NCBI RefSeq assembly: GCF_010686655.1
Contig: NZ_JAAGVY010000026.1
Span: 1-64,000, forward strand
DNA length: 64,000 nt
Source of the DNA: Cryomorpha ignava
GTDB taxonomy: Bacteria > Bacteroidota > Bacteroidia > Flavobacteriales_D > Cryomorphaceae
Reading direction: 5' to 3'
Shown one piece after another: positions 1-64,000 of this stretch. The position numbers and the translations under genes were made by a program. The notes beneath the pieces are model-generated. The model was not told the origin of the DNA. It did no database searches and worked only from the letters and a program-made list of their open reading frames with translations. Each line of letters begins with the position of its first letter. Positions within the stretch are counted from its first letter, which is position 1.

Positions 1-3000
1 GAAGCAGATTCACCGCACAGTCCGTCTTGACCAGTGCATTCAGCAGTCAGTTGAGGCTCGTTTTCAATCGATACACTACAAGAATCAGAACAACCGGTTA
101 GATTATCAGTAACAACCACAGAGTAAGGTCCATCTACAAGACCAGAGATCGAAGCCGTTGTTGAGTCGTTACTCCATGCGTAAGTATAAGAACCATCGCC
201 GCTCAATACAGCAACTGAGGCAGAACCAAGTTCGCCACATTGTCCATTTTCAGAAGCACAAGCTATTTCAGGTAGTGGGTTAATGACAAAACTAACTGTG
301 TTTGATTCTCCTGTATAGAAATTATCACAACCGGCTCTTCTAGCACATCGGATAAAATATGTATTTTCTGTGATAGGTCCGGGAATGGTAAGCGTCAATC
401 CTGTTTCACCGGGCACCAGAGACCAATATGGATTTCCAACCACATTGATAACCAGCGTATCGCTCACCATCCAAACAATTTCCAAGTCGCCAATTCCACC
501 AGACGGATCTTCGGCACTTCCGATTACAATCGGCCCTTCAATAGGTCCGCAAGAAACGAGGCCACCACCAATTTCACCTGGATCGGTAACGTTGCAGCAT
601 GGAGTTACAGTTATTGTTGAACTGCAAGTCTCTGAACATCCATTTGCATCCGTAACGGTAACAGAATACGTTCCAGCACTCAAGCCTGAAACGGTTTGAG
701 TAGTTGGTCCATGATCCCATGCATAAGTATATCCAGGTGTTCCACCAGAAGGATTAGCGGTAATAGAACCCAAGTTGTCGTTGGTGCAGTTACCATTGGT
801 TGCGTCGCATAATACAGTAGGCGAAGGGTTAATTACAAAACTAACTGTGTTTGATTCTCCTGTATAGAAATTATCACAACCGGCTCTTCTAGCACATCGG
901 ATAAAATATACGTTTTCAGTAATGGGACCAGCAACAGTAAGTGTGAGTCCGGTTGAGTCTGTAACAAGAGTCCAGTAAGGATTGCCTACGATATTTGGAA
1001 CTAGCGTATCGCTGGTCATCCAAACGATTTCAAGATCGCCGAGACCACCAGATGGGTCAGCAACACTTCCGATAACGATAGGGCCATCAAATTGGCCACA
1101 AGCGATTGAATCAAGACCGATTATACCCGGATAGGTAATGTTGCAGCAAGGCTCAACAGTGATCGTAGAAGAGCAAGTAGCTGTACATCCATTTTCATTA
1201 GTAACAGTAAGTGTATATGAACCAGCATCTAAATTAGAAATTGTTGCCCCGCCAGGGATGACAACATCAGGCAAAGAATCATTTACCCATTCGTACTGAT
1301 AATCTTCGTTAAACGTAGTAGATATAGAACCTTTGTTCTCATTAGAGCAGTCACCATTAGTTGGAGTGCAGGTAATAGAAAGGATACAACAATCCAGATA
1401 ATCACCACTAACATTTCCATCAACATAGTTTTCATTTACAGCTGTTACAGCTTCATTCAATTCACTGAATGAATAACTAGAAGCACAGCCACCTAATTTT
1501 AAGTTTGCTTCTGTAAGAAGTTCTTCGACTGTCCATCCGGCAAAAGTTCCATTTAGAATAACTAATTCCCGCAAGGGAACTACTCCTGAGGAGAATGTAG
1601 GAATATTGTCATCAAATCCGATACTTATTGTTGCAGCGAGCACTTGGCTGATAAAAACATTTCCAGGACAATCGGGGTCAATATCGCTGCCGCTAGGAAG
1701 ACCCGCTGCTGAGCCACCGCATGGCAGAAATTGCGTAATTGATTGAGCAGATGTAAAACTGAAAGTATTGTCACAACCTATTTCAATCCCGCTAGGAAAA
1801 CCAGTGCCGAAATTTGCATGAAGGTAAGCCCCAGGATTTCCTCCATTTGGAGAGGATCCCCAACCGCCTTGAGTCTGAGTTCTGAACCCTTCGCACATTA
1901 GAGGCATTGGCGGTTGATTCACAATGCATTCCTTCCAAACTTGGCAACCATTTAAATCAGTTACCATAACTGAATACACACCAGCAGAAACATTTTGAAT
2001 AGAAGGGGTTATTGCACCTGTATTCCACAAATAAGTATAAGGTTCTACCCCGTTGCTTGCAATAATCCCTACTGAGCCATCTGCTGCTTGCCATTGTGAT
2101 GCATCTGTGGAATTACAGGCTAGTTCAATTTGTGGAAGAACGCTTACAACAATCGAAGCTGTTGTAACTCCTCCATTATCTGTGTCGGTTACTGTAACGG
2201 TATATGTAGTAGTTGTTATTGGGCTTACAGTTATTGAAGCGTCTGTTTCTCCAGTTCCCCATAGATAAGTGTAATTTCCGCTGCCTACAATGCCTGATGC
2301 AAAAAGTGTAAGAGATTCTCCAGCACAAATTTCAGTACACGAAGGGATATCTAAAAGGCCGGGGCCCTGTGGTAATTCAAAATTAAAATCTCCATGGGCA
2401 TTAACAGTTTCCAGAGTTGGACCATTACTTGGTTGAGAAAGAATATGAAAGTTTAACCATCCACTAGCACCATAAACCCCTGGGTCATTGAGATGAGCAC
2501 CTGTTCCAACCTGAAAGGATTCACCCATGCGAGACAGCTCCACAACTGCTCCGCTTAGTGCACCGTTTCCGGTTAATACTCCTTGTGTGGTCGGGTAATA
2601 GTACCACGATACGTTACTCACGTCGGATACGCAATTGCCGGCTTTTGGAGATAAGTAAGGGGGAGTAAAGGTTTTACCGGAAAACAAAACATTCAGGTCA
2701 AAACTCCAGTTTGGGTTTATTATATTGGTAACTGTTCCGGTAAATGAGGCTGTACCATTCGCGTACTCATTAAACATACCATTGCTAATGGTCCAGAATT
2801 TATTGTTACCCGGAAGTAAATTGCCTGACCAAAACGCATAATTTGGATGACTTCCACAACTTGGATTGCTGTTGAGAACTCCAGATTCAGTTGAACTCTG
2901 CGTAATATCTGCACAATCTATAATTGCTAAAGGCTGCGGCAAAATGTTGATGGCAACCACATTTGATTCACCAGTAAAGAAGTTTGTGCAACCTGCTCTA

Positions 3001-3524
3001 CGGGCACATCTAATGTAATATGTATCTTGGGTGATAGGCCCAGGTATGGTCAATGTGAGACCAAATTCTCCTGGAACTTGAGACCAATATGGACTGTTCT
3101 CATAATTTGGGACATTAACATGACTCATCATCCATACTATCTCCAAAGCTCCACTACCTCCTACGGGAGATGCAGTATTGGTAATGGTCGTTGGGCCATT
3201 TAGAGGTCCTGAGCTACTAATGCTTCCTCCAATAGTTCCTCCGTTATCTACATTGTCGCAAACAGGAGCCACTAAGATGGAAGGATTAGCCGCGAATACA
3301 CGCTCTGACCATAAATCGAGATTGAAGCCAAAATTAATGACGTCATTCTTCTTTATTCCATCTTTAAAAACCAGATTATCCGGTATATCTGACTTGACGT
3401 CAGGGCTTTCCGTTTTATTCTTTAGATGATCATAAATTGGTGAATTACTGTGAGCCAGAGAAGCGGCACATAAGAAAAATACTGAAAGGCAAAATGCCCG
3501 GCAGAGGGTGGAGAGAGATTTCAT
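1..3524 (-). CDS. Giant repeat-rich secreted surface protein (SprB-like repeats), 3' end beyond window
   Basis: An uninterrupted frame runs from an ATG at 3524 to the left edge, 1174 complete codons, so the C-terminus is not seen. The N-terminus (MKSLSTLCRAFCLSVFFLC) is a signal peptide. Three copies of a domain of about 100 residues carry the signature YFIRCARRAGC followed by FYTGESN (encoded near 2960-3250, 830-1150 and 280-600). Between them lie SprB-type repeats ending in VTVTDANGCS or similar, near residues 420, 770 and 960, and a segment with paired cysteines. Such proteins in Bacteroidota are T9SS cargo, often cell-surface adhesins; SprB itself is a gliding adhesin. A C-terminal sorting domain is expected beyond the edge but cannot be seen. 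Function as an adhesin is inferred; the reading frame and signal peptide are seen directly. Confidence 0.85.
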   Translation of the reverse strand, partial: MKSLSTLCRAFCLSVFFLCAASLAHSNSPIYDHLKNKTESPDVKSDIPDNLVFKDGIKKNDVINFGFNLDLWSERVFAANPSILVAPVCDNVDNGGTIGGSISSSGPLNGPTTITNTASPVGGSGALEIVWMMSHVNVPNYENSPYWSQVPGEFGLTLTIPGPITQDTYYIRCARRAGCTNFFTGESNVVAINILPQPLAIIDCADITQSSTESGVLNSNPSCGSHPNYAFWSGNLLPGNNKFWTISNGMFNEYANGTASFTGTVTNIINPNWSFDLNVLFSGKTFTPPYLSPKAGNCVSDVSNVSWYYYPTTQGVLTGNGALSGAVVELSRMGESFQVGTGAHLNDPGVYGASGWLNFHILSQPSNGPTLETVNAHGDFNFELPQGPGLLDIPSCTEICAGESLTLFASGIVGSGNYTYLWGTGETDASITVSPITTTTYTVTVTDTDNGGVTTASIVVSVLPQIELACNSTDASQWQAADGSVGIIASNGVEPYTYLWNTGAITPSIQNVSAGVYSVMVTDLNGCQVWKECIVNQPPMPLMCEGFRTQTQGGWGSSPNGGNPGAYLHANFGTGFPSGIEIGCDNTFSFTSAQSITQFLPCGGSAAGLPSGSDIDPDCPGNVFISQVLAATISIGFDDNIPTFSSGVVPLRELVILNGTFAGWTVEELLTEANLKLGGCASSYSFSELNEAVTAVNENYVDGNVSGDYLDCCILSITCTPTNGDCSNENKGSISTTFNEDYQYEWVNDSLPDVVIPGGATISNLDAGSYTLTVTNENGCTATCSSTITVEPCCNITYPGIIGLDSIACGQFDGPIVIGSVADPSGGLGDLEIVWMTSDTLVPNIVGNPYWTLVTDSTGLTLTVAGPITENVYFIRCARRAGCDNFYTGESNTVSFVINPSPTVLCDATNGNCTNDNLGSITANPSGGTPGYTYAWDHGPTTQTVSGLSAGTYSVTVTDANGCSETCSSTITVTPCCNVTDPGEIGGGLVSCGPIEGPIVIGSAEDPSGGIGDLEIVWMVSDTLVINVVGNPYWSLVPGETGLTLTIPGPITENTYFIRCARRAGCDNFYTGESNTVSFVINPLPEIACASENGQCGELGSASVAVLSGDGSYTYAWSNDSTTASISGLVDGPYSVVVTDNLTGCSDSCSVSIENEPQLTAECTGQDGLCGESA
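286..360 (-). repeat. 75-bp exact direct repeat, copy A
   Basis: These 75 bases are identical to 835-909, at a distance of 549 bp, which is exactly 183 codons. They encode the YFIRCARRAGC...FYTGESN segment of the giant surface protein. Identity at the DNA level across synonymous sites points to recent duplication or gene conversion. Confidence 0.9.
835..909 (-). repeat. 75-bp exact direct repeat, copy B
   Basis: This is the second copy of the 286-360 sequence. A third protein-level copy near 2960-3030 is clearly diverged in DNA, so copies A and B are the younger pair. Confidence 0.9.
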
Positions 3525-4156
3525 AATGTGAGTTTTAGGTTGTTGCTCTATTTGAATAGGTTATTTATAAGGTTATAGTTATGCGAATAATATTGTATGG
3601 CGCAGATTACCACAAGTAAAATGCGTATTAATTAGATTTAAGTTGAAATGTGAAATTAGAAATGCTGAAGCGCAGTCTTCCGAATAGAGAAACGAGGGAT
3701 ACGCATCCACTGATGGTGGATTTATCGCGAAAATAGAGCGATCAATAACTCTGTATCTAGATGATTGGTTCATTGGTTAGTTGAATCCTCGAAAACAGAT
3801 ATTTTCAAATGAATTCAAGGCCAAATATAAGTATTAGTTTTGGATTTTCGAGCGACGAATGATAAATAACACCCGACAACTGTAAATAAAGTATAGATGT
3901 AAACCCGTCAAACACTTATTATTCAAGGGTTCTTGAAGATTTTTAAATCAGAAGAATTGTTAATAACTTTTTTTGGGTTTTTACTATTCCAAGAGGCTGG
4001 AAAGGAGCTATCTTCTCAGAATTTGGAACACGAAGCCTGTCGTTTTAGCAAATAATATCTTTTTTAAATCAAGCTTTCTAAATTTGTTAATAACCCCTTG
4101 GAATCTCGCCTTAGAGAAAAGGTGATTATTTGGCTACCGATACTATCTTTGCGTCC
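3525..4156. other. Gene-free AT-rich intergenic region
   Basis: This stretch of 632 bases lies between the divergently transcribed surface-protein gene and guaA. I see no credible gene in it: the short frame at 3579-3773 has no supporting start context or recognisable protein. It should hold both promoters. The only recognisable element is a -7-like TAAATTTG at 4079-4086 on the plus strand. Confidence 0.6.
4079..4086 (+). promoter_or_regulatory. Candidate -7 element (TAAATTTG) for guaA
   Basis: The sequence matches the Bacteroidota housekeeping -7 consensus TAnnTTTG and lies 71 bp upstream of the guaA ATG. No good TTTG is seen at the expected -33 spacing, so this is tentative. Confidence 0.35.
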
Positions 4157-5689
4157 ATGCAAGAAACTGTTTTAATCCTTGATTTCGGGTCTCAATATAC
4201 CCAGTTGATAGCCCGTAGAGTGCGCGAACTAAATGTTTATTGTGAAATCCATCCGTACAATAAAATTCCCAAATTGGGTGACCATATTAAAGGAGTAGTG
4301 CTTTCGGGAAGTCCTTTTTCTGTTCACGACGAAAATGCTCCACAAATCGACTTGACCCTGTTTCGTACTAAAATGCCCGTTCTAGCTGTATGCTATGGTG
4401 CTCAATATATGGCTCATACAAGTGAAAATGGAGATGTGCGAAAAAGTGATAAGCGCGAATATGGTCGTGCCAACTTGCGCTCTGTAGACAGTGCTTGCTC
4501 GTTATTCAAAAATATTGGGGTAGGCTCTCAAGTGTGGATGTCGCACGGCGATACTATATTTCACTTGCCTAAGAATGCAAAAGTTGTGGCAAGCACATCA
4601 GATGTTGATGTAGCAGCCTACTCTTTCGATGATGAAAAAACTTATGGAATTCAATTTCATCCAGAGGTTTATCACAGCACCGATGGAAAGCAGCTTCTGC
4701 AAAATTTCATAGTAGATATATGTGGCTATAGCCAAAACTGGACTCCCCATAACTTTGTTGAAATGGCAGTTAGCGAGCTGATTGAAAAACTAAAAGACGA
4801 CAAGGTTCTTTTGGGTTTGAGCGGAGGAGTAGATTCTTCTGTTGCAGCCATGCTACTGCATAAGGCTATTGGCGAAAACCTCTACTGCATCTTTGTTGAT
4901 AATGGTTTATTGAGAAAGAATGAATATGAAGAGGTGTTGCACAGTTACAAAGATATGGGTCTCAATGTGCGTGGAGTTGATGCGAAAGAGAAGTTTTATG
5001 ATGCCCTTGCCGGGATAAGCGATCCCGAAGAAAAACGCAAGGCTATCGGCAGAATATTCATTGATGTATTCGATGAGGCAGCTCACCAAGTTAAAGACGT
5101 GAAATGGCTCGCTCAAGGCACTATTTACCCTGATGTTATTGAATCTATTTCTGTAAATGGACCGAGTGCTACTATTAAAAGTCACCACAATGTGGGTGGC
5201 CTTCCAGATTTTATGAAACTAAAAGTGGTAGAGCCGCTCAGGGCACTTTTTAAAGATGAAGTAAGGCTGGTGGGAAAAGATATGGATGTGCCACAAGAGA
5301 TATTGGGCAGACATCCATTTCCAGGCCCCGGACTAGCAATTCGTATATTGGGCGATATTACATCAGAAAAGGTACGAATCTTGCAAGAAGTCGATCATAT
5401 TTTTATCAGTAATTTGAAATCATCGGGCGAATACGACAATGTATGGCAAGCGGGAGCAATTTTACTTCCTGTGCAAAGTGTGGGTGTAATGGGTGATGAG
5501 CGCACATACGAAAATGCGGTAGCCTTAAGAGCTGTAACCTCCACTGATGGAATGACCGCAGATTGGTGCCATTTGCCCTATACATTGTTGGGTAAAATTT
5601 CTAATGAGATAATAAATCGGGTAAAAGGCATAAATCGTGTTGTTTACGATATTAGCTCAAAACCACCGGCTACAATAGAATGGGAATAA
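4157..5689 (+). CDS. guaA: GMP synthase (glutamine-hydrolysing)
   Basis: The product (510 aa, the usual length) converts XMP to GMP with glutamine and ATP in purine synthesis in the cytoplasm. The class I amidotransferase domain has C79 in AVCYGAQ and H168/E170 in QFHPE. The ATP pyrophosphatase P-loop LSGGVDSS is at residues 221-228, and the C-terminal dimerisation domain ends in TIEWE. The open frame can be extended to a TTG at 4130, but the ATG at 4157 gives the standard GuaA N-terminus (METV-like, here [11 protein letters not shown]), so I place the start there. The stop overlaps the next gene by 10 bases, so the two are probably co-transcribed. Confidence 0.96.
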
Positions 5690-7503
5690 AAAAACAATTT
5701 GTATTAATATTTGGTATAGTTGCCCTTTTAAGCTCGGCTTGTGCCACAGCACAAAACTATCCTGAACGCACCCGAGACGGTGAAGATTTTTTCGTTTATA
5801 CCGTAGAACCGGGAAATACGCTTTTCGCAATTTCAAGGCTCTTTTCTGTTAAGACTGAAGATTTGCTAAAGGCTAATCCCGATGCAAAATCTGGATTGTC
5901 AATTGGTCAGGAAATTTTTATTCCAAAGGATAAAATAGATAAAAAATCTGCTCGAAAAACAGAGGTCAATATTAGCGGTGAGTACATTCTTCATACCGTT
6001 CAAAGAAAAGAAACCCTATTTTCGATTTCCGGTAAATATGGTGCAGATGTAAATGAAGTGATGGAACTAAATCCCGATGCAGCATTAAGCCTCGGAGTGG
6101 GAGATGTGATTAGAATTCCGGCAGTGACCAGCACCAAGACAAAAGAGATTTTTCTGGAACCCGCCAGAAACGATACTTTTATGGTACATCAGGTTCTTAA
6201 AGGCGAAACAGCTTATAGCCTTGCCAAAGAATTTGAAATATCCGTGGACTCGCTTAGCAAAGCCAACAATAATTTTGAGTCGGGAATGAATGTGGGGCAA
6301 TGGATTGTGATTCCAAAGTTTAAGGCGAGTTATCTGGCTGAAATTGAAGAAGAATCACCCGTTGATTCAGTCAGTATAGCGTATCCTTCCGGATTTAAAA
6401 AGAAGTATAAAATCGGTTTGATGCTACCTTTCGAATTGGCGCACAACGACTCGCTTGATAGAGCTTTGATGGATGGAAAAGATCTCTATATCCTTACCGA
6501 AATTTCACTCGATTATTACCGCGGAGCCAAAATAGCACTGGATTCACTTAAAAGAATGGGACTGAACGCTGACGTGTATATATATGATGCCGGAGAAGAT
6601 TTGGTGCAGCTAAAGGATGTATTGCGTAAACCGGAAATCAATGATCTGGATATAATCTTTGGGCCCATGCACAAAACGAGTATTGCTCTGGTGTCTGATG
6701 CCTCAAAAAAGAATGAAACGTATCTCGTATCTCCAAATTCTTTTTCAAACGAGGTTTTTGAAGACAATCCGTTTCTGGTGCGTGCTATGGCTTCACGCGA
6801 AACAATGATGCGGTATCTTGCAAATTATGTTGCCATTCAACATCAGGATGATAATGTGATAATGATTAATAGCGAAAGTGCAAACGACTGGCCTTTTAGA
6901 AAAATATTTAAAGAGAATTACAACAAGGCTATCGGTAGTTTTTCGAATGTTTTTAGCGATTCTCTTAGATCAGTTGGCATCTCTCTTACAAAACCAGAAA
7001 ATGTGGATAAATGGCTTCGGAAAGATCAAAAGAATATTTTGGTTGTGCCGAGTAATGAACTTGCTTTTGTAAGCGACTTTATGACCAGATTGTCGCGGAT
7101 TGATCCCTCATACGAAATTCAAATATATGGTTTGGACAACTGGATGAGATATGATAATATTGATGCAGAGTACAAAAATCGTTTTAGATTAAGATTGGTG
7201 GTGCCCAATTTTGTAGATTATCAAAAAGAAGTAACAAAGCACTTTTTGAGAAAATACCGCGAAGAATTCAATATGGAGCCAACCCAATATGGCTATGGAT
7301 ATATGGGTTATGATTTAACGCTCTTTTTTGGCGAAAGCCTTATTAAATATGGTCTTTCAATTCCAGAAGCTTTTAAGCAAATGGAAATGAAGGGTGTAAA
7401 CTCTGATTATCGCTTTGGCAGATCAACAACGGGAATGGAGTTTGAGAATAAATCTGTTTATATTATTGAATACAACGACTATCAAATTAAACAGGTAAAC
7501 TAG
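5680..7503 (+). CDS. LysM-repeat lipoprotein with periplasmic-binding-protein-like domain
   Basis: The 607-aa product has a lipoprotein signal with lipobox LSSAC (C21). Three LysM domains follow at about residues 38-82, 101-146 and 165-210, each ending in an IFIP/IRIP/IVIP-type motif; LysM binds peptidoglycan. Residues from about 240 to the end resemble a type I periplasmic-binding (amino-acid ABC receptor-like) fold. Proteins with this architecture are common in Bacteroidota and are thought to work in the cell envelope, but their ligand is unknown. The ATG lies inside the 3' end of guaA (10-bp overlap), which suggests translational coupling, and hemF follows after 30 bp. Confidence 0.85.
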
Positions 7504-7533
7504 TGACTCTCTATTAAAAGCTTAACTTATATT

Positions 7534-8433
7534 ATGCCAGATAAAGAGACAATTGAAACCGAGTACAGAAGAATCCAATTACTTATTTGCGATGCCATAG
7601 AAAAGGCTGACGGTAAAGGTAAGTTTGAGCCTGATAGCTGGGATCGCCCTGAAGGTGGCGGAGGATTGACCAGAGTTTTGTCAAACGGTAATGTTCTTGA
7701 AAAGGCGGGTGTAAACTTTTCTGCAGTTTATGGCGATATGAACGAAGCCATGCAGAAAAACCTGAAAGTATCAGATGCCAATACCTTCTTTGCCACTGGA
7801 GTGAGTATTGTTATGCATCCCAAAAATCCGCACGTTCCCATTATTCACATGAACATCCGTTATTTTGAAATGGATAATGGTGCTTACTGGTTTGGTGGTG
7901 GTATAGATCTTACTCCGCATTATGTGGTGCCTGCTGATGCCGAATTTTTTCACGATCAGCTTAAGCAGGTTTGCGATAAATACGATCGCACTTATTATGC
8001 ACGATTTAAAAAATGGGCTGATGATTATTTTTATATTCCTCACCGTGAAGAAACCAGGGGAGTAGGGGGCATTTTTTACGACCACCTCATAGCCGATGAA
8101 AACCACAGCAAGCAGTCTCTTTTTGACTTCTCAATTGCTCTTGGTGAGCTTTTTTCAAAAATTTACTCGCATTTTTTAAAAGAAAATGGCGATAAACCAT
8201 TTACCGCCGCAGAAAAAGAATGGCAATTCATACGCCGAGGGCGATACGTGGAATTTAATTTGGTATATGACCGTGGCACCCGATTTGGCTTACTTAGCAA
8301 TGGCCGTACAGAGTCTATTTTGATGAGCCTTCCGCAAGAAGCTAAATGGTTCTACAATCACCAACCCGAGAAAGGATCGCGTGAAGCAGAAACGCTTAAC
8401 TTATTGAAAAAAGGGATAGACTGGGTTAAGTAA
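7534..8433 (+). CDS. hemF: Oxygen-dependent coproporphyrinogen III oxidase
   Basis: The product (299 aa) carries out the aerobic oxidative decarboxylation of coproporphyrinogen III to protoporphyrinogen IX in haem synthesis. Family signatures are clear: WDRPEGGGG near residue 36, FGGGIDLTPHY, YIPHREETRGVGGIFYD and the C-terminal GRYVEFNLVYDRGTRFGL. Length and start (ATG at 7534) fit the family. It follows the LysM lipoprotein by 30 bp and is probably the last gene of the guaA transcript. Its stop directly abuts the stop of the convergent BNR gene, with no room for a separate terminator. Confidence 0.96.
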   Translation: MPDKETIETEYRRIQLLICDAIEKADGKGKFEPDSWDRPEGGGGLTRVLSNGNVLEKAGVNFSAVYGDMNEAMQKNLKVSDANTFFATGVSIVMHPKNPHVPIIHMNIRYFEMDNGAYWFGGGIDLTPHYVVPADAEFFHDQLKQVCDKYDRTYYARFKKWADDYFYIPHREETRGVGGIFYDHLIADENHSKQSLFDFSIALGELFSKIYSHFLKENGDKPFTAAEKEWQFIRRGRYVEFNLVYDRGTRFGLLSNGRTESILMSLPQEAKWFYNHQPEKGSREAETLNLLKKGIDWVK

Positions 8434-9945
8434 CTATTCCTTTACCACAAAATTTCTTTTGTAAATTTCCTTCTCACATCTCACCGTAACGGAATAAATC
8501 CCGGGCTTAAGAACATTCAGTGTCTTGAATAGTTTTCCATTTGAGGTCAATTTTACATTCTGCCATTGCTTATTCCATAACCCATCTATTGATTCAATGG
8601 TAACAGACCCTTGTATTTTCTTGGCCGTGGTGAGATTAATTCCGGATTTATCATAAAACACGGTTAAGTTTATATTCTCTGGATTGTCTAATAAATCTGA
8701 ATCCACAATCGCTGTCCAAACGCTCAATTTGGTTCCATCAAGCCTGGTCCATGTCGGTCTGATTAATCCGTTATGCGCAGCAACATTGTTATAATCGCCG
8801 AAGAAAACAGAACTGTCTGGAAGAAAAGCTGATTCACTTAATTCAACATCTTTAAAGCTTTCACCGCCATCGTTTGAGTATGACATGTAAACATCAGTGC
8901 TATCGCTGTCGTAGTTTCGGCGGTCGTGGTATACAACGTAAAGTTTTCCGTTGGTCTGGTCAATATCCATCCAGGTAAAGAATTGCTGTCTCGCCGTTTT
9001 ATCCTGGTTTACTCTTGTAGGGTCACTCCACGTTTTGCCTTCGTCTTTACTTTTAGTAAGCCAAATATCAGTATCATTCTCACCGTTTCGCTGATCTGAC
9101 CAGTTGATATAAATCGTTCCATTATTCTTACCTCCTGAATTATCTATTTTCATTATCGGAAAACCGTTGGCACGATAAATGCCCGAAATTCCATATGACC
9201 AACCGCCGGGGATGTCAAAAATTTTCTGTTCTCTATCGAACCAGGTGTTTCCTCCATCTTTCGATTGATTAAAAACGAGGCCATTTGGTCCCATCCAGCA
9301 CACGAATAAGTCGCCATTTGGAGCAACCGCAGGTGCGGCGCCCTCTACCGTGTTGTCATCATCCAGACAATCTCCGTCTACAGAGTTAATCTGCACAGCT
9401 TCACTCCACGAATCGCCGTAGTCAGCAGATTTTGAAAATAGAATGTTAGACCGATCTTCCAGATCTTCAGAGTCGTATTTGTCAAATTGAGTCCAGCTTA
9501 AGTAGATATTCTGTCGAATAGTATCAAATGCAAACCAGGGCTTATCCTGTGCCTTGGTTCCATTTAAACCGGCATAACTACCGTTGTTAAATGTTAATCC
9601 TTTATCAATAGATTTTTGACATACAATACGATCTATATAGCTGCCATTTTCGGGTTTTGAAAGATGGAAATGGAAATAGTTTCCTTTTGAATCAATGGCC
9701 ACTACAGGGTCTCCCCATGCGCCATAACTGGATTTTTGCACTATCCGACTCCAGCTTACTCCACCGTTTACGGAAGTGTAAATACTCGCAATATTTGCCC
9801 CGGCAATCATCTCTGACGGATTGTTTTCGTTTAGCGCAATTGAAATTTCATTGGGGTTATCAAGCGTAGAAATCTGAATATTTGTGTGCTGTGCATGGAT
9901 TAATCCTGAAAGGAGAAGGGCAGCAGAAAGAGTAAAAAGCTTCAT
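8434..9945 (-). CDS. Secreted BNR-repeat (sialidase-fold) protein with C-terminal sorting-like tail
   Basis: The 503-aa product starts at the ATG at 9945, giving the signal peptide MKLFTLSAALLLSGLIHAQ. The frame is open 12 codons further upstream, but only to a non-ATG start. The body holds several Asp-box/BNR-like blades: SxNGGVSWSR near residue 55, SADYGDSWS, SKDGGNTWF, SKDEGKTWSDP and SNDGGESF, as in exo-alpha-sialidase-fold beta-propellers. Sialidase activity is not established, because BNR repeats occur in many secreted hydrolases and binding proteins. The end (LKPGIYSVTVRC...NFVVKE) resembles a T9SS sorting domain. An upstream -7-like element is at 9969-9976. Confidence 0.8.
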   Translation of the reverse strand: MKLFTLSAALLLSGLIHAQHTNIQISTLDNPNEISIALNENNPSEMIAGANIASIYTSVNGGVSWSRIVQKSSYGAWGDPVVAIDSKGNYFHFHLSKPENGSYIDRIVCQKSIDKGLTFNNGSYAGLNGTKAQDKPWFAFDTIRQNIYLSWTQFDKYDSEDLEDRSNILFSKSADYGDSWSEAVQINSVDGDCLDDDNTVEGAAPAVAPNGDLFVCWMGPNGLVFNQSKDGGNTWFDREQKIFDIPGGWSYGISGIYRANGFPIMKIDNSGGKNNGTIYINWSDQRNGENDTDIWLTKSKDEGKTWSDPTRVNQDKTARQQFFTWMDIDQTNGKLYVVYHDRRNYDSDSTDVYMSYSNDGGESFKDVELSESAFLPDSSVFFGDYNNVAAHNGLIRPTWTRLDGTKLSVWTAIVDSDLLDNPENINLTVFYDKSGINLTTAKKIQGSVTIESIDGLWNKQWQNVKLTSNGKLFKTLNVLKPGIYSVTVRCEKEIYKRNFVVKE

Positions 9946-9968
9946 AGTGGGCGATTGTGATTGATGCC

Positions 9969-9976
9969 CAAAGATA
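9969..9976 (-). promoter_or_regulatory. Candidate -7 element for the BNR gene
   Basis: On the minus strand this reads TATCTTTG, matching TAnnTTTG, and ends 24 bp before the ATG at 9945. That would leave a leader of under 20 bases. No clear -33 element is visible. Confidence 0.4.
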
Positions 9977-9981
9977 AACAC

Positions 9982-10010
9982 AAAAAAAGAGCCGACCTTG
10001 TAGACGGCTC
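9982..10010 (-). terminator. Rho-independent terminator serving the fossil gene
   Basis: On the minus strand GAGCCG (10010-10005) pairs with CGGCTC (9994-9989) across a 10-base loop, followed by seven T residues (9988-9982). It points away from the fossil T9SS tail at 10042-10134 and lies upstream of the BNR gene. Confidence 0.75.
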
Positions 10011-10041
10011 CCTCCTTTTCTATTTTAATGTTTTGGAGCTT

Positions 10042-10134
10042 TTATTTAGCGATCATTATTTTGTCTATCACCGTTTCGTTGTTTGTTACCATTTTAGCAA
10101 TGTAAATTCCATTTGGCAAAAATTTAATTGTTCG
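10042..10134 (-). pseudogene. Remnant of a T9SS type A C-terminal sorting domain
   Basis: A 30-codon open stretch on the minus strand encodes FLPNGIYIAKMV...KIMIAK before a TAA stop at 10044-10042. This is a typical last strand pair of a T9SS sorting domain (xGIYxxKxxxxxxxxxxKxxxxK). An in-frame TAA at 10137-10135 lies immediately upstream and no protein body is left in the 90 bp before the next gene. A rho-independent terminator follows 32 bp downstream. I read it as the 3' stub of a deleted secreted-protein gene. Confidence 0.7.
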
Positions 10135-10203
10135 TTAATATATCTTCAATTTAGCATTTATAGTGAGCCCATCTATATTAAGCATAGAATTGAATCTTTC
10201 GAT

Positions 10204-10211
10204 TAACTTTG
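10204..10211 (+). promoter_or_regulatory. Candidate -7 element for the M1 aminopeptidase
   Basis: TAACTTTG fits TAnnTTTG and ends 16 bp before the ATG at 10228. A -33 partner at standard spacing is not obvious. Confidence 0.4.
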
Positions 10212-10227
10212 AATCATAAAATAGCAA

Positions 10228-12171
10228 ATGCATAAAATCGGTTCTTATATTATAGTTCTCTTATCTCTTTCATCAGCTATGCTCTATGGTCAGGAAGATA
10301 GCTGGTCAGCTGAAAGAATAGCTGAAATGGAAGGAGCGCGATTTAAATCTGATAAATTTTCATCTCCCAAATCTTCAAACGGAGCGAACTACGATTGGAA
10401 GTATGCCGAATGCTTTTGGCAAATAGATCCTGCCGTTAAATACATTTCCGGAAAGGTGAATCATACGGTTGAAATACTGAATGAAACTGATACCGTTTTC
10501 TTTGATTTGAGTGATGCCCTTACGGTGAATTCCGTTTTGGTAGAAGGCCAAAACGTCGATTTTCTATTTAAAGATCCGCTTACCCTCGCTATTGTTTTCG
10601 CGGAAACGCGCACTTCGGGAGAAGTTATTATTGAAATAAACTACGAAGGAATACCTCAAGCCAACAGTTTTTTATCCTTTACCCAAAGCTTTCATGGCAT
10701 GGCACCGGAAATATACACTCTATCTGAACCATATGGAGCGCGAGACTGGTGGCCCTGCAAACAAACGCTTACGGATAAACTGGACAGTGTTTTTATAGAA
10801 ATCACTGTACCTGAAGGACAAAAGGCAGGAAGCAATGGCAAGCTTTTGTATGAAAATGTTAATTCGAATGGTCGTGTTTCGTTTGGATGGAAACATAGAT
10901 ATCCTATACCAGCCTATCTCGTTTCACTTGCGGTAACTAATTATGCCGAGTTTTCTCAAACCATTGTTTTTGAAGATGTGGAGATCAATGTGCTCAATTA
11001 TGTCTATCCGGAAAGACTTGAAAATGAGCAGGAGCGGAGTGAAGCACTGCCTGGTTTGATGATTTTATTTTCTGATCTGTTTGGAATCTATCCGTATGCT
11101 GATGAAAAGTATGGCAATTGCCAGGCGTCTATTCCAGGCGGAATGGAACACACCACGATGAGCACAATGACAAACCTCAATTTTTCACTTTCGGCGCACG
11201 AGTTGGCTCATCAGTGGTTTGGCGATAAAATAACCTGCGGAAGCTGGGAGGATATTTGGCTCAATGAATCATTTGCAACTTATCTTACCGGGCTTTCTTA
11301 TGAGCACTTAACTACACCAGATGATTGGCAAAGCTGGAAGAGTGGTACCCAAGGCAGCGTAAAATCGCAACCCGGAGGCTCTGTATTTGTAAATGATACA
11401 ACAAGCCGTGATCGTATTTTTAACGGAAGGCTTTCGTATAATAAAGGTGCTTACGTTTTGCATATGCTGCGTTGGATTATGGGCGATGCCGATTTCTTTC
11501 TTGCCTGCCGTAATTATTTGAACGATCCCAATTTGGCATTTGGGTTTGCATATACTCCAGATTTGATCGCGCATTTTGAAGCAGTCTATGGAAGCGATTT
11601 GTCTGAATATTTCAATAATTGGTTCTATGGCGAAGGTTTTCCTACTTATTCGCTTCGCTGGTCTCCGGCTCAGGCGGGAATCGCTTTTAGTCTGGAACAG
11701 ACCACTTCGCACCCTTCGGTTGATTTTTATCAAATGCCTCTACCCATTCAGTTTATTGGAGATGAGAGAGATACGATTATAACTTTTAATCACCAATTTT
11801 CGGGCGAACAGTTTTATGTACAGCCCGGTTTTGATGTGAAGCAAATTCAAATAGATCCCGATCTCTGGATTATCGCCGATAAGCAGGTAATATATGAACC
11901 TGATTCTGATATTGATATAAATGCGATTTCTTTTCAGCCCAACCCCGTTTCATCGCGCTTATGGGTAGCAGTGCGCAATCCTTCATTTGTCGCTGAAACG
12001 TATTCAATTATAAATAGCGAGGGCAAGATTATTCGTACGATTTCGCCTTCCGGCGGAATTAGAACTAGCTTTGAGCTAGACGTTTCTGATCTTGCCGCCG
12101 GTTTTTATATTTTGAGATTAACAAATGGGAACTCTTCAAAAACGGGATCTTTTTTAGTTGCAAAGCCATAA
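10228..12171 (+). CDS. Secreted M1-family zinc aminopeptidase with T9SS tail
   Basis: The 647-aa product has a signal peptide (to about residue 22). The M1 zinc site is HELAH at H324-H328 with E347 in LNESFATY, exactly 18 residues after H328, as in gluzincins. The exopeptidase motif usually written GxMEN appears as GGMEH (near residue 305), which removes the canonical final Asn. The C-terminal 75 residues (FQPNPVSSRLWVAV ... ILRLTNGNSSKTGS) form a T9SS type A sorting domain, so the enzyme should be exported to the surface or medium. It probably removes N-terminal residues from peptides for nutrition. It stands alone between the fossil tail and the symporter. Confidence 0.9.
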   Translation: MHKIGSYIIVLLSLSSAMLYGQEDSWSAERIAEMEGARFKSDKFSSPKSSNGANYDWKYAECFWQIDPAVKYISGKVNHTVEILNETDTVFFDLSDALTVNSVLVEGQNVDFLFKDPLTLAIVFAETRTSGEVIIEINYEGIPQANSFLSFTQSFHGMAPEIYTLSEPYGARDWWPCKQTLTDKLDSVFIEITVPEGQKAGSNGKLLYENVNSNGRVSFGWKHRYPIPAYLVSLAVTNYAEFSQTIVFEDVEINVLNYVYPERLENEQERSEALPGLMILFSDLFGIYPYADEKYGNCQASIPGGMEHTTMSTMTNLNFSLSAHELAHQWFGDKITCGSWEDIWLNESFATYLTGLSYEHLTTPDDWQSWKSGTQGSVKSQPGGSVFVNDTTSRDRIFNGRLSYNKGAYVLHMLRWIMGDADFFLACRNYLNDPNLAFGFAYTPDLIAHFEAVYGSDLSEYFNNWFYGEGFPTYSLRWSPAQAGIAFSLEQTTSHPSVDFYQMPLPIQFIGDERDTIITFNHQFSGEQFYVQPGFDVKQIQIDPDLWIIADKQVIYEPDSDIDINAISFQPNPVSSRLWVAVRNPSFVAETYSIINSEGKIIRTISPSGGIRTSFELDVSDLAAGFYILRLTNGNSSKTGSFLVAKP

Positions 12172-12314
12172 TTTATTTCAAGATTTTATTAGTCACTTAG
12201 AGATTTGTACTTTCGTGGAATGTTCTGTTTTCAAGTATTTCCCCCTGGTCAATTCGTTCAACCCCCTTCACTTAGTTATAGCTTTTTAAAACAATTTAAA
12301 ACAGGGGAGGGAAT

Positions 12315-13751
12315 ATGCACTGGATAGATATAGCCATTTTTGTAGTTTACATGATAGTAATGCTAGGCATTGGGTTTTTCTTTTTAAAATCTAATTCGAG
12401 CAAGGAAGATTATTATCTGGCCGGAAGAAATATGGGTCCCTGGCATATTGGTTTTTCTGTAGTTGCTACAGATGTTGGTGGTGGTTTCTCAATCGGCCTC
12501 GGCGGTTTGGGATTTACAATGGGGCTCAGCGGCTCGTGGATGCTTTTTACCGGCCTTGTAGGCGCTTGGCTTGCAGCGGTATTCTTAATTCCCAGGGTTT
12601 TTGAGCTCGGCAAGAAAGTTGATCTTTTTACTTTTCCGCAAATTTTCGGTCAGATTTTTAACGGGAAGGTGGCATTGATTGCCGCTGCCATTTCTGCTAT
12701 CGGCTATTTGGGATTTACTGCTTCCCAAATGCTCGCGGGTGCTAAGCTTGCTCACGCTACTTTCCCAGTTGTATCCCTTAATTATGCGCTCGTTATCATG
12801 GGCGTTGTAGCTGTTATTTACACCGTTATGGGCGGTTTGAAGGCGGTAATATACACCGATACTGTGCAGTGGATTATTCTGCTTTCCGGTCTTATATTTA
12901 TTGGCTTGCCAATGGGATATTTTGCTGTTGGAGGATGGGAAGGAATTTCTGCATCAGTACCGCCCGAAATGTTGACACTCAATAATCTCACCTGGCAGAA
13001 TATGGTAAACTGGTGCGTTACGATTATTCCCATCTGGTTTATCGGGATGACGCTATACCAGCGTATTTATGCGTCCCGTAATGAAAAGCAGGCGCGCAAA
13101 GCCTGGTATATAGCGGGAGTTTTTGAATGGCCAATAATGGCTTTTATGGGCGTCGTGCTCGGTTTGTTTGCGCGCGTGGCAGCCGATCAGGGAATGTTTG
13201 CAGAAGTTGGATACGCTTCGGCCATGGGAATGGATCCAGAAATAGGATTACCACTGCTCTTGCGCACTATTCTCCCGGTAGGGCTAATGGGGCTTATGAT
13301 GTCTGCCTATTTTAGTGCTATTCTCTCTACGGCAGATAGTTGCCTAATGGCTTGCTCTGGAAATGTGGTAACCGATCTGCTTTACACGTCAAAGTATTTC
13401 AGAAAGAAAAATGAGATGAGACTCAGCCAACTGGCCACCCTTGCCATTGGTGGGGCAGCCATTCTAATTGCCTTATTTATGGAAAATGTGCTCGAACTCA
13501 TGTTGCATTCTTATGCCTTTATGGTTTCGGGATTATTCCTACCGGTATTGTATGGGCTCTATTCAAAACGCCCTTCTGCCACGGCGGCTATGGCATCGAT
13601 GTTTGCAGGTGGAGGTGTTACTTTAACCCTTACAATTTTATCAGTGAAATTGCCCTTTGGTCTCGATCCAATTATTTTCGGGCTCGCAGCAGCATTGATC
13701 GTTTTAATTGTTGTAGCAAAATCGAAAGATGTAATTGCCAGTATAAACTAA
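12315..13751 (+). CDS. Sodium:solute symporter (SSS family)
   Basis: The 478-aa integral inner-membrane protein has about 13 hydrophobic segments. Signatures of the SSS family (sodium-coupled uptake) include YYLAGRNMGPW near residue 33, TDVGGGFSIGLGG and a late LSTADSCLMACSGNVVTDLL around residue 340, which matches the conserved sodium-site helix region. The substrate cannot be named from sequence; sugars, amino acids and carboxylates are all possible. The ATG at 12315 follows a purine-rich run. The gene is monocistronic and convergent with the AsmA-like gene. Confidence 0.88.
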   Translation: MHWIDIAIFVVYMIVMLGIGFFFLKSNSSKEDYYLAGRNMGPWHIGFSVVATDVGGGFSIGLGGLGFTMGLSGSWMLFTGLVGAWLAAVFLIPRVFELGKKVDLFTFPQIFGQIFNGKVALIAAAISAIGYLGFTASQMLAGAKLAHATFPVVSLNYALVIMGVVAVIYTVMGGLKAVIYTDTVQWIILLSGLIFIGLPMGYFAVGGWEGISASVPPEMLTLNNLTWQNMVNWCVTIIPIWFIGMTLYQRIYASRNEKQARKAWYIAGVFEWPIMAFMGVVLGLFARVAADQGMFAEVGYASAMGMDPEIGLPLLLRTILPVGLMGLMMSAYFSAILSTADSCLMACSGNVVTDLLYTSKYFRKKNEMRLSQLATLAIGGAAILIALFMENVLELMLHSYAFMVSGLFLPVLYGLYSKRPSATAAMASMFAGGGVTLTLTILSVKLPFGLDPIIFGLAAALIVLIVVAKSKDVIASIN

Positions 13752-13874
13752 TATTTTAATTGAAGTTAACCATGATAATACTGATCAAACCAGTTGAAAA
13801 TTATATTGAAATAGGTTATATTTAATGCATATTTTTAAAGGTACTCATCCGTTCATAAACTACGAATGTGTCAT

Positions 13875-13929
13875 AGCGTTATACTAGCGGTATCATAGCG
13901 GTGTGGTAGCGATCTGCTTGCGGTCTTAC
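13875..13929. repeat. Five-unit 11-bp periodic repeat (AGCGgtnt...)
   Basis: AGCG recurs at 13875, 13886, 13897 and 13908, exactly every 11 bp. A fifth unit (TGCGGTC) begins at 13919. The units share an AGCGGTAT-like core. They lie in the 256-bp gap between two convergent genes, which otherwise holds nothing recognisable. Confidence 0.6.
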
Positions 13930-14007
13930 TCCGTATCAACTCTACTGCAATCAGTTATTAACTGCACTTTTACAAAGAGCCAACGAGTGATTAAGAAAAG
14001 GGTTTTC

Positions 14008-15609
14008 CTATTTCTTCTTTTTTAATTTCACCTTTGAAGGATCAACTTTAGAAACAGAATTTAAAATCCCATCAAACAATCCTTCTATCCACTGCGCGGC
14101 AAAACCTTTGTAGAGCGTACGTTCTTTGGAAATATCTCCTCGCCTGAATTTATTGCTATTGGGATTCTCTTTCCAGAATAGTACCCCACTTGCAATGTCT
14201 GCAAGAACATTCATAAGCCATTTCTTTTCGCCCGTTTGTTTATCTACGGCAGTTATATTTAAATTTGTGTAGTAAAAATCAACATAACCACGCTCGGCGT
14301 ACTTATTCCCGGTCATGTGCAAGTCGAGTTTGGTTACCCTACCTTCGTCAATACGAATACCCGCCACACTTTGTAGAAAGTCGCTCATAAAACTAAGGTT
14401 CGTTTCACCCACTTCAGCATTTAATTCAAAAGGATCGTTTTCACCATATTTATATGTAAGTTGCATACCTAGTCTTGTCTCACCCATAAAAAGCGAAGTA
14501 GCCTCAAACTTAAAAAGATCGGCTTCAACAGTATCAATATTTTGTAACCCGGCGAGTGAGCCATTAATCTCGATAATGTCAATGACGGAAGGTATATCGC
14601 TATCAAAAATCCCGATAAACTTAAACGCACTGTTTGTGAAATTAATAGAGTCTACTCGAATGGGCATTTTAATTGCAGCTATAGCGCCTTGCGGAAGTTT
14701 CGTAACTCTGTCGGGCCAAGGATAGCGGTTATCTTTATGAATTTCTAAATAAAGACTATCGAGATTTACATTAGAAATTACCAGCAAGCTATCATTAAAA
14801 TTCTTTGGTCGGCTTACAGTTACGATAGGCGCGTGGGCTGCAAATCTCGACTTTCGCCAGCCAAACTTTTTCGGAAAGGCAGATTTCGATAGATTAGATT
14901 CTAAAGTGAAATTCGTAATGGAAATATCACTATCCGATTCGGTTAAATCGATGCTCTCTACCGTCATTGTATAAACAGAATCAGAAAATTGGTACTTCGC
15001 ATCTGTAAGCAGAACCCCGGAATCGTCCCAAAGTTTTTCAATATTTTTTAGCTTTCCTTCAAACTCAATTTCTTTAATTATAAAGTCAAAATCACAAGAG
15101 AATTGCTCCGGTCCCTCGGGATCGTAGTTTAAAGAACCTCTGCGACAATTAATTCCACCAATAGAAACTTTCAGGCTGTCGGTCTTTTGTTTTTTCTTTT
15201 TGGGTTCTCCGGTAGCTGTTGTATCTGCCTTAAAATCAGAGAATGCAAATCGCTTGATGTCAATATTCGGTTCTAGCAATACAATAGAATCAACACCAAA
15301 TCCCTTTCCCAAAAGGAAGGAAAAGCCCCGAAAGCCTTCAAATTCTACTTTGCCGGCGGTAAAAATCCAATCTTGTTCGCTTCCACGGCTTTTGGAAAAA
15401 CTTAATTGATTAATGCTGAGTTCATTTTGAATGAGGCTTACTGAAAGCTCATCAAAATCAATATCATATTCATAACCCAGTTGAAGCTCAATTTGATTTT
15501 TTAGTACGTTGGTAAGCTTATTGTTTAAATAAGTCTCGAGACCGATAAGGCCCGCTATGAGCAGTACAACGGCAATTAATATACCAAGGAGAATTTTACT
15601 TTTAGTCAT
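14008..15609 (-). CDS. AsmA/DUF748-like envelope protein
   Basis: The 533-aa product has one N-terminal hydrophobic anchor (residues 6-24) followed by a long beta-rich region with runs such as INQLSFSKS and GYVDFYYTNLNITAVD. It ends in a basic KVKLKKKK tail. This layout matches the AsmA/DUF748 (repeating-groove lipid-transport-like) proteins, which are inner-membrane-anchored and extend into the periplasm. A KKKKQK stretch lies near residue 140. The assignment rests on overall architecture, not on a diagnostic motif. It has no close same-strand partner. Confidence 0.6.
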   Translation of the reverse strand: MTKSKILLGILIAVVLLIAGLIGLETYLNNKLTNVLKNQIELQLGYEYDIDFDELSVSLIQNELSINQLSFSKSRGSEQDWIFTAGKVEFEGFRGFSFLLGKGFGVDSIVLLEPNIDIKRFAFSDFKADTTATGEPKKKKQKTDSLKVSIGGINCRRGSLNYDPEGPEQFSCDFDFIIKEIEFEGKLKNIEKLWDDSGVLLTDAKYQFSDSVYTMTVESIDLTESDSDISITNFTLESNLSKSAFPKKFGWRKSRFAAHAPIVTVSRPKNFNDSLLVISNVNLDSLYLEIHKDNRYPWPDRVTKLPQGAIAAIKMPIRVDSINFTNSAFKFIGIFDSDIPSVIDIIEINGSLAGLQNIDTVEADLFKFEATSLFMGETRLGMQLTYKYGENDPFELNAEVGETNLSFMSDFLQSVAGIRIDEGRVTKLDLHMTGNKYAERGYVDFYYTNLNITAVDKQTGEKKWLMNVLADIASGVLFWKENPNSNKFRRGDISKERTLYKGFAAQWIEGLFDGILNSVSKVDPSKVKLKKKK

Positions 15610-15724
15610 CGTGGAAAAATATTCAAAAACTTTAATCCTATTACAGCACTATGAAAATAAATTTTTGAATAACCCACTGTGGACTAAATATGATACCTTA
15701 ACAGCATACTTTCATCAAATGGGT

Positions 15725-15732
15725 TATCTTTG
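15725..15732 (+). promoter_or_regulatory. Candidate -7 element for the desaturase
   Basis: TATCTTTG matches TAnnTTTG. It would leave a leader of about 95 bases before the ATG at 15833, the longest of the candidates in this window. Confidence 0.4.
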
Positions 15733-15832
15733 TCAAAAATTACTTTCTCTTTGTTTATTGGTTCGCAAATTAATTAGTATAGGCCAATCTAAACAAGAGT
15801 CGTCTCTGGATGTTCTACTTAAAAGACATTAA

Positions 15833-16924
15833 ATGAAAATAACCCAAAAACGATATAAGTTTGCCAACCAGCTCAACGCCGACTTCTTTAATACCTTACG
15901 TCAGCGAGTTAACGATCATTTCACTGATAATAATATCCCCAAGCATGGTGATCATAAAATCGTAATTAAAACGATTGTTATGTTCCTGCTTTATTTCGTA
16001 CCCTACATTGCTATTGTTGCGGGATGGGTTACAAATCCATTTTTATTTGTAGGTCTATGGCTTATAATGGGTCTTGGCGGAGCAGGAATTGGTGTAAACG
16101 TAATGCACGATGCCAATCACGGCGCCTGGTCTAAAAGCAAATGGTGGAATAACGTAATGGGCAAAAGTGTTAATTTGATCGGTGGAAACGCCCGCACCTG
16201 GCAGTTGCAGCACAATGTGCTTCACCATGCCTACACAAATGTAGAAGGAATGGATCACGATTTAGACGGGCCTGTTTTCCTTCGTTTTTCACCCACGCAA
16301 GAAAAAAAAGGTTATCACCGCTTTCAGCATATTTATGCTTGGTTTTTCTACGGTCTTCAAACCTTTGCACGAACACTCGCAACAGATTTTACCAACGCTA
16401 AACTATTCAGAGACCGTGGTCTTATCAGAAAGCCAAAAGAATACCGCGACATTTTATTGAATATCGCTTATGGGAAGATTTTTTACTTTATTTATATTCT
16501 TGCTGTCCCGCTAATCTTTTCTCCTGCCCCCTGGTGGTTGATAATAGTAGGGTTCGCTACAATGCATTATGTTCTTGGCCTTATGCTGGCACTTATTTTC
16601 CAAAGTGCACACGTTATGCCCGAATGTCAATTTCCTGTGGCTAACACTGAAGGAACAATTGAAAATAACTGGGCAGTACACCAAATGCAAACTACAACGA
16701 ATTTCTCTCCAAACAGCCGTGTTTTCTCCTGGTTTGTAGGTGGATTGAATTTCCAGATAGAACATCACTTATTTTCAAATATTTGCCATACACACTACCG
16801 CGAGCTTTCAAAAATTGTTTCTGAAACTGCGCAAGAGTTTGGTATTAAATACAATCAGCAAAAAAGCTTTGCACGAGCAATATGGGAGCATGGCAAAATG
16901 CTTAAATCGCTTGGCCGAGCCTAG
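15833..16924 (+). CDS. Membrane fatty-acid desaturase (front-end/linoleoyl-CoA desaturase-like)
   Basis: The 363-aa di-iron membrane desaturase inserts double bonds into acyl chains of membrane lipids. The three histidine boxes are present: HDANH (near residue 92), HNVLHH (near 127) and QIEHH (near 308). The Q in the third box is typical of front-end (delta-5/delta-6-type) desaturases, but there is no fused cytochrome b5 domain. Paired hydrophobic segments lie around residues 47-85 and 210-255. Cold adaptation or polyunsaturated lipid synthesis is plausible. It stands alone and is followed at once by a rho-independent terminator. Confidence 0.9.
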   Translation: MKITQKRYKFANQLNADFFNTLRQRVNDHFTDNNIPKHGDHKIVIKTIVMFLLYFVPYIAIVAGWVTNPFLFVGLWLIMGLGGAGIGVNVMHDANHGAWSKSKWWNNVMGKSVNLIGGNARTWQLQHNVLHHAYTNVEGMDHDLDGPVFLRFSPTQEKKGYHRFQHIYAWFFYGLQTFARTLATDFTNAKLFRDRGLIRKPKEYRDILLNIAYGKIFYFIYILAVPLIFSPAPWWLIIVGFATMHYVLGLMLALIFQSAHVMPECQFPVANTEGTIENNWAVHQMQTTTNFSPNSRVFSWFVGGLNFQIEHHLFSNICHTHYRELSKIVSETAQEFGIKYNQQKSFARAIWEHGKMLKSLGRA

Positions 16925-16946
16925 GCGATTAAGTTTATAAAAATAT

Positions 16947-16973
16947 AAAAGCCGCTGTATCAGCGGCTTTTTT
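16947..16973 (+). terminator. Rho-independent terminator after the desaturase
   Basis: An 11-bp stem, AAAAGCCGCTG (16947-16957) pairing with CAGCGGCTTTT, closes a 3-base TAT loop and runs into a T stretch 23 bp after the desaturase stop. The A/T arms allow some function in both directions. Confidence 0.85.
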
Positions 16974-17037
16974 ATGCTTTTTATTTTTAGAATACAGTTA
17001 ACAATACGCCTGTAGTTAAATTCATAAAGGTTCTGTA

Positions 17038-17883
17038 TTACTCTTTCACTACCTTTTTAGTATAAACTCCTTCAGGTGTGGTTATGCGGAGAAAGTATAG
17101 CCCCGAAAGCATTTTGCTCATATCAATAGTTCGCTCTACCGGGTTGAGTTTTTTCACCAATTTTCCATTGATGTCTGTAAGGTTTAATTCATTGATTATT
17201 GCATCTGTTGTTATGGTGAGCTGACTTGAAACCGGGTTGGGTTGTAAAATGATCTCAAGCGCGGGATTTGAGATTGAGCTAGCCGAAACGTTTGTGGAAA
17301 TTACTATATCATCAAAACGAATGATTGAGAGTCCATGCGTACCAAACATGTCATAAGCAGGATAGGCACGTATCTCTAGCCGAATTTTGTTAAATGGAAT
17401 CTCAGACTCAAAATACATACTTCCCAAAGTGCATTCAGGATTCATTTCATCGTAAATGATTTCTTGCTGACCCGCTCCAATCCCGTCACCGGGAGTAATC
17501 TGCCAAGCCGTAAGTTTCACGCTTGCGAAAGCTCCTTCAGAAAGAGTATCTATAGCATAGTTATACTGAATATTTACAATAGAAACCATGTTATCAAACA
17601 TGACAATCTGACCAATACCCCCCGACTGTGGGCCTTCTAAACCCGGTCCGGTGCTGCTTATTTTTGCCGAAAGGTCGCTGTTGCATGCCTCTGTTGATGG
17701 TGCAACTGTAATATATGCTACAAAAACATTTGTCGTACCCCAACCTACCGGATCCATCATGCCGTCATTTTCCTCCCAACTTTCAAAACCGTTGTTCACG
17801 AATTGCTGGCTGAAGGTTGCGAGCGAAGCCATACATACCATAATAGTCAAAACAATGCTGGCTAATCTATTTGGAGCTTTCAT
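17038..17883 (-). CDS. Secreted T9SS cargo protein of unknown function
   Basis: The 281-aa product has a signal peptide (about residues 1-25). The beta-rich middle part begins VNNGFESWEENDGMMDP, as seen in Bacteroidota carbohydrate-binding-like or PCMD-like domains. A T9SS type A domain closes it (LQPNPVSSQLTI ... GLYFLRITTPEG, ending KKVVKE). No catalytic motif is seen. It is the last gene of a three-gene minus-strand block and starts 1 bp after the previous stop. Its own role is unknown. Confidence 0.75.
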   Translation of the reverse strand: MKAPNRLASIVLTIMVCMASLATFSQQFVNNGFESWEENDGMMDPVGWGTTNVFVAYITVAPSTEACNSDLSAKISSTGPGLEGPQSGGIGQIVMFDNMVSIVNIQYNYAIDTLSEGAFASVKLTAWQITPGDGIGAGQQEIIYDEMNPECTLGSMYFESEIPFNKIRLEIRAYPAYDMFGTHGLSIIRFDDIVISTNVSASSISNPALEIILQPNPVSSQLTITTDAIINELNLTDINGKLVKKLNPVERTIDMSKMLSGLYFLRITTPEGVYTKKVVKE

Positions 17884-17884
17884 T

Positions 17885-19408
17885 TTAGTAGGTATGAATG
17901 ATTAACTTCTTTCTACCACTTTGTTTATCTTCTGTCAAAATCTCAATAACGTACATGCCCGGCTTGAGGTGTTGGAAGGTAAGTGTTATTTCATTGCGAC
18001 TTCCGGGCGGGAGCGGCTCTTGAACTAACTTTCTGCCGCTCACATCATACACATTTAGCTGTGCCGGTACAAAGCCCGGTTTTGCAGCATAAAAAACATT
18101 TACCACACCTGATGAAGGATTTGGGAAAACCGTGAATTTTTCAAATGGATCTTTCTTTGTCTTTGCTGACAAAGCAGAGGGATTGAATTGCATAATGTTG
18201 TGGCAGGTATGATTACCGACGTCATTAAAAGCACCAATAACCAATAAATTGCCCTCATCTGAAACGTCCATATGCCTAATAGTAGGAGTGTAAAAAGAGG
18301 TATCAGTGTCTCCGCCGAATACGTAGGCATAACCTCTCATAAAATCAATATCCGCAAAGTCGGGTAAGAGTTCTCCACTTTCTGATAGCTTTGCAATACA
18401 TATGCGATCTTCGCCATTCACACTTCCAAAGCTTCCGCCAATAACATAACCGGAACCGTCGTCAACAACTGAAGCAACAGAATTGATGGAATTAAACCAT
18501 TCTGTGCTATAAATTCCAATTGTCGGCATATTGAAAGTAGAGTCGATTGATCCGTCTGTATTAAGTCTAAGTAAGGGGATATCTTCATCTTGATAGTCTT
18601 CGCTATATACATTTGCTGCACTAAACCATGCCCTGCCCAAACTATCTGCAGAGACAATACTAATTGAAGCTGAGACGAAAGGACTCTTAAAAGTCGTATC
18701 AATTTCAAACTGCTCGGTTAGCCTGATTATATCGGGACTCTCATAGCCGTTTACGCTCGTCCACTTTCCTACCAGATAATAGCCGCCTCCGGGAATCGCT
18801 TCTATTTCTCTGGCTAGAGAGGATGGCATAGGCTCCGCTTCAAAATGAGGAAAGTACGGATCGACAATTCCATTTTCTTTCAAACCGATTAAAAGCTGAA
18901 AGATTCCTGGATTTTCCATATCCAATCTATTTTTACCCGGGTAAACCAAGGTTGTATCAGCAAGTGAAAGGGGTCTTTTTCTCGTGGTACCACTTCCGGC
19001 ATAAGGCGGGTAATAAAACTTATTGTACCAAAATGAAGTATCGCAGGGGTTACTACCGTCAAGCATTATGCAAGTATTAGCATAAAAATAATGATCATTG
19101 TGTTTTACTGTTTGAGCTCCTGAAGAAAAACCATTAATAGTAAAGGAGAACGAAGGGTCCGGAGTACCGGAATTGAAAAGACGCGTTACGCCTTTGGCAT
19201 TATTCGGATATTCTTGAAAATCTCCTGTGACCACTATTTTCCCATCACCTTCTCTAAAAAAATATACTGCACTGCCTTTAAATAATTGATCGCCAATGTT
19301 TTCGTTAAATACTTCATCTAACGAATAAATACTTTGTGCATGACATTCCTGATAGAAGAGTGTTGGTAGAATTATTATTAGAACTAAATGACCAATTGAG
19401 CGCATCAT
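17885..19408 (-). CDS. Secreted delta-60-repeat beta-propeller-like protein with T9SS tail
   Basis: The product (507 aa) has a signal peptide ending near residue 24. It carries several delta-60-type repeats (GxxRLNxDGSxDxxF), for example LLRLNTDGSIDSTF near residue 265 and VTRLFNSGTPDPSF near 80. The C-terminal sorting domain reads FPNPSSGVVNVFY ... GMYVIEILTEDK. I chose the ATG at 19408 because it overlaps the upstream TGA in a TGATG junction. A second ATG follows at once, and a TTG lies just before. It is probably translationally coupled to the M43 protein and exported with it. Its function is unknown. Confidence 0.75.
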   Translation of the reverse strand: MMRSIGHLVLIIILPTLFYQECHAQSIYSLDEVFNENIGDQLFKGSAVYFFREGDGKIVVTGDFQEYPNNAKGVTRLFNSGTPDPSFSFTINGFSSGAQTVKHNDHYFYANTCIMLDGSNPCDTSFWYNKFYYPPYAGSGTTRKRPLSLADTTLVYPGKNRLDMENPGIFQLLIGLKENGIVDPYFPHFEAEPMPSSLAREIEAIPGGGYYLVGKWTSVNGYESPDIIRLTEQFEIDTTFKSPFVSASISIVSADSLGRAWFSAANVYSEDYQDEDIPLLRLNTDGSIDSTFNMPTIGIYSTEWFNSINSVASVVDDGSGYVIGGSFGSVNGEDRICIAKLSESGELLPDFADIDFMRGYAYVFGGDTDTSFYTPTIRHMDVSDEGNLLVIGAFNDVGNHTCHNIMQFNPSALSAKTKKDPFEKFTVFPNPSSGVVNVFYAAKPGFVPAQLNVYDVSGRKLVQEPLPPGSRNEITLTFQHLKPGMYVIEILTEDKQSGRKKLIIHTY

Positions 19409-22400
19409 CAATGGATTAAAATGATTTTATCAGTATCTAAAAGCTCGTCGCCTTGAGTCATTTTCACTAGATAAATTTCGGAAGGAAATTCTCGGCTGTC
19501 CCAAATAATTTGCCCTCGGTTTTGCCCACTGAGTATCCATGCTTTTATTTGATGACCCAGTTGGTCAGATATTATAATGTGCAGATTCTCTGTCGATTTC
19601 AGAATGTTGTATTCCAAAGTTACGTATTGATCAGCAGGATTTGGAAAGGAATGAATTGAATTAATTCTTTTGTCCCCCTCAACACGCTCTTTAGCATCAA
19701 CAATTTTATTGCTTCTATTGCCTTTTGGAACCATCTTATAATCAAAGCAATTGCCATAGAAAAAGCACGAAATTTCGGCAGCTTTCAAACTTCCTACACC
19801 TGCATCTAGCAAAGCAATATTGTAGAGAGCATCTTTTTCAGTTTGATTCAGGCTCATTTCAGTTCTGCTACTGGCATATACATTATCTAAAATAGCATAC
19901 AAGTCTTTTAAAGTATTTATTTCTTCAGTTTGCTCATAATTAAGTCTAAATATTAGCGGAATGCTATCTAAGATAGATATTGAGGTTGAATAATTTCTTT
20001 GGCTTGCCTTAACCGAAGCCTGATTCAATTTACCCTGATAGTTGTTATCTTGCTCGATCCAATAAACAGCAGAATCTTGCTTGAAGAATTCCATATTATT
20101 TAAATAGTGGTTGATCAACTTTTTATGAGGTTTCATCATAGTGCTATACTTTCTTCTAAGTTGAGCTTCCATTTCCGAACGTAAAGTTTGCTCATCTCTT
20201 GAAAGCCATAACAAATCAATCATATACTGCGGTAACGGATTTATAATATCATATTGTACGTGTTTTATCACAACACCACTCTGCAAGGCATCAGGATTGG
20301 ATAGAAGCACTTCCAACAGCATACCCTGGGGCATTATGTTTCGAGTTCCAGCTTCCATTAATACGGTTTCACTATTGTAAGGGGATCGAGAAATTAATTC
20401 GTCTCTCAATTGCCAGGCGTCTTGTGGCCAACTTAAAGCAATTTGGTTAACCATACCCTGCGTATTGCCTTCATCAATTAAAGCAGAATATGTGTATAAA
20501 AGGTCATAGAATTCAGCTTTGCCACCATCAAATTCCTGAATAAATAAACTTGGATTACCATCAGGAATGAGCGGGCCGTAATTTGAGGTGCAAGTATTGT
20601 TATTAGATGTTGAAATTAAGTTAATATCACCCATCGCGTTACCAGTCATACCGACTTCCTGGGGTTTCAATGGAATTTGTAGGGGATCACTTTGTTTATA
20701 TTTATAATAATAGTGAAAGTTACTTTCGTATGCCAAATGAACCAGATTATTTGGATCCGTATCAGGAGCTGAGAATGTGTTGCCGGTAGGATACTGACCT
20801 GTATTGCCATCATCCTGATTTCTAGCAATCCCTACTTGATTTATATCGATCTCACTTCCTTGTCGTATTTCAAAATCATTCTGGTTACCTACATTTGTAT
20901 TGCACAAATATTTAAGTCCATACTGCAGAGATGTTTCAATATTTTGTCCAACAGCAATGTTAGCAGATGATAAATTAGCAAAATCATTCTTGTATATCTG
21001 ATTGCTATTTCCGCCACTCTTTGCAATCACTATACCATTGGTAAAGTTAGCAGTAGAATTGTTGTTTTTAGAGATCGTATTTTCTTCAATAATAAATTGG
21101 TTGGTTAAACTGGAGTAAATTGCAGTATGATATGCTAAATCAACTTCAGTATTATTTGTCGTATAAGAATGACCTCCTACAATAAACTCATTCTGGATAA
21201 TCACTGCATTATTGGCGTTAGCCAAATTTATACCAAGCAAATTATTTTGAAATATGGACTCCTTGATTTTAGATCCAGAAAGACCGTTGTTACCCAGATG
21301 TATGGCTTCATTAAAACCAATAAATTCATTTTCGACCACAGCGACCGAGCAAGGATTCAGTTGAGATGGACAAAATCCTTGTACAATAATAGTTGCGTCA
21401 TGTCCTAAGATAGCTTGCGCCCGTTTTGCACCATTGATAACCGAACCATTACTCTCGAATGTACATCCTAAAAACCGTACGCCATCAACTTTCCATAAAG
21501 AGACTAAACTGTGTTGGGTATCGGTATCAAGATCTCCAAGGTATTCGTCATTCCACTCAAAATGGCACTTTTTAAAGAAGCTAACATTTGGTATTATGTT
21601 GGCTGAATTACCTTGCCAGTTTTCAAAATAGAGAAACTCAACAGCCCTTCTGCAATTAATAAAATTGCTTTCTTCTGCCTGAATGATTCCTCCCGCAGAA
21701 AAACCGCCGTCTGCTGCTCTTGTGGCTACACCTTCTCTTGCATTTTTAATGGTTGTGTTATTTAGTATGACTCTTCCTTGCTCATAAGCTCCTTGTCCAT
21801 TAGGTTGCTGGTTACCATAAAAATTTCCCTCAACGACTATTCCGTGCCAAAAACTTCCGTTACATGCATCAGCACTGGTTAAAATACTTTCATTAGCGAT
21901 TAGAGTTCCACCGGGTTCCACTATTATTTTTACACCATCTTTAAAGTAAACAGAAGTGTCATCGAATTCTAACGTGGCACCATTTCCTATCGTAACGTCA
22001 TCTTTGAAGATAGTAATTTGATCAATTGTTGTAATGCCGCTTGTATAGTTTGCCATGGTTGGAGAATTTATAACGCAGTCCATAAGAAATGGTAAAACAC
22101 TTATTGAAGAGCGTGCTCGCAGACCTTGACCATTAGAAAAATATTCCATGCATGAAACATTGGTGTAAGACATAATATTTTTCTCATCTGGATTTAATGG
22201 ATCTAAGTTAGAATCGGTGCCATTAGTAACATTCCACTCACAGTCTAATATATCAACATTATAATTTAACCCTGGGTCAGCCGGAGTATCACAGACATAA
22301 TCGCCGCAGATATCACAATTACTGCCATCAACTAATTCCTCACAAGCGCCGGGTATTGGACCGTGGGTATGCACGAGATTAAGTACATGTCCCATTTCGT

Positions 22401-22953
22401 GGGAGACAGCAGAAGATAAGGGTAATGAAACACTCGGTATTTCCCAAAAACTCCCGCTAACAAAAAATTCTGAACTAACACCTGTACCATTTGCTGCACC
22501 TCCAGCAGCTGGGCTGTTGGTTCCGGAAAGATAAATATCAATGCCATTTTGATGGTTGAAGTAACTGAAGATAGAATTATCAAAGTCGTTATAGAACTCA
22601 TCAACATCAAGATTTTTTATTTTACAATCCCAATAAAATGATATTCCATGATCACTAAAATCACTGTTTAAATTGTTAAATACGTCATTTATTTCTGCAT
22701 CCGTTAAACCACCAGTTCCATCATTTCTACGTACCCGGATGAAATAAATACGTAAGACATATTCATCATCCGGATCAGCCGTTTGAATAAGATTTTCCAA
22801 TACAATATCACGAGGATTTGAAGTTGTTAAACAGAAATTTTGTCCAATCAGGTCATTACTGTAAAACGAAGTGATAATATACAAAGAAAAAAATAATGTA
22901 AGTCTCCTAAGCGATCTGAACGAACGAAAACCCAAAATGGTAAAGTGTTTCAT
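19408..22953 (-). CDS. Secreted M43-like zinc metalloprotease fused to a parallel beta-helix region and T9SS tail
   Basis: The 1181-aa product starts at the ATG at 22953 (MKHFTILGF), with a signal sequence to about residue 37. The metzincin zinc motif is H185-E-M-G-H189 with H195 in LNLVHTHG, as in pappalysin-type (M43) proteases. The usual Gly of HExxHxxGxxH is Asn here. Residues of about 330-800 contain many short NNxI, ENxI and KNxF turns that look like a right-handed beta-helix (NosD/pectate-lyase-like) region. The end (SFPNPADQYVTLEYN ... EIYLVKMTQGDELL) is a T9SS sorting domain. It leads a three-gene cargo block. Confidence 0.8.
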   Translation of the reverse strand: MKHFTILGFRSFRSLRRLTLFFSLYIITSFYSNDLIGQNFCLTTSNPRDIVLENLIQTADPDDEYVLRIYFIRVRRNDGTGGLTDAEINDVFNNLNSDFSDHGISFYWDCKIKNLDVDEFYNDFDNSIFSYFNHQNGIDIYLSGTNSPAAGGAANGTGVSSEFFVSGSFWEIPSVSLPLSSAVSHEMGHVLNLVHTHGPIPGACEELVDGSNCDICGDYVCDTPADPGLNYNVDILDCEWNVTNGTDSNLDPLNPDEKNIMSYTNVSCMEYFSNGQGLRARSSISVLPFLMDCVINSPTMANYTSGITTIDQITIFKDDVTIGNGATLEFDDTSVYFKDGVKIIVEPGGTLIANESILTSADACNGSFWHGIVVEGNFYGNQQPNGQGAYEQGRVILNNTTIKNAREGVATRAADGGFSAGGIIQAEESNFINCRRAVEFLYFENWQGNSANIIPNVSFFKKCHFEWNDEYLGDLDTDTQHSLVSLWKVDGVRFLGCTFESNGSVINGAKRAQAILGHDATIIVQGFCPSQLNPCSVAVVENEFIGFNEAIHLGNNGLSGSKIKESIFQNNLLGINLANANNAVIIQNEFIVGGHSYTTNNTEVDLAYHTAIYSSLTNQFIIEENTISKNNNSTANFTNGIVIAKSGGNSNQIYKNDFANLSSANIAVGQNIETSLQYGLKYLCNTNVGNQNDFEIRQGSEIDINQVGIARNQDDGNTGQYPTGNTFSAPDTDPNNLVHLAYESNFHYYYKYKQSDPLQIPLKPQEVGMTGNAMGDINLISTSNNNTCTSNYGPLIPDGNPSLFIQEFDGGKAEFYDLLYTYSALIDEGNTQGMVNQIALSWPQDAWQLRDELISRSPYNSETVLMEAGTRNIMPQGMLLEVLLSNPDALQSGVVIKHVQYDIINPLPQYMIDLLWLSRDEQTLRSEMEAQLRRKYSTMMKPHKKLINHYLNNMEFFKQDSAVYWIEQDNNYQGKLNQASVKASQRNYSTSISILDSIPLIFRLNYEQTEEINTLKDLYAILDNVYASSRTEMSLNQTEKDALYNIALLDAGVGSLKAAEISCFFYGNCFDYKMVPKGNRSNKIVDAKERVEGDKRINSIHSFPNPADQYVTLEYNILKSTENLHIIISDQLGHQIKAWILSGQNRGQIIWDSREFPSEIYLVKMTQGDELLDTDKIILIH

Positions 22954-23110
22954 GGTAAATTGTTTAAGGTTTAGCACAAAATACGACAAATTATACTAAT
23001 AGCCAAATTTACCCTACAAGCCTATGAAAACGTCCGTTAAAATAAATATTCATTAATTGTTACTTTTCACGTATGCTAAATTCTCGAGCTGTTTTCAGAA
23101 AAACAGACAT

Positions 23111-23136
23111 AAAAAAAGCCCCTAAAAGGAGGCTTT
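23111..23136 (-). terminator. Rho-independent terminator of the prp operon
   Basis: On the minus strand AAAGCCTCC pairs imperfectly with GGGGCTTT around TTTTA, followed by a T run. It begins 26 bp after the prpC stop. Confidence 0.75.
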
Positions 23137-23161
23137 CTTCATATTATAATAAATTGTGTAA

Positions 23162-24292
23162 TTATCTCTTCTCCATCGGAGTAACATCTCTTTCAGCACT
23201 TCCAATATATGCACTAAGCGGACGAATTATGCGGTTATCTGCACGCTGCTCCATAATGTGGGCACACCATCCCGTAATGCGGCTCATTACGAAAATAGGA
23301 GTGAACATATCAATTTCAAATCCCATCATATAATATGCAGGCCCTGCAGGGAAATCAAGATTTGGATAAATGCCTTTTTCAGAAACCATGGTCTCTTCCA
23401 AAATATTGGCGATTTCCATCCATTTCTCTTCGCCGGTAAACGATGCCATCTTCTCGGTATATTTCTTCATGGTCGGTACACGCGAGTCTCCACTGCGGTA
23501 AACACGGTGACCAAAGCCCATAACTTTTTTCTTGTTGGCAAGGGCATCGAGCATCCATTCTTTGGCATTAGCCGGCTCGGCAACTTCTTTTATCATGTGC
23601 ATAACTTGCTCATTAGCACCACCGTGAAGTGGGCCTTTTAAAGCTCCAATTCCACCCGCCACTGCGCTGTACATATCGCTGGTGGTAGAGGTAATTACGC
23701 GGGTTGCGAAAGTAGATGCGTTAAAGCTATGCTCTGCGTAAAGGATTAGCGAAACATCAAATGCTTTAATAACTTCTTTGGCGGGTACTTTGCCAAAACA
23801 CATATTAAAGAAGTTTTCGCTGATCGTCATATTCTTGTCAGGATCGATTAAATCCAATCCTTTTCCATGACGGTAGCTCGCAGCGATTATGGTCGGAATA
23901 CGTGCCAAAAGGCCAATAAACTTATCCATATTCGTTGCGGGAGAATCGTCCCAAATACGCTTGTCTTCCATTCCCAAAAAGCTTACTCCGGTGCGAAGTG
24001 TATCCATTGGGTGCGCATCTTTCGGGAATTTGCCGATTACTGCTTTCAAATCGTCAGAAATACGACGGTAGTCGCGCTCCTTATCGGTAAATGCCTTTAG
24101 TTCAGTCCTATTCGGAAGTTCACCATTCACCATAAGGAAGGCTACTTCTTCAAAAGAACAGGTTTCGCAAAGATCTTGAACACGGTAACCTCGGTAAGTA
24201 AGCGAATTACTTTCGGGCATTACTTTAGAAATGGCTGTGTCGTCTGTTATTACGCCTGCCAATCCTTTGGGTGCTATTATTTTATCACTCAT
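23162..24292 (-). CDS. prpC: 2-methylcitrate synthase (citrate synthase family)
   Basis: The 376-aa product condenses propionyl-CoA with oxaloacetate to give 2-methylcitrate, and may also act on acetyl-CoA. Citrate-synthase active-site segments are present: EHSFNASTFATRV, GPLHGGANEQV and MGFGHRVYRSGDSR. The length is that of the short, type II-like prpC enzymes. The family alone cannot separate citrate from methylcitrate synthase; I choose methylcitrate because prpB and prpD lie directly upstream on the same strand. A terminator follows, so this is the last gene of the operon. Confidence 0.88.
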   Translation of the reverse strand: MSDKIIAPKGLAGVITDDTAISKVMPESNSLTYRGYRVQDLCETCSFEEVAFLMVNGELPNRTELKAFTDKERDYRRISDDLKAVIGKFPKDAHPMDTLRTGVSFLGMEDKRIWDDSPATNMDKFIGLLARIPTIIAASYRHGKGLDLIDPDKNMTISENFFNMCFGKVPAKEVIKAFDVSLILYAEHSFNASTFATRVITSTTSDMYSAVAGGIGALKGPLHGGANEQVMHMIKEVAEPANAKEWMLDALANKKKVMGFGHRVYRSGDSRVPTMKKYTEKMASFTGEEKWMEIANILEETMVSEKGIYPNLDFPAGPAYYMMGFEIDMFTPIFVMSRITGWCAHIMEQRADNRIIRPLSAYIGSAERDVTPMEKR

Positions 24293-24310
24293 AGTTTTTA
24301 GATTAAAAGG

Positions 24311-25204
24311 TTATAAATTAAAGTTGTACAACGAAGAATCATAAGCATTATAATCTTCGTAGTGCAACACTTCGTATAGTCGTTTTCGGGTTTGCATATT
24401 GTCTAAAATCGATTCTTGCGTGCCCACTTTTTTGATGGTATTTAAGCCATCTTCAACTGCTTTCATTGCCAGTCGCTGTGTTGTAACCGGATATATTACC
24501 AAGTTATAGCCCAGATTTTCCAATTCAGATTTAGAAAGTAAACGCGACTTTCCAAATTCGGTCATATTAGCTAAAAGAGGAACATCAATTGCTTTTCGAA
24601 AAGCCTCAAAATCGCTTTCGTCTTTCATCGCCTCTGGAAATATCATATCAGCACCGGCATCTACATAAGCCTTGGCACGGTTTATTGCAGCATCAAGCCC
24701 TTCCGCTGCGCGTGCATCAGTGCGGGCTATTAGCAGAAAGTTTGGATCTGTCTTCGCATCGGCAGCAGCCTTAACTTTTTGAACCATAGCAGATATGCTT
24801 ACCAATTCTTTATTGTCTAAATGGCCGCAACGTTTTGGATTTACCTGATCTTCTATATGGCAACCCGATAGACCTAGATAAGTGAGCTCCTTAACGGTAC
24901 GCGCCACGCTCATGGTTTCGCCAAATCCGGTATCGATATCCATAATGGTAGGCAAATCGGTAACGCGTGCTATCCCAGAAGCGGTTTGGCTAACTTCAGT
25001 AAGGGTGGTCATCCCAATATCAGGCAAGCCAAGCGAATTGGCCATTACTGCGCCGGAAACATACACACCGTCAAAACCGGTTTGTTGAATAAGCATAGCC
25101 ACCATGGGGTTGTAAGCACCTGGAAATTGGAGCAACTTGCCACTATTTAAAGCCTTTCTAAAATCGGCTCTTTTCTTTTCGGGTGATTTATCGCTTATGA
25201 TCAT
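24311..25204 (-). CDS. prpB: 2-methylisocitrate lyase
   Basis: The 297-aa member of the isocitrate lyase/PEP mutase superfamily cleaves 2-methylisocitrate to pyruvate and succinate. Diagnostic segments are DIDTGFGE near residue 95, GCHIEDQ near 125 and PKRCGH, which holds the catalytic cysteine. The ATG shares one base with the prpD stop (TAATG). prpC follows after 18 bp. The context fixes the role in propionate breakdown. Confidence 0.93.
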   Translation of the reverse strand: MIISDKSPEKKRADFRKALNSGKLLQFPGAYNPMVAMLIQQTGFDGVYVSGAVMANSLGLPDIGMTTLTEVSQTASGIARVTDLPTIMDIDTGFGETMSVARTVKELTYLGLSGCHIEDQVNPKRCGHLDNKELVSISAMVQKVKAAADAKTDPNFLLIARTDARAAEGLDAAINRAKAYVDAGADMIFPEAMKDESDFEAFRKAIDVPLLANMTEFGKSRLLSKSELENLGYNLVIYPVTTQRLAMKAVEDGLNTIKKVGTQESILDNMQTRKRLYEVLHYEDYNAYDSSLYNFNL

Positions 25205-26715
25205 TAAAATATTCCTTTGTGGTTCGGTTTGTTTTCTTTCACACTGTCAAAAGGCATTTCTACTGTAAGTCCCATCATCTCTGTAGCACTTAGCTGGGTT
25301 AGCCTTTCGGCGAAATCGATAAAGCGATTGCGCTCGTCTTTTGTGATTAGGTTTTCGGTAAGCATGTCAAATTTTCCAATGTAATTTGGGCGCTTAAACG
25401 GACGCGCTCCAGCAGGGTGGGCATTTGCTCTTTCAAGCTCATCTTCTATCTTATCTCCATTTTTCATAGTGATGATAATTTTGCCACCAAAAGCCTTTTT
25501 ATCAGGATCTTCATCGTGGTAAAGCTTTGTCCAGCGGTCTTTCTCTACCGTAGAAATCTTTTTCCAAAGCTCTACAGTTTCAGGGCGCTGTGCGCGGCTG
25601 GGTGCATAAGATTTTTCGTGATGCCATGTACCGTCTTCAAGCGCTACAGCAAAAATGTACATAATGCTGTGGTCAAGCGTTTCGCGCGTAGCGTGCGGAT
25701 CAAATTTTTGAGGATCGTTTGAGCCGGTTCCAATTACGTAATGCGTGTGGTGGGAGGTCTCGATAAGGATATTGTCGATATCAGAGAAATCTTTGATTTT
25801 CTTGCGCATTCGTGCTGCGAGATCTATCAATGCCTGCGATTGATATTCGGCGGAATGCTCTTTTGTATAAGTTTCCAAAATAGCACGTTTTTCTTCTCCG
25901 GGCTCTGGAAGTGGAATGGTGTATTCAGCATCTGGACCGTCAAGCACCCATGCTATTACACTGTCTTCACCTTCGTAAATTGGCGATGGGCTTTTCTCTC
26001 CGCGCATGGCTCTGTCAACCGCTTCAATTGCCAATTTTGCACCGTGACCAGGAACGTAAGCTTTCCAGCTTGAAATTTCTCCTTTGCGGCTTTGGCGTGT
26101 GCTGATAGATACGTGAAGCGCTTGCTGAATAGCCTGATAAGTGGTTTCTGTATCGAGGCCAAGCAATGCACAAACACCTGCGGCTTGTGCAGGGCAGAGG
26201 TGAGCTACGTGATCAATTTTATGCTTGTGCAGGCTTATGGCTTTTACAAGGTTTACGTGCACTTCGTACGCAGCTACGATTCCGCGAAGAACATCCTTAC
26301 CGGACTTTCCCATCTGCTGTGCTACAGCGATTACCGCCGGAATACTGTCGCCTGGATGTGAGTAATCTGCAGCGAGAAATGTATCGTGATAATCCAGTTC
26401 GCGCACTGCTGTGCAGTTAGCCCAAGCCGCCCATTCAGCGTGCACTTTAAAGTCTTTAGGCATTCCAAAAACATTGGCTCCACGATCGTCGCGCTTGTGT
26501 GAAAGTGCCTGCGCACGTGCGTTAACCACTGGTGTTCTGTTTACCGAAGCAATGGCCACCGAAGCATTATCAATAATGCGGTTGATAACCATATCTTCTA
26601 CTTCATCGCTAATGGCAACATTGTCGGTTACCATTTTAGCCAGTTTCCAGGCTAATTGTTCTTCTTTTGGAAGGTTAGCTTTTGAAGGATAAACTTTTAC
26701 AATGTGATTTTTCAT
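25204..26715 (-). CDS. prpD: 2-methylcitrate dehydratase (MmgE/PrpD family)
   Basis: The 503-aa product dehydrates 2-methylcitrate to 2-methyl-cis-aconitate (iron-sulphur-independent family). Characteristic segments include [20 protein letters not shown], the [12 protein letters not shown] region and [15 protein letters not shown] start at the ATG at 26715 ([10 protein letters not shown]); a TTG three codons earlier is less likely. It is the first gene of prpDBC. I see no prpF or acnD, so the PrpD route, with an aconitase encoded elsewhere for the second step, is inferred. Confidence 0.92.
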
Positions 26716-26757
26716 GGAATGCAAATTTGTATTTTAATTTTTTTCGTTTTCGAGGTG

Positions 26758-26765
26758 CAAAGGTA
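26758..26765 (-). promoter_or_regulatory. Candidate -7 element of the prp operon
   Basis: On the minus strand it reads TACCTTTG, a TAnnTTTG match, 43 bp upstream of the prpD ATG. The divergent gene at 26915 has its own element. No dedicated prp regulator gene is nearby. Confidence 0.45.
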
Positions 26766-26870
26766 AGCAATCGCAGCAAGTTTTTAACAGACTCTATCTA
26801 TATCTAAATAGGCGATTTTTTATATTTAGCCCTCTGTTAACAATGCGAATTCAGATAAACCGCCATATCT

Positions 26871-26902
26871 GTTGCTACAAATAAATCTTGTGCTTAGATT
26901 TG
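26871..26902 (+). promoter_or_regulatory. Bacteroidota-type promoter for the 26915 gene
   Basis: GTTG at 26871-26874 is followed after 20 bases by TAGATTTG at 26895-26902. This matches the -33 TTG / -7 TAnnTTTG layout. The predicted RNA start is within about 6 bases of the ATG. Confidence 0.5.
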
Positions 26903-26914
26903 CGGTATAGATAA

Positions 26915-27403
26915 ATGACTATGATTGAAATTAAAAAAGCTTTTCAGAAGCTAACTGAAGACGAATTAAATCAATTGCTCGATACACCCGTTTGGATGGC
27001 TCTTCTTGCTGCACACGTAGGCGATGGTAAAGTAAGTGAAGATGAAAGAGCAGAGGCTGTGAAGCTTGCGCACTTGCGTACGTTTACTTCTCAAAAGTCG
27101 CTTAGGGAGTTTTATGCTCTGGTTGACCAGCGTTTTGAAACACGTTTTGATTTATTGCTCAAGCGGGTTCCTAAAAAACACGAAGACAGCGTTGTATTCA
27201 TTGAAGCGCAAGTAAAACGTGGTCATGCGTTACTCTTAAAAGTTGATCCAGATTTGGCCATTGATATGGAAGATAGTCTGGAGAGTTTTTACAAGCATGT
27301 TTTTAATGCTGATAAAAGCTTCTTCCAGTATTTTGCACTTCCTATTTTTTCGGCAAGATTGGATAAACATAGCAAATACGACTTTGACGAAGGTGGAGAT
27401 TAA
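26915..27403 (+). CDS. Small soluble protein of unknown function
   Basis: The 162-aa product has no signal peptide or membrane segment and is rich in charged helices. Residues 35-48 (GDGKVSEDERAEAV) resemble the turn after the first helix of TerB-like proteins, but the similarity is too weak for a name. It ends in an acidic tail (FDEGGD). The start is the ATG at 26915; a second ATG two codons later is also possible. It is divergent from the prp operon and has its own promoter. Confidence 0.65.
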   Translation: MTMIEIKKAFQKLTEDELNQLLDTPVWMALLAAHVGDGKVSEDERAEAVKLAHLRTFTSQKSLREFYALVDQRFETRFDLLLKRVPKKHEDSVVFIEAQVKRGHALLLKVDPDLAIDMEDSLESFYKHVFNADKSFFQYFALPIFSARLDKHSKYDFDEGGD

Positions 27404-27572
27404 TTTTTCTCTGCATAGTTTGCGCTCTTAATATTGGTTTAATACTGAATTTGATATTTGAATTTGGTATCTTCTTCCATATTTTGAAATTTGTTAATTG
27501 AAATGAAACTGATTATTGATCGGGTCTCGTTCTATTTATTTACCTAAATTAATTTACAGTTATATTAAAAAG

Positions 27573-28169
27573 ATGAGAGCTTCCATTATCCTTCCAAAGA
27601 TTTTGATTTTGCCACTTCTTTTATTTCTGTTCTCCAAAGCTTCGGTCGGGCAAGAATCAGAAAATTTTATAATCAAGCTAGATGGAGAAAGGATAGAGCT
27701 TTATAATCCAATAAAATTGAGCCAAACTCATGTTTACTTTGATAATTCTGATGGTAAAGATAAGTGGGTGAAGCAAAAACAGGTAGAAGTTATGCTGGTG
27801 AATAACAGATTATTTCTAAATCTTCCAGTTACCTCAGTAAGTGATCGTTTGCAAGAAATAATTGCATTCAACTCTGAATATATATTGACGGGTTTTTGGG
27901 ACGATATTCTATTTGTATATATCTGGGATAAAAACTTTAACCCTCTGGAAAAGAAAATCACTTTTCCGTCTGGATTTAAAAAACACGTGAGGAAAAATCA
28001 TGAGAGAATGACAGAATCGGTGATTCCATATTTTGGTAATTGCCCCGAGTTAATAGAGATTTTAAATAAAAATATCGACAATAGGGGAAAGATTAACGAG
28101 GGTGTTTCGTACTTCAATTGTGATGGTGTTTTAAATCCTTTGGAAATTTATTTAGAAATGAATAAATGA
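27573..28169 (+). CDS. Secreted protein of unknown function
   Basis: The 198-aa product has a signal peptide (MRASIILPKILILPLLLF, cleavage near SVGQ). The mature part is beta-rich with no motif I recognise; a pair of cysteines lies near the C-terminus (GNCPEL, FNCDG). I chose the ATG at 27573 because it begins the signal peptide. The frame is open back to a TTG at 27516, but that would bury the signal. A rho-independent terminator follows 63 bp downstream. Confidence 0.6.
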   Translation: MRASIILPKILILPLLLFLFSKASVGQESENFIIKLDGERIELYNPIKLSQTHVYFDNSDGKDKWVKQKQVEVMLVNNRLFLNLPVTSVSDRLQEIIAFNSEYILTGFWDDILFVYIWDKNFNPLEKKITFPSGFKKHVRKNHERMTESVIPYFGNCPELIEILNKNIDNRGKINEGVSYFNCDGVLNPLEIYLEMNK

Positions 28170-28232
28170 TCTAGAATGGGATCTAAACTGCTTTAAAACG
28201 CAGCCTGGATCATTTGAAAACTTCTAAAAAAT

Positions 28233-28260
28233 GGCGGAACGTATCGATCCGCCTTTTTTT
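28233..28260 (+). terminator. Rho-independent terminator
   Basis: GGCGGA (28233-28238) pairs with TCCGCC (28248-28253) and is followed by seven T residues. It serves the secreted-protein gene ending at 28169. Confidence 0.85.
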
Positions 28261-28315
28261 GTGCAATATATTCCCAGGTGATTCCTTTTAAGATGATCTG
28301 AATATATTGAAATTG

Positions 28316-28348
28316 CAAAAAAAAACCACCGCGATCAATTCACGGTGG
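28316..28348 (-). terminator. Rho-independent terminator of the thiolase gene
   Basis: On the minus strand ACCACCG (28348-28342) pairs with CGGTGGT (28330-28324), followed by a long T run. It lies about 70 bp after the thiolase stop. With the plus-strand terminator it forms a back-to-back insulator between convergent genes. Confidence 0.8.
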
Positions 28349-28420
28349 TCTATTATTTATCCGGTATAAAACATCCGGCTCAGTCTATAATTCCCCGAAA
28401 GGGAGAACCTAATCTATAGT

Positions 28421-29602
28421 TTATTTTAAATTTTCTATAACCATGGCAGAAGCTCCACCACCGCCATTGCAAATACCTGCGCAACCTTTTGAAGCATTGT
28501 TTTGCTTCAATACATTAATCAAGGTTACAATGATGCGGGCTCCACTGCATCCAAGTGGGTGACCAAGTGCTACGGCACCTCCATTTACATCTACTTTTGA
28601 TGGATCAAGACCGAGTTCCCTAATATTGGCAAGTCCTACTACTGCAAATGCTTCGTTAAGCTCCCAAAAGTCGATATCGCTGTTTTGCAAATTGGCTTTT
28701 TTAAGTGCTTTTGGAATTGCTTTTGAAGGCGCAGTAGTAAACCATTCAGGTGCTTGTGCGGCATCTGCATAACTTATAATTTTAGCCAATGGTTTTAATC
28801 CCAATGAATCTGCTTTTTCTTTGCTCATAAGCACAAGTGCAGCAGCTCCATCGTTAAGCGTTGATGAATTGGCAGCAGTTACAGTTCCGTCTTTTGTAAA
28901 CACCGGGCGTAAGCCTGGAATCTTTTCCATTTTTACGTTTCTGTATTCCTCATCTTCAGATACAACGATCGCATCGCCTCTTCTTTGTGGAACTTCTACG
29001 GGAACTACTTCATCGTTAAATCTACCTGCTTTCCATGCATCAGCAGCACGATTGTATGAGTTTATTGCAAATTCATCCTGCTCTTCGCGGCTAATTTTGT
29101 ACTCAGTAGCGCAAAGATCAGCACAGGTGCCCATGTGTTCTTTTTTATAAGCATCGGTGAGTCCGTCGTGAACCATTCCATCAAGCATAGTAATATTTCC
29201 AAGCTTAGTGCCTGTACGCGATCCGGGAAGGTAGTGAGGTGTTAGACTCATGTTTTCCATTCCGCCTGCTATTACCACATCAGCATCGCCCATTGCGATA
29301 GCTTGAGCAGCCATAGAGATTGCTTTCATTCCCGAAGCACAAACTTTATTAACCGTTGTACAAGGTACGTTATCGCCAATACCTGCATAAATAGCAGCCT
29401 GACGAGCAGGTGCCTGGCCCAAACCGGCTTGTAGAACACAGCCCATTAGTACTTCATCAACTTCAGCAACATCGAGTTTTATTTTAGACAAAGCGCCTTT
29501 AATGGCAGTGGCTCCAAGTTGAGTTGCGGGAACGGTTGATAGACTGCCATTAAAACTACCTATCGGTGTTCTTACAGCAGATACAATATATACTTCTTTC
29601 AT
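28421..29602 (-). CDS. Acetyl-CoA C-acyltransferase (thiolase II family)
   Basis: The product (393 aa, standard thiolase length) interconverts two acetyl-CoA and acetoacetyl-CoA, or cleaves 3-ketoacyl-CoA. The catalytic residues sit in NKVCASGMKA (nucleophile Cys near residue 88), the NEAFA motif and the C-terminal GHPLGCSGARI, with GGGGASA at the end. Biosynthetic (AtoB/PhbA-like) and beta-oxidation members cannot be told apart here. The gene stands alone, without beta-oxidation partners, which slightly favours acetoacetyl-CoA thiolase. Confidence 0.92.
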   Translation of the reverse strand: MKEVYIVSAVRTPIGSFNGSLSTVPATQLGATAIKGALSKIKLDVAEVDEVLMGCVLQAGLGQAPARQAAIYAGIGDNVPCTTVNKVCASGMKAISMAAQAIAMGDADVVIAGGMENMSLTPHYLPGSRTGTKLGNITMLDGMVHDGLTDAYKKEHMGTCADLCATEYKISREEQDEFAINSYNRAADAWKAGRFNDEVVPVEVPQRRGDAIVVSEDEEYRNVKMEKIPGLRPVFTKDGTVTAANSSTLNDGAAALVLMSKEKADSLGLKPLAKIISYADAAQAPEWFTTAPSKAIPKALKKANLQNSDIDFWELNEAFAVVGLANIRELGLDPSKVDVNGGAVALGHPLGCSGARIIVTLINVLKQNNASKGCAGICNGGGGASAMVIENLK

Positions 29603-29637
29603 ATTAGTTAGTGATTTTCTAGAGTTAAAAATTCGCG

Positions 29638-29645
29638 CAAAGATA
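29638..29645 (-). promoter_or_regulatory. Candidate -7 element for the thiolase gene
   Basis: The minus strand reads TATCTTTG, a TAnnTTTG match, 36 bp upstream of the ATG at 29602. Confidence 0.45.
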
Positions 29646-29688
29646 CTGATTCTCCGTATATTTTTCCGAAAGGCTGAATGTCAACGTA

Positions 29689-30171
29689 TTATCGCGTAAG
29701 CGGAACAAACACCTGCGATCCTGATACATCAATTGTATCGCCATTTACGGTGTATCGCTTCCTGGTATTGATATATCCGCAATCGCCGTCATATTCGCCA
29801 CCGAGCTCGATATTTTCAATATTGGCCACATAGCCGGTTGTTGGCTCTACTACCATGTATCCATAAACGGTATAATAAGGCGATTGATCATTATTAAACG
29901 GATAGGAATCGTTTATTAAAAATCGACCTTCACCTTCGGGGTAAATTCCATTTGGATAAAGCGTATCTGCAATAAGCGGCTCGCTGAATGGAATAAAGCG
30001 CACAAAAAAGATTGCGTCTAATTCTTCGGCCGAAAATCCGTTATCTCCACCATTTTGCAACTCAAAGTATAAGGCATTGATGGCTTGAATATCAGGCTCT
30101 TCGCATTTTTCGGAACAAGCGCCAAAACTAAGAGCCGCAAGGACAAGCAATAATATTGATGTTTTTTTCAT
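29689..30171 (-). CDS. Small lipoprotein of unknown function
   Basis: The 160-aa product begins with a lipoprotein signal ending in LSFGAC (C19), followed by a SEKC segment. The rest is beta-rich and acidic, with TGYVANIENIELGGEYDGDCGY near residue 115, and has no known motif. It is probably anchored in the outer membrane facing the periplasm. It is divergent from the DUF6340 gene, with 65 bp between them. Confidence 0.65.
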   Translation of the reverse strand: MKKTSILLLVLAALSFGACSEKCEEPDIQAINALYFELQNGGDNGFSAEELDAIFFVRFIPFSEPLIADTLYPNGIYPEGEGRFLINDSYPFNNDQSPYYTVYGYMVVEPTTGYVANIENIELGGEYDGDCGYINTRKRYTVNGDTIDVSGSQVFVPLTR

Positions 30172-30221
30172 GAATCTGTGGCCAAAAATAGTGAAATGAA
30201 TGTTTACACGAAGTCATTTCT

Positions 30222-30229
30222 TAAATTTG
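30222..30229 (+). promoter_or_regulatory. Candidate -7 element giving a near-leaderless mRNA
   Basis: TAAATTTG ends 7 bp before the ATG at 30237. If used, the RNA would start within a few bases of the start codon. A good -33 element is not seen. Confidence 0.4.
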
Positions 30230-30236
30230 TCGCAAT

Positions 30237-31274
30237 ATGCGCATAAAACTATTTATTAACGTTGGTATTCTCGTTTTGGTGTTGGCGGGATGCAGCACCT
30301 CGTATTATTATTCTGAATTTATTCAGCCGTCAAAAGCCTACATTCCCACAAAGATATACGCCGTAGGTGTTTTGAATAGAGGAGCATCTGCTAAAATGGC
30401 ATCTACAATTTATACAGATGGCGTTCCTTTTGAATATATTAAGGGCATTCCCAAAAAGGCTTCCGCCAAAACAATAGAAGCGCTTAAAAAAGAATTGGAA
30501 GATTTAGGCCGCTTTAAATTAATTGATATTCCCTGGGAGAGAGAATTGCGCGATCAGCGAAAGTTTGTGGAAGATCCATTAACTGAAGAAGAAATAGATA
30601 GTCTTTGCGAGAATTATAAAGTAGCAGGAATTATCGCGTTGGAAGGGGTAGAGCTAACTATTCGCACACAGGGTGAAGTTAATGTAGTATCTGTAAACGA
30701 TGATTTGGGCAACCCGGTACGTGTGCCGGAATTTACAAACAGACAAGAAGCTTCATACACCGCTGCGTGGCGTTTCTACGATGGATATAGTCTGAAGGCT
30801 ATTGACACCTATCAGCAAACTTATCAGCGCGATTTTAATCGGGTGGCATACTCGGCAGGTGACGCAGCACAGGTTGATGCACAAAACTTACAGCTGATGG
30901 ACGTTGTAAAAGAAGCCGCCGAAGATTATTATAAACGGGTCTCACCACATTGGGTAGAAGGATTTAGAGTCTACTACCGAGGGGGCTCTGAAGAAATGTA
31001 TGGTATTAGTTATGACCTGGAGTACAATAGAAACTGGGAGCAGGCTGCCGCTAAATGGGTAAAGCTAACCGAATCTAAGGATTTAAAAATCAAACAATTT
31101 TCTACTTTTAATATGGCAGTAGCCAGCGAAATGCTGGGAAGACCAAAAGTAGCGAAGGAATGGCTCCTAAAATCAATCGAAATTCAAAACACCAATAAAG
31201 CAGAAGATTATCTTGAAACGCTTAATCGTCAGATTGTTATTTACGAAGTGGTAGATAGGCAACTGGGATTATAA
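30237..31274 (+). CDS. DUF6340-type lipoprotein
   Basis: The 345-aa product has a lipobox LVLAGC (C19) and the N-terminal pattern YIPTKIYAVGVLNRG typical of the Bacteroidota DUF6340 lipoproteins, from memory of that family. The C-terminal third holds a TPR-like helical stretch (NWEQAAAKWVKL ... KAEDYLETLNRQ). It is probably an outer-membrane-anchored periplasmic protein of unknown role. A 59-aa membrane-protein gene follows after 10 bp and is likely co-transcribed. Confidence 0.7.
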   Translation: MRIKLFINVGILVLVLAGCSTSYYYSEFIQPSKAYIPTKIYAVGVLNRGASAKMASTIYTDGVPFEYIKGIPKKASAKTIEALKKELEDLGRFKLIDIPWERELRDQRKFVEDPLTEEEIDSLCENYKVAGIIALEGVELTIRTQGEVNVVSVNDDLGNPVRVPEFTNRQEASYTAAWRFYDGYSLKAIDTYQQTYQRDFNRVAYSAGDAAQVDAQNLQLMDVVKEAAEDYYKRVSPHWVEGFRVYYRGGSEEMYGISYDLEYNRNWEQAAAKWVKLTESKDLKIKQFSTFNMAVASEMLGRPKVAKEWLLKSIEIQNTNKAEDYLETLNRQIVIYEVVDRQLGL

Positions 31275-31284
31275 AAATAACAAT

Positions 31285-31464
31285 ATGGGAAGATTAGCCG
31301 CACTTATCGCCTTAATAGCCGCAGTATGGGTTATATATCATTTATGGACCAAGAACAATCGCCTCAGCGATACCGAAAAACTTATATGGACCGTATGCGC
31401 CATAGCGTTTAGCATTGTTACAGCCATTATTTATTACTTTACCCAGTACCGCAAGATACAATAG
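31285..31464 (+). CDS. 59-aa two-helix membrane protein (PLDc_N-like)
   Basis: ATG at 31285, TAG at 31462-31464. Two hydrophobic helices (residues 4-20 and 33-52) flank a short polar loop (TKNNRLSDTEK), and the protein ends in YRKIQ. The second half, EKLIWTVCAIAF then AIIYYF, resembles the PLDc_N two-helix domain, often found as free-standing small membrane proteins. It lies 10 bp after the DUF6340 gene on the same strand, which supports its being real. Its function is unknown. Confidence 0.65.
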   Translation: MGRLAALIALIAAVWVIYHLWTKNNRLSDTEKLIWTVCAIAFSIVTAIIYYFTQYRKIQ

Positions 31465-31642
31465 ACGCTCAATATTATTCAAGCCTCTTGCTTATAGGCA
31501 TTCGCCATAGGCTAATAAACAGTTGACTACCCTTCAAAAAATCCTTTTCTGGATTTACTTTCACTTATTTTCAAATTTTTTCATATCGCGTGTAGCACAA
31601 TGATTACTTTTCTCGTCAAAGAATTAGAAAAGCAGTAATAGC

Positions 31643-32188
31643 GTGCACGAAAAACTGGATTATACTTTATTAAAAACCCGGCTTAAAACCGATGTAAAAG
31701 TTCAAACCGAGGTTTATAATGAATGCTATAAGAAAGTGTATTCATCTTGTTTGCGCATTTTGAATGATGTCCACTACGCTGAAGATTTTATGCACGAAGC
31801 TTTTATTCACGCCTTTAAATCTATTGATAGTTATAGGGGTGAGGCAAAGCTGAGTTCGTGGATTTGCAGAATTGCTATAAATAAATGCCTCGATCATTTA
31901 AAAAAAAGAAAAGTAAAAATCATTTTTTCTGATAATTGGGAAGCAGAAAATGGCCATGTTCATCTCTTTGAAAATTCGCACGAAAGTGCTGAAGCAGATA
32001 GAATAAAGTATGCACTCAATCAACTTCCCGAAGGGTGTAGGTTAATTTTTAACCTGCATGTTTTAGAAGAAATGGATCATGCAACGATTGCAAAAAGACT
32101 TGACATAAAAGAAGGCTCTTCGCGTGCTCAATACGCCAGGGCAAAGAACAAAATCAAGGAAATATTAAAAACAGAAAGACATGGATGA
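31643..32188 (+). CDS. ECF-family RNA polymerase sigma factor
   Basis: The 181-aa product has region 2 (LRILNDVHYAEDFMHEAFIHAF, with the SYRGEAKLSSWICRIAINKCLDHL continuation) and region 4 (DHATIAKRLDIKEGSSRAQYARAKNKIKE, an HTH that binds the -35 region). No ATG lies between the in-frame stop at 31625 and region 2, so the start is GTG at 31643. It overlaps the next gene by 8 bp. The following membrane protein is the probable anti-sigma factor, so a cell-envelope signal is likely. Confidence 0.88.
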   Translation: MHEKLDYTLLKTRLKTDVKVQTEVYNECYKKVYSSCLRILNDVHYAEDFMHEAFIHAFKSIDSYRGEAKLSSWICRIAINKCLDHLKKRKVKIIFSDNWEAENGHVHLFENSHESAEADRIKYALNQLPEGCRLIFNLHVLEEMDHATIAKRLDIKEGSSRAQYARAKNKIKEILKTERHG

Positions 32189-32714
32189 ATTTGAAAAATA
32201 CATGCGTGAGAATGAAGAGCTCTTTAATAACGACGAGCCTGCAGAAGGACACGAAGCCAGATTTTTGCACAAGCTAAAACAAGCCGACGAGAAAAAGGCA
32301 AAATCGGCTGTAGATTTCTGGCGTGTAGCCGCTGCAATTATTCTATTGCTGGTGCTTGCAGCCTCGGTGCTCATACCCAGGTTTAATAGTCCGCAAGATG
32401 TGCAGTATAGCTCAATGAGCTTAAGCGATGTGTCTGAAGATATGGCAAATGTGGAATTGTACTATAAATCTAAACTCGCAGCGGAATACGAGAAAATTGA
32501 CGACTTATCTAAAACTGATCCTCTTGTAAAGGCATACCTAGATGAGATAGATACGCTAAATGAAGAATATCAAAATTTGGAAGCTACCCTTTACAAATCG
32601 GGAACGCACGATAAGGTAGTGCTCGCCATGATAGAGAACTTTAGGCTTAGACTTGCCCTAATGGAAAAACTTGAAGCAAAGAAATTAAACAAAACTAACA
32701 TAGACTCATTATGA
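32181..32714 (+). CDS. Putative anti-sigma factor (single-pass membrane protein)
   Basis: The 177-aa product has an acidic cytoplasmic N-terminus (residues 1-45), one transmembrane helix (VAAAIILLLVLAASVLI, about 49-65) and a helical periplasmic part that looks coiled-coil (KSKLAAEYEKIDDL ... EYQNLEATLYK). It has no zinc-binding HxxxCxxC motif. The role is inferred from position: it overlaps the ECF sigma gene by 8 bp, and its ATGA junction (4 bp) couples it to the DUF4097-like gene. Confidence 0.72.
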   Translation: MDEFEKYMRENEELFNNDEPAEGHEARFLHKLKQADEKKAKSAVDFWRVAAAIILLLVLAASVLIPRFNSPQDVQYSSMSLSDVSEDMANVELYYKSKLAAEYEKIDDLSKTDPLVKAYLDEIDTLNEEYQNLEATLYKSGTHDKVVLAMIENFRLRLALMEKLEAKKLNKTNIDSL

Positions 32715-33643
32715 AGTATGCATTTCTGGCCGTGATAGGTTTGCTGTTTATACATACAGCAGCCCTTGCCCAAAACGAAAAAAGAGTTGAAAAAGAATAC
32801 AGCTCAAGTGATTTTAACTCACTAAAAATCAATAATTCTTTTGGTGATATAGAAATTAGCCCTTACTCGGGTTCTAAAATAGATATCCTGATTGTAATTT
32901 CTGCCAATGGATCGAAGGGAAATGATGTCTCTGAACTTATAAATAGCGTCCATTTTGACTTTGTAGAGAATGGCAGAACACTGGAAATTACAACGCGAAG
33001 AGATGAGAAAAAACTGAAATGGAAAGGTGTGTATGAGTTTAGTATGAATTTTAAAATCAAGATGCCTGAAAATGTAAATATTGACATTGATAATTCTTTT
33101 GGTGATGTGCGCATTAATGGCACAACGGGCGTATTGAAACTCAAAGTTCAACATGGCGACTGCTTTGTAGCCTACGCGAATGGAAACGAAAATAAAATGG
33201 ACATAAGCTTTGGAGATGTACGAATTGAATCAATGAGTAGGGCTAATTTAAAAATTCAGCACGGCGATTTGAGAATCGAAAAGATACACGACCTTTCGCT
33301 TGATATTCAGTTTGGAGATATAGATATCGATTTGATGAGCGGCACTAATACTTTGAACATTGCGCACGGCGATCTGAATATTGACGATGTTTCTTCGAAA
33401 CTAAAATCGTTAACAATTGATGTACAGTTTGGTGATATAGAGATAGAAGGTCTCGCCAAAGAAGATTTTGAAATGATGCTCACAGGAACATTCTCTGATT
33501 TTTCATGGAGTTCTAGCTGGTTAGTAAAAGCTAAGACTATTGGTATGAACAATTCAAATTATACGGTACACACAACCGCGGATCCTATGAATCCAAAAAA
33601 ACTTCAAATTACCGCTTCACATAGCGACGTGGATTTAGAATAA
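32711..33643 (+). CDS. Exported DUF4097-like beta-ladder protein
   Basis: The 310-aa product has a signal peptide cleaved near ALAQ (residue 21). The mature protein is a regular ladder of short beta strands carrying alternating FGD and HGD turns at F44, F130, H148, F167, H184, F201, H219 and F240, about 18 residues apart. This fits the DUF4097/putative-adhesin family, which forms a beta-solenoid. It is the third gene of the ECF operon, so it may be the output or the sensor of that sigma factor. The fold is inferred from the spacing. Confidence 0.75.
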   Translation: MKYAFLAVIGLLFIHTAALAQNEKRVEKEYSSSDFNSLKINNSFGDIEISPYSGSKIDILIVISANGSKGNDVSELINSVHFDFVENGRTLEITTRRDEKKLKWKGVYEFSMNFKIKMPENVNIDIDNSFGDVRINGTTGVLKLKVQHGDCFVAYANGNENKMDISFGDVRIESMSRANLKIQHGDLRIEKIHDLSLDIQFGDIDIDLMSGTNTLNIAHGDLNIDDVSSKLKSLTIDVQFGDIEIEGLAKEDFEMMLTGTFSDFSWSSSWLVKAKTIGMNNSNYTVHTTADPMNPKKLQITASHSDVDLE

Positions 33644-33689
33644 GCCATTTGTTTTCTTAAATTCATCGGCTTAATTGATCATGTAAAGA

Positions 33690-34868
33690 ATGTCTTTTTA
33701 TAAACCCTTGGGAGTCCTTTTGGCCGTTTCTTTATTACTCGGCTGCACTAATTTTAGAAAGCTTTATAAGGATGGAAGCGTTGGTTCAAATCAATTTTAC
33801 GCTGAAGTAAGGTATGACAGTACACTCGATTTAATTTTTTTGCCGGTTGAAATACAAGGCGAAACGTATCGCTTCTTGTTTGACACTGGCGCGCCAAATG
33901 TGATTTCGAAAGAGTTGAGAGATAAATTGGCTATTAAAAGTAAAGGGAAGGGAAAAGTAGGTGACTCTCAAGGAAATAGCGATAAGCTGGGAGTAGTAAA
34001 ATTAGATACGGTGAGCATAGGAGGGGTTTACTTTTACGATACCAGTGCTATTGTGGCCGATCTAAATCGTGCTGTCGAAATCCAATGTTTAAAAATAGAT
34101 GGCATTATAGGAGCCAATCTTATGAAGTTCGCTTATTGGAAGATTGATTCAAAGAAAAGGGTTTTAACACTTTCGTCAAATTTAGACACACTAAAACAAA
34201 GTCTTGTGAATCCGCATATTCTTCAATTTAAGGCTAAGAAAACGTTTACGCCTGTGGTGAGTTTATGGCTCAATGATTCTCTGGTCGAAAATATTACATA
34301 TGATACTGGAAGTGGGGGCTATATTTCGCTTGGTAAAAGCATAGAATTGAAAACAGAAGACTTTATTGCAGAATTTTCGGGATATGGCAGCACGGGGCTT
34401 TTTGGCAGCAAGCTTGACACCATTCGGTATGGTAGAATTAGTGTAGGCCTTGACAGCTTGAAACAAATCGGGATTGCAGAATATAGCCAAAGCAATTATA
34501 AAAAGCTTCTAGGGATGGAGTATTTGGAGCAGTTTGTTCAAATACTCGACTGGGACAAAAATCAAATTACGCTTTTCGAAGATGAGCTCGTATCCCAGAA
34601 ATTTAATCAATATCCGGTTAGTCCACGCTGGGTTGATGGCAACTTAATTGTGGGTGGTTTAAATACAGATACGGCGTATCACCTTGTGAAACTTTCAATT
34701 GGCGACACGATTAAAATGCTTGGAAACCGGAATTTTGAAAATGTTGATGTATCGGCTTACTGCGATGTTCTGAATCTTCCTGATTCTATTAAGAGCGACA
34801 CGCTGAAAATAGAGTTGATGGATGGAAACAGCTATCACATCCCCCGCGCTACCATCTATATAGAATAA
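33690..34868 (+). CDS. Lipoprotein with two retropepsin-like aspartyl protease domains
   Basis: The 392-aa product has lipobox LLLGC (C19). Two aspartyl-protease signatures are present: FDTGAP at D65 and YDTGSGG at D205. Each is followed by the expected beta-rich half with an IDGIIGANLM and a LLGMEYL hydrophobic-Gly motif. Single-domain retropepsin-like proteins dimerise; here both halves are on one chain, as in pepsins. It probably acts in the periplasm or at the outer membrane; its substrate is unknown. It starts 46 bp after the DUF4097-like gene and could be in the same transcript. Confidence 0.82.
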   Translation: MSFYKPLGVLLAVSLLLGCTNFRKLYKDGSVGSNQFYAEVRYDSTLDLIFLPVEIQGETYRFLFDTGAPNVISKELRDKLAIKSKGKGKVGDSQGNSDKLGVVKLDTVSIGGVYFYDTSAIVADLNRAVEIQCLKIDGIIGANLMKFAYWKIDSKKRVLTLSSNLDTLKQSLVNPHILQFKAKKTFTPVVSLWLNDSLVENITYDTGSGGYISLGKSIELKTEDFIAEFSGYGSTGLFGSKLDTIRYGRISVGLDSLKQIGIAEYSQSNYKKLLGMEYLEQFVQILDWDKNQITLFEDELVSQKFNQYPVSPRWVDGNLIVGGLNTDTAYHLVKLSIGDTIKMLGNRNFENVDVSAYCDVLNLPDSIKSDTLKIELMDGNSYHIPRATIYIE

Positions 34869-35004
34869 CCTTATAACTGGAAGAAGCAGCCCATTGCTGA
34901 GCTGCTCCCTTCCTACCTCAGTTGCTCTGGCAACCGAAATATATGTTTGTTTCAACACGTTATTATCGTTATCAATAGATGTTGAAATCGAGTAAGGCAT
35001 CTAC

Positions 35005-35742
35005 TTACAACCTCACTAGGTATCCAAGTCCAATTTGAAATCCACGATTTTTGATGCGTTCATCAAGGCTTTTTTGTTTGGTGGCATCAGAAATACCCAA
35101 CTCAAATCGCAAGTCAAATATAATTGCTCCCGGCCCTGCGCCAAATTCCATTCCGGCACCTACCACACCACCTATATCAAAGCGATTATACTCCTTATCA
35201 AAGTTAATTTTAGTCGTTTTGGTTGAGATGGCTTCTTTATCTTGCGCATCTGTTTGATCTTGAGTAAACTGCTCTGTGCCATTTAGAGCAATCGAAAAAG
35301 CGGGGCCGAGAAAGCCATTAAATGCTACATTGTCTCCTCCTAGTCGAAAGCGAGCTAAAATGGGTACCTCCATATAGTTGGTCTTTACTTTCAATTCCTG
35401 CGAAAAGGATTTAAACTGAACGGCTTGTCCCTGATCATTATTTATAGCGCAGTTTTCGCAGCTATATAAAAGTTTTCCGCCTTTTTGAATAAATTGAGCT
35501 TCGGCCTGAATTCCGAACCAAGGCGCTAGTTCAAGTACGGTAACAAAACTAACATGAGCACCTATAACAGATTTCGAATCAATATCCTTATTGTTTCTTA
35601 CTGTATTTCCCCAGCGATATGAGGCCACATTCATTCCGGCTCTTCCGCCTAGCATTACTTCAACTTGAGAGAAGGCTGTTGAAGCAATTGTCGATAAAAT
35701 AAGAGTAATCCAGAGTACTTTAAGATAGGAAAGCGTTTTCAT
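35005..35742 (-). CDS. Outer-membrane beta-barrel protein (PorT-like family)
   Basis: The 245-aa product has a signal peptide (to about residue 25) and then alternating amphipathic strands with the family openings EVMLGGRAGMNVAS and WFGIQAEAQFIQKGG. It ends in FQIGLGYLVRL, the terminal aromatic/hydrophobic strand expected for barrel insertion. Such eight-stranded porin-family proteins are common and mostly uncharacterised in Bacteroidota. Two cysteines (CENCAI) sit in a loop near residue 90. It is convergent with the aspartyl-protease lipoprotein. Confidence 0.78.
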   Translation of the reverse strand: MKTLSYLKVLWITLILSTIASTAFSQVEVMLGGRAGMNVASYRWGNTVRNNKDIDSKSVIGAHVSFVTVLELAPWFGIQAEAQFIQKGGKLLYSCENCAINNDQGQAVQFKSFSQELKVKTNYMEVPILARFRLGGDNVAFNGFLGPAFSIALNGTEQFTQDQTDAQDKEAISTKTTKINFDKEYNRFDIGGVVGAGMEFGAGPGAIIFDLRFELGISDATKQKSLDERIKNRGFQIGLGYLVRL

Positions 35743-35866
35743 AATGTTTTCTTTTTTATGGTTTGATTGCCTTACTATCGAAACCGTATTAAAAAGTGAA
35801 CATTATTTATAAATATCCATCTAATTAGATGTTGCTGTGTGTTGTAAGAGCCTTTAAATAAGTGAT

Positions 35867-38800
35867 TTAAAGTTTATATTGTTTTACAACAAAGAGTGAA
35901 GTGATTAGAAGTACAGCGAGAATTACAAGTGCAAATAGCCACATTGGGTTGTTGCTCCCACTTGAGTTTGTAATAGGGCTTACATCGCCAAGCAGCACCA
36001 TTCCCGACCAATAATAGGGGGCTGATAGTTCGCTGGAATTGCTTTTGATAAATGAAATTTTTGCCTGGCGAAGTGCTTGATTTTTGGGAACTCCGGATGC
36101 GAGTTTTTTATAAAATTCATGACTGATTGCCGCTGAAGTTTTTTCGTCTATTTGCCAGAGCGACATTACAATACTGGGGCAGCCGGCATAAGCAAAGCCG
36201 TGAGCCAAAGACAGCATACCTTCACTTGCGCTGGTTTTTCCTATTCCGGTTTCGCAAGCCGTAAGCACAGCAAGCTCTGCTCTAAGCGGGGTGTTGTAAA
36301 TTTCATAAACGTGCAGATAGCCATCATCTTCTTCGCTATCAGTATCGCTAGCTTTTGACAGAACCAAACGGGAAAGTAAGGGAGAAATATTATTAATCTC
36401 GGTATGGGTACCGAAATGGATAATCTTATATTTTTCAGCTTGCGACTTAAAATTATGCTCAGTTGCCTGATTTGAAACAAACGACCTTCCGCTAAAAATT
36501 CCTGCTGCATCAGATGCTGCTTCTACAGCAAAAGGTTGCTGAATTCGCTTCATATAGTTGATATCAAAAAGACTCGAATCTTTGAGGTGATTTACATAAT
36601 CTGATTTCAAATCGTCCGAAAACCCGGGAGCAAAGGCGAGTAAGCCATTTGATTGCGATCTTTTAAGATTTTTATATTGATAGGCTGTCGTGGAAGATAT
36701 TAAGTAAGAAATCGTGTAATCATAAATCAGGTAGTGGGGTTCTTTTCTCTCTGATGGCTTTATTAATGCCTCAAAATTTATATTGAATAAATCTTGATCG
36801 GGAATAATAAAAAGCTCACTGCCATCCAAATATTTCTCAATCGGCTCAAAGATGGTAGTATATAAATAAGCAGATGATTTGTAAAAGTCATTTTGATTGA
36901 GCGAGGTAATTGCAGTATTCAAATTTTGGAGCTCTTTTCGTAAATCAGGAGCATCAAATTTTAAAAGCTGGGTGTTTTTTTCATTTAGCACTATTGCAAA
37001 AACACTTGTGTCTGTCATCATATACTGTATGATATTTTGACCAGGCTTTATGAGTTCGCGTTTTATATCGTCTGCATTTACAATAAATGTGCTAAATCTT
37101 AAATTGTAATAATCGGGATATTTCTTTTGAATTAAATCTATTATTTGATCATATTCTGCTTCTATGTTAATAATATCACGACTGTCGTCGTTGGGCTCTA
37201 TCGCGCCTGACATTTCTCTTTGTAATATGCGTTCCCTCGTAATTATAGAATCTGGTACACTGGTTACCCTAAGCGAGGTGAATTTACCTAGTTGCCTTCT
37301 CAAAAGCAGCGATTTACTCTCTTCCTCAAAAGCTAGAAATTTATTTAGGTATATCTCATCGCCGGTTTGGTGATAGAGCGAATATGTTATTTCCTGTGTC
37401 TTTTCAAAAATCCTTTGATGCTCATTGTAAAATGTGAGCAAATCAGCTTCATCAGTATATAGGCCGCTCGTTTTTTGGAGGTAGATAATAGCCGTTTCCA
37501 GAAACTCCAGAGCCTCTTTCTCACTTTCAATATCTGAATTTTGGTTCAAAATGATTTTTGCCTTAGTCAAATAGGCTTCCGAGATAAAACTCGTGAATTG
37601 GCTAAGCCTGGTTTGGTAAAGTGATACCTGCTCGCTTTGCTTTTCCAGAAAAATTGCCAGCGCCATATCAACATAGTATTGAGCGCTATCAAGTTGATTT
37701 CGCTCACATTTTAGATTGGCTAACTGCGTAAAGAGTTTGCCAATTATAGGGCTATTGCCGGGGAGCGTATTCAAATATATCTTTCGTGCTTGTCTAATAT
37801 CACTTTCGGCAGATTCGTAATCTTGCAGAGCCTCATAGGCTTGTGCACGCATCAAATAGCCTTTGGCAAGTTCCTGACCAGAAAATTCATCAGTAATTTT
37901 TTTGCCGATGTTTATGGATTGGGTATAATTTTTCACTGCTCCCAGATAGTCGCCTTGATTAAATAGCACTTTAGAAACGCGCTCATAACCTATGGCTGTA
38001 TAATAGCTGTTCATTCCATAATCGGCAATATCGCCGGCAAGATATTTTTCAAAATTTGCAAGTGCCTGGTCGTATTCGCCCAGTGCAAATTGAATGCTGC
38101 CAAAAGCTTCTAAAGATTTTTTATGATCGGGATGATCAGCTACAAGATATTTCTGCCTGAGCTTTTGTACATATTTTGAAATCTGTTCAGATTTAGAAAT
38201 ATCACCAATAGAAAGATACAGCGCAGCCAGATTGTGATAATTAGAAATGAGCAGGCGTTCCTGTTGTGATTTTTGATATCCGGGTGGCTCTGTTTCCAAA
38301 AGTTGCTTTCTGATTTCAATAGCGTGATTTAAAAAGTCCTTGCTTTTTACAAGATTTCCTTCATCTTGAAATCCGAGCGATAAATTTCCATAAATATTGG
38401 CTTGATGCCTAAACCTGTCTACCGTGTCGGGCAAAAATTCGGAGAATGCCAATCCACGATATAAATAGGTCTGCGATTTCGCATACTCACCATTTCTGAA
38501 AAATACAGCACCAAGGGCATTTAGGCATTCCATCATTCGTTTGGTATAATTCAGACTGTCTTTTTCTACCGGATTCAAGGCCATTTCGAAGTGATAGATG
38601 GCTTTTTTAGCATTTCCATAAAGCATCTGATAGTCAAAGCCAAGGGAGTAGTGGGCCGTTGATTTTTCAAGAGCAGACGCATTCGGATATACCTCACAAA
38701 CAGAAAGGTAGCGCTTGTCGTTTTCAAAACAAAGACTATCCTCACCAGCTTCGATATAAATCCACGACAAGTCACTTATTGCATCGAGTAAAACCGATTT

Positions 38801-39121
38801 ATTCGCTACCTTTTCTTCAATAAAATCAACCAGAAGTTCGGTACGCCGCATTGCCTGGTTCACTTTTTTTACCGAAAGGTAAGCATGACCCAGATCATAT
38901 GTATAAAGCTTTAGTGAGTCGTAACGGGCAGTATATTTCAGATAAATAATCTGAATTTCAATGGCCTTTATGGCTTCTGTATATTTTTCAGAGGCCAGTA
39001 AAGAATCAATTTTATCTTTTTGTGAAAAGAAGAGCGATTCATCAAATTCTTGTGCATTTGATGAAATCATCATTACGCTAAAAGTGAAGAGCAAAATCCG
39101 TTTCAGCGCAGTGATTTTCAT
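35867..39121 (-). CDS. TPR-CHAT protein: exported caspase-like protease with membrane tail
   Basis: The 1084-aa product has an N-terminal signal peptide (about residues 1-23), a long array of tetratricopeptide repeats (about 30-560), a linker, and a CHAT domain (about 750-1040). The catalytic pair is H906 in HFGTHTE and C956 in LTACETGIGK, followed by SLWQIDE. A final hydrophobic helix (about 1057-1080, WLFALVILAVLLITSLFVV) precedes a short basic tail. CHAT proteases are relatives of caspases and separase. The signal and tail suggest the bulk is periplasmic and tethered to the inner membrane. It is the third gene after an ECF sigma and a TPR membrane protein (TAATG overlap). Confidence 0.85.
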   Translation of the reverse strand: MKITALKRILLFTFSVMMISSNAQEFDESLFFSQKDKIDSLLASEKYTEAIKAIEIQIIYLKYTARYDSLKLYTYDLGHAYLSVKKVNQAMRRTELLVDFIEEKVANKSVLLDAISDLSWIYIEAGEDSLCFENDKRYLSVCEVYPNASALEKSTAHYSLGFDYQMLYGNAKKAIYHFEMALNPVEKDSLNYTKRMMECLNALGAVFFRNGEYAKSQTYLYRGLAFSEFLPDTVDRFRHQANIYGNLSLGFQDEGNLVKSKDFLNHAIEIRKQLLETEPPGYQKSQQERLLISNYHNLAALYLSIGDISKSEQISKYVQKLRQKYLVADHPDHKKSLEAFGSIQFALGEYDQALANFEKYLAGDIADYGMNSYYTAIGYERVSKVLFNQGDYLGAVKNYTQSINIGKKITDEFSGQELAKGYLMRAQAYEALQDYESAESDIRQARKIYLNTLPGNSPIIGKLFTQLANLKCERNQLDSAQYYVDMALAIFLEKQSEQVSLYQTRLSQFTSFISEAYLTKAKIILNQNSDIESEKEALEFLETAIIYLQKTSGLYTDEADLLTFYNEHQRIFEKTQEITYSLYHQTGDEIYLNKFLAFEEESKSLLLRRQLGKFTSLRVTSVPDSIITRERILQREMSGAIEPNDDSRDIINIEAEYDQIIDLIQKKYPDYYNLRFSTFIVNADDIKRELIKPGQNIIQYMMTDTSVFAIVLNEKNTQLLKFDAPDLRKELQNLNTAITSLNQNDFYKSSAYLYTTIFEPIEKYLDGSELFIIPDQDLFNINFEALIKPSERKEPHYLIYDYTISYLISSTTAYQYKNLKRSQSNGLLAFAPGFSDDLKSDYVNHLKDSSLFDINYMKRIQQPFAVEAASDAAGIFSGRSFVSNQATEHNFKSQAEKYKIIHFGTHTEINNISPLLSRLVLSKASDTDSEEDDGYLHVYEIYNTPLRAELAVLTACETGIGKTSASEGMLSLAHGFAYAGCPSIVMSLWQIDEKTSAAISHEFYKKLASGVPKNQALRQAKISFIKSNSSELSAPYYWSGMVLLGDVSPITNSSGSNNPMWLFALVILAVLLITSLFVVKQYKL

Positions 39122-39843
39122 TATTTCAATTTTTGCTGTATTGAATTGATTTTTTCTGCGAAAGGCGATTCAGATACAGGACTTACCTTTTTAATGGCCT
39201 CAGTATTTTCAGTTTTCAGCCAAGACAGTACGGCATACCACTGCGCTTTTGCTTGAAATTTTGATGAGTTTTCCAACATCACTTTCTCAAAGTAGGGAAG
39301 TGCTTCGATGTATTTTTCCTGATTAAAAAAAGAAGCGCCCAGATAATAGGTAATCGTTAAATTTTTGGGATTTTCAGCACTCAAAACTGTCCACTTCTCA
39401 ATAGATTTATCATATTTTTCTGCCTTATAATCTACCATGGCGTCGTGAAAGCTGTAATCTGCAGATGCACTCATTGGTACAGGAAGACCGGGGTCTACAG
39501 TGCTATACTGAGCAAATAGTGCATCATTATTAGATTGAAAATTTAAAGCCCAAACACTTATTGCAATAAGTGCTGCGATTCCGGCAGCAATTGCAAACCA
39601 ATTATTCTTAGACGATTTAGTTTCAAGAATCACAGTGTTGTGAATATCATTTAGGCTTTCTTTTAATCCACCGGCCTCAATGCTTAATTGAAGTTCTTTT
39701 TGAATGGCAACTTCTTCCTGAAGTTCTTGATTGTTTTTTAATTCGGCCTCAAACTCCTGTTTTTCAAGAACCATCATTTTGCCTTGCAGATAGTTCTCTA
39801 TCCTGCCAAAATCTTCAGGCGATATATTGTGTATTGAATTCAT
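39121..39843 (-). CDS. Single-pass membrane protein with periplasmic TPRs, putative anti-sigma partner
   Basis: The 240-aa product has a cytoplasmic N-terminus of about 80 residues (MNSIHNISPEDFGRIENYL), one membrane helix at about 83-100 (FAIAAGIAALIAISVWAL) and a C-terminal part with TPR-like helices (DAMVDYKAEKYDKSIEKW, AALPYFEKVM-type). It starts 10 bp after the ECF sigma stop and shares one base with the CHAT gene. By position it is the likely anti-sigma factor. The periplasmic TPRs could contact the TPR array of the CHAT protein. Confidence 0.7.
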   Translation of the reverse strand: MNSIHNISPEDFGRIENYLQGKMMVLEKQEFEAELKNNQELQEEVAIQKELQLSIEAGGLKESLNDIHNTVILETKSSKNNWFAIAAGIAALIAISVWALNFQSNNDALFAQYSTVDPGLPVPMSASADYSFHDAMVDYKAEKYDKSIEKWTVLSAENPKNLTITYYLGASFFNQEKYIEALPYFEKVMLENSSKFQAKAQWYAVLSWLKTENTEAIKKVSPVSESPFAEKINSIQQKLK

Positions 39844-39853
39844 GTTAAAGGGG

Positions 39854-40429
39854 TTAAGATAAATTATTAGTATGAAAACTTCTAAGCTTTTTCATACATC
39901 GGTACTTTAATGTTTTTACAGTTCCCGGGTCGTGATCCAGTTCAGAACCTATTTCTTCAAGGCTCATTTTCTGGTAGTAAAACCTGTTTAAAATGGCTTT
40001 GCATTTTTCGTCCAGATTTTTATACAATTCAGTGAGGTATTGCATTCTGCTATCCTCTTCCTCATTGTAATCATTATCGGCAGTTTCTTCTGGCTGATTT
40101 TCGTGAACCAGGCGCACAGTAGCTTTATGGGCTTTTGATTTAAGCTTATCGAGCCATTTAAACTTGGCGATTTGAAAAATATATCCACCAATGGTTTTAC
40201 CGCCTTGTAGCTCAAATTTGCCTTCTTTTACATTTATCCAGGCGGCCACTATAGCTTCCTGATAAATGTCCTTGGCATCTGCTTCTTTACCACTATTTTG
40301 AAGAATGTACATTTCGACGCTTTTATAGTTTTGCGCATAGATTTGCTCCATGCACTTGCGGTCATTCTGAATAAATCCCTCGGTAAGCTCGTGATCTGGA
40401 ACTTTAAAATTGACTTTTATTTGTTTCAC
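39854..40429 (-). CDS. ECF-type RNA polymerase sigma factor
   Basis: The 191-aa product has sigma region 2 (KEADAKDIYQEAIVAAWINV ... YIFQIAKFKWLDKLK) and a C-terminal region 4 HTH (YYQKMSLEEIGSELDHDPGTVKTLKYRCMKKLR). The start is GTG at 40429, preceding MKQIKVNFKV-type sequence; no better ATG lies upstream of region 2. It is the first gene of the sigma/TPR-membrane/CHAT operon and would direct expression of the operon or a wider regulon. No clear cognate promoter is visible in the 208-bp gap upstream. Confidence 0.88.
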   Translation of the reverse strand: MKQIKVNFKVPDHELTEGFIQNDRKCMEQIYAQNYKSVEMYILQNSGKEADAKDIYQEAIVAAWINVKEGKFELQGGKTIGGYIFQIAKFKWLDKLKSKAHKATVRLVHENQPEETADNDYNEEEDSRMQYLTELYKNLDEKCKAILNRFYYQKMSLEEIGSELDHDPGTVKTLKYRCMKKLRSFHTNNLS

Positions 40430-40637
40430 AAATTAAATCTCAATGTAACATTATCCAATGTTAAAGATTTATTTTGATGGATGCAATAGTTTACCGGGTT
40501 TTCATTTCAAAATAACTTGTATTTGCCTTCTTATCGAGAGCCGTCTAGAAAGGTGAACACGATTTGTGGAAATCGGATGGAAATTTGGCATCCTTTTTTG
40601 GAAGGAGCTAATGGGCCGGCGATTTTTGATAGTGAAA

Positions 40638-41345
40638 TTAGAATTGCGAAAAGTAATATGTGAAAATCATTCCGGCTAATATAGCTAGTCCAAAGCTCAT
40701 CAGGGTGCCTATTAGAATGTATTCGGTTAGCTTTCGGTCTTTGGCGCGGGTGAGGTCACCAAATCTAAAGATAGATTTTGCAGCCATTAAAAAACCAATT
40801 GCCCCCCATTGGCCTATTAGAATGAATCCAAAAACTAAAGCGCGCTCAAGCATGCCGATGTACGAACCGGCTTTTGGTAGTGCTTTCTGGCTTTGTCCCT
40901 CTTCGGTCATCTCGTTGCCCCAGTGGCTTAATGCCTGATATATAAAGAATGAGGCAGGCCGGGTTAAGAAAATCAAAGCTGTGCCTCCAGCCAAAAGAGC
41001 AGCTGAAATTTCTATCTTAGGAACTTGTGTTATATATGCCCATACAGCCACCATAACTATGAGGTGGAGCAGTTGATCTAGAAAAAACCACGTCTGTTTA
41101 TTCTTCTCATTTTGAAACTGCAACTTGCTGCCATCTATCAAAAAATGAAATACCGTAATGATAAGTGCAGCAACCCAATGGTTTAAACCGGCAATGAGAA
41201 GCAGCAGAGCAAAATGAACGACTGTATGTATATATAATTGTGGTGATCGCCATTTTAGATTGTTCTTTTGTCCGATTGACTTGGCGGTTTGCAGAAAGAA
41301 GTCACCGATTAAGTGCGCCAGAATAAATTTTATTAATAGACTCAT
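40638..41345 (-). CDS. DUF3307 integral membrane protein
   Basis: The 235-aa product has about six hydrophobic helices. The N-terminal LIKFILAHLIGDFFLQT and the IHTVVHFALLLL and VFHFLIDGSK motifs are typical of DUF3307, with conserved His/Asp residues (H11, D15, H40, H44 and D71 regions) within or next to membrane segments. No function is known for the family. It overlaps the SatD-family gene by 4 bp (ATGA), so the two are almost surely one operon under the palindrome-array promoter. Confidence 0.82.
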   Translation of the reverse strand: MSLLIKFILAHLIGDFFLQTAKSIGQKNNLKWRSPQLYIHTVVHFALLLLIAGLNHWVAALIITVFHFLIDGSKLQFQNEKNKQTWFFLDQLLHLIVMVAVWAYITQVPKIEISAALLAGGTALIFLTRPASFFIYQALSHWGNEMTEEGQSQKALPKAGSYIGMLERALVFGFILIGQWGAIGFLMAAKSIFRFGDLTRAKDRKLTEYILIGTLMSFGLAILAGMIFTYYFSQF

Positions 41346-41956
41346 TCGGTAAAGAGTTTGATGCGGTAAGTATAATAATCTATCAGAGAAAAAATCTCAT
41401 CGGCGTGTGCAACGCGTAGGCGGGCACTTACCGATGGCTGTGTAATACCAAGCTTTTTAGACAATTCTATTTGCGAAATCCCGGGGTTGGTAAATGCAAA
41501 GTAAAGCGCTTTTGCCGACGACTGTGTCCAATCTGTTGTTAACCCTTCAGCAAGCTGTAGCATAATGTTTAGCTCTTTGGTGAGCTGTTTATCGTCGCAG
41601 CTAAGTATCAGGTTTTGCTTTTTGGATTGAATGAGGTCAAAGGCTTCGCCGCTGTGTATAAATGCCGGGCCATTGCTTAGCGTTACCGCATTTGCTCTAA
41701 ATTCTACGTTTCCCAATCCTATGGAAATGCGCACGTCAAGCTGTTCAATAGTTTTTATCCCTGCTTTTAACTGAAATACCGCTTTAAAGGCGTCTTCTGC
41801 ATCTAATTCCAGTTGAAAACTATCACCGCGATAAATTTCCCAATCTTTTGGTGTTTTGCCAAATGTGTTGAGCACTTCTTTTAAAAGATTAATCCACTCT
41901 TGTGGGCTTTCCACATTTCTCGAATCAATGATGTCACCGGTAAGCACTGCTCTCAT
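41342..41956 (-). CDS. SatD-family protein with cyclase-like N-domain and C-terminal HTH
   Basis: The 204-aa product starts at the ATG at 41956 (MRAVLTGDIIDSR); the frame is open upstream only to a TTG inside the palindrome array. Residues 1-130 show GDI at 7-9, RGDSFQ at 43-48, RISIGLG at 76-82 and NGPAF near 95. This pattern resembles class III nucleotidyl cyclases (first metal Asp, GD turn, GIGxG strand). Residues of about 159-190 form a helix-turn-helix (SQIELSKKLGITQPSVSARLR). SatD is named from a streptococcal acid-tolerance operon; its biochemistry is not established to my knowledge. It is likely a DNA-binding regulator of its own operon. Confidence 0.75.
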   Translation of the reverse strand: MRAVLTGDIIDSRNVESPQEWINLLKEVLNTFGKTPKDWEIYRGDSFQLELDAEDAFKAVFQLKAGIKTIEQLDVRISIGLGNVEFRANAVTLSNGPAFIHSGEAFDLIQSKKQNLILSCDDKQLTKELNIMLQLAEGLTTDWTQSSAKALYFAFTNPGISQIELSKKLGITQPSVSARLRVAHADEIFSLIDYYTYRIKLFTE

Positions 41957-41992
41957 TCCTTGAGGACGTATAAAATAAAGGTTTGAAAATAT

Positions 41993-42000
41993 CAAATATA
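41993..42000 (-). promoter_or_regulatory. -7 element of the satD-DUF3307 operon, inside palindrome 1
   Basis: On the minus strand it reads TATATTTG, a full TAnnTTTG match, ending 37 bp upstream of the ATG at 41956. Its first four bases are the outer TATA of the palindrome nearest the gene. The same octamer recurs at 42051-42058 beside palindrome 3. No good -33 element is seen, so activation or an unusual promoter is possible. Confidence 0.55.
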
Positions 42001-42190
42001 GATTAAATACGCTATAGTCACCAGATATAGACTCAATTATCTATAAACACCAAATATAGATGAATGAATCTATAAATCGAAAATATAGAGTAAACACTCT
42101 ATAACCTGCTAATATAGACTAAAAGCTCTATAATTGTAAAATATAGAGTTAAAGCTCTATAATTTTCCAGTATAGAGGGAAAGCTCTATA
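41997..42190. repeat. Operator array: seven 20-bp palindromes TATAGA-N8-TCTATA with 29-bp period
   Basis: Palindromes start at 41997, 42026, 42055, 42084, 42113, 42142 and 42171, each 20 bp long and separated by 9-bp spacers of unrelated sequence. Copies 2-7 keep all twelve arm bases; copy 1 keeps eleven (GCTATA at its right arm). The central eight bases vary, although GC before the right arm recurs in copies 5-7. A degenerate TATAGGCTC at 42208 may be a decayed eighth site. The array fills the space between the SatD start and the tRNA terminator. A multi-site operator is the simplest reading. Confidence 0.9.
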
Positions 42191-42250
42191 TTCCTTCATA
42201 AAAAAGATATAGGCTCTTTAAAAAAGGCTAAATCGAAAAAAATTGGTCAT

Positions 42251-42278
42251 AAAAAAAGACCGTCTAAAGACGGCCTTT
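42251..42278 (-). terminator. Rho-independent terminator after tRNA-Lys
   Basis: On the minus strand GGCCGTC pairs with GACGGTC (one G-T pair) around TTTA, followed by seven T residues. It starts 5 bp from the tRNA 3' end and separates it from the palindrome array. Confidence 0.85.
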
Positions 42279-42282
42279 TTAG

Positions 42283-42355
42283 TGATCCCGCTGGGGTTCG
42301 AACCCAGGACCCCAACATTAAAAGTGTTGTGCTCTACCAGCTGAGCTACGGAATC
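42283..42355 (-). tRNA. tRNA-Lys (anticodon TTT)
   Basis: The 73-nt cloverleaf has acceptor GATTCCG pairing with CGGGATC (one T-G wobble), D-arm AGCTCAGCTGGTAGAGCA, anticodon loop CTTTTAA with TTT, and T-arm GGGTTCGAACCCC-type. The discriminator base is A. CCA is not encoded. Confidence 0.96.
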
Positions 42356-42432
42356 TTTTCGCTAATGCGGGTGCAAATATACGGGCTTACTTTAATCTGG
42401 CAAGAAGTTTTTTCAAAAAATGTTTTTGATAA

Positions 42433-43596
42433 CTATTCTACTACCGGACATCGTTCAAAAGGTATAGTTCTATCAAATAAAAAACGATAGGTTTTCATCT
42501 CTCTATATCGCGCAGCACCAAGGTTTTCGCATACTTTTATCATCTTCGGATTGAAGTCGCCAACCCAGGTCATAACGATTTCATCGTATTGCTTAATTTT
42601 TTTTAAATAATCTCCGGCCCAATGAATCATTGCACCTTCTACACCCATGCCGTGCCATTTCTTTGACACGCCAAAAACGATTCCCACCATCGTGCGAGGT
42701 GTACCTTTCCACTTGTGATACAAGAACTTGAGTTTTCCAATCCAGTTCAAATTTCCGTCTACATATTTAAAAATCTCGTTTAACTCGGGGATATTTATAA
42801 AAAACGCAATAGGCTCATCATTTTGATAGGCGAAGAAGACAATTCGTTTATCGATAACCGGTTTTAAAGATTTCATGATCTTTTGAGCTCCCTCCATCTT
42901 CATGGGCTTAAAATTGTCGTGCCCACCCCAAGAAGCATTATAAACCGTTCTAAAATCTTCAGCAACCTCGGTAAGCGATTTGCCAACCACATTGCATACG
43001 CGAATATTTGATACATCTTTTAAACGCTCAATTTTACGTATAAAGACTTCTTGAACCGGCATATACACGGGACGCTTGTATAGGTACTGATTAAAATATG
43101 TTTCAAAACCATAGTTTTCAAGCAAGGTGGGGTAGTGCGGTGGGTTGTAATTCATGGCATAGCTGTTGGGGTCGGTAAAATTGCTGGTAAGGCAGCCCCA
43201 AAATTGGTTCCGCTCTCCCAGATTTACCGGACCATCCATAGCCTCCATACCTTCTGATGTAAGCCAGTTTTTTGCAGTATCGAGTATAAAATTGGCTATT
43301 TCCTGATCGTTGACCGATTCAAAAAAGCCCATTCCCCCTGTGGGCTGATTTTCAGTATAAGCCGTTTTGGGATTTACAAAAGCAGCTACACGACCTATTA
43401 ATTCATCTTTAGCATTATAAAAAACCCAGCGTTCGGCTTTTCCATCTTTTAAAAGCTTATTCTTATCAGGATTAAAAACTTTCTCAATATCCTGAATAAT
43501 ATGCGGAATGTAGTTTGGATCATTGGCATAAATAATTTTTGCCATATCGTGAAAGGCTTTTATTGAAAGATTATCGTCAACGGGAATAGCACGCAT
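42433..43596 (-). CDS. GNAT-fold acyltransferase-like protein, substrate unknown
   Basis: The 387-aa cytoplasmic product has no signal peptide. The first half has ELIGRVAAFVNP and the motif DGPVNLGERNQFWG. The second half ends with a GNAT-like strand-helix unit (IVFFAYQNDEPIAFFINIPELN, then MVGIVFGVSKKWHGMGVEGAMIHWAGDYLKK), which matches the acetyl-CoA-binding loop of N-acyltransferases. Proteins of this length are widespread and unannotated in Bacteroidota. The ATG at 43596 is preceded by a TATTTTCG element (43620-43613). It is divergent from aroK. Confidence 0.7.
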   Translation of the reverse strand: MRAIPVDDNLSIKAFHDMAKIIYANDPNYIPHIIQDIEKVFNPDKNKLLKDGKAERWVFYNAKDELIGRVAAFVNPKTAYTENQPTGGMGFFESVNDQEIANFILDTAKNWLTSEGMEAMDGPVNLGERNQFWGCLTSNFTDPNSYAMNYNPPHYPTLLENYGFETYFNQYLYKRPVYMPVQEVFIRKIERLKDVSNIRVCNVVGKSLTEVAEDFRTVYNASWGGHDNFKPMKMEGAQKIMKSLKPVIDKRIVFFAYQNDEPIAFFINIPELNEIFKYVDGNLNWIGKLKFLYHKWKGTPRTMVGIVFGVSKKWHGMGVEGAMIHWAGDYLKKIKQYDEIVMTWVGDFNPKMIKVCENLGAARYREMKTYRFLFDRTIPFERCPVVE

Positions 43597-43640
43597 AATG
43601 TGTAATTTTATGCGAAAATAGTCTTATCATCGCATTTAGC

Positions 43641-44156
43641 ATGAATGTTTATTTAATTGGATACATGGGTGTTGGTAAAACAACCATCGGCAAACGACTT
43701 TCGCGAAGGCTTGAATATGCTTATTGCGATTTGGATGCCCAAATTGAACTTGAGACAAAATCTTCAATATCAGCTCTTTTTGCAGAAAAGGGTGAAGCTG
43801 CGTTTAGAAAAATTGAAAGTGAAGTTTTATCGAATATTCCTAATAATGGTACTGTGATTTCTACAGGGGGAGGAGCGCCCTGCCACAACGACAATCTAGA
43901 CTTTATGCTCAAAGCAGGGATCGTCGTATGGCTTAAAATGAGTCCCGAAATGATTGTGAGCCGATTATTGCCCGGAAAGGCGAAGCGCCCATTGATAGCA
44001 AAGCTTAAAGACGATGAGCTGCTCGATTTTGTGAAAGCTCATTTGCGGAAACGCGAACCAACCTATAGCAGAGCAGATATAAGCTTAGACGTGAACAATA
44101 TGGACAGCAAAAAAATGGATGATCTGGCTCATATCGTCAGCATTTATTCTAAATAG
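43641..44156 (+). CDS. aroK: Shikimate kinase
   Basis: The 171-aa product phosphorylates shikimate at the 3-position with ATP (fifth step of the shikimate pathway). Walker A is GYMGVGKTT (residues 7-15). The substrate-binding D33 region is in CDLDAQIE, R58 is in AAFRKIE, and the GGG loop is STGGGAPC. The lid arginine lies in KAKRPLI. Length and motifs are standard. aroQ of the same pathway lies 19 kb away at 63278. The 3' end overlaps the convergent phosphoribosyltransferase gene by 13 bp. Confidence 0.95.
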   Translation: MNVYLIGYMGVGKTTIGKRLSRRLEYAYCDLDAQIELETKSSISALFAEKGEAAFRKIESEVLSNIPNNGTVISTGGGAPCHNDNLDFMLKAGIVVWLKMSPEMIVSRLLPGKAKRPLIAKLKDDELLDFVKAHLRKREPTYSRADISLDVNNMDSKKMDDLAHIVSIYSK

Positions 44157-44644
44157 ACCGCATCATTACCCTCGTTAAAAATTACCGAAATATGATCTTG
44201 AATGGTCGTGCTAAGGGTGAGCCCCACAAAATCGGCCTTTATTGGAAATTTTCTGTGCAACCGATCAACCAGCACAACGGTGGTTAAGTTTTTTACAGAA
44301 TACTCCAGAATATGTCTTGCGCCGTAAATTAAAGTACGCCCCGAGTTTAAAACATCATCAATTAATATAACCGATTTTCCATTTAAAATCTCTCCAGAAC
44401 CATTTAATTTTGGAATGTCTAATGGCGATTTTTTATTGATTTTCAGACTTATAAGGGTTACTTTTAGTCCCGAAATATCTTCCAGAATGGGCTTAATTCT
44501 CTCAGCCAAAATTACGCCTTGCTTCTCAATTGCCACAAAGATTATTTCCTTTTCGGAATAGTTAAACTCATAGATTTGATAAGCAATGCGCCGTATTTTT
44601 TGCATAATACTTACATGATCCAATACAAGGGTTCTGTTAGACAT
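44144..44644 (-). CDS. PyrR-like phosphoribosyltransferase
   Basis: The 166-aa type I phosphoribosyltransferase has the PRPP motif VILIDDVLNSGRTL at about residues 95-108. The N-terminal part (HVSIMQKIRRIAYQIYE, FVAIEKQGVILAERI) resembles PyrR, the pyrimidine-operon attenuator with uracil phosphoribosyltransferase activity. RNA-binding function is not shown here and no pyr genes are near, so I give no symbol. I start at the ATG at 44644; the frame reaches a TTG 7 codons upstream. It is divergent from the cytochrome gene. Confidence 0.82.
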   Translation of the reverse strand: MSNRTLVLDHVSIMQKIRRIAYQIYEFNYSEKEIIFVAIEKQGVILAERIKPILEDISGLKVTLISLKINKKSPLDIPKLNGSGEILNGKSVILIDDVLNSGRTLIYGARHILEYSVKNLTTVVLVDRLHRKFPIKADFVGLTLSTTIQDHISVIFNEGNDAVYLE

Positions 44645-44662
44645 ATTTCTCAAACTTTGGGT

Positions 44663-44698
44663 CAAAAATAGTAAATCGCGGTATTCAGACTATATTTG
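44663..44698. promoter_or_regulatory. Divergent pair of -7 elements
   Basis: On the minus strand TATTTTTG (44670-44663) lies 18 bp before the phosphoribosyltransferase ATG. On the plus strand TATATTTG (44691-44698) ends 4 bp before the cytochrome ATG at 44703, implying a leaderless RNA. The whole divergent gap is 58 bp. Confidence 0.45.
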
Positions 44699-44702
44699 AT
44701 TT

Positions 44703-45146
44703 ATGAAAAGGACTGTGATTCTTGTTTTAATTGGGTTTTTAGTTTGGGCTTGCGCCAATACCGACGCTGCCAATACTACCGAAAATAAAAAGACCGAACT
44801 AAAAATGGCCGAGTGGAGCGAGCTGGCTTTGTTGATGCGCGACATTCACAAAGATGCTAAATCATGGCGAAAAGCGATTGATAACGGCACATTTGAGCAA
44901 GATTCAATTGCTATTTACAAGCTGTTGGTAGAAAGCAAACCAACTGATGAAGATGTGGAAGGGCCTGTTTTTGAGGGATTTGCTCAAAACTATCAAATGG
45001 CGCTCGATAGTTTGATGCTTTCTAAAAACATTGATCTCGCCAAAGCGAAATATAACAACCTGGTAACAGCCTGCATTACTTGCCACCAAACTTACTGCCC
45101 CGGCCCGGTAAAGACCATTAGGAAGCTCTATTTCCCTGAAGGTTAA
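44703..45146 (+). CDS. Small c-type cytochrome-like lipoprotein
   Basis: The 147-aa product has a lipoprotein-like signal (VWACANT, C17). A single haem c site, CITCHQTYC, lies near the C-terminus (about residue 124), within a helical domain. The C-terminal placement of CxxCH resembles cytochrome c'-type four-helix bundles. A probable role is electron carriage or gas/peroxide sensing in the periplasm; no partner gene is adjacent. The ATG at 44703 follows a -7 element by only 4 bases. Its end overlaps the convergent methyltransferase by 4 bp. Confidence 0.75.
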   Translation: MKRTVILVLIGFLVWACANTDAANTTENKKTELKMAEWSELALLMRDIHKDAKSWRKAIDNGTFEQDSIAIYKLLVESKPTDEDVEGPVFEGFAQNYQMALDSLMLSKNIDLAKAKYNNLVTACITCHQTYCPGPVKTIRKLYFPEG

Positions 45147-45730
45147 GCTTTCTTTTTTAGCTCAATAAACAACTCTGTACCGGTGCGTGGCTTAATAGAA
45201 TTATGCGCCGTTTCGAAATGAAGGATGTCGAAAAGCTCTTCAAAATAAGGTAGGTATTCTGCTTTGTTGCCGCCAAATGGCGGATGATCTTCGAAGAGAG
45301 GAGTGTTGAATAAGACACCAACCAACTTACCTTGATCTTTTAGCAAATCGTGCATTTTCTCTACATAAGCTCCCCGCAGTTCTGGCGAAAGTGCACAGAA
45401 AAATGTTTGTTCAAAAATGAGGTCATAGTTTTTAGTATGCTCAAAAAAATCACCCAAAATCATATTTTCTTCCGGAAAAGTGGGGAATCGCTTCTTTAGA
45501 TTTTCGAATGCTCCGGGAGCGATATCAATTAAATAGGTGTTCTTAAATCCTTTTTTAATCAAGTATTCTCCTTCGTATGCGTTTCCACACCCGGGAATAA
45601 GAATCTTTATGTTGGTATCGGTAAGCTGGTCAATGTATTCGGTAAGTGGGGTAGAGGCATAGCCAATGTCCCAGCCGGTTTCTGCACTTTCCCAGCGCTC
45701 TTGCCAATAGTTTTTATCGAAGCTCGTCAT
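45143..45730 (-). CDS. Thiopurine-methyltransferase-like SAM-dependent methyltransferase
   Basis: The 195-aa class I methyltransferase starts with the TPMT-family signature FDKNYWQERWESAETGWD. The SAM-binding motif is ILIPGCGNAYEGEYL (about residues 40-54), followed by LIDIAPGA and an EQTFFCALSP segment. Members methylate thiol, halide, selenium or tellurium compounds; the substrate here is unknown. It overlaps rlmD by 4 bp (ATGA), so the two are co-transcribed although their functions look unrelated. Confidence 0.85.
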   Translation of the reverse strand: MTSFDKNYWQERWESAETGWDIGYASTPLTEYIDQLTDTNIKILIPGCGNAYEGEYLIKKGFKNTYLIDIAPGAFENLKKRFPTFPEENMILGDFFEHTKNYDLIFEQTFFCALSPELRGAYVEKMHDLLKDQGKLVGVLFNTPLFEDHPPFGGNKAEYLPYFEELFDILHFETAHNSIKPRTGTELFIELKKKA

Positions 45731-47181
45731 GATTTTTTCTGAAATAAGGCAACGGCTTCCACGTGCGACGTATGCGGAAATTGATCGACCAAAGAGTACT
45801 TCACAAGTTCAAAGCCTTCCTGGTTTAGCGTATTCGTGTCGCGGGCAAGGGTAGCGGGATTGCAAGAGATATAAACAATAATCGGAGCGTGTAATTCTAT
45901 GGTTCGTTTTAATGCTTTTGGAGCAATACCGGCTCTGGGTGGATCTAAAATTACAGCATCTATTTTTCCGCCATATTGAGGGTGTTCCTGTAGAAATTTG
46001 TTCACATCGGCTGCGTAAAAAGTCGTGTTGGTCACCCCATTTGCAGCAGCTGCCTTGCGCGCATCTTCTACCGCACTTTGTTCAATTTCAACACCTATAA
46101 CTTTAGCATGTGGCATTTCTCGCGATACCAACTGTGAAATTGTACCTGTTCCACAAAAGAGATCCAAAATAGTTCCCTCTGTATTCACTTTTTCTTTTAG
46201 ATAAGAAATGGCCTTATTATAAAGCACTTCAGCACTTTTGGGATTGGTTTGGAAAAAGCTTTCCATGCGAATATCGAAGTCGATTCCGCTCAAATTTTCA
46301 GTTATAAAATCTTTACCTACTATTGTGCGCGATGCCCCTTCAAGTGGCTGTACTCTATCGCCTTTATCGTCATTAATTGTATGCAGAATACCGGCAAGCC
46401 TTTCGGCGAATAGTTTTTGCAAAAGCTGCACAAAACCATCCATATCAAATTTGGCCAGGTTGTCGCTCGTGGTTACCAGATTAAATAAAACCTGATCGTT
46501 GGCATAACTTTTACGAACGGTTAAGAATCTAAAAAAGCCTTCACGCCTGGGAGCATGCCATGGCGGAAGACCTGAATCTTCACAAAACTTGCGGATAATG
46601 TGCAGGTTATTTTCCACTTGCTCGTCAAATAATCCGCTATCTGCATCCAGATTTTCTACCATCCACCAGGTACCGCGATGTTTAAAGCCAAGTGCAAACT
46701 CATCTAGCTCTTCGTGCGTGTGGAGGTCGTACCGAATGGCTGCAAAAGAATATTCCATCTTATTGCGGTAGTGCCAGTTATCTGGCGAAGAAAGCAGTGT
46801 ATCAAAAAGGATATCAGCATTTTGCACTCCGCCTATTCTTCTAAAAAGATCTATACAGGTTTCTTGCTTATACTTCTGCTGAAGTTGTACGGGAAGTGTA
46901 GCATATGGAGCACCGGCTATGGGCTGATAGGGAATAGAAACTTCGTCTGGTGACTTTTCCACGATTTCCAGAAGCTTTGTTTCCACATGGTTTTTTCGCG
47001 ATTTCACAACCCGGCATTTTACGACCTGTCCGGGAATTGTATTGGGTACAAATACCACAAGTTCACCCTTTTCTGTTGGCATTTTGGCAATGCCGCGACC
47101 ACCAAAAGCCATTTTCGAAATGGTAACTTCTATCTCTTCTCCGCGCTTCAACGCGTTATTATTGTTTCTTTTTGCGCTCAT
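45727..47181 (-). CDS. rlmD: 23S rRNA (uracil-C5)-methyltransferase, RlmD/RumA family
   Basis: The 484-aa product starts at the ATG at 47181 (MSAKRNNNNALKRGEEIEV); the frame extends 22 codons further to a TTG without family resemblance. An N-terminal TRAM domain (EVTISKMAFGGRGIAKM) is followed by the TrmA/RumA catalytic domain: DLFCGTGTISQ (SAM), DPPRAGI and the nucleophile Cys in ISCNPATLARD. The four-Cys iron-sulphur pattern of E. coli RlmD is not evident, so the target uridine (1939 or 747) is uncertain. It is the first gene of a two-gene operon. Confidence 0.88.
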   Translation of the reverse strand: MSAKRNNNNALKRGEEIEVTISKMAFGGRGIAKMPTEKGELVVFVPNTIPGQVVKCRVVKSRKNHVETKLLEIVEKSPDEVSIPYQPIAGAPYATLPVQLQQKYKQETCIDLFRRIGGVQNADILFDTLLSSPDNWHYRNKMEYSFAAIRYDLHTHEELDEFALGFKHRGTWWMVENLDADSGLFDEQVENNLHIIRKFCEDSGLPPWHAPRREGFFRFLTVRKSYANDQVLFNLVTTSDNLAKFDMDGFVQLLQKLFAERLAGILHTINDDKGDRVQPLEGASRTIVGKDFITENLSGIDFDIRMESFFQTNPKSAEVLYNKAISYLKEKVNTEGTILDLFCGTGTISQLVSREMPHAKVIGVEIEQSAVEDARKAAAANGVTNTTFYAADVNKFLQEHPQYGGKIDAVILDPPRAGIAPKALKRTIELHAPIIVYISCNPATLARDTNTLNQEGFELVKYSLVDQFPHTSHVEAVALFQKKS

Positions 47182-47279
47182 AATATAATATGCCGCAAAG
47201 GAAATGAAATTTGGCGGATAATAAGATTTGACTGACCTTTGCAGCACGATAAAAAATTAGAATATAATATACTTTCCAT

Positions 47280-48563
47280 ATGGAGACCAAAGAGAAAATA
47301 TCACGAACAGCTGCTTCAATAGCTTTAGAAAATAAATACAGCGCGCATAATTACCATCCGCTACCGGTAGTGCTAAAGCGCGGCGAAGGCGTTTATCTTT
47401 GGGATGTGGAAGGCAAAAAGTATTACGACTTCCTTTCGGCATATTCGGCGGTAAATCAAGGGCACTGCCACCCGAAAATTATTGGGGCACTTACCAATCA
47501 GGCGCAGCAGCTCACACTTACATCACGCGCATTTCACAGTGCAGTATTTGCAGATTATGCGGCTTTTGTAACCAAGTATTTCCAGTTTGACAAGGTTCTC
47601 CCGATGAATTCAGGAGCCGAGGCTGTAGAAACTGCTATGAAGGTGTGCCGAAAATGGGCTTACGAGAAAAAAGGGGTAAAAGAATCTTCGGCAAAGATTA
47701 TTGTTTGCGAAAACAACTTTCATGGACGTACTACTACTATTGTTTCTTTTAGTAGCGACCCCGTTGCAAGAACAAATTTTGGCCCTTTCGTTGACGATGG
47801 ATTTATAAGAATACCATACAACGACATTGACGCCTTGCGCGAAGCATTGAAAGATAATGACGTAGCAGGATTTTTGGTGGAGCCCATTCAAGGCGAGGCC
47901 GGTGTTTTTACACCAGATGAAAATTATTTGATGGAAGCTGCAAATCTTTGTAGAGAAAAAAATGTGCTTTTTATTGCCGATGAAGTTCAAACTGGAATTG
48001 GCCGAACCGGAAGCCTATTGGCAGTATGCGGAAACTGTACGTGTAAAGGCCACTGCGAACGTCAGGAAACATTTGTCAGACCTGATATCCTTATTCTTGG
48101 TAAAGCGCTTTCTGGAGGAGTTTACCCAGTTTCGGCTATTCTTGCCAATCATGAGATAATGGATGTGATCACTCCAGGTACCCATGGTTCTACATTTGGT
48201 GGAAACCCGCTGGCATGTGCTGTAGCAATTGCTGCTCTTGAAGTAATAGAAGACGAGAAGCTTACTCAAAATGCACGCGAGCTTGGTAAACTATTCAGAA
48301 AAGAAATGTCCGAATTGGCAGATAAATCTGATTTGGTTTTAAAAGTACGCGGAAAGGGCTTGCTGAATGCAATTTTGATAAACGATACCGAAGAGAGTGA
48401 TACCGCCTGGAGAATTTGTTTGACACTGCGCGACAATGGTTTATTAGCTAAGCCAACTCACGGAAATATTATTCGCTTTGCTCCTCCATTGGTTATGACC
48501 AAAGAGGAATTGATGGACTGTGTTTCGATTATTAAAAAGACGATCCTGAACTTTAAGAAGTAA
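47280..48563 (+). CDS. rocD: Ornithine aminotransferase with a cysteine-rich insertion
   Basis: The 427-aa PLP enzyme converts ornithine and 2-oxoglutarate to glutamate semialdehyde and glutamate. Signatures include [28 protein letters not shown], the [12 protein letters not shown] motif and [10 protein letters not shown] with the PLP lysine. Between GRTGSLLAV and [12 protein letters not shown] lies an insertion, [16 protein letters not shown], with four cysteines (C-x2-C-x-C-x3-C) that usual ornithine aminotransferases lack. It could bind metal. The ATG at 47280 is divergent from rlmD. The gene is monocistronic and abuts the TonB-receptor stop by 6 bp. Confidence 0.92.
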
Positions 48564-48568
48564 CCGAT

Positions 48569-51097
48569 TTAGAAAGTTACTGCAAGCTTCACATTTATCA
48601 ATCTGGATGTAAGGAAATTGGGAACTCCATACTGGCGGCCACCACTTTCTTTTATCCAGGTGTAGCTTATTGTATTGTTGATATCCAGCAAGTTAAACAC
48701 TTCCAGACTAATAAGAGCTGAATTAAATTTAGCAAAGAGACCTGTGTCTGGAACTTTTGGCATTAGATCGTAAGAAAATCCAATATCTACTCTGCGGTAC
48801 GCTCGGTATCGCTCTATATCCTTGTAGCGCTCAAAATCGGGAGGGCCAAATGGAAGTCCGGTTCCGAAAAGTACACTTAGCTGCACTTTAAAACGAGGGA
48901 AATTTGGCATCTCATCCTGAAAGAACATGCTGAAGTAAACGAGTTGATCGGTAGGCCGTGGAATATAACCAGGATATACGATTGAAGAATCGGCAATTGT
49001 TGTGTTTTGAGTAAATCCAGATTCAATTAGCTCGCCATCGGTATTGTAATAATCGTAGTAAAAATCGTCCAGTATATCTTCTTTTGTCTGTAGGAAGCTC
49101 AAATTAGCCCACGACTCAATACCGGGAATAAACTCACCGTGTATTTTCATATCAAGCCCTGTGGCATACCCTTTTGAGTTGTTGTCACCATAATATCGTA
49201 GCCTTACATTATCTATTTCGTATGGTACCAAATCAGAAAGCGCTTTATAATAAGCTTCTGTTATAAATTTGAAAGAACGCTCCCACATTCTGAAATTAAT
49301 ATCGGCACCAAGTACAAAGTGTATGGCTCGCTGCGCGCGAATTTCAGGGTTTAGCGTGCCGTCCAGTCCGCGCATTTCGCGATAAAAAGGAGCTTGGTAG
49401 TAATATCCGGAACTAAAGCGGAAAACCACATCGCGTGTTAGGGTGGTTGAGTCATTGAGCTGTTTTGTCCACTTTGGCTTATAAGCTATCGTACCGCGAG
49501 GACTTATTATTGTTTCGTCGTTATAATCCCAGTATTGAGCTCGAACTCCAAGCGTAGTAGAGATTTGTGCCTCATTATTGAGCAGCCAGTTCCATCGGTT
49601 CTGCACATAACCCATTAACCTGTTTGATGAAACCGTATTTCTACCCTTAATTACATCCTGAAGGTGAATTTCATTGAGCGGATTTATTGGTACAGAATAT
49701 CCGGCAGAATCAACGTAGTTCCATTCACTTAGTTGATCATTAATTTCTTCCGTGCGCCAGGTAGCTCCCCATTGCAGATATTTATTGTCAATAGATTTAT
49801 AGCCCCGATGCTGAAAGCTAAATACTTTTGCGTCAAGCCGGTTACGCGCATGGTCCAAGAATGATCCTATTCCTCTGTTTCGCACCACCTCACCAAATTC
49901 GTCTTTGCCCAAATCACGCTCCAACTCGTCGAGAAAGTATTGGCCTAATACATCAAAGGTTTCGTACTCAAAAGTGCGAAACGCGGAGGCAGTAAACTTT
50001 AATCGTGTATCTGAATTGGGCTTGTATTCGGTAGATAAGGCTCCAAAAAACGTTTCGAAAGATGTTACTTCCTGACCCTCAAAGAATACAGTAAAGCGCA
50101 ATGCTTCATTTATACTCCCAAATTGTGTTTGGCGCGTTCCGGGTATAAATTTGTAATTATTGCTTGAGTAATTCCCTAAAAATTCCACCTGCCATTTCTT
50201 GGTAAACTTATATATCCAATACGATTGAATATCCGTAAAATTTGGCTGATAATCGCCTTGCGTATCGAGGCTTCCCAATACATATTGGTTTGATTTGTAG
50301 CGAATACCGCTTATTTGCGAGAGTTTTTCATTTTTTGAGGCAGATTCTATTGCAAGCGATCCACCAAGTAAGCTTGCATTGAAGCTTCCGCCAAATGATT
50401 GCGGTTTCTTGTATTGAATGTCGAGTACCGAGCTCATTTTGTCGCCATAGCGGGCATCAAATCCTCCTGCGCTAAACTCAATGCTTCCCACCATATCTGG
50501 ATTTGGAAAACTCAATCCTTCCTGCTCACCGGTGCGCGCTAAAAAAGGTCGGTAAACTTCAATATCGTTTACATACACCAAATTTTCGGCATAACTTCCA
50601 CCGCGCACACTGTAGCTTGAGCTCAATTCGTTGTTGGTACTTACTCCCAGCTGCGAGGTCAATACGCCCTCTATTCCTTGCTGAATGGTGGGCATTTTAC
50701 GGATATCCTTAATGGGAACCGGCTCCATGGTTGTATTTCTATCGCGCTTTGCTTCAATTTCTACCCCTTTCAGCTCTAATGCAGCAAGCACAAAATTTAC
50801 CGATTTTATTTTACCGGCTTCGATAGTAATTGTTTTAGATTCTTTTTTATGAGCAGTGTGGCTAACTTCGAGTAAAACATTTTCCCCGGGATTTAAATCA
50901 AGTGAATAATTGCCCTGTGCGTCGGTGACTGTCAGCTTATTTTGACTAACTACGTATACATTGGCAAATTCAATGGGGCTTCCATTATCACTTTTTACCT
51001 TACCCATAACAATAGACGATACCTGAGCTTGAACCCAAAAGGGCAGTAAGAGGGTAATCAGTAAAGAAGAAATGCGGAGGTTTAAGCCGTTAACCAT
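48569..51097 (-). CDS. TonB-dependent outer-membrane receptor
   Basis: The 842-aa product has a signal peptide (to about residue 24) and a carboxypeptidase-regulatory-like domain (about 28-115: GKVKSDNGSPIEFANVYVVS, TDAQGNYSLD). A plug domain follows (MPTIQQGIEGVLTSQLGVS, VRGGSYAENLVYVNDIEVY), then a 22-strand-type barrel ending in LINVKLAVTF. Receptors of this type import bulky substrates with TonB energy; without a SusD partner or a substrate-processing gene the ligand is unknown. The next upstream gene on the same strand, 42 bp away, is another regulatory-like-domain protein. Confidence 0.9.
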   Translation of the reverse strand: MVNGLNLRISSLLITLLLPFWVQAQVSSIVMGKVKSDNGSPIEFANVYVVSQNKLTVTDAQGNYSLDLNPGENVLLEVSHTAHKKESKTITIEAGKIKSVNFVLAALELKGVEIEAKRDRNTTMEPVPIKDIRKMPTIQQGIEGVLTSQLGVSTNNELSSSYSVRGGSYAENLVYVNDIEVYRPFLARTGEQEGLSFPNPDMVGSIEFSAGGFDARYGDKMSSVLDIQYKKPQSFGGSFNASLLGGSLAIESASKNEKLSQISGIRYKSNQYVLGSLDTQGDYQPNFTDIQSYWIYKFTKKWQVEFLGNYSSNNYKFIPGTRQTQFGSINEALRFTVFFEGQEVTSFETFFGALSTEYKPNSDTRLKFTASAFRTFEYETFDVLGQYFLDELERDLGKDEFGEVVRNRGIGSFLDHARNRLDAKVFSFQHRGYKSIDNKYLQWGATWRTEEINDQLSEWNYVDSAGYSVPINPLNEIHLQDVIKGRNTVSSNRLMGYVQNRWNWLLNNEAQISTTLGVRAQYWDYNDETIISPRGTIAYKPKWTKQLNDSTTLTRDVVFRFSSGYYYQAPFYREMRGLDGTLNPEIRAQRAIHFVLGADINFRMWERSFKFITEAYYKALSDLVPYEIDNVRLRYYGDNNSKGYATGLDMKIHGEFIPGIESWANLSFLQTKEDILDDFYYDYYNTDGELIESGFTQNTTIADSSIVYPGYIPRPTDQLVYFSMFFQDEMPNFPRFKVQLSVLFGTGLPFGPPDFERYKDIERYRAYRRVDIGFSYDLMPKVPDTGLFAKFNSALISLEVFNLLDINNTISYTWIKESGGRQYGVPNFLTSRLINVKLAVTF

Positions 51098-51139
51098 AAA
51101 ATTGATTCAATCCGCGAATTTAACTGAATTCTAGAATTT

Positions 51140-51793
51140 TTATTGCCCTTTTCCACGTTCGCGATCCGATTTGAAATCGCCACGTTTCCATGCCTGGATA
51201 AACTCGCCCCATGCCACAGGATTGAAAATGTTCATCGGGGGAGCCTGTCCGGCGTAATAAATTTGCTGCTGGTATTCCTGCATTGAGTATTTAAACGTTT
51301 CGCCACCACTTGGCATTGCGGCATCCATACGGGCAATCATATCTGCCTGATAAAGATTTTTTTGAGCGCGATCGTAATCTGTTTCGGGAATTTCCATTGC
51401 CAAAAAGGCTTCTTTAAACTGTTCGCGTGTCGGCCACGGATATACTATAGTTTCCTGAAGTTGCACTGTATCTGAATTCATTATTTGAATCAGCGAATAC
51501 TTATTTTGGGTCAAAGAATCTGGAATTATAAAACGATTTCTCTTAAAGCCTACTGCCGAAAAGAGAATAGAATCGCCCTTTTGAGCTACAAAAGAAAAAT
51601 AGCCGTAATAATCTGTCATCGTTCCCCGACCTGTTTGCTCAATGAGCACATTTGTAAATGGAACCGGGTTTAAACTGTCGCCGGTTATTACAACACCCGA
51701 AAACTGAATGAGGTCGTCGTCACCTGGTTGAGCATAGGATGTAGAGAGACTTATAAAAATAAAAAACGTCGAGAGGAGTAAGAGTTGCTTCAT
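51140..51793 (-). CDS. Exported carboxypeptidase-regulatory-like-domain protein
   Basis: The 217-aa product has a signal peptide (to about residue 21, SYAQP) and one regulatory-like beta-sandwich (about 30-100: SGVVITGDSLNPVPFTNVLI, MTDYYGYFSF). A charged helical region without known motifs follows (FKEAFLAMEIPETDYDRAQKN), and the protein ends in a basic tail (KSDRERGKGQ). It lies 42 bp upstream of the TonB receptor and is probably its partner in the envelope, perhaps for receptor assembly. This is inferred from position only. Confidence 0.72.
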   Translation of the reverse strand: MKQLLLLSTFFIFISLSTSYAQPGDDDLIQFSGVVITGDSLNPVPFTNVLIEQTGRGTMTDYYGYFSFVAQKGDSILFSAVGFKRNRFIIPDSLTQNKYSLIQIMNSDTVQLQETIVYPWPTREQFKEAFLAMEIPETDYDRAQKNLYQADMIARMDAAMPSGGETFKYSMQEYQQQIYYAGQAPPMNIFNPVAWGEFIQAWKRGDFKSDRERGKGQ

Positions 51794-51809
51794 ATGTAAG
51801 GTAAACTTT

Positions 51810-51817
51810 CAAAAGTA
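51810..51817 (-). promoter_or_regulatory. Candidate -7 element for the TonB-receptor operon
   Basis: The minus strand reads TACTTTTG, a TAnnTTTG match, 16 bp upstream of the ATG at 51793. A -33 element is not obvious. Confidence 0.45.
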
Positions 51818-51890
51818 AGCGTTTTTAATGGTAAAAAGTTGATATGGCATTGATAAAATAGTTAATTTTCGGCAAATCAATTCATTCGGA

Positions 51891-52961
51891 ATGAAAATTA
51901 TTTTTACAACCTCCTTATTTATCGGGTTTTTGGGTACAATTTACGCACAGTTAATTATTGATGGCTCAAATTTTACACAGGCCGGTACTGTTTTAAATTA
52001 TGAAACGGCGAGCCCGGCTTGGACTGCAAACCAAAACTTGATAGCTACAAGCGGCGGCGCTGCTTTATGGAATGCCGAAGATTGGGTCTCTATTACCGAG
52101 AATACCGAAACTTATATTCCGATTTCAGGTTTATCATCCATTATCCAGATTTTTTTCAATAATAACTTCTTGTATCCGGCTACTTTTTCAACCCATGCCA
52201 TTGCGGTAGGTGCAGAAATCGTTGATTTGCCTTTGCCCGTTGAGATTTCTGATGGATATGCATATTTTAGAAATGATGAAACGGGCTATTACAATACGGG
52301 TTCTAGCTTTGCCGTGCAGGGTTTTCCGCTGGTAACGCAGAATGAGCTTGTGGAACGCATTTTCAAATTCCCAATGCAATTTGGTGATACAGATACCAGT
52401 GCGCTCGCTTTTCTTACTTCGATACCTACATTGGGTGCTTTTGGGCAGAATGCAACACGATTTAGTGAAGTTGATGGCGAAGGCGTTTTAACTACACCTT
52501 ATGGCTCTTACGATGTATTGCGCGTTCGCGCAGAGCGCTATATCACCGATACCGTATTTATTGAACAGTTGGGGGGTGGACAATCAGTTAATAGACCACT
52601 CCAAATTGATTATGCCTGGATTTCGCCCGAAATGCAAGCGCCAATTCTGGAAATGTCTGTTGTTGAGAATTTGGTAATATCTGCCCGAATGCTCAAAGAA
52701 GACGGTACAGTAGGGATTAAAGAATATAAGAATTCAGGTTTTGCGATTTATCCCAATCCGGTAAAAGATTATATTCATGTAGAAACGCCATTTCCCGAAA
52801 GGGCACAAATAACACTATACGATATGCAGGGACGCATGGTCTTAGAAACCAAACTACAATCGGAAACAATTAGCCTCAAAAAAATGAATCCCGGAATCTA
52901 TCTTGTAAAGATTTCCGGGATTCATGAAACGTTTGTTGAAAAGCTAATAATTACCGAATAG
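51891..52961 (+). CDS. Secreted T9SS cargo protein of unknown function
   Basis: The 356-aa product has a signal peptide (to about residue 19, GTIYAQ). The beta-rich body (SNFTQAGTVLNYETASPAW, TTPYGSYDVLRVRAERYI) has no recognised domain. A T9SS type A domain is clear at 280-356 (FAIYPNPVKDYIHVETPF ... GIYLVKISGIHETF). Similar uncharacterised cargo proteins are frequent in Cryomorphaceae. Its 3' end overlaps the convergent subtilisin gene by 11 bp. Confidence 0.72.
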   Translation: MKIIFTTSLFIGFLGTIYAQLIIDGSNFTQAGTVLNYETASPAWTANQNLIATSGGAALWNAEDWVSITENTETYIPISGLSSIIQIFFNNNFLYPATFSTHAIAVGAEIVDLPLPVEISDGYAYFRNDETGYYNTGSSFAVQGFPLVTQNELVERIFKFPMQFGDTDTSALAFLTSIPTLGAFGQNATRFSEVDGEGVLTTPYGSYDVLRVRAERYITDTVFIEQLGGGQSVNRPLQIDYAWISPEMQAPILEMSVVENLVISARMLKEDGTVGIKEYKNSGFAIYPNPVKDYIHVETPFPERAQITLYDMQGRMVLETKLQSETISLKKMNPGIYLVKISGIHETFVEKLIITE

Positions 52962-55602
52962 CCAGCTTTTTAACTGATTTAGAGCCATCGTTCCAATCTA
53001 TTGTTACAAGATATACTCCTGTTACGAGAGTGGACAAATCAAAATTATTCTGAGATCCGGGTATTGCTTCCTGATAAACTTTGCGACCGTAAATGTCATA
53101 AACAGTGAGGTTTTCGGCTTTGTTAAAATCTTCAGTCTCTACTGTGAATATACCTTTGGTAGGATTTGGGAAAATTGTAAACTCAATACTCTTTTCTCGT
53201 TTTGAGAGTCCGGTATCGTTACCCATTTCTACGTTTATATTGTCTATCAAAAGATGATTTCCATGTCGGTTAATACCTTCAAAGACGATGTAAAACTCCG
53301 GACTAAATAGCGCTTCGATCAAATCAAATTCCAACTCAATATTCTGCCACTCTTCTCCGCTCTGCGGAAGCAACGCAAAAGCACCTTCGTTAACGGTATA
53401 AATATCATTGCCTCCACGTCGAAAAATTTCAGAATTATAGTCTGGGTCTTCGCTACATTGCTGACGTACATAGATGGCGAGCGTATCTTTTGTAAAATTA
53501 TTGCTACTCCCTTTTCTATAAAATAGATCGAAACTCAAAACCGCCGGCCCCACAACGTTAAAGTCGGTTGGTAGCGTAATAAGCGGAGTAATAAGCTGAT
53601 CTCTTTGACTGGCAATGGGATAGTATTCTCTAAAATCCATCCATGCCGCAGTTCCCGGCTCGCCATTGCTTTGAATAATATTAGAAAGGGTGTCCCAGGT
53701 AGTTTTACTATCAGGGTTTATTATCGTCCAACGGTCGGCAGAGATTCCGTTTTCAAAATCTTCAGAAAAAGAATCAATGCCTTCGACGGGTAAAATTCTC
53801 CACCTTACAATATTGTGGTTGTTAAAAGAGTTAAACTCATTTTCCAATTCTTCTATCCATATATGTAGCTCATTATCAGAAGCGGTGGTGTATAAAACCT
53901 CAGGTAGAGTGATCTGCATTTCACTACCGGCTAGAAGTATGATTTCATCGTCGGTATATGTGGCTATAGATCCATCATTAAGCTGCGAATAAACAGTTAT
54001 CCCCATTAAATCATCAGTCCCTTTATTGCTTACGGTGATGATTGGTGAAAAGTCATTGGAGGTATAGCCGCATTGCAAATCTTCAGTTGGATAATCTATA
54101 GACACCAAATCCAAATCAACTTCGGAAGAAGACGGCAATACGGGTACATTTGATTCTGATAAATAATCAAAAGCATCCTTAACATTTATCATTCCCATGC
54201 CATATGTATTGTCTTCTCCGGCCGGGCCGAGGTCTGTTGCAGAATAGTATAGAGCCAGCATCAAATCTTCGCCAGAGAGATACGGGAAAGCCTCTTTCAG
54301 CAATAAAATAGCTCCGCTTACGTGAGGAGATGCCATAGAGGTACCGCTATATAAAGCGTAGCCCCCATTTTCTACGCTAGAGCGCACGTTTACACCCGGT
54401 GCCGAAACTTCTGGTTTAATCAGCAAGCTGCCCTCACCGCCGCAAAGGCTGGGTCCGCGGCTTGAAAATTCTGCAATGGGCCAAATACTGGACAAATTAC
54501 CATTAACAGCGCCAGTGGTAAAAGAATTTACAAGGCCGGTATTGATATTATGCGGTACGCTAATTGTCATCGGATCAGGCCCTTCGTTTCCTGCGCTAAA
54601 TACATTGGCTATACCGGCAGCTTGAACTGCAGTCAATACCGCAGAAACCAATTCAGGACAGGTTGTCCAGTCCTGATCTACTACTGAATTGTTACGTCCC
54701 CACGAATTGTTTATTACATCTGGTATATCGTTGCTTGTATCTACATCGCCATCGGGATTCATTGCCCATTCATATCCGAGCATAAGTTCTGAAAGTGGTT
54801 TCACAAGCGCCAAGTCAGATACAATTGGGTCGGTAGCAATAAGATAGGCTCCAAAGGCTACTCCAATCGTATCGGCTGTAGCAGTATCGAGTCCCAAAAT
54901 TGTTCCACTTACATGGGTTCCATGGCTGCTTGATTTATCGGTAGGTACAGGGCTGTCATATCCGAACCAGGTAGAAGTGTAAGGCATTCGATTTACGAGA
55001 TATCGGTTTTCAAACGCTGGATGGTTGGGCCATGCTCCTGTGTCAAATGTCAAAGCCATGCGACCATTTCCGGTATAGCCCAAGGCCCACATTTCAGGAG
55101 CGCCAATGGCAGCCAGGCCGGGCTCAATGCCTCCTACGCTTTTTGATTCTGATTTATCTCCTTTTTCGGGCTCAATCAGTCCATATTCAGCCACATTAAG
55201 TTCTATACGCTCGATAGATTCTAAGTCAGCAAGTTCATTTATTAAGGCAGCACTTGCATTTAGTGCAATAGCATTGGCAATCCAGAAACGCTGTAACTGC
55301 GTATATTGCAGAAAACTGTTTTCAATAAAGCTCGTAACTGCAGGCTGAGTATGGTTGGCTTTTGCTTTAAGCGCTTGCATAACCAATTTTGCCCGTTCTG
55401 AAACTGGAATTTTATTGGTTTTCATTTCTAATTCCAGTTGATTAATGTCTATCGCATCGGCGAGAACAAGAAATACCGGAATCAATTCATTTTCATCGGC
55501 AGAAGCTAATTTTTCAATAACTCCTTGCTCTAAAAAGGCATGTTGAGCAAAAGTAGTTGAAAATAAGGCGAGTAAGGTGATTGAGAGTAGAGCTTTTTTC
55601 AT
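52951..55602 (-). CDS. Secreted subtilisin-family serine protease (S8) with T9SS tail
   Basis: The 883-aa product starts at the ATG at 55602 (MKKALLSITLLALF), with a signal peptide. The N-terminal pro-region (about 20-135) precedes the S8 domain. The catalytic residues are in TFDTGAWPNHPA (Asp), SSHGTHVSGTILG (His), an oxyanion region NNSWGRN and SGTSMASPHVSGAI (Ser). A beta-sandwich (MAM-like or CBM-like) region follows. The T9SS sorting domain is FPNPTKGIFTVETED ... GVYLVTIDWNDGS. It is probably an exported degradative protease. Confidence 0.92.
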   Translation of the reverse strand: MKKALLSITLLALFSTTFAQHAFLEQGVIEKLASADENELIPVFLVLADAIDINQLELEMKTNKIPVSERAKLVMQALKAKANHTQPAVTSFIENSFLQYTQLQRFWIANAIALNASAALINELADLESIERIELNVAEYGLIEPEKGDKSESKSVGGIEPGLAAIGAPEMWALGYTGNGRMALTFDTGAWPNHPAFENRYLVNRMPYTSTWFGYDSPVPTDKSSSHGTHVSGTILGLDTATADTIGVAFGAYLIATDPIVSDLALVKPLSELMLGYEWAMNPDGDVDTSNDIPDVINNSWGRNNSVVDQDWTTCPELVSAVLTAVQAAGIANVFSAGNEGPDPMTISVPHNINTGLVNSFTTGAVNGNLSSIWPIAEFSSRGPSLCGGEGSLLIKPEVSAPGVNVRSSVENGGYALYSGTSMASPHVSGAILLLKEAFPYLSGEDLMLALYYSATDLGPAGEDNTYGMGMINVKDAFDYLSESNVPVLPSSSEVDLDLVSIDYPTEDLQCGYTSNDFSPIITVSNKGTDDLMGITVYSQLNDGSIATYTDDEIILLAGSEMQITLPEVLYTTASDNELHIWIEELENEFNSFNNHNIVRWRILPVEGIDSFSEDFENGISADRWTIINPDSKTTWDTLSNIIQSNGEPGTAAWMDFREYYPIASQRDQLITPLITLPTDFNVVGPAVLSFDLFYRKGSSNNFTKDTLAIYVRQQCSEDPDYNSEIFRRGGNDIYTVNEGAFALLPQSGEEWQNIELEFDLIEALFSPEFYIVFEGINRHGNHLLIDNINVEMGNDTGLSKREKSIEFTIFPNPTKGIFTVETEDFNKAENLTVYDIYGRKVYQEAIPGSQNNFDLSTLVTGVYLVTIDWNDGSKSVKKLAIR

Positions 55603-55756
55603 GAATTGTATATTTAGAGATGGGAAATGTACAAAACTCACAGATTAAATTCAGTTGTATTTAATTGGAAAATAGAAATGCTTCGTTTTAAACTTATTGA
55701 GAATAGAAAACATTTTAAATAAAATCGCTTACTTTCGATGCGAACATGATGAACAT

Positions 55757-57106
55757 ATGGCACACGGAACAGTAATTATTGGCAATGGAATAGCCGGAAT
55801 TACAGCGGCACGAGAGATGCGGAAAATTTCTGATGAGCGCATACAGGTTATTTCAATTGAAACTCCTTATTTTTTTTCGCGAACAGCCCTTATGTACGTG
55901 TATATGGGGCATATGAAGTTTGAACATACAAAGCCCTATGAAAACTGGTTTTGGGAAAAGAACAGAATTGAGCTTGTACAAGCCCTGGTTGAAAAAGTAA
56001 ATCCTGAAAAGAATGAATTGCTATTATCTACAGGCGAGCAGATTAAATATGATAAATTACTGATTGCAACCGGTTCTAAAACTCAATATTTCGACTGGAA
56101 AGGTCTGGATTACAAAGGTGTGCAAGGATTGTATAGTTTTCAGGATCTTGAGAAGCTTGAAGCAAATACGCCAAAGCCATTTCAGAAAGACCATCCAACT
56201 AAGAAGGCAATTATTGTCGGAGCCGGACTCATAGGTGTTGAGCTCGCTGAAATGCTGAACACCAGAGATATAGAAGTAACGATGCTGGTGCGCGAAGGAG
56301 CTTTTTGGAATGGAGTATTAACCCCTTCAGAGGCAGCCGAAATAGGCCACCATATTGAGAGTCACGGTATAAAATTGATGTTTGAAAGTGAACTTGACGA
56401 AGTGCTGGCAGATGATTCCGGAAAAGTGCGCGCTGTTCGCACTAAAAAGAACGAAGAGTTGGAATGCCAGCTTGTGGGAATTACTACAGGGGTTAAACCA
56501 AATATAGATTTTTTAAAGAATACTGGAATAGAATCAGATAAGGGAATCCTGGTAGATGAATATCTCGAAACAAATATTCCGAACATCTACGCAGCTGGTG
56601 ATTGTGCGCAAATGCGTGAGGCAAGCTCGGGAAGAAAACCGGTAGAAGCTGTATGGTATGTGGGAAGAATGATGGGAGAGGTAGCGGGAGCGAATTTAGC
56701 CGGAAAGAAAACGGCTTATAAGCCTGGACCTTGGTTTAATTCCGCCAAGTTTTTTGATATTGAATATCAAACCTATGGGAATGTTATGGCAAAACCTGAA
56801 GATAAGCAAGAGCAGTATTTTTGGAAAGTGAAAGACAAAAATAAATTTATGACCATTGCCTGGCAAAAAGAGACGAATGTCTTTCTAGGAATAAACACTT
56901 TTGGAATCAGGCTGAGGCACGAGTATTTCAACAACGTATTAAAAAAGAAAATGACCGTGGGCGAAGTAATAGGAGGAATGCGCATTGCCAATTTTGATAC
57001 AGAGTTTTATTCAAAATGGGATAAGGCCTTAAAAAATGATTTTACAAGCGAAACGGGTATCGAAATACGCGAACCAAACATGCTTCAAAAACTTCTTCAG
57101 AGATGA
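55757..57106 (+). CDS. NAD(P)H-dependent FAD oxidoreductase
   Basis: The 449-aa Pyr_redox_2 flavoprotein has an FAD Rossmann motif (IIGNGIAGITAARE), an NAD(P) Rossmann motif (IIVGAGLIGVELAEML) and the second FAD contact YAAGDCAQM. The architecture is that of nitrite/rubredoxin/ferredoxin reductases. I start at the ATG at 55757 (MAHGTVIIGNG); the frame extends 20 codons to a TTG, whose added residues are unlike the family. Its TGA overlaps the ATG of the iron-sulphur membrane gene (ATGA). Electron transfer to that protein is inferred. Confidence 0.82.
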   Translation: MAHGTVIIGNGIAGITAAREMRKISDERIQVISIETPYFFSRTALMYVYMGHMKFEHTKPYENWFWEKNRIELVQALVEKVNPEKNELLLSTGEQIKYDKLLIATGSKTQYFDWKGLDYKGVQGLYSFQDLEKLEANTPKPFQKDHPTKKAIIVGAGLIGVELAEMLNTRDIEVTMLVREGAFWNGVLTPSEAAEIGHHIESHGIKLMFESELDEVLADDSGKVRAVRTKKNEELECQLVGITTGVKPNIDFLKNTGIESDKGILVDEYLETNIPNIYAAGDCAQMREASSGRKPVEAVWYVGRMMGEVAGANLAGKKTAYKPGPWFNSAKFFDIEYQTYGNVMAKPEDKQEQYFWKVKDKNKFMTIAWQKETNVFLGINTFGIRLRHEYFNNVLKKKMTVGEVIGGMRIANFDTEFYSKWDKALKNDFTSETGIEIREPNMLQKLLQR

Positions 57107-58866
57107 AAAACGATACACTAAAAAAATTAGGGTTGACCCTTTTTGTGATTGCGGTAACAGTCTTCTTCTCACTCTCGTTTATTGTGGATATATCATTCAA
57201 AGACAAGGATGTATCTAGTTTACTTGAAGAAAAAAATAAAGGCTTGGCTAATATTGTTAGCACCATAGATCCTGCGCCGGCTTACCAGATGCCAGGCGCT
57301 TTGCGTAACGCTTTCAATCAATATAATGAAGTGATTGTAAATGAGTATGGTATAAAGGATGATGAGCTGAAAAATTTTATTGAAAAATTAGATTCTGACG
57401 CCTCTAAATTCGATACTTCAGCAGTTCAAAGCTTTTTTGGAAAAGATGATTTTCTAACCACTAAATTTCTGGAAAATACCAGCTGGATGATTGGTAGAGA
57501 TTGGCAAAATTTCGATCAGTTTAAAAACAGCATCAATGACAAACTTCAGAATGTAAATAAGGCAGTAGTTTCGGAATATGGATTGGGCGCGGAGAAGCAA
57601 GATGCAATGGTTTTAATACTTATGACGGTTGGGGCTCCAGATTTTTTGAAAACCGGCTTGTGGGCTTTCCTTATTTTTGGATTGGCTGTAGCCGGCGGGT
57701 TTATTCACTTTATTCCATTATGGCGCAAAAAGCCCGGTATTCACAACGACCATATTCATCACAATAAAAGTCAAACCAGGCAATGGCCGGCGATAATTGT
57801 ATTTGTTTGTCTTGTAGGTTTTTACATATTCTTGTACCATTATCCACATTACCTCGCCAATCAGATTGCTCTCTTGAAACCACTTTCTGAAAATATGAGT
57901 GGTGGCGCTGCAAACCAGTGGTTTTTGTACGGATTTATGTACACCCTTGCCATGTTTACAATGGGCGCTCGTATGATGATAAAGTACCGAGGCAATATGT
58001 ATCAGCAAGTGCGCACCGTTTCTGTATTCTTCTTTCAGGTGGCATTTGCTTTTACGCTTCCGCAAATATTGACACGTATGCAGCTACCGGCTTACGATTT
58101 AAAAAGTGCCTGGCCACTTGAATATAGCTTCTTTTTTGATTATCGAATTGATGAGTATATGCAGAATGGAAGCCTAGGTTTGTTCCTTTTCGGCTGGGGC
58201 GTTGTGCTTTTTGCAATTGGCGTACCATTGCTCACCTATTTTTATGGAAAGCGCTGGTATTGCTCATGGGTATGCGGTTGTGGCGGACTTGCAGAAACGG
58301 TGGGAGATCCTTACCGACATTTAAGCGATAAAAGTCTTGGATCATGGAAGATTGAGCGCTGGGTAGTGCATAGCGTATTGGTGTTTGCAGTATTTATGAC
58401 GGCGTGGGTGCTCTATACCGCCATTTCGGGAGATTCTGAATTATTGGGAATTAATTCTTATAGCGTCCGTTCCACCTATGGGTTTTTTATCGGCTTTGTA
58501 TTTGCCGGAGCAGTAGGTACCGGTTTTTACCCCGTAATGGGAAACAGGGTTTGGTGCCGGTTTGGATGCCCACTCGCCGCTTATTTGGGACTCGTGCAGC
58601 GCTTTAAAAGCCGTTTTAGAATTACGACCAATGGCGGCCAGTGTATATCTTGCGGAAATTGCTCTACCTATTGCGAAATGGGTATTGATGTACGTTGGTA
58701 TGCCCAGCGCGGCCAGAACATCGTTCGATCAAGTTGTGTGGGTTGCGGGGTTTGCTCAGCGGTATGCCCGCGCGGCGTACTCAAATTGGAAAATAAAACT
58801 GAAGATGGCCGTATAAATGACAACCCTATTTTAATTGGCCGCGAAGGCGTAACACTTAACCTGTAA
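57103..58866 (+). CDS. NapH/CcoG-like membrane protein with two 4Fe-4S clusters
   Basis: The 587-aa product has an N-terminal hydrophobic helix, a soluble helical segment of about 150 residues, then several membrane helices. Next come CSWVCGCGG and WCRFGCP pairs as in NapH-like polyferredoxins, and a C-terminal ferredoxin unit with CISCGNCSTYC and CVGCGVCSAVCP. Such proteins pass electrons between the quinone pool and soluble or flavin partners. The long extra segment (about residues 40-180) is not typical of NapH. The gene overlaps the flavoprotein by 4 bp and precedes glycosyltransferases by 17 bp. Confidence 0.82.
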   Translation: MKNDTLKKLGLTLFVIAVTVFFSLSFIVDISFKDKDVSSLLEEKNKGLANIVSTIDPAPAYQMPGALRNAFNQYNEVIVNEYGIKDDELKNFIEKLDSDASKFDTSAVQSFFGKDDFLTTKFLENTSWMIGRDWQNFDQFKNSINDKLQNVNKAVVSEYGLGAEKQDAMVLILMTVGAPDFLKTGLWAFLIFGLAVAGGFIHFIPLWRKKPGIHNDHIHHNKSQTRQWPAIIVFVCLVGFYIFLYHYPHYLANQIALLKPLSENMSGGAANQWFLYGFMYTLAMFTMGARMMIKYRGNMYQQVRTVSVFFFQVAFAFTLPQILTRMQLPAYDLKSAWPLEYSFFFDYRIDEYMQNGSLGLFLFGWGVVLFAIGVPLLTYFYGKRWYCSWVCGCGGLAETVGDPYRHLSDKSLGSWKIERWVVHSVLVFAVFMTAWVLYTAISGDSELLGINSYSVRSTYGFFIGFVFAGAVGTGFYPVMGNRVWCRFGCPLAAYLGLVQRFKSRFRITTNGGQCISCGNCSTYCEMGIDVRWYAQRGQNIVRSSCVGCGVCSAVCPRGVLKLENKTEDGRINDNPILIGREGVTLNL

Positions 58867-58883
58867 AACGCAACCAAGTATTG

Positions 58884-59573
58884 ATGCATAAGCATATTGA
58901 CGTGGTAATACCGGCCTTTAATGAGTCAGAAGCTGTTGGATTGGTTGTGCGTGATATTCCGAAAGAACTGGTACGCAACATTGTAGTAGTAGACAATAAT
59001 TCAAGCGATAATACCAGAGCAGTAGCCGAAAGTGCAGGCGCAATCGTTATTGCCGAGGGCAAGCAGGGTTATGGTGCTGCCTGCCTTAAGGGATTGAGCT
59101 ATCTAGCTTCATTGGCTGAAAAGCCTGATATAGTGGTATTTCTTGATGCTGATTATTCTGATTACCCACAAGAAATGTTTCAACTGGTTGCACCTATTTT
59201 AGACGGTGAAGCAGAGCTTGTAATTGGAAGCCGAAGTCTTGGAAATAGAGAAAAAGGTGCCATGATGCCACAGCAGGTGTTTGGAAATTGGCTTGCAACT
59301 ACAATGATGAAGTATCTTTACGGTGCAAAATTTACCGATTTAGGCCCTTTCAGGGCAATAACCTGGAGAGCCCTCCAGGAAATAAATATGAAAGATCAAG
59401 ACTATGGCTGGACGGTAGAAATGCAGGTAAAAGCTTTAAAGTTAGATATTTCCTATGCCGAAATACCGGTTAAATACCGAAAGCGGAAAGGGGTGTCAAA
59501 AATTACCGGAACAATAAAAGGGACAGTAATGGCTGGATATAAAATAATCTTAACAATTTTGCGGTATGCATAA
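58884..59573 (+). CDS. Glycosyltransferase family 2 (polyprenyl-phosphate-type)
   Basis: The 229-aa product has a GT-A fold: VVIPAFNESEAVGLV, VVVDNNSSDNT (nucleotide-sugar binding) and the metal-binding VFLDADYSDYP. The C-terminal DLGPFRAI and YGWTVEMQVKAL regions match DPM1-like polyprenyl-phosphate sugar transferases. It lacks C-terminal membrane helices. I start at the ATG at 58884; a TTG precedes it by one codon. The next gene overlaps it by 8 bp. It may make a lipid-linked sugar used by the following membrane enzyme. Confidence 0.85.
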   Translation: MHKHIDVVIPAFNESEAVGLVVRDIPKELVRNIVVVDNNSSDNTRAVAESAGAIVIAEGKQGYGAACLKGLSYLASLAEKPDIVVFLDADYSDYPQEMFQLVAPILDGEAELVIGSRSLGNREKGAMMPQQVFGNWLATTMMKYLYGAKFTDLGPFRAITWRALQEINMKDQDYGWTVEMQVKALKLDISYAEIPVKYRKRKGVSKITGTIKGTVMAGYKIILTILRYA

Positions 59574-61032
59574 TTGGATTTGGGTCGTTATTGCTGTTTA
59601 TGGTGTCGCCATGCTGTTTATTTTTATGTACAGCATGGTGCAGCTAAGCTTGCTTATTAATTATCGCAAGAGCAAGCGGAATGCTGCTGCTAATAAGGCA
59701 GAGACATTTATACTTCCTAAAGTTTTGGTTCAGCTACCCGTTTACAACGAACTTTACGTTGTAGAGCGCTTAATTGATGCCGCTGCACGCTTGAACTATC
59801 CAAAAGACAAGCTCGAAATACAACTGCTGGACGATAGTTCTGACGAGAGTTTTGAGGTCGCCACGCGCCGCATTCAACTTTGGAAAGAAAAAGGGATAAA
59901 TATAAATCAGGTTAGACGCATTGATAGAAAGGGGTTTAAAGCTGGTGCGCTTCAGTATGGACTTGACTTAAGCGATGCACCCTTTATCGCCATTTTTGAC
60001 GCTGACTTTATTCCCGATCCTGAATTCTTGAATCGCACCATCCCCGGATTTGCCAATAATAAAATTGGGATGATACAAACAAGATGGGAGCACTTAAACC
60101 GTGATTACTCGCTTCTTACTCGCGTACAGGCATTCGCACTTGATGCACATTTTACAGTTGAGCAAACCGGTAGAAACCAAGGGGCTCATTTTATCAACTT
60201 CAACGGTACCGCGGGAGTTTGGAGACGAGCATGTATAGACGATGCCGGGGGCTGGAGTGCAGATACGCTTACAGAAGATCTCGACCTGAGCTATAGAGCG
60301 CAATTAAAAGGATGGGAGTTCAAGTTTATGGAAGGAGTAGGAGCTCCGGCAGAGCTTCCGGCAGAAATGAACGCGCTTAAAAATCAGCAATATAGATGGA
60401 ATAAAGGTGCCGCAGAGTGTGCAGTAAAACACTTGAAAAAAGTTATTACGACAAAAAATCTCACAGTCTCTACCCGGATTCACGCTTTTTTTCATCTTCT
60501 TAATTCAACTGTTTTTTTGTGGATTATTGTATGTGCGGTTTTGTCTCTACCACTGGTTTTTATAAAAGAACTGCACCCCGAGCTCAATAAAATATTCTAT
60601 CTGGGAGCCATACTACTCTTAAGCTTCACGGTTCTTGCAATTTTCTACTACGTTTCCTTTCGGGAAATGGAAAAGGTGAAGAGCCGATCTACTTTTTTAT
60701 GGCTATATCCGGCTTTTTTAAGCATTTCTATGGGCATGAGTCTACACAATGCACGAGCTGTTGTTTTGGGGTTTTCGGGAAAGCGAACGCCATTTATCAG
60801 AACGCCAAAATGGAATTTGATTGGTCAAACGGGTACCTTTGCTAATAAGAACTACAGCAGTAGAAATATTCCCGTAATCACCTGGTTTGAAGGGTTGTTG
60901 TGTTTGTATTTCATCGGTGCCTTAATCTTTGAAATCGCCATTGGAGCTTGGGGTTTTGTGCCCCTCCATCTAATGCTGATATTTGGCTTTGCCACAGTAT
61001 TTATGTATAGCTTTAAAAACGGCGGCAATTGA
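59566..61032 (+). CDS. Processive-type membrane glycosyltransferase family 2
   Basis: The 488-aa product has an N-terminal membrane helix and a GT2 domain with LLDDSSDES, FDADFIPDP, TEDLDLSYR and the QQYRWNKG motif (QxxRW), the D,D,D,QxxRW layout of cellulose-synthase-like and glucosylceramide-synthase-like enzymes. Several C-terminal helices complete it. It probably makes a polysaccharide or glycolipid on the inner membrane; linkage and sugar are unknown. It overlaps its neighbours by 8 bp and 4 bp, so it is fixed in the operon. Confidence 0.85.
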   Translation: MHNWIWVVIAVYGVAMLFIFMYSMVQLSLLINYRKSKRNAAANKAETFILPKVLVQLPVYNELYVVERLIDAAARLNYPKDKLEIQLLDDSSDESFEVATRRIQLWKEKGININQVRRIDRKGFKAGALQYGLDLSDAPFIAIFDADFIPDPEFLNRTIPGFANNKIGMIQTRWEHLNRDYSLLTRVQAFALDAHFTVEQTGRNQGAHFINFNGTAGVWRRACIDDAGGWSADTLTEDLDLSYRAQLKGWEFKFMEGVGAPAELPAEMNALKNQQYRWNKGAAECAVKHLKKVITTKNLTVSTRIHAFFHLLNSTVFLWIIVCAVLSLPLVFIKELHPELNKIFYLGAILLLSFTVLAIFYYVSFREMEKVKSRSTFLWLYPAFLSISMGMSLHNARAVVLGFSGKRTPFIRTPKWNLIGQTGTFANKNYSSRNIPVITWFEGLLCLYFIGALIFEIAIGAWGFVPLHLMLIFGFATVFMYSFKNGGN

Positions 61033-62339
61033 AATTAGAACGCTCAAAACTTGCCCTAATACTCGCCCCGATCTATATTCTTGGCTTTATAGCTTTAACC
61101 GGTGTAGAGCGTAGCAATTTCTCTCTTCTTCTTACGGTCTACTCGGCTTTATTTGTAATTTATTTTGTGGCGGTTAAATATAAGCTGCGGTATGGGTTGT
61201 TTGCCGCAATTCTGCTATTTGCGGGAACGCGTATTCCCTTTTTCTTTGATCTGCCGCAGCTCAGTGACGATTTTTACCGCTTTATTTGGGATGGTATGTT
61301 GCTCAATGAGGGGTTAAACCCAATAGGTAGGGTGCCTTCGGCTCAACATATCTATGACTTTAAAGATACTGCCTTTGCTGAATTGCTTCTGGGCAAGATG
61401 AATTCTCCAGATTATTCAAGCGTTTACCCCACTTTCCATCAATTGTTTTTTGGTTTAGCCTATTTTTTCTCAGGGAGAGATTTGCTTGCCAATGTAAATG
61501 TCATGAGGGCATTTATTGTGATTTTTGAATTTACTTTTTTTCTCGTGCTGCTCGTTCGCGGACAAAATAAAGAGCAAAACTTTGTTTATGGCTATCTGCT
61601 CAATCCTCTGATTGTTATGGAAGGTGTTGGGAATGTGCATTTTGAAGCTGTTATGCTCCCATGGATAGCCATAGCTCTAATCGATTTTTCATCTACCAGA
61701 TATCTCAGAGTTGCTGTAACATGGACAAGTGGGATTCTCGTAAAACTTACTCCCGCAATTTTAGGGCCTATGCTATTGTTTAGAATGGAGCCTAAGAGTC
61801 GTTTTTATTTTATTATGAGCTCGCTTTTTATTCTTTTTGTATTTCTGGGCATGCTTCAGCCATGGACGCTATTTACTGACCTTAGCAATGGTCTGGGACT
61901 TTATTTCGGATCTTTTGAGTTTAATGCGTCAATCTATTATTTACTTCGCGAAATTCTTACTCCTTTGGTAGGTTATAATCCCATTTCTTTTCTCGCTCCT
62001 TTATTGGCATTTATTGCTTTTGGGCTGATTGTGGCAGTATCCTGGTACCGCCGAAAATCGAATATTTTTGAACTGGCGCTGGTGGTTTTTCTTATCTATC
62101 TGCTTTTTTCCACTACGGTTCATCCATGGTACATTATTCCGGTGGTATATCTTGCTATTAGATCTGGCAGAGAGTATATTTTAATATGGTCCTTCACAGC
62201 TATTTTAAGCTATACGCATTATATGGGTGAACTGGGCCCAAAATGGGTTTATCTGTCAGTAGAGTATTGTTTGCTCGGTCTGGCCATTTTCATGGAATCG
62301 AAAAGAAAAAGATGGCTTCAACCCAAATTGCGTGGGTGA
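61029..62339 (+). CDS. Polytopic membrane glycosyltransferase (GT87/mannosyltransferase-like)
   Basis: The 436-aa product has about ten to twelve membrane helices. The first periplasmic loop carries QLSDDFYRFIWDGMLLNEG, which matches the acidic DD-x-YR motif of lipid-sugar-dependent (GT-C) mannosyltransferases. The start is TTG at 61029, inside a TTGA overlap with the previous stop; no ATG lies near the N-terminal helix. A lipid-linked donor made by the DPM1-like enzyme upstream would fit. Its end overlaps xerD by 22 bp. Confidence 0.78.
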   Translation: MKLERSKLALILAPIYILGFIALTGVERSNFSLLLTVYSALFVIYFVAVKYKLRYGLFAAILLFAGTRIPFFFDLPQLSDDFYRFIWDGMLLNEGLNPIGRVPSAQHIYDFKDTAFAELLLGKMNSPDYSSVYPTFHQLFFGLAYFFSGRDLLANVNVMRAFIVIFEFTFFLVLLVRGQNKEQNFVYGYLLNPLIVMEGVGNVHFEAVMLPWIAIALIDFSSTRYLRVAVTWTSGILVKLTPAILGPMLLFRMEPKSRFYFIMSSLFILFVFLGMLQPWTLFTDLSNGLGLYFGSFEFNASIYYLLREILTPLVGYNPISFLAPLLAFIAFGLIVAVSWYRRKSNIFELALVVFLIYLLFSTTVHPWYIIPVVYLAIRSGREYILIWSFTAILSYTHYMGELGPKWVYLSVEYCLLGLAIFMESKRKRWLQPKLRG

Positions 62340-63223
62340 TAAGTTAATATGTTTTCACGTAAATAATTTCTATCCAGATGGGTGTAAATTTCTGTGGTAG
62401 TGATGCTTTCATGTCCAAGCATTTCTTGAACCGCACGCAAATCTGCACCGTGCTCTACCAAATGGGTTGCGAAGGAATGGCGGAATGTGTGCGGGCTGAT
62501 ATTTTTGGTGATTTCCGCTTTTAATGCACTCTTTTTCACAATATTAAATACCGAAATTCTGCTAATACCCTTTCCATTTTTATTTAAAAACAAGATGTCT
62601 CTACTCTTTGAATCAATTTTTTTGTGAATTCTGATTTGATCGCGGTATTGTGCTATGTATTTCAATGCCTGACCTCCAACTGGAACGAGCCGCTCTTTGT
62701 CGCCTTTTCCAATTACACGTATAAATCCGAGCTTGTCGCGAATATTAGAAACTTGCAAACCAGTTAATTCGCTTACGCGAAGACCGCAGCTATAGAGGGT
62801 TTCAAGCATGGCGCGATTTCTTGTGCCTTCGGGTGTGCTCAGGTCAATGCTATCAAATATGGCAGTAATCTCAATTTCGCTAAGCGTGTCGGGAAGCTTG
62901 CGCGCTATTTTCGGAGTTTCCAATAATTCGGCAGGATCGTCATTGCGCAGATTTTCCATAAGCAAATATTTAAAAAATGCTTTGATTCCAGATATCATCC
63001 GAGCCTGCGATACAGCTTCCTGACCAGATTTGGCAGTTAGATGTACAAATTCCATAAGCATCTCGTGATCCGTCTTTTTGGGGTTTATTCCGGCGTAATT
63101 CTCCGCCATAAAACCGGACAGTTTACGAATGTCGTTTTTATACGCTGCAATTGTATTTTGACTTAGAGATCGCTCTAATTTCAAATACGATTCAAAGCCT
63201 TTTTGAAGTGTTTGCCAGTCCAC
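62318..63223 (-). CDS. xerD: Tyrosine recombinase XerD-like
   Basis: The 301-aa product belongs to the XerC/XerD chromosome-dimer resolution family. The N-terminal SAM-like domain (YLKLERSLSQNTIAAYKNDIRKL) is followed by the catalytic residues: R in SCGLRVSELTGL, H-x-x-R in HTFRHSFATHL, the GHESITTTEIY block and the nucleophile Tyr in IYTHLD. The start is GTG at 63223. It shares a 54-bp divergent gap with aroQ. Its neighbours give no sign of a mobile element, so a housekeeping Xer role is more likely than an integrase. Confidence 0.88.
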   Translation of the reverse strand: MDWQTLQKGFESYLKLERSLSQNTIAAYKNDIRKLSGFMAENYAGINPKKTDHEMLMEFVHLTAKSGQEAVSQARMISGIKAFFKYLLMENLRNDDPAELLETPKIARKLPDTLSEIEITAIFDSIDLSTPEGTRNRAMLETLYSCGLRVSELTGLQVSNIRDKLGFIRVIGKGDKERLVPVGGQALKYIAQYRDQIRIHKKIDSKSRDILFLNKNGKGISRISVFNIVKKSALKAEITKNISPHTFRHSFATHLVEHGADLRAVQEMLGHESITTTEIYTHLDRNYLRENILTYHPRNLG

Positions 63224-63225
63224 AG

Positions 63226-63255
63226 TTGGTTTGTCTTTCTACTTCCGTAAATTTG
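63226..63255 (+). promoter_or_regulatory. Promoter of aroQ
   Basis: TTG at 63226-63228 and TAAATTTG at 63248-63255 are separated by 19 bases, the standard Bacteroidota spacing. The RNA start would lie about 16 bases before the GTG at 63278. Confidence 0.5.
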
Positions 63256-63277
63256 ACCATTAAAACTGTTCAAATAC

Positions 63278-63703
63278 GTGAAAAATATCTTAGTTATTAA
63301 CGGCCCTAATTTGAATTTATTAGGTAAGCGGGAGCCCGTGCTTTATGGAAGTCAGGATTTTTCTGAAGTTCTGGATGAGTTAAAGTCAGATTTTCCTGAT
63401 TGCACCATTTCCTATTTTCAAAGCAATAATGAATCAGAATTGATTAATGCCTTGCACGCTGCCGCAGATAGTGGGATAGAAGGAGCTGTTTTTAATCCTG
63501 CGGCATTTACGCATACCTCTATCGCGCTGGCCGATGCAGTAGCCGCTATTGATCTTCCGGTGGTAGAAGTACATATTTCCAATATTTATGGACGTGAGGA
63601 TTTTAGACAAAAATCGTATATCAGCAAATATGCAGCAGGGGTTATAGCGGGTTTTGGTGTGGCGGGCTACCGCCTGGCTGTAAGCTATTTGGTGCGATCT
63701 TGA
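63278..63703 (+). CDS. aroQ: 3-dehydroquinate dehydratase, type II
   Basis: The 141-aa product dehydrates 3-dehydroquinate in the shikimate pathway as a dodecamer. Signatures are NGPNLNLLGKREPVLYG (the catalytic Tyr is in the LYG segment), FQSNNESELI, NPAAFTHTSIAL and the VEVHISNIYGREDFRQ motif with His. The start is GTG at 63278. It supports an aromatic amino acid role together with aroK. The 3' end overlaps the convergent glycosyltransferase fragment by 19 bp. Confidence 0.95.
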   Translation: MKNILVINGPNLNLLGKREPVLYGSQDFSEVLDELKSDFPDCTISYFQSNNESELINALHAAADSGIEGAVFNPAAFTHTSIALADAVAAIDLPVVEVHISNIYGREDFRQKSYISKYAAGVIAGFGVAGYRLAVSYLVRS

Positions 63704-64000
63704 CGAATAAAAAAGCGACTTGGTAAAGCACCAAAAACCCTTTTCTTTCCTATATAGTATTCTTTTACAATACTTTCCCTATAAAACCCGGTTTGATTGA
63801 ATTGCGTTTTCTTCCCACGCCAGTATCTGCGCTTCTTTCTAATAGTTTTAAGGTGGCTGTAAAAATACAAATGAGCTCTTAAGACTGCAAAGGAATGAGA
63901 AATTCCTCTTGAAAAAATCATGCTTCCTGCCGCAAGTCCATCAAGAACCATCCGCGTAAACACAAGCTTGTAAAAACTTTTGCGATAGTCGTTTTTTACG
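63685..64000 (-). CDS. C-terminal part of a glycosyltransferase family 2 protein, 5' end beyond window
   Basis: The minus-strand frame is open from the right edge (64000) to a stop at 63685, giving about 104 residues. The segment RKSFYKLVFTRMVLDGLAAGS followed by FAVLRAHLYFYSHL is the usual helical C-terminus of Bacteroidota GT2 enzymes, which ends in a basic tail (KKRRYWRGKK). The catalytic domain is outside the window. A GTG at 63963 lies inside the protein and is not the true start. The sugar and product are unknown. Confidence 0.65.
   Translation of the reverse strand, partial: VKNDYRKSFYKLVFTRMVLDGLAAGSMIFSRGISHSFAVLRAHLYFYSHLKTIRKKRRYWRGKKTQFNQTGFYRESIVKEYYIGKKRVFGALPSRFFIRQDRTK

Follow-up and report, generated by a model that had tools for sequence, protein, structure and literature searches.

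The window (the whole stretch of 64,000 nucleotides analysed here) carries a two-gene operon on its reverse strand, in which satD (41342..41956, 204 aa) is followed by a DUF3307 gene (40638..41345, 235 aa) that overlaps the satD stop by 4 bp. The start of satD is likely the ATG at 41956, not the TTG at 41995 given by the ORF finder, and with this start the gene lies 41 bp from a series of seven 20-bp palindromes, as stated in the original prediction. Palindromes 1 to 7 occupy positions 41997..42016, 42026..42045, 42055..42074, 42084..42103, 42113..42132, 42142..42161 and 42171..42190, the first being closest to the satD start and the seventh most distant from it, and they follow each other at start-to-start distances of exactly 29 bp. 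Coordinates and period agree with the original prediction, which had assigned the form TATAGA-N8-TCTATA to all seven units; the arms are perfect in six of them, and palindrome 1, TATAGATTAAATACGCTATA, has a single mismatch in the right arm. The arms are kept from unit to unit while the 9-bp spacers are unrelated. A tRNA-Lys gene (42282..42355, reverse strand) is located upstream of the array and is followed by a terminator-like hairpin at approximately 42250-42275. The array, sitting between this hairpin and satD, likely begins directly past the probable end of the tRNA-Lys transcript. On the same strand, 3' of the DUF3307 gene, a sigma-factor-like ORF, a membrane-anchored ORF and a 1084-aa TPR-CHAT-like ORF were recognized by eye at 35867-40429.

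A scan of the whole 5,006,455-base genome returned six perfect copies of TATAGA-N8-TCTATA, all within the array, and none of the reversed pattern used as control. Sites with one mismatch outside the array numbered 24, against 25 for the reversed control, and thus represent background. The palindrome is not widespread at unrelated loci, and no wider regulon of perfect or one-mismatch sites, for which a scan had been suggested, rose above background in this genome. With a period-and-palindrome detector the array scored 31.5, compared with a maximum of 3.5 among 486 other tiles of the window.

The SatD protein of the window matches the Pfam family PF16264, that of satD in S. mutans and S. pyogenes, over residues 5-182 with 47.1 bits, above the cut-off of 29. 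Its AlphaFold model (pLDDT 97.7) contains an N-terminal domain at approximately residues 1-123 and a C-terminal winged HTH at approximately residues 145-182. The N-terminal domain shares its fold with GTP cyclohydrolase III (Z 9.7), adenylyl cyclase (8.9) and GGDEF (8.8) structures, and also with Cas10/Cmr2, although with Z-scores of 8-10 these matches are moderate, and activity does not follow from a common fold alone. By sequence profile, Asp8 in a TGDI motif (codon 41933..41935, reverse strand) and Asp45 in an RGDSF motif (codon 41822..41824, reverse strand) align with the matching motifs of the adenylyl cyclase Ma1120 (E 0.003), and are the predicted first and second metal ligands of a palm domain. 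SatD, according to the model, joins a winged HTH to a nucleotidyl-cyclase/GGDEF/Cas10-type palm domain, for which a nucleotide is the probable ligand or substrate. SatD resembles class III adenylyl cyclases and GGDEF proteins in the palm fold and the two metal-binding Asp motifs, but differs from them in being a DNA-binding fusion, in its weak sequence similarity and in an activity that is only predicted. The nucleotidyl-cyclase-type domain had been overlooked in the earlier reading of this DNA. The literature that we found on satD deals with an association with acid tolerance and with essentiality; in it, SatD is linked neither to a cyclase-type fold nor to an operator array, nor is it paired with DUF3307.

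The second protein of the operon scored 91.6 bits against PF11750 (cut-off 23) and is predicted to be an all-helical membrane protein, and carries His, Asp and Gln residues that are invariant. Its model has a pLDDT of 92, and a PDB relative was found neither by sequence search nor by fold search.

The satD upstream regions of 104 distinct SatD loci were collected and screened by an unsupervised detector for chains of 20-bp palindromes with any period from about 24 to 35, with a threshold of 5.5 (the 99th percentile of dinucleotide shuffles is 5.0). Arrays above the threshold were found in 75 of the 104 regions, compared with one of 196 control promoters and none of the 486 window tiles. The sole control promoter above the threshold, L139:2660-2921, has a weak array of TTGCTTATTACGATAAACAT and its relatives upstream of a 397-aa ORF. 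Intervals of 28 bp (n=128) and 29 bp (n=56) prevail, and 26 bp was seen just four times. Three to four palindromes per array are usual, with a mode of three, and the seven of the window are among the highest numbers; a held-out locus, L181, exceeds them with eight palindromes (TATCGTC...GACGATA) at an exact 28-bp spacing. Both the family-wide occurrence of the arrays and their lineage-specific sequence had escaped the earlier reading.

The lettering of the arms varies by lineage, including TATCGG, TATTAC, TATAAG, TATAGA and others, and even the nearest homologues of the window SatD have arrays of a different palindrome, TATCGG-N8-CCGATA. The expectation of the same palindrome and period at homologous SatD/DUF3307 loci is therefore borne out for the architecture, which recurs upstream of orthologues, but not for the letters, and a literal search for TATAGA would miss most arrays. 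Conservation is essentially confined to the arms, as had been proposed, since the identity among the units of homologous arrays reaches about 0.8-1.0 over the five outermost bases at either end, compared with about 0.3-0.7 at the other positions. A two-unit TATTAC pattern was found only at satD in eight genomes and is absent from ten others tested. The array architecture is also present upstream of a Vibrio plasmid satD, with a 28-bp period, and two weaker, sub-threshold units 28 bp apart were found in Pseudoalteromonas and Salinivibrio. Twenty-nine of the 104 loci fall below the threshold, some of them with one or two clear units. The same detector found no array in one genus group of about ten loci (f29) and at a few other loci. 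Members of this group (L104, L107, L109, L111, L113-L116, L118 and L119) have the helix type SRQAIGDSL with an insertion before the helix, and DUF3307 is present.

Half-sites alternate in orientation and follow each other at 14 bp inside a palindrome and at 14-15 bp from one palindrome to the next, and by arithmetic three units at 28 bp make 84 bp, or eight turns at 10.5 bp per turn. This equal half-site spacing makes the frame ambiguous, so that two held-out arrays were detected in an alternative frame (CCGATA-N8-TATCGG). An exact period and a repeat architecture would also be displayed by an array of iterons for replication or partition, by a CRISPR-like locus or by a recent tandem duplication with no function, and regularly spaced palindromes are shared with CRISPR arrays. 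Arms are kept while spacers are unrelated, however, and a single gene family is preceded, in many lineages and in Vibrio, by one architecture spelled in different letters. The satD arrays further differ from CRISPR arrays in spacers of 8-9 bp, in the lack of adjacent Cas genes and in their promoter location, and the operon of the window codes for SatD and DUF3307, in line with the earlier dismissal of a CRISPR. All three readings are contradicted by the family-wide array pattern, and we rejected them as scarcely credible.

The consensus of the Bacteroidota -7 box is TAnnTTTG. An exact box, TATATTTG, lies at 41993..42000 on the reverse strand and combines TTTG with the final four bases of palindrome 1, and a second exact TATATTTG occupies the equivalent place in palindrome 3 (42051..42058, reverse strand). 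The former has an offset of 16, which is common to 12 homologous arrays. Exact -7 boxes starting in the last palindrome occur in 30 of the 75 arrays, compared with 2.1 expected, and the commonest offsets of 7, 16 and 18 overlap the arms or the centre of that palindrome. Because the -7 boxes start in the last palindrome, autorepression is the likeliest outcome of SatD binding; SatD on the promoter-proximal palindrome would cover the -7 box and most likely shut off the operon. The presence of exact boxes at more than one palindrome of the window, together with the many arrays whose last palindrome lacks an exact box, would suit SatD as an activator on repeats that form several tandem promoters, but binding at the commonest offsets would block the polymerase, and we regard activation as improbable.

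When SatD residues were paired with seven arm positions in an unbiased scan of 49 proteins (less than 65% identical), residue 175 with arm base 5 came first (z 14.7) and residue 178 with base 4 second (z 9.0), followed by residue 178 with base 5 and residue 173 with base 2. These residues belong to the recognition helix, which in the window comprises residues 173-182 (QPSVSARLRV; 41411..41440, reverse strand), and they co-vary with the arms throughout the family, residue 173 pairing with arm bases 1-2. At residue 175, Ser goes with G at base 5, Ala with A, and Asn mostly with T, and at residue 178, Glu or Asp goes with C at base 4, Ala, Leu or Ile with A, and Arg or His with T. The window helix QPSVSAR conforms to these pairings, with Ser175 fitting G at base 5 and Ala178 fitting A at base 4 in TATAG. 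The independent locus L187 has the helix QPSVNSR and arms that likewise read TATAGA. Its satD homologue is interrupted by an in-frame TAA (G845), yet DUF3307 and the TATAGA array are present, and it is either a pseudogene or a sequencing error. The Vibrio helix TATASK and the helix TATISK of a Bacteroidota locus (L117) are both accompanied by ATTAGC arms.

Arm similarity follows helix similarity (partial r 0.21) and not palm-domain similarity (-0.03), a result reached in 0 of 2000 permutations. On a tree constructed from the palm domain only, seven branches carry changes of both residue 175 and base 5 (p 3e-5) and nine carry changes of both residue 178 and base 5 (p 2e-5), and residue 178 with base 4 is weakly supported (p 0.04). 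Predictions for held-out loci, made from tables trained on the initial set, were correct for base 5 in 19 of 24 cases (baseline 11) and for base 4 in 19 of 26 (baseline 14), the errors including the two loci with arrays in the alternative frame.

The orthologue arrays, their rarity elsewhere and the helix-arm co-variation, all of them sequence tests, support the original prediction that the array is a multi-operator for the adjacent HTH protein. We estimate a probability of about 80% that the array is SatD's own autoregulatory operator for the satD-DUF3307 operon. Since SatD binding is itself inferred and global regulators often bind multi-site promoters, another host DNA-binding protein could occupy the array instead; we consider this quite unlikely, because the arms co-vary with SatD helix residues and not with the palm domain, the arrays are exclusive to satD in the tested genomes, and different SatD helices go with different arms. 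The palindromes are also foldable as RNA and lie upstream of a gene, as would be expected of hairpins in a leader transcript that serve as an attenuator or processing site. This is very unlikely, as the co-variation indicates protein-DNA reading and the arms are A+T-rich; moreover, the -7 box at the gene-proximal end places most units upstream of the transcript.

As an autoregulator, SatD would form dimers that read the palindrome arms through residues 173, 175 and 178 of the recognition helix. Such dimers would cover adjacent palindromes side by side, perhaps cooperatively, and the alternating half-sites at 14 bp and 14-15 bp would suit a regular SatD chain along the DNA.

DUF3307 directly follows satD in 102 of the 104 loci. 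All 102 SatDs with DUF3307 share Asp8, Asp45, Gly82 and Gly103 without exception, whereas the two satD genes without it have His or Lys at position 8 and have lost Gly103, Ser12 and Arg76; the association is drawn from only these two genes lacking DUF3307, and a further, divergent homologue, L199, aligns ambiguously at Asp8. One of the two, L088, has a three-unit array above the threshold with arms that fit its helix. On these small numbers, DUF3307 appears to be the reason why the palm active site is retained. Because this site is kept only where DUF3307 is present, a twofold control of DUF3307 by SatD is most likely, which would combine repression of the gene with nucleotide chemistry in the palm domain. 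Loss of SatD would then be harmful while DUF3307, a putatively toxic protein, remains. In S. pyogenes, which has a distant SatD, satD is essential by Tn-seq yet present in only about 71% of genomes (PMC11323703), a pattern to be expected if the gene keeps a harmful partner under restraint. This pattern and the loss of the Asp in the absence of DUF3307 suggest a module in which SatD checks DUF3307, and we give slightly less than even odds to a restraint exerted through the palm domain.

The distribution of satD is patchy, with 102 of 392 genomes in a phylum sample and 16 of 199 in an order sample, and no SatD was found in a phage database or in viral contigs. PADLOC was run on 83 satD neighbours, drawn from 20 loci, and on 83 control proteins for comparison. 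It gave a few single proteins, including one type I restriction specificity subunit and one protein identified as RmuC by Pfam, and the Pfam assignments were mostly housekeeping, so that a defence-island setting was not supported and no claim of a defence system is made for satD-DUF3307. PADLOC has no convincing model for SatD or DUF3307. On a Sphingomonas insulae plasmid (L124:2483-5564), satD-DUF3307 has as its direct neighbour an operon for a Pycsar-type effector and cyclase, and a TIR gene is close by.

These housekeeping neighbourhoods without clear defence enrichment, and the want of a PADLOC model, would fit an ordinary metabolic or acid-stress operon, in which the array is still the SatD operator and a nucleotide-responsive repressor controls a harmless membrane enzyme or transporter, DUF3307. 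The sat genes of S. mutans are associated with acid tolerance, according to work cited in PMC11323703. Such an operon competes only with the proposed restraint of DUF3307 by SatD, and its probability falls a little short of an even chance. Against it stand the patchy distribution, the strict coincidence of a lost palm active site with a missing DUF3307, and the essential yet accessory satD of S. pyogenes (PMC11323703).

A restraint of DUF3307 by SatD would have parallels in known two-gene systems. AbiEi of the type IV AbiE system and HipB are autoregulated antitoxins with palindromic operators. As at satD, adjacent palindromes precede a pair of genes in one operon, the first of which codes for an HTH regulator, and the SatD HTH is weakly similar to HipB by sequence. 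The satD operon differs from them in the palm domain of SatD, in its many evenly spaced palindromes and in the toxicity of the partner, which for DUF3307 is inferred. In Panoptes, the mCpol/Cas10-like palm enzyme OptS restrains its membrane partner OptE (PMC12657218). Both are two-gene operons of a palm-type nucleotide enzyme, putative in the case of SatD, and a membrane partner, and OptS structures are among the fold matches of SatD; unlike Panoptes, SatD has a DNA-binding HTH and an operator array. The membrane effector of Panoptes is of the S-2TM-beta (OptE) type or a CARF/SAVED protein, and DUF3307, whose model matched no PDB fold, displays no sign of being S-2TM-beta. Panoptes is the closest working analogy. 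We tentatively propose, as a possibility that falls clearly short of even odds, that satD-DUF3307 is an undescribed two-gene signalling module, similar to Panoptes or toxin-antitoxin systems, in which the palm enzyme would be both the repressor of the operon and, via nucleotide chemistry, the restraint of a membrane effector, and in which an unchanging lattice geometry would have accommodated repeated divergence of the protein-DNA recognition code.

An autoregulatory operator array is a known kind of element, and what is new here is the unusual regulator and the family-wide recognition code. Dozens of regulators are available here with their operators, alike in geometry but not in letters, and together they constitute a readable specificity code for a winged HTH, which may be used in studies of regulator-operator co-evolution and in building orthogonal regulators. 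The function of the satD-DUF3307 module is a more interesting question than the array itself. SatD and DUF3307, domains of obscure role, are brought together as a defined module whose mechanism can be tested. The link between the palm active site and DUF3307 points to a new putative nucleotide signal.
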